A stretch of DNA of 46,056 bases from Sphaerotilus natans (lineage in GTDB: Bacteria > Pseudomonadota > Gammaproteobacteria > Burkholderiales > Burkholderiaceae_C): NCBI RefSeq assembly GCF_900156335.1, contig NZ_FTMZ01000031.1, forward strand, positions 1-46,056, written 5' to 3'. Position numbers and translations under genes: made by a program. The notes beneath the pieces were generated by a model, which saw nothing but the letters and a program-made list of their open reading frames with translations, was not told where the DNA came from and did no database searches. Below, piece after piece: positions 1-46,056 of this stretch; positions within the stretch are counted from its first letter, which is position 1; each line of letters starts with the position of its first letter.

Positions 1-333
1 GGGGTGCATGCGCTTGAGCCTGCCAGCGATCTGTTCGGGCGACAAGGCGCGCTGGAGTTCGTGGCGCACGAACTTGCCCAGCGGGGTGTCGAACTGGGCG
101 CCGAGCTTGCGCACGCCGGCCTTGGCCTGCGCCCGGCGTTGACTGGCCTGCTGCTGGGCGCCAGCGGCCAGGTAGCCCCGTTTCGGGTGTTGATTGCGCG
201 CCAGTTCCCGGCTGATGGTCGAGGCCGAGCGACCGAGTTGCAGGGCAATCTGACGCTGGGTCAGCTTCTGCGAGGCCAGCAGCCCAAGCTGCGTGCGCTC
301 CTCGATACTCAGGCTTGAATACTCTTGTCCCAT
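1..333 (-). CDS. IS30 family transposase, N-terminal part
   Basis: This partial gene begins MGQEYSSLSIEERTQLGLL and continues off the window after about 111 residues. Residues 8-50 form the helix-turn-helix typical of IS30-family transposases (SIEERTQLGLL, then a recognition helix with GRSASTISREL), followed by the linker with the P-K-R-G-Y segment and the SPEQIAGRL segment. The catalytic DDE domain lies outside the window, so intactness cannot be judged. The protein would bind the IS termini and catalyse transposition. The start was chosen at the ATG preceding the conserved MGQEY-type N-terminus of the family. Confidence 0.88.
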   Translation of the reverse strand, partial: MGQEYSSLSIEERTQLGLLASQKLTQRQIALQLGRSASTISRELARNQHPKRGYLAAGAQQQASQRRAQAKAGVRKLGAQFDTPLGKFVRHELQRALSPEQIAGRLKRMHP

Positions 334-380
334 CGGCTCAACCTGTTGATTTCATTGCGGTGTTGCACTTCAGTTTAGAG
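1..380 (-). mobile_element. IS30-family insertion sequence, one end (runs off the left edge)
   Basis: The left edge holds the 5' end of an IS30-type transposase followed by a short non-coding stretch (334 to about 380) that should contain the terminal inverted repeat; on the minus strand it reads GAAGTGCAACACCGCAATG just upstream of the transposase. Similar strings occur at the ends of IS30-family elements of Burkholderiales, from memory. The exact outer boundary near 376-380 is inferred because the other end is outside the window and no target duplication can be seen. Confidence 0.7.
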
Positions 381-1245
381 CGTGCCGCGCATCCCAATAG
401 GCTTCCGCGCTTCCGCCACTGATCCGGTGGTCGAGCGACGCGACCAGGCTTTTGGCCTTGGCCCGTATCAGCCGCGCCCGACCATGCAGGTTCACGTCAT
501 CGGCCACGGGTTTGTAGTGCCGCCACGGCCCGTGACAAGAACCGATCGGGCACACACCGCCCCACAGCTCCATGTCATTGACCGCGTACATGGCCAGCAA
601 CAGCCGCGCTGCGACATCTCCAGCGTTCTTCAGCGCCTTCAGCGGCTGATTGAATCCACCAATCCCGCCGACCAAGTTGTTACCGAACCAGACCCGACTG
701 TCCTTTTCCTCGCAGAAGTCGGGCAGGACATACCGCACCAGGCCACGTGGGGTCGGCCCATCCGGCAAGACCTCGCCGGTCTGCTGATGCCAGGTATCAC
801 GATCAAACAGGATCGGCCCGAGATCTACTGGCTGCTCGACCATGGCGTGACTCCTGCCGCTATACCCGTTGGAAACCTGCTTCACGGTCTTGGCTCGGAT
901 CTGCTTCAGCCGCACGATGGCCCGATCCACAGGCCCGCTCTTCAGCTTGTTGGCCCCGGTGGCTTTGTTCACTGCGCTGACGCTGGCCGGCGAGTAGCGC
1001 CCGCTTTCTTCGGTGTACTTGGCCAGCGTCAGGTACGTGCAGATCTCGTAGGCGTTCGCCTGGGCGTCGAGCAGCGCCTCAACGGCGGCTTGCGGCACAC
1101 AGAAAGATCCCTTCCCCTTCGGGGTGCCCTGGGCCTGCTGCTTTGTCATCTGCTTCTCTTTGGCCTTGCTGGCCCTTTGGTGATCGGTGGATTCTCTGAA
1201 CGGCGGTGAATCGCCGGGACTCGTTGGGTTCAGGATGGTTGCCAT
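370..1245 (-). CDS. Hypothetical protein, 3' end abutting the IS30 terminus
   Basis: I do not recognise this 291-residue protein. The N-terminal 40 residues are polar and probably disordered; residues about 55-130 look like a helical, possibly winged-helix domain (a YEICTYLTLAKYTEESG stretch followed by basic helices), which would fit a DNA-binding or replication-type protein, but this is a guess. The ATG at 1245 is preceded by GTGAGG at suitable spacing. An upstream TTG at 1269 would overlap the metallopeptidase stop. The stop codon (370-372) appears to lie inside the IS30 terminal sequence, so the natural C-terminus was probably lost or replaced by the insertion. It is the last gene of the ATPase-hsdR-peptidase unit. 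Confidence 0.55.
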   Translation of the reverse strand: MATILNPTSPGDSPPFRESTDHQRASKAKEKQMTKQQAQGTPKGKGSFCVPQAAVEALLDAQANAYEICTYLTLAKYTEESGRYSPASVSAVNKATGANKLKSGPVDRAIVRLKQIRAKTVKQVSNGYSGRSHAMVEQPVDLGPILFDRDTWHQQTGEVLPDGPTPRGLVRYVLPDFCEEKDSRVWFGNNLVGGIGGFNQPLKALKNAGDVAARLLLAMYAVNDMELWGGVCPIGSCHGPWRHYKPVADDVNLHGRARLIRAKAKSLVASLDHRISGGSAEAYWDARHALN

Positions 1246-1265
1246 GCTCTGCCTCACCGCCGTCC

Positions 1266-2006
1266 TCAAGGCATGTCTGCCGTGGCACGTCTATCCTCCC
1301 AGACCTCGTGACGCACCGGCAGCCGGTTCAGCCGCTCCCGCACCTGGCGCCAGTGGGGCAGGTGCTGATCCAGGACCGTGCTGAAGCGGGCGTCATGCGT
1401 GGGCACGATCAGATGGGTCAGCTCGTGCACGATGATGTACTCCAGACACTCGGGCGGCTTCCTGGCCAGATCGGTGTTCAGCCGGATGGATCCCGTGGCC
1501 GGCGTGCAGCTGCCCCACTTGGTTTTCATGCGTTGCACGAACACCCGACCCGCTTTCACGCCCAGACGCGGCTCCCAGCGCTCCAACAGCGCCGGCAGAG
1601 CCGCCCTCACCTGCTGCCGGTACCAGGCCTCCAGCACCTCGGCACACCGGGCAGGCGTCGTCCCCGGACGGATCTGAAGCTGCAGCTGTCGCGGCGTCAG
1701 GTTCACCGCAGGTGCGGCATCGGCATGGCGCACGTCGAGCAGATAGCGCTTGCCCCACAGATAGTGACTCTCCTTGCCCAGGAAATCGCGGGGCGTCTCG
1801 CGTTCCTGCGCCTGCATCTTGCGCTGTTGCGCACGGATCCAGACCAGCCTCGAAATGACGAACAGCCTCAGCGTCTCCAGGGCGGTGCCGTGTGGCGCGG
1901 CCACACGCACCCGGCCATCGGGCGGCAGCACGCTCAGGTGCACATGCCGGATCGCCTTGCGTGTCACCTCGACCTGCAGCCCCGCCAGATCCAGCGTGTC
2001 CTGCAT
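1266..2006 (-). CDS. M48-type/YgjP-like zinc metallopeptidase (DUF45)
   Basis: A 246-residue protein with the zinc-binding HELTH motif (HExxH) in its C-terminal third, inside an IIVHELTHLIVPTHDARF context that supplies the third ligand region, and the upstream KTKWGSCTP signature of YgjP/DUF45 (SprT-like) peptidases. It has no signal peptide and should be cytoplasmic. Its start overlaps the hsdR stop by one base (TGATG), so translation is probably coupled. Genes of this family are frequently found directly after hsdR in type I restriction loci; their role there is not established. Family assignment is firm, function in restriction is inference. Confidence 0.85.
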   Translation of the reverse strand: MQDTLDLAGLQVEVTRKAIRHVHLSVLPPDGRVRVAAPHGTALETLRLFVISRLVWIRAQQRKMQAQERETPRDFLGKESHYLWGKRYLLDVRHADAAPAVNLTPRQLQLQIRPGTTPARCAEVLEAWYRQQVRAALPALLERWEPRLGVKAGRVFVQRMKTKWGSCTPATGSIRLNTDLARKPPECLEYIIVHELTHLIVPTHDARFSTVLDQHLPHWRQVRERLNRLPVRHEVWEDRRATADMP

Positions 2007-5000
2007 CAGTACTCCTTCTGGGCCACGACGATGGGGAACAGCACCGTCACCGCCTTCACGTCGCGCAGCACCTCGAACATCGCCTGCTTGACCATCTGCT
2101 CCTTGGCTTTCACGCCCCGCCAGCCATCGGGTCGCCGTGCCTTGATGGTGGCGTCGAGCTGCAACGCCTTCTCCAGAGCGGCATCCGGCTCGGGTGTCAA
2201 CGGTCCGGCAGGCTCGCACACGGCATTCGGATCAAGGAGCGCTTTCAGATTGCTGTACAGCGCCTGCTGCCCAGAGGTGGCGAGCTGCGCCGGCGTGTCG
2301 TCAGCCTGGCCTGTGCTGACTTGGCGGGCCACGTCGGCAATGCGCGCCAGGTAGTCCTCGTACTCGATCGCTCGCGCCTTGCGCAGACGAATGATTTCGT
2401 CGAGCAGCGCGGACATCGTCTCGAAATAGGCCGGATCGGTGAGCTGCTCCTTCAGGATCTTGCTGCGGACGTTGTTCTCGATCGTCTCGGCAATCGCCTC
2501 GCGGTGGCCCTGAAGCCCGGCAAGCCGCTCGGCGATCGCGTCGCTGATGCCGGTGCGCACGATCAGGTCCAGCAGCCCGATGCCATCGAAGGGCGAGATC
2601 TTGCGCGGCGCCTGGGCCTCGATGTAGGTGTCGATGAGGTGGCGCATGTCCGCCTCGAAGGGCTTGAGGTCCAGCGTCTCGCCCGCGGCGTGGCGGATCA
2701 TCTCGCGCAGGTCCAGGTAATGCTTCTGCAGCGCCTTGATCTGCACGATCTGCGCGGGCGTGTAGCCCGCCGCCTCCAGATCATCAGCCAGGTTGGCGTA
2801 GGCGCGCACCAGCGCCACCACCGCCTTGTAAAGCGCCATGCGGTAGGGCTCACGCACCTTCAGGTCATCGGCGATCTCGGTGTTGCCACAGAAGTGGCGG
2901 ATGTGCGCCAGGTCGTCCTTCGGAGGATGCACGGGCTCGCACAGCAGGGCCAGGGCCTCGATCGCATCGTCCAGCCGCTCGCGGCCGGCCTCAAGCCGGT
3001 CCTTGACCAGGATCTGCGGGTCGGTGCCGCCAGTGCCGTGGTCGACCTCGGCGGTGTAGACGGCGATCGCTTTCTCCACCTTCTTGAACAGGTCCTTGTA
3101 ATCGACGATGTGGCCGAAGTCCTTGTCCTCGCCGTCGAGCCGGTTGGTGCGGCAGATGGCCTGGAACAGGCCGTGGTCCTGCATCGACTTGTCGATGTAG
3201 AGACAGGTGCAGGGGGGCGCATCGAAGCCGGTCAGCAGCTTGTCCACCACGATCAGCAGCTTCATCTGCGCCGGCGACTTGATGAAGAGGGCCTTGACCT
3301 GTTGCTCGTAGGTCTCGGTGCGGGTCATGCCCGGACTCGGGGGCACCGCCCTGAGCAGCTCGGTGTAGGTGCGGTGCACGAACTGGCGGTCGGTCTCGGT
3401 GTGGGCGCCGGTCTCCTCCTTGCTCACGTCGGACGCCTGGGGGTTGTAGGACGTCACCACCGCACAGCGGCCCCGAAACATCGTTCGGCCGAAGAGCTCG
3501 AAGTACTTGCAGGCCTCGTGGATGCTGCTGGCCACCAGGATGGCGTTGCCCCGCTCGCTCGACAGTCGCGGCCGGACCGCGAAGTCGAACACGATGTCGG
3601 CCACCACCCGATCCATGCGCGCGCGGGCGCTGAGCACCTTCTGCATCGTGCCCCAGTGCTTCTTCAGCTCGTCCTTCTGCCAGTCGTTCAGTCCCCGGGT
3701 CCGTGCCTCGAACCACTGGTCGATCTGCGCGGTGCTGAGCAGCTTCTGGTCGATGTCGCGCGCTTCGTAGACCAGATCGAGCACCACGCCGTCCTCGACG
3801 GCCTCGGCGAACTTGTAGGTGTGGATGTAGCCGCCGAACACCTCCCGGCTGGTCTGGGCATCGGCCTTGAGCAGCGGTGTGCCGGTGAAGCCGATGAACA
3901 GCGCGCCGGGCATCATGGCCTTCATCAGCCGGTGCAGCTTGCCGCCCTGCGTGCGGTGGCACTCATCGACGAAGACGATGATCTCGCCATGCACCGGCCG
4001 AGGCCGTTCGGTCAGATCCCGCAGGAAGACGTCGAGGTCGTCCACGTCGCGGCGTCCGAACTTGTGCACCAGCGAGCACAGCAGCCGCGGGTTGGGCTCG
4101 GCGAGCTGGTCCAGCAGATCGCGGCCGCTGCGACTGCGGCGGATGGTCTCGCCGGCGTCGGTGAACACGCGCTCGATCTGGCGGTCCAGTTCGTCGCGGT
4201 CGGTGATGACGACCACCCGGGCGGCCGGGCGGCTCTCCAGGATCCAGCGCGCCAGCAGCACCATCAGGATGCTCTTGCCCGCCCCTTGCGTGTGCCAGAT
4301 GATGCCGCCGCGCTGCTGGCGCACATGCGCCTGGGCGGCCTTGATGCCGAAGTACTGGTGCACCCGCGGCAGCTTCTTCACCCCGCCGTCGAACAGCACG
4401 AAGTCGTGCATCAGCTCCAGCAGCCGTGCCTTGTCGCAGAGCTTGCGCAGGTACTTGTCGAGCTTGTAGCCGGCGTGGTCAGCTTCGTCTTCCTTCCAGG
4501 TCAGGAAGTGCTTTTCCGGGGTACCGAGGGTGCCGTAGCGCAGGCCCTCGGTGTCGTTGCCGGCCATCACCAGCTGCATCGTGGTGAAGAACCAGGCGTT
4601 GAACTCGGGGCTCTGGTTGGACAGGCTCTGGCGAATGCCCTCGCCCAGGCCGACGCGGCTGTTCTTCAGCTCCAGCACGCCCACGGCGATGCCGTTGAGG
4701 TAGAGCACCAGATCGGGCCGGCGCTCGTGGCCGCCGTTCCTGAGCGTCACCTCCTCGGCCAGGGCGAAGTCGTTGGCCTCGGGATGGGCCCAGTCCACCA
4801 GATGCACCGTCTCGCTGGGCTGGCCGGCGGCGACCTTGACCGCGATGCCGTAGCGCAACAGCTGATAGACCGCCTGGTTGGCGGCGTAGAGCGTGCGCCC
4901 CTCGGGCAGCAGCGTCTCGGCGCGCAGCCGGTGCAGCGCGGCGCTGATCTGTGCGGGGCGGTGGCCACGGCGCGCCAGGCTGGCCGTCAGCAGATCCTCC

Positions 5001-5137
5001 TCGACGCAGTGGTTGCCCGGACGCTTTGACCAGTCGCCGAGGAAGCGGTAGCCGAGCTGGCGGGTGAAGAGATCGATCACCCGGTCTTGGGTGGCCCGCT
5101 CGGGCTTGCTGATGCTGGTGTGACGGTCGTGATGCAT
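2006..5137 (-). CDS. hsdR: Type I restriction endonuclease subunit R (HsdR)
   Basis: A 1043-residue HsdR of normal length. The N-terminal nuclease domain shows the PD-(D/E)xK pattern in RPDLVLYLNGIAVGVLELK. A superfamily 2 translocase follows, with Walker A HTQGAGKS near residue 282 and the DEAD-type box VDECHRT near 392, then helicase motifs (GFTGTPL; KLLTGFDAP) and a helical C-terminal region for docking to HsdM. It would cut unmodified DNA as part of the R2M2S complex. The start at 5137 is preceded by GGGAGGGAG. It sits in an ATPase-hsdR-peptidase unit separated by 3.3 kb from hsdM/hsdS. Confidence 0.96.
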   Translation of the reverse strand: MHHDRHTSISKPERATQDRVIDLFTRQLGYRFLGDWSKRPGNHCVEEDLLTASLARRGHRPAQISAALHRLRAETLLPEGRTLYAANQAVYQLLRYGIAVKVAAGQPSETVHLVDWAHPEANDFALAEEVTLRNGGHERRPDLVLYLNGIAVGVLELKNSRVGLGEGIRQSLSNQSPEFNAWFFTTMQLVMAGNDTEGLRYGTLGTPEKHFLTWKEDEADHAGYKLDKYLRKLCDKARLLELMHDFVLFDGGVKKLPRVHQYFGIKAAQAHVRQQRGGIIWHTQGAGKSILMVLLARWILESRPAARVVVITDRDELDRQIERVFTDAGETIRRSRSGRDLLDQLAEPNPRLLCSLVHKFGRRDVDDLDVFLRDLTERPRPVHGEIIVFVDECHRTQGGKLHRLMKAMMPGALFIGFTGTPLLKADAQTSREVFGGYIHTYKFAEAVEDGVVLDLVYEARDIDQKLLSTAQIDQWFEARTRGLNDWQKDELKKHWGTMQKVLSARARMDRVVADIVFDFAVRPRLSSERGNAILVASSIHEACKYFELFGRTMFRGRCAVVTSYNPQASDVSKEETGAHTETDRQFVHRTYTELLRAVPPSPGMTRTETYEQQVKALFIKSPAQMKLLIVVDKLLTGFDAPPCTCLYIDKSMQDHGLFQAICRTNRLDGEDKDFGHIVDYKDLFKKVEKAIAVYTAEVDHGTGGTDPQILVKDRLEAGRERLDDAIEALALLCEPVHPPKDDLAHIRHFCGNTEIADDLKVREPYRMALYKAVVALVRAYANLADDLEAAGYTPAQIVQIKALQKHYLDLREMIRHAAGETLDLKPFEADMRHLIDTYIEAQAPRKISPFDGIGLLDLIVRTGISDAIAERLAGLQGHREAIAETIENNVRSKILKEQLTDPAYFETMSALLDEIIRLRKARAIEYEDYLARIADVARQVSTGQADDTPAQLATSGQQALYSNLKALLDPNAVCEPAGPLTPEPDAALEKALQLDATIKARRPDGWRGVKAKEQMVKQAMFEVLRDVKAVTVLFPIVVAQKEY

Positions 5138-5198
5138 GGCGGCTCCCTCCCTGGGCTCCTCGTGATCTTCTCGGATCGTGGTCTTCGGCCGGATCGCG

Positions 5199-6383
5199 TC
5201 AGTCGTCGTCCAGCGGCAGCAGGCCCTGGGGCGTGGCGGGCGGCCACTGGCGGGCCTGGCGGCGCTGCTCGAACCAGCGGTGCATCGCGGCATCCTCCAC
5301 CGCGTATTCGCCCCGGGCGGATTTCCAGACCAGCGCGGGCATGCGCTGGCGCAAGGACTCCAGGGCACGCTGGGCCTTGGCCGCGGTCACCGCGTGGCCG
5401 GTCTTCTCGGCGTAGAAGCGCAGGGCCTCGGCGCCATACGGGCGATAGCGCGGGCCCTGCTCGAGCATGCGCCACAGCACCGCCTGCTCGGTCGGTTTCA
5501 GCCCCAGGTAGTCCGATTCCATCTGCGCCTCGTCCTGCTGCTGGCGCTCCTGGGCTGCTTCGAGCAGGCCGGCCTCGAAGCGCCCCTGCAGCCCCGCCAG
5601 CGGGCTGAGCACCTGCCCGAGCGCGGCCATGAAGAACTGCGGCCGGTGGCCGAAGGCGTCGAAGGCCTGTTGCAGCAGGGCCTGATCGACCGGCGCGAGC
5701 GAGGGCCGCTGGGCCTCGATCAGGCCGGCGACATGGGCGATGAAGTCCGGCCCCAGCGGGGGCATGCGCTGGATGGTCGAGCCGTAGAACGGGGCGCCGG
5801 CGGTGTTGACCAGGCGCAGCAGCTTGTCGCGGTCGGAGCCCGACATCACCAGCATCAGGTTGACCGTGCCGGGCTGGTTGAGCTGGTCGCGGGCGGACTT
5901 CAGCGCGGTCATCGCCGCCTCGCCGGCCTCGCTGGTCAGGGCGTGCTGGGCCTCGTCGATGATCAGCGCCACCGGTTGCGCGGCGTTCTCGTGCAGCAGG
6001 CGCAGCGCCTCGGTGAGCGTCAGGCCGTCGATGCGCCCGATCTTGCTGGTGTCCACCTCCAGGCCGCCCAGCTTCACCTTGTCCAGTCCGGCATTGCGCG
6101 CCAGGCGCGCCACCACGCCGAGCTGCGGATGCAGCGCCCGGGCAATGGCATCGGCGATCAGCAAACCGGGATCACGCCGGGCATCCGCCCACAGGTCCAC
6201 GTAGACCACCTCGACGCCGGCGGCCTGCAGCGCCGGGCGCAGATCGCCCTGAAGAAAGGTGGACTTGCCGGTGCGGCGTGGCGCGGCCAGGAACAGGCCG
6301 TTGTGGGCATCGCCCAGCAGGCTGCGCCCCTGCAAGGCGGTCACCATCTCCTGGGCCAGGGCGGTGCGGTGGAAGGCGATCAT
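5199..6383 (-). CDS. AAA (STAND-like) ATPase upstream of hsdR
   Basis: A 394-residue P-loop ATPase: Walker A APRRTGKST near residues 34-42, Walker B VALIIDEAQ near 139-147, a sensor-like LVMSGSDRD segment near 178, and a C-terminal winged-helix-like region (residues 295-380). The layout resembles AAA_16/archaeal-type ATPases that couple nucleotide binding to a wHTH. It ends 61 bases before hsdR and has its own promoter with an operator-like palindrome. It may be a regulator or accessory of restriction, or an independent defence protein; the sequence does not decide. Confidence 0.75.
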   Translation of the reverse strand: MIAFHRTALAQEMVTALQGRSLLGDAHNGLFLAAPRRTGKSTFLQGDLRPALQAAGVEVVYVDLWADARRDPGLLIADAIARALHPQLGVVARLARNAGLDKVKLGGLEVDTSKIGRIDGLTLTEALRLLHENAAQPVALIIDEAQHALTSEAGEAAMTALKSARDQLNQPGTVNLMLVMSGSDRDKLLRLVNTAGAPFYGSTIQRMPPLGPDFIAHVAGLIEAQRPSLAPVDQALLQQAFDAFGHRPQFFMAALGQVLSPLAGLQGRFEAGLLEAAQERQQQDEAQMESDYLGLKPTEQAVLWRMLEQGPRYRPYGAEALRFYAEKTGHAVTAAKAQRALESLRQRMPALVWKSARGEYAVEDAAMHRWFEQRRQARQWPPATPQGLLPLDDD

Positions 6384-6398
6384 GGCTTTTACCGTCCG

Positions 6399-6416
6399 TT
6401 ATCACGACGGTGATAA
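6399..6416. promoter_or_regulatory. Operator-like palindrome overlapping the ATPase promoter
   Basis: Inverted repeat TTATCAC-GACG-GTGATAA (7-bp perfect arms). Its right end overlaps the proposed -10 box of the ATPase gene, the usual place for a repressor site. The regulator is unknown; the winged-helix ATPase itself is one candidate (inference). Confidence 0.55.
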
Positions 6417-6442
6417 TTTATCGGTTCATCAATAAAAGTCAA
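6415..6442 (-). promoter_or_regulatory. Candidate sigma70 promoter of the ATPase-hsdR unit
   Basis: On the minus strand TTGACT (6442-6437) is followed after 16 bases by TAAATT (6420-6415). The transcription start would fall in or next to the palindrome, about 30 bases before the ATPase start codon. The local sequence is AT-rich compared with its surroundings. Confidence 0.6.
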
Positions 6443-6446
6443 TGAA

Positions 6447-6466
6447 ACGGACCGCGTCCGGTCCGT
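6447..6466 (-). terminator. Candidate terminator after ptuB
   Basis: Perfect 7-bp arms ACGGACC/GGTCCGT around a 6-base loop lie just downstream of the ptuB stop. On the minus strand the hairpin is followed by a T-rich segment (TTTCATTGACTTTT). This would separate the hsdMS-ptuAB transcript from the ATPase-hsdR transcript. Confidence 0.6.
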
Positions 6467-6474
6467 CGGCCCGA

Positions 6475-7134
6475 TCACCATCGGGTGCCGGGGGATGCCG
6501 CGATCAAGCGCGCCGTCATGTCCGGATCGCCGTGAAAGACTGTCATCCACACGCTCCAGAAGCCCTTGGCTTTGGCGGTCTCGACAATCTGTTCGCGCAT
6601 CAACTCGCGAGCCGCCTGCGGGCACGTCATGAGACGCTGCCGGGCCCGCTCGGCCATGTCCCAGGCTTCGCGGCGATTGAGCCAGCGCCGGTCGGCGGCC
6701 TCGGGGGTGTCGGGCATCTTGCGCAGCCCCACCAGGTCGATCAGCCGATCCGCCCGGACCTTGTCCTGGCCGGCGGCGCTGTCCACCTGTCCGCCGATGC
6801 GGTACTGCAAGGCGTGAAAGGTGTCATCGCGGTCCGGCCAGAGGTAGTCCGCCAGCACCACGTCGGTGTCGCCCTTGGTGGCATTGCAGTTGGTGCAGGC
6901 CAGCAGAAAGTTGTCCCAGGCCAGCGCCCGCTCGGGCAGCACGTCCGTGGCGCCGGGGGGCTTCTTGGGCCGCACATGCTCCACGGCCAGCGAGGCATCC
7001 AGGTGCATCTCGCAGTAGGAGCAGTATTCGCCCAGCCGGCGAATCAGTTCACGTCGGGCCTGCGGGTAGGCCGTGAACCGGACGGCCTGCCCCTGTTCGT
7101 CCTGCGGACAGGCCCCGCGATCAATCGGTCGCAT
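6475..7134 (-). CDS. ptuB: Septu-type HNH endonuclease (PtuB)
   Basis: A 219-residue HNH nuclease. Two zinc-binding pairs, CSYC near residues 38-41 and CTNC near 79-82, flank the HNH core EHVRPKK (His near 53) with the NF/N-C-N-ATKGD end typical of PtuB-like proteins. It partners an overcracking-type ATPase encoded immediately upstream; in characterised Septu systems PtuA and PtuB form one complex that degrades nucleic acid on phage infection. Start and upstream stop overlap as TGATG, so production is probably coupled. Placement between hsdS and the hsdR unit is noteworthy. Confidence 0.82.
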   Translation of the reverse strand: MRPIDRGACPQDEQGQAVRFTAYPQARRELIRRLGEYCSYCEMHLDASLAVEHVRPKKPPGATDVLPERALAWDNFLLACTNCNATKGDTDVVLADYLWPDRDDTFHALQYRIGGQVDSAAGQDKVRADRLIDLVGLRKMPDTPEAADRRWLNRREAWDMAERARQRLMTCPQAARELMREQIVETAKAKGFWSVWMTVFHGDPDMTARLIAASPGTRW

Positions 7135-8474
7135 CAGGGGTTCTCGCTGATGGCGCGGGACGGGCCCAGACCGGCGGCGAGCCGCTCCATCTCCAGGAAG
7201 GCGTGATAGGCCACTTCATCGCTGAAGGGGGCTGACAAGGCGTCCAGTCGGGCTTTCAAGGCCTCCAGCGCCTCGGGATCCGTGGGGCGAGGCTGGTTCA
7301 GCGCGAGGTAGTAGGCTTTGGCGGCCTCGTGCATCTGCGCCCGGCGTTCGCTGCGCTGCGGCAGGTCGATGCCCATGACGGTTTCGGCAATGTCCTCGAT
7401 CGAGCGGTGGCTGAACGGGCCGCCGGGTCCGGGCGCCGCCAGGCCGGCCACCGGCACGGTCTCGGTCGTGGCCAGAAGAGGCTGCCGGTCCAGGTCGATC
7501 ACCTCGCCGGGCAGCAAGGACTGCAGGATGAACGGGGAATGGGTGGTGGCGATGAACTGCAGGTTCGGGAAGGCGCGCTGCAGATCGGCCACCACGCGGC
7601 GCTGCCACTTGGGATGCAGGTGCAGGTCGATCTCGTCGATGAGGACGACCCCGGCGGTCCGACGGGCCGCCTCGGCGCCATGCTGCGGGTTGAGGCGCGA
7701 GGCCCGGTGGGCGATGTCGGCCACCATGCCCACCATGTTGCGGTAGCCATCGCTCAGGCTGTTGAAGGGCATCAGCCCCTCTTTGTCCAGCCGGAGGGTG
7801 AGCTCGTCGTACTCGGTGTCATGGAAGAAGTCCTGCGCCCCAGGAATGCAGGCCTGGACCGCGCCCTGAACGGCGCGCAGGGCCGGGCTGGCCTCCCCGC
7901 GCTGCAAGGCGCTGAAGGCGAGCTTCTTGAACCACCGCTCGAAGGCCTTGTGATCGGACTTCGGGTCCAGGCAGTAGCGGTAGGCGTCGAGCTGCGAGGT
8001 CGGGCCGCTGGTCTCCACGTTGTCGTGCTGGGTCCACAGGCGACCGGCGCCGTAGTAGAGCAGCAAGGGCAGATCCGGGCTGCCGCCGGCCTTGATCTGC
8101 GCGCGCCCTTCGGCGCCCAGCTGGACGAGGTTCTTCGCCTGGCCGCCCCGGTCGCCGATCTCGCGCCGCCAGGTCAACGCGGCGCCCGCCACCTCGGCCG
8201 TGGCCTCCAGCGCCACCTCGTCCATGCGTTCGCGGAAGACCTGGCCGTGCTTGTTCCGGTACACCGCCCGGGCGTCGTCGGCCTTGATCGTGCCGCCGCC
8301 GGTGGGCAGCCGGGCGCCCTGGAAGTAGGTGTTGAGCAGCATCGCCAACGCATCCAGCACCGTGGTCTTGCCGGCGCCGTTGTTGCCGATCAGCACCGTG
8401 AACCGCGGATGGAACTGGACACTCGCCCGCTCATAGCGCCGGAAATTGCGCAGCACCAACTGGTGGATTCTCAT
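7134..8474 (-). CDS. ptuA: Septu-type ATPase (PtuA), AAA/SMC-like
   Basis: A 446-residue ABC/SMC-like ATPase with Walker A GNNGAGKT at residues 30-37, a signature-like NSLSDGYRNM near 240, Walker B VVLIDEIDLHLHP near 277-289, and the TTHSP H-loop near 310. This AAA_21/OLD-like architecture, followed directly by an HNH gene, is the pattern of Septu defence systems (PtuA senses infection, PtuB cuts). It lies 16 bases after hsdS on the same strand, implying one transcript with hsdM and hsdS. No reverse transcriptase is adjacent, which argues against a PtuAB-bearing retron. Confidence 0.82.
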   Translation of the reverse strand: MRIHQLVLRNFRRYERASVQFHPRFTVLIGNNGAGKTTVLDALAMLLNTYFQGARLPTGGGTIKADDARAVYRNKHGQVFRERMDEVALEATAEVAGAALTWRREIGDRGGQAKNLVQLGAEGRAQIKAGGSPDLPLLLYYGAGRLWTQHDNVETSGPTSQLDAYRYCLDPKSDHKAFERWFKKLAFSALQRGEASPALRAVQGAVQACIPGAQDFFHDTEYDELTLRLDKEGLMPFNSLSDGYRNMVGMVADIAHRASRLNPQHGAEAARRTAGVVLIDEIDLHLHPKWQRRVVADLQRAFPNLQFIATTHSPFILQSLLPGEVIDLDRQPLLATTETVPVAGLAAPGPGGPFSHRSIEDIAETVMGIDLPQRSERRAQMHEAAKAYYLALNQPRPTDPEALEALKARLDALSAPFSDEVAYHAFLEMERLAAGLGPSRAISENP

Positions 8475-8490
8475 GGTCTTGAACTCCGGC

Positions 8491-9728
8491 TCACACCAGC
8501 CGCACCCGCCCGGTCAGCAACACCTGCGCCATCGCCTGCTTCATCGCCCGCGCCTTGGTCAGCCGGTCATCGACGGCGGCAATATCAGCGTCCATGTCGG
8601 AGAGAACTTGGGCGATAGCACTTTGCTCATCAACGCATGGAACGGTGATTTGCAGCTTTTCAATATCACCCATTCCTATATTTCCTTGGGATGATGAGTT
8701 TGTCAGCACAGCGATTTGTGTGAGGACAGATCGACTCTGCAATTGGTAGTACAAAAACTTTGAGACCACACTAGAACCAGCGCGAATCAGTGCAATCGGG
8801 GACCATATATTGAAGTCAAAGTCTTCTTCGACGATGGCCACTTTACCGACCGATGCTGCTTTTCCGAGAAGCACATCACCTCGCTGTGGCTTGCATTTCT
8901 TGGCGAATATCTGATCGTCTTCCCTCGTAATGAAACGTAGGTCCGTTAGATCAATGCGATTGCCAACAAGGTTGTTGACCGACAAGAACGGCACCCCGGA
9001 ATCTACGAAGACAGGCGTTGTGTGGGGACCATCTGTCACTGGAGTTTGGACCAAGTTACGCAACTCCTCGAACGACCACGCGCCATCAAACCCCGGCAGC
9101 CGCCGCTTCCCCGTCAGCAGCTCCTGCATGGCCCCTTGCTTGATCTGGCGCTTCTTGGCCAGCAGTTGCTCCAGCGAGTCGATCAGGGCGTCGGCGTCGG
9201 TGAGGGCGTCGGCAATTGCAGACTGTTCATCCTTGCATGGAAGATCAATTTCAATTGCACCGATAAGGCCCGTGTTCAGGTTCGGCTGACCATTGCCCGT
9301 GGCAACCACCGTGCGGAGTCGATCGGTTTGACTGTTAATTTGATAGACGATGTATCGAGCATCAACATCGGAGCACAAGTCGAGAAGTGCCGCAATACCG
9401 TCGTTTGCGCAGCATCGAATACCGAGAATCTTTGCGACTCCAAGCGTCGCACCGCTGTTCGCGATAATTACCGTGCCGGGCGTCAAAGTCCTACTGAATT
9501 GAGCGCCAGCTTCAGTCAACTTCCCGGCCGTCTCGAATACGATGGTCTTGGATTCCGGGATGTTGGTCAGAGCCGCAACCGTTAACCAAGGTATGAAATC
9601 GCCGTTGAAATACTTTGGATCTCCTGCGGGTCGGGGTGACGCGCCACGGACAACACTGCTTAATTGCGACAATGCAGTACTGGTCCACCCAGGATTTCGC
9701 GAGGTGTCGTTGGCCTGCTGAGACATGG

Positions 9729-9732
<4 letters not shown>
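8491..9732 (-). CDS. hsdS: Type I restriction specificity subunit S (HsdS)
   Basis: A 413-residue subunit with two target-recognition domains and two related conserved helical regions: DEQSAIADALTDADALID in the middle and DEQSAIAQVLSDMDADIA near the C-terminus, each followed by KQGAMQELLTGK/KQAMAQVLLTGR-type ends. The recognition domains set the bipartite DNA sequence methylated and protected. Their DNA is visibly less GC-rich than neighbouring genes, as is usual for exchanged TRDs. The start overlaps the hsdM stop as ATGA; an internal ATG six bases later is also possible. Confidence 0.95.
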
Positions 9733-12152
<2,420 letters not shown>

Positions 12153-12161
12153 GGGTGAGAC

Positions 12162-12182
12162 CAGGGTCAAGGGTTGACCCTG
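12162..12182. promoter_or_regulatory. Palindrome just upstream of hsdM
   Basis: Perfect 9-bp arms CAGGGTCAA/TTGACCCTG around GGG, ending about 10 bases from the hsdM start. It could be a transcriptional operator controlling the modification operon or an RNA hairpin covering the hsdM initiation region. There is no T-run, so it is not a good terminator for parB. Confidence 0.5.
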
Positions 12183-12218
12183 ATTCTGATTTTTGTGATT
12201 CGGACCGGCAGCAGGCCG

Positions 12219-13307
12219 TCAGGCGGGATCGAGCAGACGGGCCACGGCTGCCGCCAGGGCTTCCGGCGTCATCGCGCCGCCCAGGGCGCTGGCATCGATC
12301 TGGATGTACATGCGACCGTCACGGTCCTGGCTCCAGCGCCCCGTCGGTCGCCCGTCACCTCGGAGCAGCTGACCTGCTGATCGCACCTCATCCGCCGTCG
12401 TGCCGACCAGCTCGGCCACCACCGCCGCCGCCCCGAGCACGCGCTCTTGCAGACGCAGGCGCTCGGCCCGGCGCAGCACGCCCTTGGGGTCGGCATCCAG
12501 GGCCGCCGTCAGCGTCTTGGCATGCCGGTGCGTGATCGTCGTCGGCGAGGCAAAGCAATCGATCACGGCCGTCGGCAGATCGGCCACCAGCAGCACGTTC
12601 GCAACCCAGGTGTGCGACACCCCCAGCGCATCGGCCAGGCGGCGGTTCGACGGGTACAGCCCCTGATCCAGCGCACGCCGGTACATCATCCCCTGCTCGT
12701 AGGGCGACAGGTCCGCACGCTCGCGGTTCTCGCGGTCCATCATCGCGAACAGGTCCGCATCCGACAGCGCTTGCGTTTCCACGGTCGCCAGCACCGGCAG
12801 ACCCAGCTCGGCGCAGGCGCGGTGACGCCGATGCCCGAAGACCAGCTCATAGCGGTTCGGCTGATCCACAAGCGGCCGGACCAGGATGGGCTGGACATTG
12901 CCGCCGGCCTGCTGGATGTCGCGCTTCAGGCTCTGGAAGGCCGGATTGGCAAAGGCGTCCGCGTGTCGGTTGGCCCAGCGGCTGGGCGCGATCTGCGCCG
13001 TGTCCAGCCGACGCGTGACCGCCGCACCGTCGTAAGCGCTCAGTTGTTCCTTGAGGCGGCTGATCTCGCTCTCGGTCGCCAGCATCTGGCCGCGGAACTG
13101 CAGCATCTGGCCCGGACCGGTGCGCGGCACGCTGCGGGGCACCACGGGCGGAAACTGAGTCCCCGCCGGGGCCGGCTGCGCAGCCGGCACGGCCGGTGCA
13201 TCGTCCTGCCGCGGCCCGATGGGCGCAGCCGCAGGAAGGAGGGGAGAGTTGCCCGTGAGTGCCCGCAGGCTGTCGGTGACGGACTGCAGCTTCGACTTCG
13301 TGCTCAT
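12219..13307 (-). CDS. parB: ParB partition protein
   Basis: A 362-residue plasmid-type ParB. After a proline/alanine-rich linker (residues 20-60) comes the CTPase/ParB domain with the GHRRHRA motif near residues 156-162 and ENRERADLSPYEQG, then a helix-turn-helix (NRRLADALGVSHTWVANVL, near 222-240) that binds centromere sites. The C-terminal part would dimerise. It lies downstream of parA on the same strand, separated by 57 bases containing a candidate binding palindrome. It would load onto parS and stimulate ParA to segregate the replicon. Confidence 0.94.
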   Translation of the reverse strand: MSTKSKLQSVTDSLRALTGNSPLLPAAAPIGPRQDDAPAVPAAQPAPAGTQFPPVVPRSVPRTGPGQMLQFRGQMLATESEISRLKEQLSAYDGAAVTRRLDTAQIAPSRWANRHADAFANPAFQSLKRDIQQAGGNVQPILVRPLVDQPNRYELVFGHRRHRACAELGLPVLATVETQALSDADLFAMMDRENRERADLSPYEQGMMYRRALDQGLYPSNRRLADALGVSHTWVANVLLVADLPTAVIDCFASPTTITHRHAKTLTAALDADPKGVLRRAERLRLQERVLGAAAVVAELVGTTADEVRSAGQLLRGDGRPTGRWSQDRDGRMYIQIDASALGGAMTPEALAAAVARLLDPA

Positions 13308-13339
13308 GTCGTTGTTCTCTTGCTAACTGACTGGCTGAC

Positions 13340-13356
13340 TGGCAACCAGGTTGCCA
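13340..13356. promoter_or_regulatory. parS-like palindrome, copy 1 (parA-parB gap)
   Basis: TGGCAACC-A-GGTTGCCA, a perfect 8-bp-arm palindrome with one central base, in the gap between parA and parB. An almost identical copy lies at 14559-14579. Candidate ParB centromere site or ParA/ParB operator. Confidence 0.6.
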
Positions 13357-13364
13357 CAGTGGAA

Positions 13365-14618
13365 TCAGACCGCCGTGCGGCGCGCGCGCCAGGCCTCGAC
13401 CAGCGACTCCTCGACCAGATCGACGAAGCGGTCATAGGCATCGAGCGCACGCTTGTAGGTCTTGACCGCACCTTCGTACTTCTGGATGTCGTAGACCGTC
13501 GCGAACTCAGCCGCCTTGTTGCTGGTGACCGAGGTCTTCGGGATCTCGACCGGCAGCACATACTCGCCATAGGTCGCCTGGATCCACTGACGCACCGCAG
13601 GCGAGGCGGTGTCGGTGTGATCCACCCGACTCAGCAGGATGTGCAGGAAGTCGAACGCCTTGCGGGCGTCTTCCGGCTCCTGCTCGTCCAGGCTGGCGCC
13701 CAGGTCCGACAACAGCGCCCAGAACTGCGCCGAACTGGCGAAGTCGAGCCCGGACGGCGGCACCGGCACCACAACGCCGTCCGCCGCCCACAGACCGTTG
13801 ATCGTCACATAGGACAGCGAGGGCGGGGTGTCGATGATGATGACGTCATACAGATCGCGGACCGACTCCAGCCCCTGGTTCAGCACATCCCAGAAACGCA
13901 CGGACGAGTCGCTCATCTGGCGAGCCGGCAGCGCGAACTCGGCCGAGAAGAGAAACGGCGCAGCCGCCACCAGATCGATGCCATCCCAGTAGGTCGATCG
14001 GATCGCCGGGGTGATGTCGTCGCTGGCGCCATGGCACAGCGGCGCGATGGTCATGTCCTCGCTGACCTCGGTCTCGGGCAGGATGCCATGCAGGGTGGTC
14101 AGCGAGCCTTGCGGATCGATGTCGATGGCCAGCACCCGGTGACCCCGCATGCTCAGGCCCTGAGCCAGGATCATCGCGCTGGTGGTCTTCGAGACGCCAC
14201 CCTTGAAGTTCGCCACCGCAATGCACAGCGCCGGCTGACCACGCGGCCGCATCTTGTCCTTGCGGTAGGTCCGGGCCCAGATACGGGCCTCGGTCAGAGA
14301 GAACTCCCGCTTGCCTCCGTTGGGCGTGAGCTTGCCTGACGGCAGGTCACCCTTGTTGACACGGTAGTTCACATGCGGCTTGTCCACACCGCACAGCGCC
14401 GCGACTTGAGCCGTCGAGAACACCGGCGCCACCTTGCGCGACTCCGGCGCAAGCAGCCGTCCTCGGATCTGCTCGACCATGCTCGAGGCACGCGCAGAGA
14501 TCGCATGAATGCGCTGCATGTCGATCAGATGACGAGGAGACACAGGGAGGCGAGGGTCGCTGGCAACCTGGTTGCCAGCCTCTGCGGACAGGGTTCGAGC
14601 GACTTTGGGGGAGGTCAT
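13365..14618 (-). CDS. parA: ParA partition ATPase with N-terminal DNA-binding domain
   Basis: A 417-residue ParA of the large type Ia (P1/P7-like) class. The N-terminal region carries a helix-turn-helix (STAQVAALCGVDKPHVNYRV, near residues 66-86) expected to autorepress the par operon. The deviant Walker A KGGVSKTT is near residue 139, followed by DIDPQGSLTT and the Walker B-type IIIDTPPSL. It would form dynamic assemblies on the nucleoid and move ParB-bound plasmid. The start at 14618 gives MTSPKVART; the ribosome site is weak, and a second palindrome copy lies within its first 20 codons. Confidence 0.93.
   Translation of the reverse strand: MTSPKVARTLSAEAGNQVASDPRLPVSPRHLIDMQRIHAISARASSMVEQIRGRLLAPESRKVAPVFSTAQVAALCGVDKPHVNYRVNKGDLPSGKLTPNGGKREFSLTEARIWARTYRKDKMRPRGQPALCIAVANFKGGVSKTTSAMILAQGLSMRGHRVLAIDIDPQGSLTTLHGILPETEVSEDMTIAPLCHGASDDITPAIRSTYWDGIDLVAAAPFLFSAEFALPARQMSDSSVRFWDVLNQGLESVRDLYDVIIIDTPPSLSYVTINGLWAADGVVVPVPPSGLDFASSAQFWALLSDLGASLDEQEPEDARKAFDFLHILLSRVDHTDTASPAVRQWIQATYGEYVLPVEIPKTSVTSNKAAEFATVYDIQKYEGAVKTYKRALDAYDRFVDLVEESLVEAWRARRTAV
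14559..14579. promoter_or_regulatory. parS-like palindrome, copy 2 (inside 5' end of parA)
   Basis: Perfect 10-bp arms GCTGGCAACC/GGTTGCCAGC around one central base; its inner 17 bases match copy 1 at 13340 except for the centre. It lies in coding sequence near the parA start. Position and repetition suggest a binding site for ParB or ParA. Confidence 0.6.
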
Positions 14619-14700
14619 GAGGGCAGTCTTGTTGCTTCCCGGACAGTCTACTTTTTTCCACCCTCGTTTCAATGCATCAGCGCAACAAGATTTGGAAAGC

Positions 14701-14751
14701 GGTGAGACAATTTGGGGACCACACTTTTCCAGGAGACTTTATGGGGATCCC
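14701..14751 (-). repeat. Two iteron-like units, reverse orientation
   Basis: Read on the minus strand, 14751-14730 contains GATCCCCATAAAGTCTCC and 14722-14701 contains GGTCCCCAAATTGTCTCA. Both match the forward iteron pattern (C-block plus A, then CTC near position 17). They are separated by seven bases. Confidence 0.6.
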
Positions 14752-14830
14752 GGGTGAGCCAGGACGGCCGCCGGAGTGGTTCCAAACGGAAGCAAGTGAC
14801 CGGCCTCACGGACCACCGCTTCGGACAACC

Positions 14831-14950
14831 CAGATCCCCATATCCACTCCGGAACTTCCCCAGAAGCTCTCCGCAAAGGCACCCAAGATCCCCAGAAGCT
14901 CTCAGTGAGTCTCCCACAGACTCTCCGCGAGAATCCCATATCCACTCCAC
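14831..14950 (+). repeat. Five direct 22-bp iteron-like units
   Basis: Units at 14831-14852, 14853-14874, 14885-14906, 14907-14928 and 14929-14950, with one 10-bp insertion after the second. Shared core: TCCC(C)A followed by CTCTCC or CACTCC. Units 1 and 5 carry ATATCCACTCC, which includes a DnaA-box-like TATCCAC. Units 2 and 3 share CCCCAGAAGCTCT exactly. These are the expected binding sites of the Rep protein. Confidence 0.72.
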
Positions 14951-14991
14951 AAAAGACACGTAAGTCGTTGATCTAAAACGTTTTTTGGCCC

Positions 14992-15029
14992 TTCAAATCT
15001 TCAAGTATTCAAATCTTGTATTTCAATCT
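14992..15029 (+). repeat. AT-rich direct repeats (candidate unwinding element)
   Basis: TTCAAATCTT occurs at 14992-15001 and 15008-15017, with a related TTTCAATCT at 15021-15029, in a segment far more AT-rich than the rest of the window. Its place between the iterons and the rep gene fits a DNA unwinding element. Confidence 0.55.
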
Positions 15030-15035
15030 ATCAAG

Positions 15036-15056
15036 AGGAGTCCCCATGGGGATCCT
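15036..15056. promoter_or_regulatory. Rep-operator-like palindrome
   Basis: TCCCCATGGGGA (15041-15052) is a perfect palindrome made of two opposed iteron C-blocks, within GGAG/ATCC flanks. In Rep_3 plasmids an inverted repeat related to the iterons often lies at the rep promoter and binds Rep dimers for autorepression; the role here is inferred from that. Confidence 0.55.
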
Positions 15057-15094
15057 CACGTTGTTGATGTGAACAAAAGACTCCGTCATGTGAC

Positions 15095-16642
15095 ATGGCC
15101 TTTGAACCACACCGCCGCCGCCAGGCAATGGCGAAAGAGAGATGTGAATTGACAAGCTCACAGTTCGCCGACAAGCTAGAGCGCCTACCTTTGCAACGCT
15201 CCTTTGATCTCGTGCATCAGACCGACTGTGGCAACCCAAGCTTGGCTGATGGGACTGTGCATGACGCAACCGATCCGAAAGAGAAGGCGCAGGCCGTCGC
15301 CAAGGCCAACGAAGCCATCGCTATCCGTCCTAAGCGCGGGAAGCTGACGCTGCTGTCGCGCCGCATCTACAACGTCTTCCTGTTTCACGCACAAAGGCAA
15401 GGTGTCGACAAGCCAACCTACTGTCTGCCACTGGCTGAACTCATCAAGGACGCACGCTTCAACTCGAACAACACCGAGATCCTGAAGTCGCACATTCGTG
15501 ACATGCAAGCCACCACAATCGAGTGGCACACCAGTGTGGGTGGCACGCGCAGATGGACCTCGACACAGCTGCTTGGAACGGTCTCGATCGACGATCCAGG
15601 CCGCGGGCGGCCGTGTCATATTTCGTGGACCTATCCCGATCCGATCCGGGAACACCTGATCCGGCCTGCGCACTACACGCGCATCCTCCTCGAGATCAGC
15701 TCGCAGATGCGTAGCTACGCGGCTTCCGTGCTGTACGAGCTGGGCGCGCGCTACCTTTCATCGCCAACGCGACTGACGATGCGCGAGGACGTGCTGTGGT
15801 GGGCATCCGTCCTGACGGGGCGCAGCGACATCGTCAAGGTCGACTACCGTATACTTCACCGCGACACGATCAAGAAAGCGCTGGCTGAGCTGGACACCCT
15901 CAGCGAGGACTTCCGGATGGAAGTCGTTGAACACAAACGGGGGCGCAAGGTCGATGAGCTGCAGTTCAAGATCCTTCCCAAGGGAGAACAGCCTGCTGAC
16001 AGCGGATCCTCCCAAGCGCCTCTGGCCTGCGTGCTGGACTTGGCACTTGTCGAACAGCTCGTGAGCCTTGGTTTCAAGCCCAGGGATGCGCAAGATTTCT
16101 ACGCTGCGACGGATGAAACGCTGCTTCGTGCTGCACTCGATCACGTCACTGAACGGATGCAGAACGCGGCTCTTCCACCGCTGAAGTCGCCTGCGGCCTA
16201 TCTGCGCACGGCCGTGAAGAAAAAGTATCCGGGCTTGCCAGCACGCGAGCGCACAAGCGAGGGCACGGTAAGCTCAGTATCCGCTGCAGCAGCATCTCCT
16301 GTCGCGCCTGAAACCCGTCTGCCCATCCATCCCGGTCCTGAGCTCAGCATGGAAGAGCGGTTGAGACAGCTCAGGGAGGACTGGAACCAACACCAGGCCA
16401 CGATGGCACGCACACGATTTCTGGCGATGGGTGTCTCCGAGCAAGATGCCTACGTCTCTCGCTTCGAGATAGAGCGACTGCCACACGTGGCCATTCCGGT
16501 GGCCAAGGCCTGGCGAAAGGACGGCATCGACAGCCGCATTGCGGGCAGCACCTTCAATCGGTGGCTGGCAAGCGTTTTGTGGCCGGGTGACGCAACGGAT
16601 GCGGAGCTGCTGAGGTTCGCTGTGTCGCTCAAGCGGGGCTGA
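15095..16642 (+). CDS. Plasmid replication initiator, Rep_3 family
   Basis: A 515-residue initiator. Residues about 75-290 form the two winged-helix domains of Rep_3 proteins (KRGKLTLLSRRIYNVFLF; LAELIKDARFNSNNTEILKSHIRDM; the second domain with YAASVLYELGARYL). The C-terminal 200 residues form an extra region with repeated helical segments not needed in minimal Rep proteins. It should bind the adjacent iterons to open the origin. The first in-frame ATG is used here; an ATG at 15128 is an equally plausible start because neither has a strong ribosome site. Next to parAB it defines the replicon backbone. Confidence 0.88.
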   Translation: MAFEPHRRRQAMAKERCELTSSQFADKLERLPLQRSFDLVHQTDCGNPSLADGTVHDATDPKEKAQAVAKANEAIAIRPKRGKLTLLSRRIYNVFLFHAQRQGVDKPTYCLPLAELIKDARFNSNNTEILKSHIRDMQATTIEWHTSVGGTRRWTSTQLLGTVSIDDPGRGRPCHISWTYPDPIREHLIRPAHYTRILLEISSQMRSYAASVLYELGARYLSSPTRLTMREDVLWWASVLTGRSDIVKVDYRILHRDTIKKALAELDTLSEDFRMEVVEHKRGRKVDELQFKILPKGEQPADSGSSQAPLACVLDLALVEQLVSLGFKPRDAQDFYAATDETLLRAALDHVTERMQNAALPPLKSPAAYLRTAVKKKYPGLPARERTSEGTVSSVSAAAASPVAPETRLPIHPGPELSMEERLRQLREDWNQHQATMARTRFLAMGVSEQDAYVSRFEIERLPHVAIPVAKAWRKDGIDSRIAGSTFNRWLASVLWPGDATDAELLRFAVSLKRG

Positions 16643-16678
16643 TCACGTCCATCCGCCACTGATCTGCGACAGTCGGGC

Positions 16679-17575
16679 TCATGCGCCGTCGTGTCCAAAA
16701 GCCTTCACCGCGAAGTCGATGAAGCTGCGCAACGCTGGGGTGATGTGCCGCCCGCCAGCGTGCACCAGATGCAGTGGCCGGGTCGGTACGCGCCAGCCTT
16801 GTAGCAGCTCCACCAGGCGTCCCTCAGCCAATGCGGGGGCGAGCAGCTCCATCGGCTGCAGCACGATGCCCAGGCCAGCCAGGGCCGCATGCAGCAGCGC
16901 CTCACCCTGGTCGAAGCGGTGGCGCGAGCTCACGGCCACCTTCACATGTGCACCGTCGGGGCCGTCGAAGCTCCAGTGCGTCAGCAGCTCGCTGTGCGCA
17001 AAGCCCAGGCAGTCGTGCAGCGCCAGATCCCAGGGCGTGTGCAGCGGGGCTCGTCCCGCCAAGTAGGCCGGTGCGGCACAGACCGCCAATCGGTAGGGTG
17101 CCAGCGCTCGTGCCACCAGACCGCTGTCGAGCAGAACGCCGACGCGGAAGGCCACATCCAGGCCTTCCTCCACCAGATCGACGGTGCGATTGGCCAGTGT
17201 CAGTTCCACAGCGACTTGTGGGTGCGTGCGCATGTACTCGGGCAGCCGGGGCGAGAGTGCATGCACGCCGAAGCTCACCGGCGCGTTGATGCGCAGCCGC
17301 CCGCTGGGCACGCCCCGGCGCTGCGCGGCCAGCTGTTCGGCATCCGCCAGCTCCGCCAGGATCAGGCGAGCGCGCTCCAGGTAGTCGTGGCCGAAGTCGG
17401 TCAGGCTCTGGCGTCGGGTGGTCCGCACCAGCAGTGGCATTCCCAGATGATGCTCGAGCGCCTGGACATGCTTGCCGACCCCTTGGGCCGACAGCCCGAG
17501 CGCGTCGGCTGCGGCGCGGAACGAGCCCAGATCGACTGCCTTCACGAAGACCTGCATGCTGGTGAATCGGTCCAT
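16679..17575 (-). CDS. LysR-family transcriptional regulator
   Basis: A 298-residue LTTR: N-terminal winged HTH (residues 1-60; SFRAAADALGLSAQGVGKHVQALE) and a periplasmic-binding-like effector domain (about 90-295). It belongs by look to the CrgA/DmlR-like group that often controls a divergent oxidoreductase. It is divergent from the NADP-binding oxidoreductase at 17686 and its target is most likely that gene. The 3' end faces the rep gene with 36 bases between the stops. Confidence 0.9.
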   Translation of the reverse strand: MDRFTSMQVFVKAVDLGSFRAAADALGLSAQGVGKHVQALEHHLGMPLLVRTTRRQSLTDFGHDYLERARLILAELADAEQLAAQRRGVPSGRLRINAPVSFGVHALSPRLPEYMRTHPQVAVELTLANRTVDLVEEGLDVAFRVGVLLDSGLVARALAPYRLAVCAAPAYLAGRAPLHTPWDLALHDCLGFAHSELLTHWSFDGPDGAHVKVAVSSRHRFDQGEALLHAALAGLGIVLQPMELLAPALAEGRLVELLQGWRVPTRPLHLVHAGGRHITPALRSFIDFAVKAFGHDGA

Positions 17576-17617
17576 TGCCCACTCTGTGTTTTGAATGTCG
17601 AACCCGATTGTCCATTT

Positions 17618-17630
17618 ATCTCTAATAGAT
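17618..17630. promoter_or_regulatory. Candidate LysR-binding site
   Basis: ATCTCTAATAGAT, an imperfect palindrome with ATCT/AGAT ends, in the 110-base divergent gap. This has the size and symmetry of the T-N11-A LTTR consensus. It is placed to control both the regulator and the oxidoreductase. Confidence 0.4.
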
Positions 17631-17685
17631 CGCCATTCACACTGGATTCCTGTCTCGATACCTCTTGAACATGAACGGAAACGAC

Positions 17686-18312
17686 ATGACGATCGCAGTG
17701 ATTGGCAGTGGCAACATGGGCTCGGCGCTGGTGAAGGCGATGGCCGCCCAAGGCGTGGATGTGGTTCTGGGCACCCGCGATGCCGCCAAGGGCGAGGCGC
17801 TTGCCGCCGAGCTGGGCCACCGTGTGCGCAGCGCCTCGCCGGCTGAAGCCGTGCGCGTGGCCTCGGTGGTGGTGCTGGCCCTGCCCTATGACGCCATCGC
17901 CGGCACGCTTGCCAGCCTGGGCTCGCTGCAGGGCAAGGTGCTGGTGGACATCAGCAACCCGCTGACGGCCGATTTCCAGGGTCTGCAGCTGGGCACCACC
18001 ACCTCGGCAGCCGAAGTCATCCAGGCGGCCGTGCCCGAGGCGCAGGTGGTCAAGGCCTTCAACACCATCTTTGCCCAGTTGCTGGCGCCCGAGGCCCGCA
18101 CCGCGCACACGCTGCAGGTCTTCGTCGCGGCCGATGATGCCTCGGCCAAGGCGCAGGTCCGTGCCCTGGTCGCCACGCTCGGCTTCGAGGCGGTGGACGC
18201 CGGTGCGCTGCGCAACAGCCGCTTCCTCGAACCGGTCGGCATGATGAACATCCAGTTCGGCTTCTTCCTGGGTCGGGGTCCGGTCGTGGCACCGGCCTGG
18301 GTGCAGGTCTGA
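17686..18312 (+). CDS. NADP-binding F420-reductase-like oxidoreductase
   Basis: A protein of about 208 residues with an N-terminal Rossmann fold (MTIAVIGSGNMGSALVKAM) and the KAFNT motif of the NADPH-dependent F420 reductase-like family, followed by the LVATLGFEAVDAGAL segment. In proteobacteria without F420 these act as NADP-dependent reductases of unknown substrate. The ATG at 17686 has GGAAA upstream; an ATG at 17671 is possible. It sits opposite its likely LysR regulator and 28 bases before the alpha/beta hydrolase, so the two may be cotranscribed. Confidence 0.8.
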   Translation: MTIAVIGSGNMGSALVKAMAAQGVDVVLGTRDAAKGEALAAELGHRVRSASPAEAVRVASVVVLALPYDAIAGTLASLGSLQGKVLVDISNPLTADFQGLQLGTTTSAAEVIQAAVPEAQVVKAFNTIFAQLLAPEARTAHTLQVFVAADDASAKAQVRALVATLGFEAVDAGALRNSRFLEPVGMMNIQFGFFLGRGPVVAPAWVQV

Positions 18313-18340
18313 TCTCTGATCCTGTCTCAGAAAGCGCTTC

Positions 18341-19339
18341 ATGCAGACACGACGACATATGGCCCGCTGGGCTCTGGCGCTCTGGCTGGCCTCCGGCAGT
18401 GCGCTGGCTGCGCCGGCCCTCGAGGTCCTGGGCCGCGACTACACCTTCCCGAACCGGATCGAGGGCCTGCCTGAGCGTCTCTCGGAGGTCCAGGGCCTGC
18501 AGATCAACCGTTTCACCACCCGCGACGGGGCGGAACTGGCCTACTGGGAGATCGGATCGGGCCGCCCGGTGATCTTCATTCCCGGCTGGTCGGCCCATGG
18601 TGCGCAATACATCAACCTGCTGCACCTGCTCGGCAAGCACTACCGCGTGCTGGTGCTTGATCCGCGCAACCAGGGGCTGTCGCAGCACGTCGATCATGGC
18701 GTGCGCATCTCGCGCTTTGCCGCCGACCTTCAGGAATTCACCGACCATCTGGGGCTGAAGTCAGCGGACTATGTGGGCTGGTCGATGGGGGCCGCGGTGC
18801 TCTGGAGCCGCATCGACCTGTTCGGCACCCAGGGCATGCGCAAGCTGGTCTTCGTCGACGAGCCGGTCTCGATCTATGCGCATTCGGACTGGAGCGAGGC
18901 GCAGCGCCGCCAGGCCGGGGCCATGACCACCTCGGCCGAGCATCTGAAGGCGGTCTTCACGGCGGGTGCCGCGCCGGATCCGAAGATCATCGACACCAAG
19001 GTGCTCCAGCGCGCCATGGCCAACGATGCGCCGGCCTATGTCAACTCGCAGGCCTTTGCTGCGGAGTTCGTGCGCACCGATCCGGGCTTCGCGGCCAAGG
19101 TGCTGTTCGACCACGCCACGAACGACTGGCAGGATGTGCTGCGCCACAAGATCGATGTGCCCACCACGATCTTCTCGGGCGAGTACAGCAACAACCTGCC
19201 CAGCCAGCGCTGGATGGCGTCGGTCATTCCTGGGGCCTCGCTGCAGGTCTACAGCCAGGCCGAACAGGGCGATCATTTCCTGATGTTCAAGAACCCGATG
19301 CGCTTTGTCCGGGATCTGCGCGCTTTCCTGGATCGCTGA
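18341..19339 (+). CDS. Secreted alpha/beta hydrolase
   Basis: A 332-residue alpha/beta hydrolase with an N-terminal signal peptide (residues 1-24, ending ASGSALAAP). The nucleophile elbow GWSMG is near residue 148 and the likely catalytic His is in GDHFLMF near the C-terminus; HG-type oxyanion residues precede in PGWSAHG. It probably acts in the periplasm on an ester or lactone; substrate unknown. Its last 53 bases overlap the 3' end of the convergent regulator at 19287-20537. Confidence 0.82.
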   Translation: MQTRRHMARWALALWLASGSALAAPALEVLGRDYTFPNRIEGLPERLSEVQGLQINRFTTRDGAELAYWEIGSGRPVIFIPGWSAHGAQYINLLHLLGKHYRVLVLDPRNQGLSQHVDHGVRISRFAADLQEFTDHLGLKSADYVGWSMGAAVLWSRIDLFGTQGMRKLVFVDEPVSIYAHSDWSEAQRRQAGAMTTSAEHLKAVFTAGAAPDPKIIDTKVLQRAMANDAPAYVNSQAFAAEFVRTDPGFAAKVLFDHATNDWQDVLRHKIDVPTTIFSGEYSNNLPSQRWMASVIPGASLQVYSQAEQGDHFLMFKNPMRFVRDLRAFLDR

Positions 19340-20537
19340 GGGCGGTCGCGTCGATCTGCCGGGCGCGCCGGTAGATCAGGCCGCGTGAGACACCGAGCCT
19401 GCGCGCGGCCTCGGACACGTTGCCGCCACAGTCCTGCAGCGTGGTGCGGATGATTTCCTGGTCGATCGTGCGCAGGCTGCGCGGTGCCAGGGTGGGGGGC
19501 GGAGGGGCGCACACCGCGGCAGGCGCCTCGCTCGGGGGTGTCCGTGTCGCAGGATCGACCTGCGGTGCCGGCACGGTGAACACCGGCCCCATGCTTTCCG
19601 AGGGCGGGGCACTGACCCGTGCCCAGACCGCCAGGCCACTGGGCAGCCTGAGCTGGAAGTGATCGGAACCGGCACGGTGCAGCAGACGTTCGACCGGCAG
19701 GCCGATGCGGCTTTCCACATCAAGGCCGAGATCCCGGATCTCGAGCGTGGGCAGTCCGAGCAGGCTGACTGCTGCGCCGTTGCACCACAGGATTCGACCT
19801 TCGCCTGAGATGCCCACCAGTCCTGCCATCGGCGAGGACAGCAACGACGGTGTGATCTGCAGCGCGATCATCAGCACTTCCTGCGCGGACTGGGTCAGGA
19901 TGCGGTTCTCCAGGGCCCGGGCCAGCAGGCTCACCACCGAGGTTGCATCGAAGCCGAAGGGCAGCTCCTCGCTGGAGAGATCGAGCACGCCGGCCAGTCT
20001 GCCCAGGTGGTCGCGGATCGGAGCGGCTGCGCAGTGCATGCGGCGCACCTCTTCGAAGAAATGCTCGCCCGCGATCACGCACATGGGCTGACCGGTGCGT
20101 GCGACCACCCCAGGTGCGGTCGTGCCCACCGCCTCTTCCGACAGATCCACGCCGAGGCGGGTGGCGATCGGCATGATCCGCTCGTGCGAACGCCCGGCGC
20201 AGCTCGAGGCGATCAGCACGCCGGACGGATCGGTCAGCATCGCGGCACAGGAGGTCATGCCGATGATCGACTCGATGTGCGAGAGCTCGTGCCGCCAGGC
20301 CTCGACCAGTGCGCGGTTCTTCTGCAGCGCCAGATGCGTTCGACTGGGGGTCACCGGCTGGAACTCGACCTGTCCTGTCGGCGTGCTGTGCAGGCGCTGG
20401 CAGCGGGTCCAGGAGTGGAAGATCGCCTCGCTGACCACTCCGACGGGCGTGATGCCGTCATCGAAGTAGCGACGACGCGCCAGTTCGAGCCGATCCTCCC
20501 GGCTCGAGAAGAAGGGGCTCGCGGCGCGTGCGTTCAT
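19287..20537 (-). CDS. GAF/PAS regulator with Fis-type HTH, no AAA+ domain
   Basis: A 416-residue regulator related to AcoR-type activators: N-terminal SWTRC segment (near residue 42), GAF domain (about 88-205), PAS-like domain (about 220-325, GEGRILWCNGAA), a proline-rich linker, and a C-terminal Fis-type HTH (about 352-392, GNVSEAARRLGVSRGLIYRR). The central AAA+/GAFTGA module needed for sigma54 activation is absent, so it cannot remodel sigma54 holoenzyme itself. It starts three bases after the nagL stop and should be the last gene of the nag operon. It may be a sigma70 regulator or an antagonist of a full-length activator. Confidence 0.8.
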   Translation of the reverse strand: MNARAASPFFSSREDRLELARRRYFDDGITPVGVVSEAIFHSWTRCQRLHSTPTGQVEFQPVTPSRTHLALQKNRALVEAWRHELSHIESIIGMTSCAAMLTDPSGVLIASSCAGRSHERIMPIATRLGVDLSEEAVGTTAPGVVARTGQPMCVIAGEHFFEEVRRMHCAAAPIRDHLGRLAGVLDLSSEELPFGFDATSVVSLLARALENRILTQSAQEVLMIALQITPSLLSSPMAGLVGISGEGRILWCNGAAVSLLGLPTLEIRDLGLDVESRIGLPVERLLHRAGSDHFQLRLPSGLAVWARVSAPPSESMGPVFTVPAPQVDPATRTPPSEAPAAVCAPPPPTLAPRSLRTIDQEIIRTTLQDCGGNVSEAARRLGVSRGLIYRRARQIDATALSDPGKRADPGQSASGS

Positions 20538-20540
20538 GGC

Positions 20541-21185
20541 TCAGGCCGCGTCGGGCTGTCGGGCGGGCGCTGCCTGCTGGAAGGCGTCGATGCGGGCGCA
20601 GGCCGCATCGATGCGGCTGATGAGCGGCCAGCGCGCCAGGTCGACCTGGAAGCGCCGGGCGCTCTCCACCTGAGGAATCAGGTAGACGTCGGCCAGCGTC
20701 GGGCGGTCGCCGAAGCTGAAGTCCGCGCTGCGCTGAGGGTCACCGGCCAGCAGCGCCTCGTAGGCATCGAAGCCCGCGGTGATCCAGGTGGCGCACCAGC
20801 GCTGGATCTCGTCCTCGGGCAACTTGCAGGCATGGCGCAGGTGCTCCAGGATGCGGCGGTTGTTGATCGGATGGATGTCGCAGCCGACCAGCGCTGCCAG
20901 TGCGCGCACCCGAGCGCGCCCCAGCGCGTCGGCTGGCAGCAGCGCGGGCTCGGGGTAGCGCTCTTCGAGCCATTCGAGAATGGCCGGCGACTGGGTGAGC
21001 ACTTCGCCGTCGTCGAGCTGCAGCGCCGGCACCAGCCCCTGCGGGTTGATCGCGCGGTAGGCCGGCTGCAGATGCTCCTCGCGGCGCAGGTCGACGGCCA
21101 CATAGTCGGGCGACAGGCTTTTCAGGCCGAGCGCGATGCGCAGCCGGTGGGAGGTGCCGCTGCGGAAGAAGCTGTAGAGCTGCAT
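20541..21185 (-). CDS. nagL: Maleylpyruvate isomerase (NagL), zeta-class GST fold
   Basis: A 214-residue glutathione-transferase-like enzyme. The thioredoxin-fold N-terminus (LYSFFRSGTSHRLRIALGLK) carries the Ser-rich zeta-class region, followed by NPQGLVPAL and the QSPAILEWLEE glutathione-binding segment, and a helical C-terminal domain with HPINNRR. In the gentisate pathway it converts maleylpyruvate to fumarylpyruvate with glutathione. Homologues include maleylacetoacetate isomerases; the neighbours nagI and nagK decide for maleylpyruvate. It follows nagK by 10 bases. Confidence 0.92.
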   Translation of the reverse strand: MQLYSFFRSGTSHRLRIALGLKSLSPDYVAVDLRREEHLQPAYRAINPQGLVPALQLDDGEVLTQSPAILEWLEERYPEPALLPADALGRARVRALAALVGCDIHPINNRRILEHLRHACKLPEDEIQRWCATWITAGFDAYEALLAGDPQRSADFSFGDRPTLADVYLIPQVESARRFQVDLARWPLISRIDAACARIDAFQQAAPARQPDAA

Positions 21186-21195
21186 GGGAAAAGAC

Positions 21196-21897
21196 TCAGA
21201 CGGTCGGACCGATGTCGAGCACGATGTCGGCGACGCCCTCGACCGTACCGGTGATGCGCTCGCCCGGCTTCACTGCGCCGACGCCTTCGGGCGTGCCGGT
21301 GTAGATCAGGTCACCCGGCTGCAGATGGTAGAACAGCGACAGGTCCGCAATGATCTCGCGCACGTTCCAGATGAGGCGATCCACATCCGAATCCTGCTTG
21401 GTCTGGCCGTCGACGGCCAGGCTGATGCGACCGCGCTCGATCACCTGCTCGGGCATCGGCACGATGGGGCTGCACACCGAAGACTGTTCGACGTCCTTGC
21501 CGAGATCCCAGGGGCGGCCCTTGTCGCGGGCCACCAGCTGCAGATCACGCCGGGTCATGTCCAGACCGGCGGCATAGCCGTAGATGATCTGGTGCGCCTG
21601 TTCGGCCGGCACGCGAAAGCCCGGCTGGCCGATGGCGACCACCAGCTCCATCTCGAAATGGAAGTTGGCCGTCTCGGCCGGATAGGCCATGGTCTGGCCG
21701 CTGGCCAGCAGCGTGTCGCGCGACTTGGTGAAGTAGAACGGACGCTCGACGCTCTTGTCGACCGGGCGGCCCATCTCGACCGCATGGGCGTGATAGTTGC
21801 GGCCGACGAAGAAGAGCCGGCGCACCGGGAAACGCTCGTCACGGCCCTGGATCTCGAGGGACTCGATCGCGGGCGGGGCAAAGAGATAGGTCGTCAT
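21196..21897 (-). CDS. nagK: Fumarylpyruvate hydrolase (NagK)
   Basis: A 233-residue member of the FAH family. The metal-binding signature is visible in FHFEMELVVAIG, and RRLFFVGRNYHAHAVEMG and GDLIYTGTPEGVG are standard family motifs. It hydrolyses fumarylpyruvate to fumarate and pyruvate, the last step of the gentisate route. The start at 21897 was chosen because the conserved N-terminus begins there; upstream in-frame codons lack family similarity. It lies between nagI and nagL in the operon. Confidence 0.93.
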   Translation of the reverse strand: MTTYLFAPPAIESLEIQGRDERFPVRRLFFVGRNYHAHAVEMGRPVDKSVERPFYFTKSRDTLLASGQTMAYPAETANFHFEMELVVAIGQPGFRVPAEQAHQIIYGYAAGLDMTRRDLQLVARDKGRPWDLGKDVEQSSVCSPIVPMPEQVIERGRISLAVDGQTKQDSDVDRLIWNVREIIADLSLFYHLQPGDLIYTGTPEGVGAVKPGERITGTVEGVADIVLDIGPTV

Positions 21898-21934
21898 GGC
21901 AGGGTCGAGGCAGGGTTGGAAACGGGGATGATGC

Positions 21935-23005
21935 TCAGGCACGGTCCTGACGGATCTCGTGCACGCCGAGCTTGCGGTGCAGCGGACTTTCGTCGGCGAT
22001 GAACAGGAAAGACGGGGCTTGTGCGCTGGCATTGGTCAGCGTGATGGCCGTGTAGCCCGGAATGGCGCAGGTACCGGCTTCGGCCAGGTCGATGCGCTGG
22101 TCGCTCACGCTCACTTCAGTGGCCCCATCGATCTGGTGCAGGACCTGGGCAGGCGACATGGCCGGAATGCGCAGGGTCTGGCCGGGACGCAGCATCAGCG
22201 CGTGGAAGCCCAGGATGTTTTCCGCATCCTGGCCGGTCTCCGGGTTGACATAGGTGATCTGCACGCACTCCAGGTCGGGCTGGCTGTCGGCCAGCGATTC
22301 CAGGGCGGCGCGGGCATCGCTCCAGGCGTAGCGCAGCATCGGGTAGCGGCGCTCCGAGCGCTGGAAGACGGTGGTGGGCACCACGCCACCGCGGGCGTAG
22401 GCCCGGTCGCCGGTGGCGGGCCGGGCCGGCTGGCTCGGGCCTTCCTCGTGGTAGGAGGTCTCGGTGTAGTAGATCAGCGGCAGATCAAGCACATCGAGCC
22501 AGATCACCGGATCCTGTCCGTCATGGCCGTGTTCGTGCCACAGGCCGGTGGGCGTCAGGATCAGGTCGCCGCGCTGCATCGGGCATTTCTCGCCATCGAC
22601 CAGGGTCCAGGCGCCTTCGCCTTCGACCACCATGCGCACCGCATTCGGCGTGTGGCGGTGGGCCGGTGCCAGCTCGCCCGGCAGCAGCAGCTGCATGCCC
22701 AGGTACATGGCGGCGCTGGCCTGCATCTTCTCCAGGCCGTGGCCGGGGTTGGCCAGCACCAGCACGCGCCGCTCGGCCTTCTCGATCGGCGTGAGCTCGC
22801 CGGCGCGCAGCAGCAGCTTGCGCAGCGGTGCATAGGGCCAGTGCGTGACGCGGGTGCGCCGGGTGGGCACATGCGGCGGCAGCACCGCGCGCAGGCTGGG
22901 CCACAGCGGGACCAGGTTCTGGGCGGTGAGCTCGTCGCGGTAGTCCTGCGGCAGGTCTTCCAGCCGGCCCAGGGTGTCGAAGCGGTTCGAATCGTCGGCG
23001 GTCAT
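21935..23005 (-). CDS. nagI: Gentisate 1,2-dioxygenase (NagI)
   Basis: A 356-residue bicupin dioxygenase. The N-terminal cupin supplies the iron ligands in APAHRHTPNAVR, with GLWHEHGH as the second cupin motif; the C-terminal cupin (about 240-345) lacks an obvious ligand set, as in characterised gentisate dioxygenases. It opens the ring of gentisate to maleylpyruvate using Fe(II) and O2 in the cytoplasm. Position after the transporter and before nagK and nagL matches nag/gentisate operons. Confidence 0.95.
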   Translation of the reverse strand: MTADDSNRFDTLGRLEDLPQDYRDELTAQNLVPLWPSLRAVLPPHVPTRRTRVTHWPYAPLRKLLLRAGELTPIEKAERRVLVLANPGHGLEKMQASAAMYLGMQLLLPGELAPAHRHTPNAVRMVVEGEGAWTLVDGEKCPMQRGDLILTPTGLWHEHGHDGQDPVIWLDVLDLPLIYYTETSYHEEGPSQPARPATGDRAYARGGVVPTTVFQRSERRYPMLRYAWSDARAALESLADSQPDLECVQITYVNPETGQDAENILGFHALMLRPGQTLRIPAMSPAQVLHQIDGATEVSVSDQRIDLAEAGTCAIPGYTAITLTNASAQAPSFLFIADESPLHRKLGVHEIRQDRA

Positions 23006-23038
23006 GGGGTCGTGTTTCCGGTCAAGGGTCAGGACAGA

Positions 23039-24355
23039 TCAGGACGGGTGGGCCGCCGAGCGCCGTGGATCGACCAGCGCGATGGTGGCGGCGGCGATCA
23101 GGGCGGGCAGGGCGATCGCCAGGAAATTGCTCTGCAGCGGCAGGTTCATGCCCACCAGGGCGCCGATCAGCACCGGGGCCAGGATGGCGCCGGTGCGGCC
23201 GATGCCCAGCGCCCAGCCCAGCCCGGTCGATCGGATCGCCATCGGGTAGAACTGGCTGACATAGGCATTGGTGACGATCTGGGTGCCGATGGTGGAGGCG
23301 CCGGCCAGGCCCACGGTCAGGAACAGGGCCCAGGACGGCAGGGCCTGGCCGAGCACGGCGATCGAGCCGGCCGCCAGCAGGTACATGATCACCAGCACGC
23401 GCTGGATCGGGAAACGATCGGACAGCCAGCCTCCGCCCACGGCACCGAGCATGGCGCCGAAGTTCAGCACCAGCACGAAGGTCAGGGCCGAGCCCAGGCT
23501 GTAGCCGGCCGAGGCCATCAGCTTGGCCAGCCAGGTGCTGAGCGCATACACCATGAACAGGCACATGAAGCAGCTGGCCCAGAACATCACCGTGCTCCGT
23601 GCGCGACCGTGCGTGAACAGGGCCGCGACTGGCGCGCGGGCCACATCCTGGCGCTCCGGCAGCACGAAGGTGTCGTCCGGACCGACGTTCAGGTCGGGGC
23701 GCAGCTTCGTCAGCACGGATCGCAGCGCCTCGGTCTGCCCGGTGCGCTGCAGGTAGGTCATGGATTCCGGCAACCCGCGCAGGATGAGCGGCGCCAGCAG
23801 GACCGGCGCCAGCGCAGCCAGGAACACCGAGGGCCAGCCCAGGCTTTCCAGCATCATCTTGCCCAGCAGCGCGGCCAGCATGCCGCCGATCGAGTAGCCG
23901 CTGAACATCACCGTCACCAGCGTGGCGCGCAGGCGGCGCGGCGCGTATTCGCTCATCTGCGCGATCACGTTGGGCATGACGCCGCCGATGCCCAGCCCCG
24001 CCAGGAAGCGCATCAGGCTGAACAGGATCGGATCGTGCGTCAGCCCGGCAGCCGCCGTGAAGACGCTGAACAGCACGATGCACAGCGCGATGACCCGGCG
24101 CCGGCCGATGCGGTCCGACAGCGTGCCCAGCACGATGGCGCCAAACATCATGCCGAACAGCGCCGAGCTGGCCATCAGTCCGGCCTGGGTGGCACTGACC
24201 CCCATGTCCTTCATGATCGCCGGCATCGCGATGCCGGCCACCGCCAGGTCATAGCCATCGAAGATGACGATCAGCGCGCACCACAGCAGGATGCGGCCGT
24301 GGAAGGCGTTGAAGCTCGCGGCATCGGCCGCCTGGTGAATGTCGATCTGGCGCAT
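23039..24355 (-). CDS. MFS aromatic-acid:H+ symporter (AAHS family)
   Basis: A 438-residue, 12-segment transporter of the BenK/PcaK/GenK type. The family signature D-G-x-D is in IVIFDGYDLAVAG (first segment) and the MFS loop motif in GTLSDRIGRRR; RFLAGLGIGGVMPN is the fourth segment. Given the neighbours, salicylate or gentisate is the likely cargo. It lies inside the nag operon, 34 bases before nagI. Confidence 0.93.
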   Translation of the reverse strand: MRQIDIHQAADAASFNAFHGRILLWCALIVIFDGYDLAVAGIAMPAIMKDMGVSATQAGLMASSALFGMMFGAIVLGTLSDRIGRRRVIALCIVLFSVFTAAAGLTHDPILFSLMRFLAGLGIGGVMPNVIAQMSEYAPRRLRATLVTVMFSGYSIGGMLAALLGKMMLESLGWPSVFLAALAPVLLAPLILRGLPESMTYLQRTGQTEALRSVLTKLRPDLNVGPDDTFVLPERQDVARAPVAALFTHGRARSTVMFWASCFMCLFMVYALSTWLAKLMASAGYSLGSALTFVLVLNFGAMLGAVGGGWLSDRFPIQRVLVIMYLLAAGSIAVLGQALPSWALFLTVGLAGASTIGTQIVTNAYVSQFYPMAIRSTGLGWALGIGRTGAILAPVLIGALVGMNLPLQSNFLAIALPALIAAATIALVDPRRSAAHPS

Positions 24356-24428
24356 GGTTGCCTCCTCGTGGCCCGGGTTCGTTGCCCGGGCGTTCTGCGT
24401 GTGGTGAGGGAAGGGTGAGGGCGTGCGC

Positions 24429-24743
24429 TCAGTCCAGCCGCAGCAGGACCTGTCCGCCCTCGATGCGCACCGGGTAGATGCGCAGGTCGGCGGTCAGGGG
24501 CGCGCACAGCGCGCGGCCGGTGCAGACATCGAAGCGGCCCTGGTGCAGCGGGCATTCGATCTCGCGGCCTTCCAGGAAGCCGTCGCTCATGCGGGCCGCG
24601 CCATGGGTGCAGAGGTTGTCGGAGGCATGGATTTCTCCCTCCACCTCATAGAGGGCGATCTCTCGCCCGTCCACCCGCACGCCGATCACGTCACCTTCGG
24701 GGACATCGTCACGGGCCGCGGCCACGATCCAGTTCTCGCTCAT
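24429..24743 (-). CDS. nagAb: Rieske ferredoxin of salicylate 5-hydroxylase (NagAb)
   Basis: A 104-residue Rieske ferredoxin with the 2Fe-2S ligands in [11 protein letters not shown] and CPLHQG, the normal length for NahAb/NagAb. It passes electrons from the NagAa reductase to the NagGH oxygenase. In Ralstonia U2 the same ferredoxin also serves naphthalene dioxygenase, but no naphthalene dioxygenase genes are present in this window. Confidence 0.94.
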
Positions 24744-24755
24744 GGTCCGGTCTCC

Positions 24756-25253
24756 TCAGATGGGGTAGATGATCGAGTTGGCGATCATCTCGCTGTCATA
24801 GACGCACAGCCGCGACTGCAGCTTCAGGCCCTCGGGGGTGCGCACGATCAGGTCCCGGTAGTAGCCGGCATTGAACACGGTGGACTCGCCGTCGATCTTG
24901 GTGCGGATGACGGCATAGTTGGCCTCGCTCAGGATGCGCTCGCCCCCGGCCGCGTCCCGCTCCACCGACAGCACGCGCGGCAGGCCGACGATGTGGCGCT
25001 GGTAGTACGGGTCGTGGTACATGGTCTCCTTCACGCCGTAGACCCGGTCGCGGATCATGGCGCGGCTCTCCAGGGCCAGAAGGCACAGCGGCAGGCCCTG
25101 CTCGAAGTTCTCGCGCGGCTGCAGCCGGTAGGTGCCGTCCTCGACGAAGAAGTCCGGCCAATGCTCCCAGTCGGCCGAATCGCAGGCCATGGCGTAGTCG
25201 CTGTAGAGCGACTGCAGCTCGAAGAAGGTCTTGAAGTCGATCTCGATCGTCAT
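24756..25253 (-). CDS. nagH: Salicylate 5-hydroxylase small subunit (NagH)
   Basis: A 165-residue ring-hydroxylating oxygenase beta subunit of the SnoaL-like fold: [22 protein letters not shown] at the start, then [17 protein letters not shown] and [24 protein letters not shown]. It pairs with NagG. The start at 25253 is preceded by GGGAGTG. It lies five bases after nagG. Confidence 0.95.
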
Positions 25254-25258
25254 GATGT

Positions 25259-26521
25259 TCACTCCCCCATCACCTGGCGCCAGTAGGCATACATGCCGCG
25301 GATCAGCGTCTCGGTGACCATGTGGTCGCTGTCGGCGATGTCGTAGCCGCCCATCTCGAGCACGGTACGGTGGGCCGGGTTCTGCTCGAAGCCCTCCTGG
25401 GACCACTCGATCACCTCGCCGTCATCGGCGGAGACGAAGCCGGCCGGGCCGAAGAGGTTGGCCTGGATCAGGCGACGCTGCTCCATCTCGGGCGTGTCGT
25501 CCTCGAAGCCGAAGTGCGTCCAGACGAAGTCGAACGAGCCGTGGCCGTTGGGCTGGATGTGGCGGGTCGAGACGCTGTTGACCTGCTGCTGGATGATCAC
25601 GCTCGGGAAGATCGTGGTCATCACGGCGGTCGGGCCGTTCCACCAGGGCTCGGGCACGATGTCGAGCAGGCGCGGGTCGTTGACCGTCATCGCCTCCTTG
25701 AAGCTGTCCACGCCCGAGACGACCTCGGCGTTCTTGCCACCTTGGCCGCGCGTCGAGATCATCGCGGCGTGGCGGAACTTGGCATCCATCTTCAGTTCCG
25801 ACTTGTTGTCGGCGCGCCAGAGCCCGAAGGTCGAGAACCAGGTGTGCAACAGACCCGGGTGGTAGGGGTCCTTGATGTTCTCCTGCATCAGCTTCCAGTT
25901 GCCCGGGATGCGCTGGCGGCGGTAGCCCAGCACCTTGAGCTTGCGCCCACTGAAGACCCGGTCGAAGTAGTGCAGGATGGTCGGGCCGAGGAATTCCTCC
26001 AGCGGCTCCACGTCGTGATCGAACGAGGCGAACACCACGCCGCCGCGGGTGGCGACCTTCAGCTTGGTCAGGCCATGCTCGTCGAGCTTGAAGTCCTTGG
26101 GCATGCCGCCGTTGACCTTGCCGTCCTGCTTGACGCCACGTCGGAACGGCACACCCTGCAGGTCACCCTTGAGGCTGTAGTTCCACTGGTGGTAGGGGCA
26201 GAAGAAGTCCTTGGCATTGCCGTTGCGCTTGCGGCAGAAGCGCATGCCGCGGTGGGCGCAGACGTTCTCGACCACGTTGACGCCGCCGTCCGGGTCCCGG
26301 ACCATGACGACGGAGCGCTCGCCGATCACGGTGCGCTTGAAGTCGCCCGGCTCGGGAATCTCGGCCTCCAGACCGACGTAGCACCAGTGGCCCGAGTAGA
26401 AGAGGCGCTCGAGTTCTCGCTGGTAGAGGTCTTCGCGGGTGTAGGCCCAGAAGGGCACGCGGCTGGATCCGTCCCCGGACCACTTCGGGTCCTTGGGGAA
26501 CACGGTGACAGGTTGGCTCAT
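25259..26521 (-). CDS. nagG: Salicylate 5-hydroxylase large subunit (NagG)
   Basis: A 420-residue Rieske oxygenase alpha subunit. The Rieske ligands are in CAHRGMRFC and CPYHQWNY (near residues 88-110), and the mononuclear iron site in [12 protein letters not shown]. Much of the sequence (for example [25 protein letters not shown]) is as remembered for NagG of Ralstonia U2. It hydroxylates salicylate at C5 to gentisate with NagH, NagAb and NagAa. The start was set at [14 protein letters not shown], where family similarity begins. Confidence 0.96.
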
Positions 26522-26585
26522 GGGTGTGTCTCCTGCACGGGCATGTGCGGCTGAGGGCATGAAACGGAGGGAATGGCGGCCGGGT

Positions 26586-27572
26586 TCAGACACCGCTCGG
26601 GTAGAAGGCGTCGGCGTGGATGTGCTCGGCGGGCAGGCCCTTGCGCAGCAGCAGCATCTGCAGCGCGTCCACCATCGCGGGGGCCCCGCAGAGGTAGGCA
26701 CGCCAGCCGTCGAGTTCGGGCAGATCCTGCTCGATCGCGTCGGTCACCAGACCCGAGTGCAGCCCCGGCATGTCGGTGCCGGTGGCCACGACGATGTGCA
26801 GTCGGATCTGGGGATGGGCTTCGGCCAGCGCGCGCAAGCGTTCGATGTCGTACAGATCGGCCTCGCTGCGCACGCCGAAGTACAGATGGATGGGGTTGTC
26901 CATGCCGGCCTGCAGTGCACCGCGCACGATGGACAGCACCGGCGCCAGCCCGGTGCCACCGCCGACGCACAGCATCGGTCCGGTGTGCTTGCGGCGCAGG
27001 TAGGCGGTGCCCAGCGGTCCGCTGATGCGCAGTGCCGCGCCTTCAGCGAGCTGCTCGAACACATGCTGGGTGACCCGACCGCCAGGCACGCGCCGAATGT
27101 GCAGTTCCATCTCGCCGTCCTCGGCCAGTCCCGCCATCGAGTAGGGACGGATGTGCTCCGGCGTGAACTGCACGGTCACGTACTGGCCCGGAGAGAACTC
27201 CAGCGGCTTGGCCAGGCGGATGCGCAGCCGGCGGATGTCGTGGGTGGCGTCCTCGATTGCGGTGACCGTGCCCTTGACGATGCGCGCCGGATGCACGACG
27301 ACTTCGTCGACCTCGGGCAGCTCGATGGTGCAGTTGCCGGTGATCACCGCCTGGCAGGCCAGCACCTGCTCGGCGCGGTCAGGCGCCGGCCGGCCGGTCT
27401 CGGGCGAGCCCCCGAGGAACTGTCCCGAGATCACCTTGCAGTGGCAAGTGCCGCAGCGGCCTGACATGCAGCTGTACGAGACCGGCACGTCATGCGCTCG
27501 CAGCACGTCGAGCAGGTTGTCTCCATGCTTGACGGGCACGCTCTTGCCGAGCGGCTGGATGACCAGTTCCAT
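26586..27572 (-). CDS. nagAa: Ferredoxin reductase of salicylate 5-hydroxylase (NagAa)
   Basis: A 328-residue reductase: N-terminal plant-type 2Fe-2S domain ([11 protein letters not shown] and a later Cys in LACQ), flavin-binding domain with RPYSMAG, and NAD domain with GGGTGLAP and a C-terminal CGAPAM. It moves electrons from NADH to the Rieske ferredoxin. It is the first gene of the operon, as in nag clusters, and diverges from nagR across a 123-base control region. Confidence 0.95.
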
Positions 27573-27624
27573 GATGTTGCCGTGAGATTGAGCTGAATTG
27601 CCGCGAATTCTGTTCAGTGCACTG

Positions 27625-27654
27625 ATATAAGTCGATAAACTGGAGATGATTCAA
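27625..27654 (-). promoter_or_regulatory. Candidate nag operon promoter
   Basis: On the minus strand TTGAAT (27654-27649) is followed after 18 bases by TTATAT (27630-27625), leaving an untranslated leader of about 45-50 bases to nagAa. The proposed -35 abuts the palindrome at 27654-27676, as expected for LysR activation. Confidence 0.5.
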
Positions 27655-27676
27655 TGCATCACGTTCAGTGATGCAT
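27654..27676. promoter_or_regulatory. Candidate NagR operator
   Basis: Inverted repeat with perfect 9-bp arms ATGCATCAC/GTGATGCAT and a 5-base spacer in the nagR-nagAa divergent gap. It is centred close to -48 of the proposed nagAa start point, typical of NahR/NagR activation sites. The core GCATCAC/GTGATGC half-sites recur upstream of the GMC oxidoreductase. Confidence 0.6.
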
Positions 27677-27695
27677 GTGACGGAGAACCGGCCTC

Positions 27696-28625
27696 GTGGA
27701 ACTGCGCGACATCGATCTGAACCTGCTGGTGGTGTTTCACCAGCTGCTGCGCGACCGCAGCGTCTCCGCGGCGGCCGACAAGCTGGGCCTGACCCAGCCC
27801 GGTGTCAGCAACTGCCTGAAGCGGCTGAGGCTGCTGCTGGGCGACGAGCTGTTCGTGCGCACCTCGCGCGGCATGGAGCCCACGCCGCATGCGCTGCATC
27901 TGGCCGAACCGGTGGCCTATGCGCTCAATGCGATCCAGACGGCGCTGTTCCGCCGCGAAACCTTCGACCCCCTCACCAGCACCCGCACCTTCCAGCTGGT
28001 GGTGACCGACATCGGCGAGATGTATTTCATGCCGCCGCTGATGGAGGCGCTGCTGCACCGTGCGCCCCACATCCAGATCAGCACCTTGCGTCCGAACGCC
28101 AGCAACCTGCGCGACGACATGGAGTCCGGCGCGGTCGATCTGGCTGTCGGACTGCTGCCGCAGCTGCAGGCAGGCTTCTTTCAGCGCCGGCTGTTCCGTC
28201 ACCGGTACGTGTGCATGTTCCGGCGCGACCATCCGGTGGCGCGGTCGCCGATGACGCTGGAGCAGTTCCTCGCGCTCGAGCATGTGCGCGTGGTCGCGGC
28301 CAACACCGGACATGGCGAGATCGATGCGCTGATGGCGGCCGCCGGGATTCGGCGCCGCATGCGCCTGGCGGTGCCGCACTTCATCGCGGTCGGCCACATC
28401 CTGCAGAGCACCGACCTGATCGCCACCGTGCCGGCGCGCTTCGCGCAGCGCTGCGTCGAGCCCTTCGGGCTGGCGACCTCACCTCACCCGGTCGCGCTGC
28501 CCGAGATCGCCATCAACATGTTCTGGCACGCACGCTTCAACCGTGATCCCGCCAGCCTGTGGCTGCGTCAGCTGATGGTGGAGCTCTTCGCCGATGATGC
28601 GCCCACCCGCATCACGGGCGACTGA
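27696..28625 (+). CDS. nagR: LysR-family activator NagR/NahR
   Basis: A 309-residue LTTR that closely follows remembered NahR sequence from its first residues (MELRDIDLNLLVVFHQLL) through MEPTPHALHLAEPV, TDIGEMYFMPPLMEAL and LPEIAINMFWHA. NahR/NagR respond to salicylate and activate the divergent catabolic operon. Translation starts at a GTG preceded by GGAG; no ATG fits the conserved N-terminus. The last 58 bases overlap the 3' end of the convergent LysR gene. Confidence 0.94.
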   Translation: MELRDIDLNLLVVFHQLLRDRSVSAAADKLGLTQPGVSNCLKRLRLLLGDELFVRTSRGMEPTPHALHLAEPVAYALNAIQTALFRRETFDPLTSTRTFQLVVTDIGEMYFMPPLMEALLHRAPHIQISTLRPNASNLRDDMESGAVDLAVGLLPQLQAGFFQRRLFRHRYVCMFRRDHPVARSPMTLEQFLALEHVRVVAANTGHGEIDALMAAAGIRRRMRLAVPHFIAVGHILQSTDLIATVPARFAQRCVEPFGLATSPHPVALPEIAINMFWHARFNRDPASLWLRQLMVELFADDAPTRITGD

Positions 28626-29548
28626 TCGCGGCCGTCGAGCAGGCCGCGCTCGCCCAGCGCGACCAGCTGGTCCACGATGAAGCGCACCCGCGGGCTGCGG
28701 GTGGCCTGCCGAGCCCACAGCACATGCACGTCGACCGGCGTGCCGGTGAAGCGCTCGAGCACCGGCACCAGCTCGCCGCGGTCGATGTGCCGGTGCAGCA
28801 GCGACGAGGGCATCTGGCACAGGCCGAAGCCGGCCAGCGCGGCGTCGATCAGCGCCTCGCCGTCATTGAACTGGTGGCTGGCCAGGGGCGTGAATCGGAA
28901 CTCGTTGCCATCCTCCCGCAGGATCCATGAGCCTGGCGGGCCGCCGCTGGTGCCCACGATGCAGCGATGACCCTCGAGCTCGGCGGGATGCGTGGGCCGA
29001 CCGTGACGCGCCAGGTAGTCGGGCGAGGCACAGATCAGCCGGGTCTGCCGGCTGATCCGGCGTGCCACCCGCTGCATGCTGTCGTCCAGCGCTCCGAAGC
29101 GGATGGCGATGTCGACCTCGTCGCTGGGCAGGGCGACGGTGGCGTCATCCAGGCGCATGGTCAGCAGCAGCTCGGGGTGCTGCTGCGTCAGCGCGAGCAG
29201 ATGAGGCAGCACGATGCGTCGGCCGAAGGCCACCGGCATGTCCAGCCGCACCCGGCCCTTGAGGGCGCGAGCGCGCGGCGAGAGTTCGGCCTCGGTGGCG
29301 GCGAGCTGCTCGAGCAGTGCCGAGCAGGTCTCGAAGTAGCTGCGTCCCTCGTCGGTCAGGTGCAGGCGCCGGCCTGCGCGCTGCAGCAGCGGCAGGCCCA
29401 GATGCGCCTCCAGCCTGGCGATGCGCTTGCCCACTGCCGACTTGGTCAGGCCCAGTCGCTCCGCGGCCAGCGTGAAGCTGCCGGCGCGCACCACCGCGAC
29501 GAAGGTGGGTAGACACGACAGGGGATCGACGGGGTTCATGGCAGACAT
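28568..29548 (-). CDS. LysR-family transcriptional regulator
   Basis: A 326-residue LTTR: HTH within residues 10-70 (SFTLAAERLGLTKSAVGKRIARLE) and effector domain (about 95-300). It resembles the DmlR/CrgA-like group. It diverges from the tautomerase/ABM pair and probably controls it through the inverted repeat at 29596-29612. An internal start (MNPVDP, three codons later) is equally possible. Confidence 0.9.
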   Translation of the reverse strand: MSAMNPVDPLSCLPTFVAVVRAGSFTLAAERLGLTKSAVGKRIARLEAHLGLPLLQRAGRRLHLTDEGRSYFETCSALLEQLAATEAELSPRARALKGRVRLDMPVAFGRRIVLPHLLALTQQHPELLLTMRLDDATVALPSDEVDIAIRFGALDDSMQRVARRISRQTRLICASPDYLARHGRPTHPAELEGHRCIVGTSGGPPGSWILREDGNEFRFTPLASHQFNDGEALIDAALAGFGLCQMPSSLLHRHIDRGELVPVLERFTGTPVDVHVLWARQATRSPRVRFIVDQLVALGERGLLDGRDQSPVMRVGASSAKSSTIS

Positions 29549-29595
29549 CGGGCGGGTGCAGGCCGCTCATCATCGCCGCGATCGGGCGGCTCAGG

Positions 29596-29612
29596 GTATC
29601 CGCAAGGGATAC
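29596..29612. promoter_or_regulatory. Candidate LysR-binding inverted repeat
   Basis: GTATCC-GCAAG-GGATAC, perfect 6-bp arms, in the gap between the LysR gene and the tautomerase. Size and placement suit an LTTR operator. Confidence 0.45.
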
Positions 29613-29705
29613 TCAACGTTGCCTGAAACGGGCTTCATCACGGGTGGCGGGATCCCTATGCTTCGTTCTGGCCTTTCCGCCTTTTCGCAACCCAAGGAGA
29701 ATTTC

Positions 29706-29912
29706 ATGCCCGTCGTTCGAGTGACCTGGTTTGATGGCAAGGACGCCCGCGCCAAGAAGGCAGTGGCTGCCGACATCACCGAGAGCATCCAGCGCCACAC
29801 CGGCACCGACCCGAAGTGGGTCTACGTGATCTTCGAGGATGTCGCCGCCTCGGACTGGGCTGGCAGCGGTCGCCTGTTCAAGGAGGAGGCCGACGATGTC
29901 CAGCCGTCCTGA
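29706..29912 (+). CDS. 4-oxalocrotonate tautomerase-family protein
   Basis: A 68-residue tautomerase-superfamily protein beginning MPVVRVTWFDGKD; removal of Met exposes the catalytic Pro1. The length equals that of 4-OT subunits. A strong AAGGAG lies before the start. Substrate unknown; in this context it may isomerise an unsaturated keto acid. It overlaps the next gene by 17 bases, so the two are translationally linked. Confidence 0.85.
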   Translation: MPVVRVTWFDGKDARAKKAVAADITESIQRHTGTDPKWVYVIFEDVAASDWAGSGRLFKEEADDVQPS

Positions 29913-30225
29913 CCACGCCGCACCTGAGCTGCTGATCGTCGCCACCGGCACGCTGCGCGAGGGCACGCAGGCCCAGGCGCGTGCCTTCCTGGCCGAGATG
30001 CAGGGCACCGCCCTGCAGGAGCCCGGCTGCCTGCGCTATGAGGCCCGCATCGATGCCGACCAGCTGGTGATGATCGAGCGCTGGGCCGATGCAGCGGCTT
30101 TCGAGCAGCACACCGGCACCGTCACCTTCGCCCGACTGGTGCCCGCACTCAAGGCGCTGATGGCCGAGGGCATCCTGCACGCCGACATCGTCTCGGTGCA
30201 GGATCGGCAGGCCATCGTCATCTGA
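29896..30225 (+). CDS. Antibiotic biosynthesis monooxygenase (ABM)-domain protein
   Basis: A 109-residue dimeric alpha-beta barrel protein of the ABM/YgiN type: LLIVATGTLREGTQ at the start, EPGCLRYEARID in the middle and MIERWADAAAFEQHTGT. Such small enzymes act as quinol monooxygenases or have unknown roles. AGGAGGAGG precedes the start. It ends 16 bases from the stop of the convergent aldehyde dehydrogenase. Confidence 0.82.
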   Translation: MSSRPDHAAPELLIVATGTLREGTQAQARAFLAEMQGTALQEPGCLRYEARIDADQLVMIERWADAAAFEQHTGTVTFARLVPALKALMAEGILHADIVSVQDRQAIVI

Positions 30226-30241
30226 GCCTGCTGCCCGGCGA

Positions 30242-31693
30242 TCAGACCGGGTACTGCTGCACCGACGGCTCGATCGTGATCCACTTCAGTTCGGTGAACT
30301 CGTCGATCACGGCGCGGCCGTCGAAGCGGCCATAGCCGCTGTCCTTGGTGCCGCCGTAGGGGGCCTGCGCCTCGTTCTGGACGGTCGAGCCGTTGACATG
30401 GCACGCACCGGTGTCGATGCGCATGGCCACCGAGAGTGCCCGCGACACGTCGCGGCCGAACACACCCGAAGACAGACCATAGGCGGTGTCGTTGGCGACC
30501 TCGACCGCCTGCTCCACGCCGCTCACCCGCACCACGGTGGTGACCGGGCCGAAGGTCTCCTCGTCGTAGATGCGCATCTCGGGCGTCACATGATCGACGA
30601 TGGTGGCCGGCATGACCGCGCCCTCGGCGCGGCCGCCGCAGGCCAGACGTGCGCCCTTGGCCAGCGCGTCGTCCAGCAGCGCGTTCAGGCGCGGGCCCGA
30701 GTCGCGCGAGACCATCGGCCCGATGACGCACGCGGGGTTGGTGCGCGGATCGCCGCAGGACAGCGCACTGGCCTTGGCGGCGAAGCGGGCCACGAACTCG
30801 TCGGCGATCGCGGCATCGACGATGATGCGCTCGGTCGACATGCAGATCTGCCCCTGGTAGAGGAAGGAGCCGAAGACGGCCGCCTTGACCGCTTCGTCGA
30901 TGTCGGCATCATCGAGCACCACCAGCGGCGACTTGCCGCCGAGCTCGAGCAGGCAGCGCTTGAGCTGCGTCGCGGCCTTCTGCGCGATGATGCGACCCAC
31001 CCGGGTCGAGCCGGTGAAGTTGATGCGGCGCACCGCCTTGTGGGCAATCAGCGTGTCGATCACTTCCGGGGCATCCTGAGGCGCGTTGACCAGCAGGTTG
31101 AGCGTGCCGGCGGGGAAGCCCGCCTCCACCAGCGCCTCGGCCACCAGGGCATGCGTGCGCGGGCTGGCTTCCGAAGCGCGGAAGACCACCGTGTTGCCGC
31201 ACACCAGCGGATAGGCGATGGCACGCGCAGCCAGAACCACCGGACCGTTCCAGGGCACGATGCTCAGGACCACGCCCACCGGCTGGCGCACCGTCATCGA
31301 CAGGGCACCGGGCTTGTCGGTCGGCAGGGTCTCGCCCTGGATCTGGGTGGCCAGGGAGGCGGCCTCGCGGAAGACGTTGGCTGCCAGCATCACGTTGAAG
31401 CCGGCCCACAGCGCCGGTGCGCCGACCTCGGCGGCCATCGCCTCGATGAACTGGGGCGTGCGAGCCTCCAGGGCGTCCGCGGCCTTCAGCAGCAGGCGAC
31501 GGCGCTCGGAGGGCGCGCTCTGGCGCCAGCTGCGGTAGGCGAGGCTGGCGGATTCCACGGCCGCCAGCGCATCGGCCACGCCACCGGCGGCCACTTGGGT
31601 CACCACCTCGTCGCTGACAGGGTGACGGCGCTCGAAGGTCTTGCCGCTGAGGGCGGCGCGCTGTTCGTTGTCGATCAGGATCTGGGCTTGCAT
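30242..31693 (-). CDS. Aldehyde dehydrogenase, salicylaldehyde dehydrogenase-like
   Basis: A 483-residue NAD-dependent ALDH with PWNGP, LELGGKSP (general-base Glu) and the catalytic Cys in GQICMSTERIIVD. Length and several stretches (TFERRHPVSDEVVTQ, NFTGSTRVGRII) resemble NahF salicylaldehyde dehydrogenase and vanillin/benzaldehyde dehydrogenases. Together with the GMC enzyme encoded 52 bases upstream it could oxidise an aromatic alcohol via the aldehyde to an acid; salicylate is the attractive product because the nag operon is close. The substrate assignment is inference. Confidence 0.86.
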   Translation of the reverse strand: MQAQILIDNEQRAALSGKTFERRHPVSDEVVTQVAAGGVADALAAVESASLAYRSWRQSAPSERRRLLLKAADALEARTPQFIEAMAAEVGAPALWAGFNVMLAANVFREAASLATQIQGETLPTDKPGALSMTVRQPVGVVLSIVPWNGPVVLAARAIAYPLVCGNTVVFRASEASPRTHALVAEALVEAGFPAGTLNLLVNAPQDAPEVIDTLIAHKAVRRINFTGSTRVGRIIAQKAATQLKRCLLELGGKSPLVVLDDADIDEAVKAAVFGSFLYQGQICMSTERIIVDAAIADEFVARFAAKASALSCGDPRTNPACVIGPMVSRDSGPRLNALLDDALAKGARLACGGRAEGAVMPATIVDHVTPEMRIYDEETFGPVTTVVRVSGVEQAVEVANDTAYGLSSGVFGRDVSRALSVAMRIDTGACHVNGSTVQNEAQAPYGGTKDSGYGRFDGRAVIDEFTELKWITIEPSVQQYPV

Positions 31694-31745
31694 GGTGAGA
31701 ATCTCTCGAGAAAAAAGCGGTGGGGGAGGGAAGCGGGGAGAGCCG

Positions 31746-33497
31746 TCAGGTGGCCGACGCCAGGATCTCGGCCATGCGCTCGCCGATCAGCACGCAGGTG
31801 GCCATCGTGGCCACGCGCGGGATGCTCGGAGCGATCGAGCTGTCGGCGATGCGCAGGTTCTGCACGCCGTTGACGCGCAGCCGTGCATCGACCACGGCCT
31901 GGCTGTCGCGGCCCATGCGGCAGGTGCCCGACTGGTGGAAGTAGGTGGTGGCGCCATTGCGCACGAAGTCCGCCATCTCCTGGCCTGCGAGCTTGCGGGC
32001 GGGAGCCACCTCGCGCTTGACCCAGCTCTTCATCGCCGGCGAGTTGCCGATCTCGCGCGCCAGCTCGATGCCGTGGGCCAGCGCCTTGACATCGTCCGGG
32101 TGGCTGAGGAAGCGCGCATCGACGATCGGCCGGTCTGCCGGATCGGCCGAGCGCAGCCGGATCTCGCCGCGGCTCTTGGGCGCGACCAGACCGGCGCACA
32201 GGGCCCAGGAGGTCTTGGGCGGGTTGAACTGCTTGCCCACCACATCGCTGGCATAGGGCAGTTCGATCTGGACCAGGTTCACGTCAGGCGCTGCCAGCGT
32301 GGCCTGGCTCTTGACGAAACCGGCGACGTTGGCGCCGCTGTTGCGGTGCGGCACATGCTCGTGCGGCTCCCAGAGGCAGCCGCCGTGCAGCAGGTGGTCC
32401 TGGAAGTGCTGGCCGACATCGGGGGCATTCACCAGCGTGCGGATGCCGTGCTGGCGCAGCTGCGCCTCCGGACCGATGCCGCTGAGCATCAGCAGCTTGG
32501 GCGTGTTGATGCCCCCCGCGCAGACGATGACTTCCTGGCGAGCTTCGATGCGATGCGTCTCGCCCTTGCGGCGGATCTCGACCCCGGTGGTCCGGGTTCC
32601 GGCGAAGGTCAGTCGATCGACATGGGTATCGACCAGCAGCGTCACGTTCGGCTGCGACAGCACCGGATACAGGTAGGCGCGCGCCATGCTCTGCCGGCGA
32701 CCCTCGCGGATGATCTGGTTCATCAGCGCAAAGCCCCCGGCGCTTTCCTCGCGGGCACCGTTCTGGTCATCGAGCACCGGCAGGCCGAGGCTGCGGCAGG
32801 CCGCGAGCATGGCTTGCGCCACCGGATGCGGATCCTTGGCCGGCTGGCACCACACCGGACCACCCTGGCCGCGGTAGCGTGCGCTGGGCGCGCCCTGCCA
32901 GTTCTCCATGCGTCGGTAGATGCCCAGGCCATGCTCGTAGCCCCAGGCGGTGTCACCGCTCTCGGCCGCCCAGTGATCGAGATCGGCCTTGAAGGGGCGA
33001 GCCCAGATGGTGGCGTTGATGCTGCTGCCCCCACCCACGACCCGGCCCATGTGCTCGGGGATGGCGCGCCCGTTCGTGCTCGGCGAGGCGATGGCCACAT
33101 CCCCCCAGTCGCGCTCCGTGCCCAGGTTGGTGAACCACACCCCCGGATCCATGACCGCCGAGGCGCTGTCCCAGCCGCCAGCCTCCAGCACCAGGATGCT
33201 GGCGCCGCGACGGGCCGCGGCCAGTCGGCCCACCAGAGCCGAGCCGGCGCTGCCGGTGCCGATGACGATGTAGTCGTAGGACTTCTCGAGCCGCGCTGCA
33301 CGCTCGTTCTGGTTGGCTCGGATGGTGTCGAGCTCATCGGCCAGAGCCGGCAGGCCTGCCGAGGCCAGGCCGGCGGCCATCGCCGCCCTCATGAAGCCGC
33401 GCCGGTCAAGCCGGCCGGCGATCAGGGCCTGTTCGAGGCGCTCGAGCAGACCGTCATGATCCGGTGCGGACGAATAGGGATGGAGAGGAGCGTTCAT
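31746..33497 (-). CDS. GMC-family FAD-dependent alcohol oxidoreductase, Tat-type leader
   Basis: A 583-residue GMC oxidoreductase. Residues 30-53 look like a Tat leader (RLDRRGFMRAA followed by a hydrophobic stretch ending GLPALA), so the enzyme may be periplasmic. FAD-binding GTGSAGSALVGRL is near residue 77, the GMC signature HMGRVVGGGSSINATIW near 150, and the first catalytic His in YFHQSGTCRMG near 530. The usual GNT segment that carries the second catalytic residue appears shortened (RVATMATCVLIGE). It is the first gene of a two-gene unit with the aldehyde dehydrogenase. Confidence 0.87.
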   Translation of the reverse strand: MNAPLHPYSSAPDHDGLLERLEQALIAGRLDRRGFMRAAMAAGLASAGLPALADELDTIRANQNERAARLEKSYDYIVIGTGSAGSALVGRLAAARRGASILVLEAGGWDSASAVMDPGVWFTNLGTERDWGDVAIASPSTNGRAIPEHMGRVVGGGSSINATIWARPFKADLDHWAAESGDTAWGYEHGLGIYRRMENWQGAPSARYRGQGGPVWCQPAKDPHPVAQAMLAACRSLGLPVLDDQNGAREESAGGFALMNQIIREGRRQSMARAYLYPVLSQPNVTLLVDTHVDRLTFAGTRTTGVEIRRKGETHRIEARQEVIVCAGGINTPKLLMLSGIGPEAQLRQHGIRTLVNAPDVGQHFQDHLLHGGCLWEPHEHVPHRNSGANVAGFVKSQATLAAPDVNLVQIELPYASDVVGKQFNPPKTSWALCAGLVAPKSRGEIRLRSADPADRPIVDARFLSHPDDVKALAHGIELAREIGNSPAMKSWVKREVAPARKLAGQEMADFVRNGATTYFHQSGTCRMGRDSQAVVDARLRVNGVQNLRIADSSIAPSIPRVATMATCVLIGERMAEILASAT

Positions 33498-33534
33498 GCT
33501 GGCGGTGGAAAGGTGGACGAGGTTCGTGTCTTCC

Positions 33535-33554
33535 GTGATGCACCCAGGCATCAC
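33535..33554. promoter_or_regulatory. GTGATGC inverted repeat upstream of the GMC gene
   Basis: GTGATGC-ACCCAG-GCATCAC, perfect 7-bp arms, 38 bases before the GMC start codon. It uses the same half-sites as the candidate NagR operator at 27654-27676, though in the opposite relative order. Candidate NagR site. Confidence 0.45.
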
Positions 33555-33714
33555 ATGACCTCACGTTAGAGGTCTCCGCCGCAGCCCAAAACATCGGGTT
33601 ATCCCTCCGTGCCGATCTGTTCCGAAAGAGAACAACAGGTCCTGCAGGTGGCGGGCCGCACATCGTTTTTTCCGGGCATCAGATGATGCGCGCAGGGTAC
33701 TGCGCCCATGAACA

Positions 33715-34131
33715 TCACAACGGGGTCGGGCCTTGGGCGAACATCGTCATGCCCTCCGGGGGACTGAACCAGTCCTGGGCAGAGTCGCACCACAGTGACA
33801 GCGTGGGATGAATCCCCGTCGAATCGTCGAGCGTTCCGGCCTTCAACCAGTCCAGGCCAGGGCGGGAGACGACATCGGAGAAGATGGGGGAGCCGCATCG
33901 GCCGCAAAAATGTCGATACACCGGCTGGCCACTGTGGCCGATGTCAGGGTAGACCTGCGTTGATCCTGACACCAGTTGCAGGCTGCCTTTGGGGACGCCG
34001 ACGTTGACGGAAAAAGCCGATCCGGACTGGCGCTGGCAGTGCGTGCAGTGGCACAGTGCCACGACGACAGGCTCTGTCGTGCAGAGATAGCGCACGTCGC
34101 CGCACAGGCAACCCCCTTCCATGCGATTCAT
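33715..34131 (-). CDS. GFA-family (DUF636) zinc-binding protein
   Basis: A 138-residue protein of the glutathione-dependent formaldehyde-activating enzyme-like family: zinc-binding cysteines in GGCLCGDVRYLC, CHCTHCQRQSG and FCGRCGSPIF. Family members bind small thiol adducts or metals and mostly have no known reaction. AAGGAG precedes the start. It lies 64 bases after the CoA-transferase gene on the same strand and may be the last gene of the monooxygenase operon. Confidence 0.85.
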   Translation of the reverse strand: MNRMEGGCLCGDVRYLCTTEPVVVALCHCTHCQRQSGSAFSVNVGVPKGSLQLVSGSTQVYPDIGHSGQPVYRHFCGRCGSPIFSDVVSRPGLDWLKAGTLDDSTGIHPTLSLWCDSAQDWFSPPEGMTMFAQGPTPL

Positions 34132-34195
34132 GAAGGACTCCTTTCGCAGAAATCAGTCGTCTTCGAGACCGAAGCGTTGCCTGCGGTCACCGTGA

Positions 34196-35443
34196 TCAGA
34201 TGACCGCGCGAGATTTCAGAATCTGCAGATCCCCATCCGTCAGGGCCGCCAGTTCCTTCAGCACCTCGTCCGTGTGCTGTCCCAGCAGCGGCGGCGCGCT
34301 GCGATAGCTCACCGGCGTGACCGACAGCTTCAGCGCGCTGGCGGCCACGCTGACCTGGCCGGCGGTCGGATGCGGCAGGTCCAGCCTCATCGCTCGGGCG
34401 ATGACCTGCGGATCGGCAAAGACATCGGCCAGATCGTTGATCGGGCCGCAGGGCACGCCGACCTCCTCCAGCACCGCGATCCAGGCGTCGCGAGTGCGTT
34501 CGAGCATCATGGGTTCGAGCTGAGCCACCAGTTCCTCCCGATGACGCACGCGTGCCGGATTGGTGGCGAAGCGTGGATCGCTGGCCAGTTCGCGTCGCCC
34601 GCCTGCATCGACCAGTTTGCCGAACTGGTGGTCGTTGCCACAGGCCACGATGACCCAGCCGTCAGCGGCCTTGAAGACCTGGTAGGGCACGATGTTCGGG
34701 TGCGCATTGCCCCATCGTGCCGGCGCACGCTCGGTCGCCAGGTAATTGCTCGCCATGTTGGCCATCAACGAGACCTGCACGTCAAGCAGGCTGATGTCGA
34801 GATACTGCCCTTGGCCAGTGCGGTCGCGGTGGCGCAGCGCCGCCAGGATCGCGATGGCGGCATGGGCGCCGGTCGCCAGATCGGCGATGGCCACGCCGGC
34901 TTTCTGCGGCCCACCGCCCGGCATTCCGTCGCGCTCGCCTGTGACGCTCATGAAGCCACCCATGCCCTGCACGATGAAGTCGTAGCCCGGGCGGGGCGCG
35001 TACGGTCCGGTCTGGCCGAAGCCGGTGATCGAACAGTAGACCAGGCCGGGATGGATCTGGCGCAGGCTGTCGTAGTCCAGCCCGTAGCGAGCCATGTCGC
35101 CGACCTTGTAGTTCTCGACCAGCACGTCGCACTGCGGCACCAACTGGCGGATCAGGGCCTGGCCCTCAGGGCTGGCGATGTCCAGCGTGACCGAGCGCTT
35201 GTTGCGGTTCACGGCGAGGAAGTAGGCCGCCTCGCGCGTGTCCTGGCCGGTCGCATCCTTGGCGTAGGGCGGGCCCCAGTGGCGGGTGTCGTCGCCGGCG
35301 CCGGGGCGCTCGATCTTGATGACGTCCGCGCCCAGGTCGGCCAGGGCCTGGGTGCACCAGGGGCCGGCGAGCACGCGGGTGAGATCGAGGACGCGCAGGC
35401 CGCCGAGCGCGCCACCCGAGAGGGATGTGGAGGTGTTCGGCAT
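34196..35443 (-). CDS. CaiB/BaiF-type (class III) CoA transferase
   Basis: A 415-residue class III CoA transferase: LRVLDLTRVLAGPWCTQALADLGADVIKIE at the N-terminus, FLAVNRNKRSVTLD, the catalytic Asp in PGYDFIVQGMGG (near residue 160), and QHTDEVLKEL at the end. It would attach CoA to a carboxylic acid using another acyl-CoA as donor. It starts six bases after the acyl-CoA dehydrogenase stop, which suggests it activates that enzyme's substrate. Confidence 0.93.
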   Translation of the reverse strand: MPNTSTSLSGGALGGLRVLDLTRVLAGPWCTQALADLGADVIKIERPGAGDDTRHWGPPYAKDATGQDTREAAYFLAVNRNKRSVTLDIASPEGQALIRQLVPQCDVLVENYKVGDMARYGLDYDSLRQIHPGLVYCSITGFGQTGPYAPRPGYDFIVQGMGGFMSVTGERDGMPGGGPQKAGVAIADLATGAHAAIAILAALRHRDRTGQGQYLDISLLDVQVSLMANMASNYLATERAPARWGNAHPNIVPYQVFKAADGWVIVACGNDHQFGKLVDAGGRRELASDPRFATNPARVRHREELVAQLEPMMLERTRDAWIAVLEEVGVPCGPINDLADVFADPQVIARAMRLDLPHPTAGQVSVAASALKLSVTPVSYRSAPPLLGQHTDEVLKELAALTDGDLQILKSRAVI

Positions 35444-35449
35444 CTCGGT

Positions 35450-36610
35450 TCAGTCCTGGCGCATCAGGTGCTTGCCGATGATGAGCTGCTGGATCTGGGT
35501 GGTGCCCTCGTACAGCCGCAGCAGGCGAACATCGCGGTAGAAACGCTCGACCTTGTACTCGTTGATGTAGCCCGCGCCGCCGTGGATCTGCACGCCACGG
35601 TCGGCCACGCGCCCGACCATCTCGGTCGTGAAGAGCTTGGTGCAGGAGGCGTGCATGCCGACGTCCGGGTCGTGGCGGCCGGCGGCCCGGTCGTCGTAGC
35701 GGCGCGCCGTGGCCTGCACCATCGCCCAGCCGGCCAGCAGCTCGGCCTGGCTGTCGGCGAGCATGGCCTGGACGAGCTGGAAGTCGCCGATGCGCTGGCC
35801 GAACTGCTTGCGCTGCTGCGCGTAGGCGATGCTTTCCTGCAGGATGCGCTGCGCCATGCCGCAGGCGAGCGCGGAGACGTGCAGGCGCCCGCGGTCCAGC
35901 ACCTTCATGGCTGTCTTGAACCCGCGCCCCGGCACGCCGCCGATGATGTTGGCCGCCGGCACGCGCACGCCGTCAAGGTTGACGTCGCAGGTCTTGGTGC
36001 CGCGCTGACCCATCTTCTTGTCCGGCTTGCCCAGCGTCAGCCCCGGGCTGTCGGCCGGCACGATGAACGCAGAGATGCCGCCTGCACCGGGGCCGTCGGT
36101 GCGGACCATCAGCGTGAAGGCTCCGGCGCGGGTGGCGTTGGTGATGTAGCGCTTGCTGCCGGTGAGCACATAGTCGTCGCCGTCGCGCACGCCGCGGGTC
36201 TTCAGCGAAGCGGCGTCGGAGCCCGCATCGGGTTCGGTCAGCGCGAACGAGATGATCAGCTCGCCGCTGGCGATGCGCGGCAGATAGGCGTCCTTCTGCG
36301 CGTCGGTGCCATCCATCAGGATGCCTTGCGAGCCGATCCCGATGTTAGTGCCCACGACGGAACGGAACGCCAGCGCGGTCTGCCCCAGCGCGTAGGCCAC
36401 CTCGCATTCCTGCGCCATCGACAGACCGATGCCGCCGTACTCCTCGGGAATCGAGATGCCGAACAGCCCCAGATCCTTCATGTCGTCGACGATGTCGGCG
36501 GGTACCTCGTCGTGTTCCTCGACGTGGTTCTCGGCGGGCACCAGCCGGTCGCGGATGAAGCGTTGAACGCTGTCCTTCAGCAGGGTGAATGTCTGATCGT
36601 CCAGTGGCAT
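35450..36610 (-). CDS. Acyl-CoA dehydrogenase
   Basis: A 386-residue flavoprotein of usual length. FALTEPDAGSDAASLKT and YITNATRAG are the FAD/substrate signatures, QFGQRIGDFQLVQ is the third-domain motif, and the C-terminal LRLYEGTTQIQQLIIGKHL carries the usual catalytic Glu region. It introduces a 2,3-double bond into an acyl-CoA and hands electrons to ETF; an etfBA pair lies in the partner operon at the right end. Substrate unknown. Confidence 0.94.
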   Translation of the reverse strand: MPLDDQTFTLLKDSVQRFIRDRLVPAENHVEEHDEVPADIVDDMKDLGLFGISIPEEYGGIGLSMAQECEVAYALGQTALAFRSVVGTNIGIGSQGILMDGTDAQKDAYLPRIASGELIISFALTEPDAGSDAASLKTRGVRDGDDYVLTGSKRYITNATRAGAFTLMVRTDGPGAGGISAFIVPADSPGLTLGKPDKKMGQRGTKTCDVNLDGVRVPAANIIGGVPGRGFKTAMKVLDRGRLHVSALACGMAQRILQESIAYAQQRKQFGQRIGDFQLVQAMLADSQAELLAGWAMVQATARRYDDRAAGRHDPDVGMHASCTKLFTTEMVGRVADRGVQIHGGAGYINEYKVERFYRDVRLLRLYEGTTQIQQLIIGKHLMRQD

Positions 36611-36655
36611 CGTTCTACCTTGTGGCCTTCTTGCGTGCTGTTCTTGCGTGCTGTT

Positions 36656-37009
36656 TCAGGGGGCCGGCTGCCGCGACAGGTGCTGCAGATAGGCCACCAG
36701 CTCCCAGATCTGCTCGGGTGTGTAGACCTTGCCCCAGGGAGGCATGACACCTTGCCCGCGCCGGCCCTCGCTGATGATCTGGTAGGCCTCATCGGGCAGG
36801 AAGCGCGTGTTGCCCTTGAAGCCGGGCGCCCGGCCGCCCACGCCCTCCGAGCCGTGGCAGTAAGCCGCGCAGGTGCTGCCAAAGCGGCGCTTGCCGGCGT
36901 CGATGCGCCCGACGTCGTCCAGGTCGAAGGGCGCGGCGGCATGGGCGGCTGCCCCTGCCGCCGCCAGCAACAGCGTCGCCAAGCTCTGGCGGAGAGTCGC
37001 TGCGCGCAT
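36656..37009 (-). CDS. Periplasmic monohaem cytochrome c with CXXXCH motif
   Basis: A 117-residue protein with a signal peptide (residues 1-25, ending AAAHAAA) and a class I cytochrome c fold. The haem-binding motif reads CAAYCHG (residues 47-53), that is CXXXCH rather than CXXCH; the codons at 36854-36871 were read directly and give no frameshift. A likely axial Met lies in GVMPPWG. It begins right after the stop of the PQQ dehydrogenase (a GTG three bases upstream is an alternative start) and should be its electron acceptor. Confidence 0.85.
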   Translation of the reverse strand: MRAATLRQSLATLLLAAAGAAAHAAAPFDLDDVGRIDAGKRRFGSTCAAYCHGSEGVGGRAPGFKGNTRFLPDEAYQIISEGRRGQGVMPPWGKVYTPEQIWELVAYLQHLSRQPAP

Positions 37010-37012
37010 CAC

Positions 37013-38698
37013 TCAATCCACCGTGAAGACCATCAGCGCCGAGCCGCCCGGCAGATCGCGGATCTGCGGGAAGGCGCCGGTCAGGAAGCCGGGGGCGTGC
37101 GAGCCCAGGCCGGTCGGAATGGCGATGTACTGCTTGCCGTTGACTGCGTAGCTGATCGGGCCGCCGCGGGCGCCGGAGCCCGCGTTGAAGCGCCACAGTT
37201 CCTTGCCGTTGTCGGCGTCGAAGGCGTAGAGCACGCCGCGCATGTCGCCGGTGATGACCAGGCCGCCACCCGTGGCCAGCACCGAGCTGAGCGGCGGCAT
37301 CTCGAAGCGCACCTTCCAGGCCTGCTTGCCGGTGAGCGGATCGAAGGCGCCCAGCCAGCCATCGGCCTTCTTGCCGGGTGGGTCCACCAGACGGATGTCG
37401 GACAAGCCGAGCGTCAGGGCGCTGATGCCCGCCACCGGCTCCTGCTTGGCGCTGGTGACGTGGTTGCAGACCTCCATGCCGTGCGAATACCACAGCCGGG
37501 TGCCGGGGTTGTAGGCGCCGTGGTTCCAGCTCCGTGCGCCCAGCAGGTTCGGGCAGTGCAGCTTGGTCTTGCCCGTCTCGGGATAGTTGGGCTCGATCGG
37601 CAGGCCGGTCTTGACGTCCACCCCCTTGGCCCAGTTCATGTTCTCGGTGTACTGCCAAGCGTTCACCATCGCGCCGTCGTCCTTGTCCATGACGTAGACG
37701 AAGCCGTTCTTGTTCAGGTGGACGAGCGCGGTCTTGCCGCTGCCGCGCGGCACCAGCAGCGCTTCATAGGCCGCGTCGAAGTCCCAGGTGTCGTTGGGCA
37801 CTTCCTGGCGGTGCCACTTGATGCGGCCGGTCTTCGGGTCCAGGGCCAGCAGCGTGGCGGTGTAGAGGTTGTCGCCCAGGCGGTCTTCGCGGTTGAAGTC
37901 GGGCGCGGCGTTGCTGGTGCCGATGTAGATGGTGTCGGTCGAGGGGTCGTAGGTGCCCGGCAGCCAGGCCGAGCCGCCGCCGCGCTGGCGGCTGTCGCCG
38001 GGCCAGCTCTTCGGGTCGTCGCGCGGGATCTCGAAGGTCCAGGTCCGCTCCCCGGTGTCGGCGTTGACGGCGTAGATCTTGCCGATGATGGGCTGGTCAC
38101 CGCCGGTCGTTCCACCGAACAGGACGTTGCCGGCGAGCTGCGGCGGCGAGGAGAACAGCGCGCCGCCCTCGGCGCGCATGTTGGTGAGCTGGGTGCTCCA
38201 CAACTCCTTGCCGGTCTTCTGGTCAAGCGCGATGAAACGGCCGTCGAGCGATCCGATGTAGACCTTGCCGCGCCCGACGGTCACGCCGCGGCTGGCCGAT
38301 GCGTAGAAGACTTCCTTGACGACCGGGTCGAGCTTGGGCGTATAGCGCCACAGCACCTCACCGGTGGCGGCGTTCAGGGCGAAGACGTTGTTGTCGGCGG
38401 CAATGGTGTACATCACGCCATCGACCACGATGGGCGTGGCCTGCAGACCCTGGGTGATGGCGCCGGGCTGGTGCACCCAGGCCATGCGCATGCGCTGGAC
38501 GTTGCGCTTGTTGATCTGGTCGAGCGGGCTGAAGCGCCAGGCGTTGTGGCTGCGGTGGTACTGGGGCCAGTTGGTCGGGTCGTCGTAGCCGGGGCCGGTG
38601 GCGGCCGAGGCCGGCAGGCTGGTGGTCAGGCTGGCGGCGAGGGTGAGGGCGCCGATCGCGCCGAAGTGGCGTGATCGGACCATGGTGCTTGCGGACAT
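37013..38698 (-). CDS. PQQ-dependent alcohol dehydrogenase, lanthanide-type Asp present
   Basis: A 561-residue periplasmic quinoprotein: signal peptide ending SLPASAA, then an eight-bladed propeller with repeated W-docking motifs (LDQKTGKELW, VNADTGERTW, LDPKTGRIKW). The catalytic Asp is in NDTWDFDA (D306) and a second Asp follows at +2 (D308), the residue that marks lanthanide-dependent XoxF/PedH-like enzymes. The position of the metal-binding Glu appears as Asp201 (TTGGDQP); Asn of GTSNAAP is kept. There is no vicinal Cys pair and no fused cytochrome domain. AGGAG lies before the start. Substrate is probably an alcohol formed by the pathway. Confidence 0.92.
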   Translation of the reverse strand: MSASTMVRSRHFGAIGALTLAASLTTSLPASAATGPGYDDPTNWPQYHRSHNAWRFSPLDQINKRNVQRMRMAWVHQPGAITQGLQATPIVVDGVMYTIAADNNVFALNAATGEVLWRYTPKLDPVVKEVFYASASRGVTVGRGKVYIGSLDGRFIALDQKTGKELWSTQLTNMRAEGGALFSSPPQLAGNVLFGGTTGGDQPIIGKIYAVNADTGERTWTFEIPRDDPKSWPGDSRQRGGGSAWLPGTYDPSTDTIYIGTSNAAPDFNREDRLGDNLYTATLLALDPKTGRIKWHRQEVPNDTWDFDAAYEALLVPRGSGKTALVHLNKNGFVYVMDKDDGAMVNAWQYTENMNWAKGVDVKTGLPIEPNYPETGKTKLHCPNLLGARSWNHGAYNPGTRLWYSHGMEVCNHVTSAKQEPVAGISALTLGLSDIRLVDPPGKKADGWLGAFDPLTGKQAWKVRFEMPPLSSVLATGGGLVITGDMRGVLYAFDADNGKELWRFNAGSGARGGPISYAVNGKQYIAIPTGLGSHAPGFLTGAFPQIRDLPGGSALMVFTVD

Positions 38699-38789
38699 GT
38701 CCGTTGTCTCCTGCATGGTGTCCGCTGCGGGCGTGATTACCCGCTGCGGCACGGTGTTCTTGGTCAGGTCGTCGTCCGGGCCGGCGACC

Positions 38790-39887
38790 TCAGCGGGCCA
38801 GTGCCTCGCGAATCCTGGGCATCACCTCGCGGGCCAGCAGCGTCATGCTTTCCCATTCACGGGCGCGGTTGACGCCGGCTCCATCCATCGAGGCCATCAG
38901 CAAGCCGCCGAACGGTCCGGTGCGCTCGCGGAAGGCCAACAGCTTCTCCGTGACGGTCTCGGGCGATCCGTAGATCACCATGCTGTCGATGAGCTGCTCG
39001 ATCGTGACGTCGGCGTCCGGCTGCTTTGGGTCATCCTTCATCACGGCGGTGTAGTTCACCGCCAGCAGAACCTTCCACAGGTATTCGAAGTAGTAGTAGT
39101 TGCTGCCTTCGGGGTCCATCACCCGGTCGCGCGCTTCTGCGTCGCTGCGGGCAATCACGATGTTGCGGGCCACGCGCCAGTTGTCGCCATCGGGCTGGCG
39201 CCGGGCCAGTTCACAGCCTTCCTGGTACTTCTTCCAGTGGCTGGCGATCACATACTCCGGACAGAAGTTGGCGCTCATCGGCCCCCATCCGCGCATGCCG
39301 GCCGTCTTGACGCTGTCCGAGAACGGCGACATCGCCGTCATCATGATGGGCGGGTGCGGCAGTTGGTAGGGCTTGGGGATGTAGCCCACGCCGAGTTCCG
39401 GCATCACGGTCTGCGACAACTTTATCTTCCAGTGTTTGCCCTCGATGTTGTAGGGCGGGTCCTGGCGCCACAGCCGGATGATCGTGTCGATCGACTCCAT
39501 CATCCGTTCGGTGCGGTAGGCGTTGTCGAGAACATCGAACAACTCCATGTCACTGGCCAGACCGCCCGGGCCGATGCCAAACATCAGGCGGCCTTGACTC
39601 ATGTGATCGAACTGGGCCACTTCAGCCGCCACCACCGCCGGATGATGGTTGGGCAGCGCGATGACGCCGGTGCCGAAGCGGATCTGGCGAGTGCGCTGGA
39701 TCAGCGAGGCCATGAACATCAGCGGCGAGGCGATGGGCTCGGTCGTGCACGACATGTGCTCGCCGAACCAGACCTCGTCGAAGCCGAGTTCATCCGCATG
39801 GATCACCTTGTCCGCGTCTTCCGCATAAGTCTCTGCGGCAGGACGGCTGGGCGGATGCAGGGGCATGCCAAACAGACCAAGTTTCAT
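38790..39887 (-). CDS. LLM-class (luciferase-like) flavin-dependent monooxygenase
   Basis: A 365-residue bacterial luciferase-like TIM barrel: MKLGLFGMPLHPP at the start, FDEVWFGEH, LPNHHPAVVAAEVAQFDHMSQGRLMFGIGPG. It resembles limonene monooxygenase-like members and is shorter than LadA alkane monooxygenases. It needs reduced FMN, which the flavin reductase encoded just upstream can supply. Strong AGGAG before the start. Its substrate cannot be read from the sequence; the downstream alcohol dehydrogenase and CoA enzymes suggest hydroxylation of a hydrophobic compound. Confidence 0.88.
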   Translation of the reverse strand: MKLGLFGMPLHPPSRPAAETYAEDADKVIHADELGFDEVWFGEHMSCTTEPIASPLMFMASLIQRTRQIRFGTGVIALPNHHPAVVAAEVAQFDHMSQGRLMFGIGPGGLASDMELFDVLDNAYRTERMMESIDTIIRLWRQDPPYNIEGKHWKIKLSQTVMPELGVGYIPKPYQLPHPPIMMTAMSPFSDSVKTAGMRGWGPMSANFCPEYVIASHWKKYQEGCELARRQPDGDNWRVARNIVIARSDAEARDRVMDPEGSNYYYFEYLWKVLLAVNYTAVMKDDPKQPDADVTIEQLIDSMVIYGSPETVTEKLLAFRERTGPFGGLLMASMDGAGVNRAREWESMTLLAREVMPRIREALAR

Positions 39888-39972
39888 GATCAGTGTCTCC
39901 TCGAGGGGTGAGCGCGCCTGTGCCGGCGCAGGTGGATGAATCGGGAATCGGAGCCGGTGATGTGAGACGTGC

Positions 39973-40521
39973 TCAGCTGCTGTGCAGGTCCAGCCGGGCA
40001 CGGTGTCCAGCCAGCCAGACCAGGGGCGGATGCAGCTCGACCGGCGCCGGATCGACGCGCACGTCGGTGACTCGTCCGATGAAGAGCGTGTGCGATCCGT
40101 AGTCCACCGCCTGATCGACGATGCACGCGATCACCGCACTCGCACCTTCCAGCCAGGGCAGGGGCGAGGCACGCTCTGACCAGGCGTCGCGCCACGGCCC
40201 CGAACGGAAACGCTGGGCGCGCAGCGTGCTCTGGGAAAAGGGCTCGAGCAGTGCATGCTGGTCATCGGCCAGCAGATTGATGCAGTAGCGCCCGCTGTGC
40301 TGCAGCACGGCATGCAGTCCGGCACTGCGATTGACCGCAACCAGCATGGAAGGAGGATCTATCGACACCGGCATCACGGCCGATGCCGCCATGCCATGAG
40401 GCTGACCCTCCTCGTCGCGGCTGGTGACGATGGACACGGACCCTGCCAGGCGGCGCATCGCCGTCTTCAGGTCGGCGCCGAGGTCGAGGCGTGACGCCTC
40501 CTCTGCAAGGGGTGTGCACAT
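39973..40521 (-). CDS. Flavin reductase of a two-component monooxygenase
   Basis: A 182-residue HpaC-like flavin reductase: LKTAMRRLAGSVSIVTS, MAASAVMPVSIDPPSMLVAVNRSA, GRYCINLLADDQ and the C-terminal GSHTLFIGRVTDVR. It reduces FMN or FAD with NAD(P)H for the adjacent LLM monooxygenase, with which it forms the first two genes of the operon. AAGGAG precedes the start, and a sigma54-type promoter lies about 75 bases further upstream. Confidence 0.92.
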   Translation of the reverse strand: MCTPLAEEASRLDLGADLKTAMRRLAGSVSIVTSRDEEGQPHGMAASAVMPVSIDPPSMLVAVNRSAGLHAVLQHSGRYCINLLADDQHALLEPFSQSTLRAQRFRSGPWRDAWSERASPLPWLEGASAVIACIVDQAVDYGSHTLFIGRVTDVRVDPAPVELHPPLVWLAGHRARLDLHSS

Positions 40522-40595
40522 GTTTCTGTCTCCTTGTCGCAGCACAGGTCTGATGTGCTGGAACTTGTTGATCTGCTGGTTCCTGCCTTCATCAC

Positions 40596-40610
40596 GCCAA
40601 GACCATGCCA
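40596..40610 (-). promoter_or_regulatory. Sigma54 -24/-12 promoter of the flavin reductase operon
   Basis: On the minus strand TGGCATG-GTCT-TGGC has GG and GC at the sigma54 spacing and differs from the consensus TGGCACG-N4-TTGC at two positions. The start point would be near 40584, about 60 bases before the flavin reductase start. Confidence 0.7.
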
Positions 40611-40673
40611 ACGACAAGAAACCTTGTGAATCAACAACTTGTGCTGGATTCGGTCTGTCTCATGCCCGTGTCT

Positions 40674-40715
40674 TGCGACACAGGGGTGTCGCATTCGTGC
40701 CGGCCCGTGCGACAC
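40674..40715. promoter_or_regulatory. Upstream activator sites (GTGTCGCA set 1)
   Basis: An inverted repeat TGCGACAC-AGGG-GTGTCGCA (40674-40693) and a further half-site TGCGACAC (40708-40715), all between the flavin reductase operon and the sigma54 activator gene. The same set recurs at 42811-42854. Proposed binding sites of the activator encoded at 40827. Confidence 0.75.
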
Positions 40716-40826
40716 CTCGGTCCAGCGGCGAGTGCCTGTCATGCCGGGTTGTCACCATAGGCAGGTCTTCGGCGCTGCTCTTACCCTGCGCTTCGTTGTG
40801 CTGTCATGGAAAAAGGAGTGTCAGCA

Positions 40827-42806
40827 GTGGTGAAGGACAGTCACGCGCATGCTGTCATGGCGGCGCTGGAAGGACGCCGATCGGTCGCCGTTCCTCCGCT
40901 GGACGCCGGACTGCGTGCTTCCTGGATGCGCAGCGTCGTTGATCACGGACTGGATCCGGATCGGATTCCCGATCCGGACGTGCTCACGCACGCAGAGCTG
41001 CAGGAGCGCCGTGAACGGATCGACGAAATGGGGGAGGTGTCGTCCGCCGAAATCGATCGCCTCTATCTGAACTTGAGCGATCACGCCCAGGTGGTGATGC
41101 TGTCGGATGCCCAGGGCACCGTGATGAACTTTCGCAGCAGCTCCACGGTGATCGACACCTGCACGTCTCTCAGGGTACTGCCCGGATCCATCTGGAGCGA
41201 GGAGAAGCAGGGCACGACGGGAGTCGGGCTCTGCCTGCGTGAGCGAAAGCCGTTGTCGATCGTGATGGGGGAGCATTTCGCCTCTCGGCTGGCAGGCTTG
41301 AGCTGCACCGTGGCCCCCATCTTTGGCGCTCAGGGACATCTCCTCGGGGTCCTGAACGTGACCGCGATGCGCAGCACCGACCACGCCTTGCAGGGCATCA
41401 TTCGCCAGATGGTGGCCAGCTCGGCACGCCGCATCGAGAATGTCCTGTTCGATCGGCGCCACGCGCGAGTTCGGATCCTGAGGCTGTCGCGCCATGACGA
41501 TTTCTGCGACACCGCCACGGAAGCGCGCCTCGCCATCGATGAGCGTGGCTGCATCATCGACGGAACCCCACTTGCGTCCCAGCTGCTGGGCTGTGCCGGG
41601 CATGATGATGTTTCCCGCAGCCTGCTGGGCAGGCGCCTGACCTCGGTCATCGATGTGGGCGACATCGACCGGCTCTTGCATGAGGTGGCGCCGCTGCGCG
41701 ACCGGCAGGGCGGTCGGTTTCATGCGCGCCTGATGGAGCCTGTCCGTCGCTGGTCTGCCAAGCGGATGGCCAGCGAGCCGCTGCCGTCCCGGACACCGCG
41801 CGCGCCGGTGTCCGCACAGGATCGTGCAGACGATGGCCAGTCCCCGTCGCTGCAGGACCTGGTCGGCCTCGACGAGACGGTCCGCGAGCGTCTTCGCATC
41901 GCGCAGCGGCTGCACGCACGCTCTCTGCCTCTGCTGCTTCAGGGCGAGAGTGGCAGCGGCAAGACCCAGCTGGCTCGCACCCTGCACCAGGCCGGTCCGC
42001 ATCGGTCTGGACATTTCGTGACCGTCAATTGCGCTGCATTGCCGCCTGATCTGATCGAAAGCGAACTTTTCGGACATCGGGCGGGCGCCTTCACGGGCGC
42101 CTCCCGGCAGGGTTCGCCAGGACGCCTGCTGGGCGCCCACGGCGGTACCCTGTTCCTCGATGAAATCGGAGACATGCCACTGAGCCTGCAAGGGCGACTG
42201 CTGCAGGTCCTGTCGGAAGGCGAGTTCGTTCCTGTCGGCGCGACCGAGCCGGTCAAGGTTCGCTTTGCCCTGATTTCCGCGACACTGCATGATCTGAAGT
42301 CGCTGGTACAGGCCGGACAGTTTCGCGAGGATCTCTACTACCGGCTGAGCGGTGCCACGCTCACCCTGCCAGCGCTGCGTGCTCGCACGGATCTGGAGGC
42401 ACTCATCGACAGCACGTTCACCCAGGCCGCAGCCGATGCTGGCGTCGAGTGCAGGCCCTTGTCGATGGCCGCGCTGGACGTTCTGACCCGACATCACTGG
42501 CCCGGCAACATGCGCGAACTTCAGCATGTCGCCAAGTTCATGGTGGCCCTCAATGAGGCATCAGTGATCGGCACGGAGTCCTTGCCTGCATCCCTTCTCG
42601 AGTTCACGCCGGATCGCCAATCGTCGCCCATGAAGGCGAAACCTGCCGCTGCACGGCAGGTTTCCGATGGAACGTCTCTTCTGGCGTTGATGGAGCAGAC
42701 CGGCTGGAATGTGTCGGCTGCCGCGCTGCGCCTGGGCGTGTCGCGGGCGACGCTGCATCGGCGTCTCAACCAGTTCAGCATGCATCGGCCGGATCGATCG
42801 CATTGA
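40827..42806 (+). CDS. Sigma54-dependent activator (AcoR-like EBP)
   Basis: A 659-residue enhancer-binding protein: N-terminal RASWMRS segment, GAF-type sensor (about residues 70-205), a PAS-like linker, the AAA+ domain with Walker A GESGSGKT (about 372-379) and the sigma54-contacting GAFTGA loop (about 420), LFLDEIGDMP, and a C-terminal Fis-type HTH (NVSAAALRLGVSRATLHRRL). The GTG at 40827 was preferred because AGGAG lies eight bases before it; an ATG at 40806 has no ribosome site. It sits between the two operons it probably activates. Confidence 0.92.
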   Translation: MVKDSHAHAVMAALEGRRSVAVPPLDAGLRASWMRSVVDHGLDPDRIPDPDVLTHAELQERRERIDEMGEVSSAEIDRLYLNLSDHAQVVMLSDAQGTVMNFRSSSTVIDTCTSLRVLPGSIWSEEKQGTTGVGLCLRERKPLSIVMGEHFASRLAGLSCTVAPIFGAQGHLLGVLNVTAMRSTDHALQGIIRQMVASSARRIENVLFDRRHARVRILRLSRHDDFCDTATEARLAIDERGCIIDGTPLASQLLGCAGHDDVSRSLLGRRLTSVIDVGDIDRLLHEVAPLRDRQGGRFHARLMEPVRRWSAKRMASEPLPSRTPRAPVSAQDRADDGQSPSLQDLVGLDETVRERLRIAQRLHARSLPLLLQGESGSGKTQLARTLHQAGPHRSGHFVTVNCAALPPDLIESELFGHRAGAFTGASRQGSPGRLLGAHGGTLFLDEIGDMPLSLQGRLLQVLSEGEFVPVGATEPVKVRFALISATLHDLKSLVQAGQFREDLYYRLSGATLTLPALRARTDLEALIDSTFTQAAADAGVECRPLSMAALDVLTRHHWPGNMRELQHVAKFMVALNEASVIGTESLPASLLEFTPDRQSSPMKAKPAAARQVSDGTSLLALMEQTGWNVSAAALRLGVSRATLHRRLNQFSMHRPDRSH

Positions 42807-42810
42807 GCCT

Positions 42811-42854
42811 GTGTCGCAATGGACAGTGCTGCTGCGACACCCCAGGTGTCGCAG
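42811..42854. promoter_or_regulatory. Upstream activator sites (GTGTCGCA set 2)
   Basis: A half-site GTGTCGCA (42811-42818) and an inverted repeat CTGCGACAC-CCCAG-GTGTCGCAG (42832-42854) lie between the activator gene and ribB. The distance from half-site to repeat centre is 28 bases, as in set 1. Confidence 0.75.
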
Positions 42855-42925
42855 AAATGTCTGGCATGGCGAACGGATTGATTTCAAGTACTTGATTCAT
42901 ATTGATTTTATTTTTCACGTCCCGT

Positions 42926-42941
42926 TGGCATGACACTCGCT
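42926..42941 (+). promoter_or_regulatory. Sigma54 -24/-12 promoter of the ribB-aldDH-etf operon
   Basis: TGGCATG-ACAC-TCGCT keeps GG and GC at the sigma54 spacing and shares GTTGGCATG with the opposite promoter at 40596. The start point would be near 42953, about 40 bases before ribB. An AT-rich stretch upstream (42890-42916) could bind a DNA-bending protein. Confidence 0.7.
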
Positions 42942-42993
42942 AGATCCTGACGACAGCAGCCACAGCAGGACTGCTCAACTCAGGAGACAGACA

Positions 42994-43692
42994 ATGACCT
43001 TGCACCGTATCGAAGATGCACTGGCTGCACTTTCACGCGGCGAGATGGTGGTGGTGGTCGACGATGAAGGCCGCGAGAACGAAGGGGATCTGATCCTCGC
43101 CGCGGAATATGCGACCCCGCAGTCCATCGCCTTCATGGTCCGCTACACCAGCGGGATGCTGTGCGTCGGTCTGCCGGGTGCTCGGCTCGATCACCTGGGA
43201 TTGCCGTTGATGGTCGAGCACAACACCGACTTGATGCGCACGGCCTATACCATCACGGTCGATTACCGGCATGGCACCACGACCGGCATTTCGGCGGCAG
43301 ATCGCGCGGCGACCATCCGCGCACTGGTGGATCCGTCGGCGCAGCCCTCCGACTTCAGCCGACCGGGCCATGTCTTTCCGCTGAGATCCGTGCCGGGCGG
43401 CGTGCTGCACCGTCCCGGTCATACCGAGGCGTCGGTCGATCTGACCCGGCTGGCCGGGTTGCGACCTGGAGGGGTGCTGGCTGAGATTGTCAATGACGAT
43501 GGCACGATGGCTCGCCGGCCTGAGCTCGAGCTTTTTGCCAGCCTGCACGGCCTGGTGATGATCTCGATCGCGGACCTCGTGACCTATCGAAGTCAGCGCG
43601 TGAACCATGACTGGAAGAGGGCAGTCGCGCAGTCCGGGCGAACCGGCCTGTTCAGCGACTGTCTGGCCTCCGCCGACCTGTCGGCATCCTGA
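42994..43692 (+). CDS. ribB: 3,4-dihydroxy-2-butanone 4-phosphate synthase (RibB-like)
   Basis: A 232-residue single-domain RibB: the metal/active-site motif VVDDEGRENEGDLI, TPQSIAFMVRYTSGMLCVGL, HGTTTGISAADRA, and the RPGHVFPLRSVPGGVLHRPGHTEASVDL stretch with catalytic residues. It makes the four-carbon precursor of riboflavin. CAGGAGACAG precedes the start. A ribB as first gene of a catabolic operon next to a flavin-dependent monooxygenase system suggests a dedicated boost of flavin synthesis. Confidence 0.92.
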   Translation: MTLHRIEDALAALSRGEMVVVVDDEGRENEGDLILAAEYATPQSIAFMVRYTSGMLCVGLPGARLDHLGLPLMVEHNTDLMRTAYTITVDYRHGTTTGISAADRAATIRALVDPSAQPSDFSRPGHVFPLRSVPGGVLHRPGHTEASVDLTRLAGLRPGGVLAEIVNDDGTMARRPELELFASLHGLVMISIADLVTYRSQRVNHDWKRAVAQSGRTGLFSDCLASADLSAS

Positions 43693-43725
43693 CTGACCGC
43701 CATGCCCTCTTCAGGAGAGCCCGAC

Positions 43726-45165
43726 ATGCGTGATCACGACATTCGACATTTCATTCTGGGCCAGTGGCGCGAGGGTGCACTGGGCCGGACCCGCCCCGTT
43801 CTGGATCCTGCAACAGGTCAGGGCATCGGGCAGGTGGCCTGTGCCGAGAAATCCGATCTGGACGAAGCGGTTGCCGCTGCGCAGATCGGCTTCGAGCATT
43901 GGCGCCACATGACGCCGATTGCGCGCGCGGGCATCATGCACCGGGCTGCGGCCTTGCTGCGCGAGCGTGCTGAATTCATCAGCACGCTGATGACCCGGGA
44001 GCAAGGCAAGCCACTGACCGAGGCCAAGGCCGAGACGGCTGCCGCAGCTGACATCATCGACTGGTTCGCCGACGAGGGACTTCGAATCTACGGCCGGCTG
44101 GTGCCCTCTCGACACAACCTGGCGATCCGTCAGATGGTCATCAAGGATCCTGTCGGGCCGGTGGTGGCTTTCACGCCCTGGAACTTTCCGATCAACCAGG
44201 TGGTTCGCAAGGTGAGTGCCGCCTTGGCGGCTGGATGCTCTGTTCTGGTCAAAGGGCCCGAGGAAACGCCAGCCAGTCCGGCGGCGCTGATCCGGGCTTT
44301 CGCGGATGCAGGCCTTCCTGCCGGGGTGCTGGGACTGGTCTATGGCGATCCTGCCGAGATTTCCGGGTATCTGATTCCTCATCCTGTCATTCGCAAGATC
44401 ACGTTCACAGGATCGACGGCGGTGGGCAAGCATCTGGCGGCGCTCGCGGGGCAGCACATGAAGCGCACGACCATGGAGTTGGGTGGCCATGCCCCTGTGA
44501 TCGTCTGCGATGACGCCGATCTTGATCTGGCCGTGCGGACCTCGGTGCAGAACAAGTTCCGCAATGCGGGGCAGGTCTGCATCTCCCCGACACGCTTCCT
44601 GGTGCATCGGCGTGTGGTCGATGATTTCGCGGCCGAGATGGCCCGGCAGGCAAGCCAGTTGCGTGTGGGCGCAGGAATGGCCCCTGACACCCAGATGGGA
44701 CCGCTTGCCAACGTGCGTCGGCAACAGGCCATGGCCGAACTCACCCGCGATGCCGTGACGCGAGGTGCGCGCCTGCTCACCGGCGGAGATCGCCTCGGTG
44801 AACAGGGCAATTTCTGGTTGCCTACGGTCCTGGCTGACGTGCCTGGAGACGCCCGCGCGTTCAACGAGGAGCCTTTCGGTCCCCTCGCTTTGATCCAGTC
44901 GTTTGATGACTTGCAGGACGCGATCACTGAAGCCAATCGATTGCCTTATGGCCTGGCAGGCTACGCATTTACCCGCAGCCTGAGAAACGCCGATCTGCTG
45001 ACCCGGCATGTCGAGGTGGGCATGCTGTGGATCAACATGGGCGCACAGGCCTCGGCGGAAATGCCCTTTGGTGGCATCAAGGAATCCGGGTACGGCACGG
45101 AAGGCGGTCCGGAAGCCATGGATGCCTATCTGAACACCCGCGCGGTCAGCATCCTGAACGCCTGA
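43726..45165 (+). CDS. NAD(P)-dependent aldehyde dehydrogenase (succinate-semialdehyde dehydrogenase-like)
   Basis: A 479-residue ALDH of the GabD-like group: [25 protein letters not shown], general-base Glu in MELGGHAP, catalytic Cys in [12 protein letters not shown], and [15 protein letters not shown] near the end. It probably oxidises the aldehyde made by the PQQ alcohol dehydrogenase, although a semialdehyde substrate is also possible. The start at 43726 has CAGGAG upstream; an earlier in-frame ATG at 43702 lacks one. Confidence 0.92.
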
Positions 45166-45201
45166 TCCGGCGTTTCCCCTCACTCGATCTCGAGACAGCT
45201 C

Positions 45202-45951
45202 ATGAAAGCATTGGTTCCTGTGAAGCGGGTCGTTGACTACAACGTCAAGGTCCGCGTGAAGAGTGATGGCACCGGCGTGGACATCGCCAACGTGAAGATG
45301 AGCATGAACCCGTTCGACGAGATTGCCGTCGAGGAAGCGGTGCGGCTGAAGGAGAAGGGCATCGTCACGGAGATCGTGGCGGTGTCGTGCGGCGTGAGCC
45401 AGTGCCAGGAGACGCTGCGCACGGCGATGGCGATCGGTGCCGACCGCGGCATCCTGGTCGAGACGGACGCCGAGCTGCAGCCGCTGGCGGTGGCCAAGCT
45501 GCTGAAGGCGCTGGTCGACAAGGAGCAGCCGGGCCTGGTGATTCTGGGCAAGCAGGCGATCGACGACGACTGCAACCAGACCGGGCAGATGCTGGCGGCG
45601 CTGGCGGACCTGCCGCAGGCGACGTTTGCGTCGAAGGTCGAGGTGGCGGATAGCCGCGCCGTGGTGACGCGCGAGGTGGACGGCGGTCTGGAGACGGTGT
45701 CGGTGGCGCTGCCGGCGATCCTGACGACCGACCTGCGCCTGAACGAGCCGCGGTACGTGACGCTGCCGAACATCATGAAGGCGAAGAAGAAGCCGCTGGA
45801 GACGGTCAAGCCGGAGGCGCTGGGCGTGGACGTGGCGCCGCGCATCAAGACGCTGCAGGTGGCCGAGCCGGCCAAGCGCAGCGCGGGCATCAAGGTGGCG
45901 GATGTGGCGACGCTGGTCGCCAAGCTGAAGAACGAAGCGAAGGTGATCTGA
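45202..45951 (+). CDS. etfB: Electron transfer flavoprotein subunit beta
   Basis: A 249-residue EtfB with [72 protein letters not shown] and the adenine-loop signature [27 protein letters not shown]. It accepts electrons from acyl-CoA dehydrogenases together with EtfA. Its codon use is more strongly GC-biased than the preceding aldehyde dehydrogenase gene. The likely client is the acyl-CoA dehydrogenase of the facing operon. Confidence 0.95.
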
Positions 45952-45952
45952 G

Positions 45953-46056
45953 ATGGCTGCACTCGTCATTGCCGAACACGACAACGCGTCCATCAAGGGC
46001 GCGACGCTGAACACCGTGACTGCGGCGGCGCAGCTCGGTGAAGTGCATGTGCTGGT
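45953..46056 (+). CDS. etfA: Electron transfer flavoprotein subunit alpha, N-terminal part
   Basis: The gene begins one base after the etfB stop and runs off the window after about 34 residues (MAALVIAEHDNASIKGATLN and onward), matching the N-terminal alpha/beta domain of EtfA. The FAD-binding C-terminal domain is outside the window. Confidence 0.9.
   Translation, partial: MAALVIAEHDNASIKGATLNTVTAAAQLGEVHVL

Follow-up and report, generated by a model that had tools for sequence, protein, structure and literature searches.

Sequence analysis of a 46,056-nucleotide stretch of Sphaerotilus natans DNA, here called the window, points to a sigma54-dependent activator which very probably switches on two operons of a monooxygenase pathway by binding as a dimer to a palindrome, while further subunits occupy one or more adjoining half-sites and IHF loops the DNA. 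The best reading, and a supported one, is a single local regulon read by the activator encoded between the operons. This was already the claim of an earlier note on this DNA, and it is strengthened here: the enhancer and a -24/-12 promoter are kept in all seven orthologous loci (the window included), an IHF site accompanies 13 of 14 promoters, and the palindrome co-occurs with the activator ortholog. The system is a well-supported and fairly ordinary control system, whose docking site was not found in the searched literature.

Gene content and organisation

The activator gene, recognised by its Pfam domains, encodes 666 amino acids (40,806-42,806, plus strand; the true start codon may be more internal). 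The operons on its two sides had been described as facing; they diverge instead, the left one reading leftward from gap 1 and the right one rightward from gap 2, both away from the activator gene between them. Each gene row presumably forms one transcript. The left row, on the minus strand, consists of a flavin reductase (Flavin_Reduct in Pfam; 39,973-40,521), a luciferase-like monooxygenase (Pfam; 38,790-39,890), a PQQ-dependent alcohol dehydrogenase (Pfam and NCBIfam; 37,013-38,752), a small cytochrome c (Pfam; 36,656-37,012), an acyl-CoA dehydrogenase (Pfam; 35,450-36,610) and a CaiB-type (class III) CoA-transferase (profile searches; 34,196-35,443). The right row, on the plus strand, holds RibB, the 3,4-dihydroxy-2-butanone-4-phosphate synthase (Pfam and NCBIfam; 42,994-43,692), an aldehyde dehydrogenase of the succinate-semialdehyde type (Pfam and NCBIfam; 43,702-45,165) and the electron-transfer flavoprotein beta subunit EtfB (profile searches; 45,202-45,951); since the contig ends at 46,056, the right operon is incomplete.

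By sequence, the closest solved structure to the monooxygenase is 3,6-diketocamphane 1,6-monooxygenase (4uwm, E 2e-34). The combination of a luciferase-like oxygenase with a separate flavin reductase is that of the type II Baeyer-Villiger monooxygenases, to which the homology is distant, and the window differs from them in being adjoined by its own RibB, PQQ alcohol dehydrogenase and CoA genes.

The activator carries a GAF domain (residues 96-204), a sigma54 AAA+ domain (353-519), a lid and a Fis-type HTH (626-657), all from Pfam, with HTH_8 and GAF above their cut-offs. The GAFTGA word of sigma54-interaction domains and a Walker A motif were seen in its AAA+ domain in the homolog alignment, and no receiver domain is among the nine Pfam families listed for the protein. 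Among the 25 of 26 NCBIfam matches listed, no named regulator reached its cut-off. Homologs of rpoN and ihfA are present above cut-off in the same genome, and the targets display, by sequence only, an upstream enhancer, an IHF site and a -24/-12 promoter. The protein is best read as a ligand-sensing sigma54 activator of the GAF-AAA+-Fis class.

Enhancer sites in the two gaps

Exact word matches located, in each gap, a half-site and an inverted repeat of it in equal order towards the promoter, as first claimed. On the minus strand of gap 1, the promoter-distal half-site GTGTCGCA (40,708-40,715) precedes the palindrome TGCGACAC-N4-GTGTCGCA (40,674-40,693), the whole of enhancer 1 reading GTGTCGCA-N14-TGCGACAC-N4-GTGTCGCA from 40,715 to 40,674. 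On the plus strand of gap 2, the half-site GTGTCGCA (42,811-42,818) and the palindrome TGCGACAC-N5-GTGTCGCA (42,833-42,853) form enhancer 2, GTGTCGCA-N14-TGCGACAC-N5-GTGTCGCA, from 42,811 to 42,853. Measured by hand, the half-site and palindrome centres are 28.0 bases apart in gap 1, the figure originally given for both gaps, but 28.5 in gap 2. From the palindrome centre to the first G of the -24 GG there are 74.5 bases in gap 1 and 84.0 in gap 2, in keeping with the approximate 75 and 85 of the earlier note and with the difference of nearly one helical turn noticed there.

Two copies of the three-half-site pattern are present in the window, vs none in 100 dinucleotide shuffles. Exact 8-base half-sites number nine in the window, six inside the two gaps and three outside (at 12,613, 19,544 and 41,505). 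The genome-wide search which had been suggested for the site was run: in the whole genome (4.63 Mb, 57 contigs), TGCGACAC-N3..6-GTGTCGCA is confined to the two gap copies. When up to three mismatches were allowed, the N4 palindrome gave 35 matches vs 66 in a backward control and the N5 palindrome 17 vs 24. As loose matches are thus rarer than in the control, a wider regulon in this genome was dropped, and the regulon appears limited to the two operons.

Some 90-130 bp separate enhancer 1 from the activator start downstream of it, and a conserved GGGTTGTCACCATAGGC lies between them, an arrangement under which the activator might additionally repress its own gene; a consensus scan gave no sigma70-type promoter there, and such self-repression is possible though somewhat doubtful.

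Promoters and IHF sites

The predicted promoter of the left operon, P1 (TGGCATGGTCTTGGCG; 40,595-40,610, minus strand), was placed by the equivalent position in relatives, and that of the right operon, P2 (TGGCATGACACTCGCT; 42,926-42,941, plus strand), by a -24/-12 motif scan and by its position in relatives. The word GTTGGCATG, already reported as common to both, was found at each. With at most one mismatch, the window contains two -24/-12 matches vs 4.9 expected; P2 is among them and P1, which differs from the consensus at two positions, is not. The -24/-12 motifs by themselves are not above chance, and the promoters are credible because their position is conserved.

IHF consensus sites are present three times in the window vs 0.1 expected, and two of the three lie between enhancer and promoter: AATCAACAACTTG in gap 1 (40,629-40,641, plus strand) and AATCAAGTACTTG in gap 2 (42,885-42,897, minus strand), both from a consensus scan. 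The earlier note had overlooked this site in each gap. Because the distance from enhancer to IHF is constant in the window, the one-turn difference is placed between IHF and promoter.

Conservation in orthologous loci

Activator orthologs were found in six other loci, at 54-92% identity: G007 (91-92%, in two contig pieces), G010 (69%), G008 (67%), G345 (62%), G056 (55%) and L011, a Comamonadaceae MAG (54%). Beyond these, identity is at most 41%, setting aside matches confined to the AAA+ and C-terminal part. Since the window and G007 are close relatives, the loci represent about six independent lineages.

Both the luciferase-like monooxygenase (84-99% identical) and the flavin reductase (55-87%) are present in all six other loci, i.e. 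in 7/7 with the window. RibB follows in five of the six (69-88%; absent from the L011 stretch; 6/7 with the window) and the aldehyde dehydrogenase in four (68-95%; not in L011 or G345; 5/7). The PQQ alcohol dehydrogenase, at an identity of at least 56%, occurs in two others (G010 and G056; 3/7), the acyl-CoA dehydrogenase with the CoA-transferase likewise in two (G010 and G008; 3/7) and EtfB in one (G010; 2/7). These counts come from stretches of 3-20 kb, some of them, G007 included, ended by contig ends, and they define a firm core of activator, reductase, monooxygenase and mostly RibB; the remainder of the pathway genes is only partly kept alongside the activator.

The spacing of the sites is also kept. 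Ten of the 13 enhancers have a palindrome spacer of 4, two a spacer of 5 and one a spacer of 3; the palindrome centre lies 71.5-74.5 bases from the GG at 11 of the 14 promoters, 84.0 at two and 106.5 at one. The IHF consensus is exact at 11 promoters and carries one mismatch at two; at the remaining one, on the aldehyde dehydrogenase side of G056, no IHF site was found. Distances from enhancer centre to IHF are 46.0-48.5 at 12 of the 14 promoters, and those from IHF to GG are 25-26 at 10, 36 at two and 49 at one. The rule which emerges is a near-constant distance between enhancer and IHF, with a promoter distance that is mostly fixed but longer by about one turn at two promoters and by about three at one. 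In G056, the aldehyde dehydrogenase and RibB genes diverge from a gap with a single enhancer, on each side of which there is a promoter, at 71.5 and 72.5. The helical phase over the 14 promoters has a resultant length of 0.78-0.82 for periods of 10.4-10.7, an uncontrolled value that is given no weight here, as 11 of the promoters share nearly one distance.

The distal half-site is found at all 13 enhancers of the seven loci, with 6-8 of 8 matches at the best of seven offsets. Six of the 13 also have a fourth half-site (7-8 of 8), whose possible weak counterpart in the window is TGAGACAG (6 of 8; 40,655-40,662, minus strand). These outer half-sites, and their position 30-35 bp (by hand) from the central-dyad arm of the same orientation, would suit an arrangement like that reported for NorR, in which three complete dimers occupy three dyads about 32 bp apart, here with degenerate outer arms. 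The expected partner arms, however, average (by hand) 2.9 and 3.5 of 8 vs 2.98 (sd 1.16) for random sequence, which makes three full dimers unlikely. A full three-dyad array was rejected, as partner arms beside the flanking half-sites were not found.

Distribution of the site across genomes

Among 399 genomes of the same family, three have the activator ortholog and all three carry TGCGACA-N6-TGTCGCA at its gap, vs four of the 396 genomes without the ortholog; with the genome that supplied the pattern excluded, the comparison is 2/2 vs 4/396. The genomes drawn for the ortholog and for the palindrome were taken as the same (23 of the 399 are listed, all shared). Three of the four ortholog-free palindromes lie inside long open frames. 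The fourth, in G415, is flanked by an aldehyde dehydrogenase gene and by the gene of a regulator with 34% identity, and has its own IHF and -24/-12 matches. In the class, TGTCGCA-N2..16-TGCGACA-N4..8-TGTCGCA was found in two of 369 genomes, the present one and G779, where such a regulator was not seen by reading within the surrounding 600 bases.

At 105 other homolog loci, TGNGAC-Nx-GTCNCA occurs 14 times for x = 0-19, nine of them at x = 4 or 5 and one, the G415 copy, at x = 8; three control words at the same loci gave totals of 4, 1 and 4, of which 2, 0 and 1 had x = 4 or 5. The dyad is absent from most of these loci. Judged against the control words, the window site looks like a member of a word type common to some relatives, within which it appears to have its own arms and odd half-sites. 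The window dyad, TGCGAC-N8, is 4 bp wider than the TGNGAC-N4/5 of the relatives; centred on the dyad, it shares AC-N4-GT with their N4 cases, so that the register of the HTH is ambiguous from sequence.

These distributions bear on the idea that the sites belong to a different regulator, such as a global factor, instead of the neighbouring activator. The looser palindrome does occur in the few genomes without the ortholog, but the palindrome itself is restricted to this locus in its own genome, tracks the activator gene across genomes and has TGNGAC-type counterparts beside some other relatives of the activator, and a different binder is accordingly improbable. It is more improbable still that the palindromes act as RNA hairpins (terminators or attenuators): the one in gap 2 lies directly 3' of the activator stop codon and a GC-rich hairpin can be drawn by eye, but no T run follows, a scan of 40,500-43,000 gave no terminator-like site and led to this reading being rejected, the palindrome sits between divergent genes in gap 1 and in the aldehyde dehydrogenase/RibB gap of G056, and the extra half-sites and fixed -24 distance in both gaps would be left unexplained.

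Comparison with known systems

The earlier note knew of no described activator with this site. Among the papers listed from CC-licensed PubMed Central text, judged by title and abstract, no sigma54 activator with the exact site words was found, and to that extent the statement holds; it is qualified by the related TGNGAC-N4/5-GTCNCA dyads of some relatives. The exact-word matches in that list are by title mostly unrelated, and in the available part of one sigma54 paper TGCGACAC appears solely within a lapA primer (PMC6424431).

A Pseudomonas aeruginosa plasmid encodes a protein, annotated as EatR, to which the activator is 37.4% identical over 97% of the length, and TGNGAC..GTCNCA-type dyads adjoin some other relatives. 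The activator differs in belonging to a separate branch (six members, support 1.0 in both homolog trees, of 68 and 72 sequences), in its TGCGACAC-N4 arms and odd half-sites, and in its target genes. The label "AcoR-like" we take to cover EatR and other "sigma-54-dependent Fis family" regulators. AcoR proper controls acetoin dehydrogenase genes, whereas the window sites stand only at the two operons and acetoin genes are absent among the 18 window proteins scanned.

With CbrB, which has a receiver domain, the activator shares membership of the sigma54 activators, three half-site-like subsites and an IHF site between; it differs in its near-perfect central palindrome, in the word TGCGACA and in sensing through GAF with no receiver domain. 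The CbrB of Pseudomonas putida, a member of a two-component system, has three half-site-like subsites on one helix face with IHF between, and in the available part of the source its TGTTAC/GTAACA subsites are described as non-palindromic (PMC6296734). NorR likewise combines a GAF sensor, sigma54 activation and a multi-site enhancer. According to the parts of the sources available, its sensor is a GAF domain (PMC7175178), and at norV three sites are required, the enhancer array being thought to aid hexamer formation (PMC8899819). The window differs in having one full dyad and half-sites without partner arms; three inverted repeats were not found.

Proposed mechanism and pathway

In the preferred reading, the tight palindrome TGCGACAC-N4/5-GTGTCGCA is most likely occupied by an activator dimer, which would nucleate the hexamer jointly with additional subunits bound at the adjoining half-site or half-sites. 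IHF would bend the DNA between enhancer and promoter, bringing the AAA+ ring into contact with sigma54-RNA polymerase at -24/-12, and binding of an inducer would turn on both divergent operons.

Gene content suggests the chemistry of a two-component FMN monooxygenase pathway. The operon products would probably convert an alcohol or diol by oxidation into a (hydroxy)ketone. Cleavage of this ketone is probably an FMNH2-dependent oxygenation of type II Baeyer-Villiger-like character, for which RibB would boost the flavin supply, and the resulting aldehyde acid would probably be turned into a dicarboxyl-CoA. A route from diol through 2-hydroxyketone and semialdehyde to dicarboxylate is known. Related alphaproteobacterial clusters contain a 3-oxoadipyl-CoA thiolase, a succinate-semialdehyde dehydrogenase (partly reached in two) and a 2,3-butanediol dehydrogenase, and the gene content of the window and of these clusters fits, without proving, the diol-to-dicarboxylate route. 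For 2-hydroxycyclohexanone ring-cleavage clusters, nothing naming the pathway proposed here was found in CC-licensed PubMed Central text.

Alphaproteobacterial sister regulators and significance

The sister of the window clade is formed by regulators of Phaeobacter, Agrobacterium and Rhizobium clusters (support 0.996 and 0.992 at full length, and 0.978 when the first 225 residues are used), a grouping behind which long-branch artefacts may lie. The four sister regulators, which by cluster amount to two close pairs, lack GAFTGA. A scan of five gaps each in L126 and L127, with L149 and L150 outside it, gave neither -24/-12 motifs (at most two mismatches) nor exact IHF sites, and TGAGACA words stand in two of the three gaps viewed in each of L126 and L127. 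By pattern match, the homologs L012, L017, L018 and L023 are also without a GAFTGA-like word.

Four other plasmid loci (L145-L148) carry a monooxygenase with 43-47% identity. Sigma54-type sites and regulators with GAFTGA are present in two of them, Mesorhizobium (L146) and Ancylobacter (L148), but the full-length tree places these regulators elsewhere. In Ensifer (L145) a search gave no activator homolog, and none is annotated in Marinovum (L147). It can tentatively be proposed, at slightly less than even likelihood, that the unit of regulator and monooxygenase has been rewired, the window and its six relatives using sigma54 and the plasmid-borne sister of Phaeobacter, Agrobacterium and Rhizobium, its GAFTGA loop lost, using ordinary sigma70 promoters via the related half-site TGAGACA.

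If true, this rewiring would amount to a natural and traceable instance in which a catabolic regulon escaped from sigma54 control, and if the sister works without sigma54, it would offer a clean case for studying the loss of such control. Moreover, the strongly conserved pair of activator and enhancer, whose word is clear and whose spacing follows rules, would be a tool for testing how half-sites seed the hexamer of a sigma54 activator. Finally, the locus connects a flavin-supply gene and what is predicted to be an inducible switch with a luciferase-like monooxygenase that is highly conserved and uncharacterised.

Sequence elements flanking the activator gene

All 13 promoters with an IHF-like element, out of 14 across seven loci including the window, carry AAGT within this element, which exceeds what the consensus requires; the element itself fits the consensus exactly at 11 of them and with one mismatch at two. 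In the window, the IHF-like elements lie at 40629-40641 and 42885-42897. An additional TGTCGCA word (TTGTCGCA) occurs at 40535, downstream of the predicted sigma54 promoter of the left operon and close to the start of the flavin reductase gene. On the 5' side of the activator gene, GGGTTGTCACCATAGGC (40746-40762) is identical in the window and in two genomes with an orthologous activator, G007 and G008, and similar in a third, G010; it may belong to the promoter from which the activator gene itself is transcribed.

Related loci and sister regulators

In the same-family genome G415, a related regulator (34% identical) has as neighbours a gene resembling PQQ alcohol dehydrogenase and one for an aldehyde dehydrogenase. 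This locus (L137, around 6420) shares the TGTCGCA/TGCGACA words and also has matches to the IHF and -24/-12 motifs. In the orthologous locus of G056, the aldehyde dehydrogenase and RibB genes diverge from a shared gap with a single candidate enhancer, which is flanked on both sides by a predicted sigma54 promoter (L125:12300-12578); the IHF match is absent on its aldehyde dehydrogenase side. The sister regulators of the alphaproteobacterial luciferase-like monooxygenase clusters, encoded at L126:11517-13391 and L127:10064-11923 and in L149 and L150, do not have the GAFTGA loop, and neither sigma54 nor IHF sites were found in five gaps of L126 and five of L127.

With monooxygenase, flavin reductase, RibB and aldehyde genes adjoining one activator, the region 38790-45165 of the window may resemble the lux operons (luxAB, luxG, luxH).
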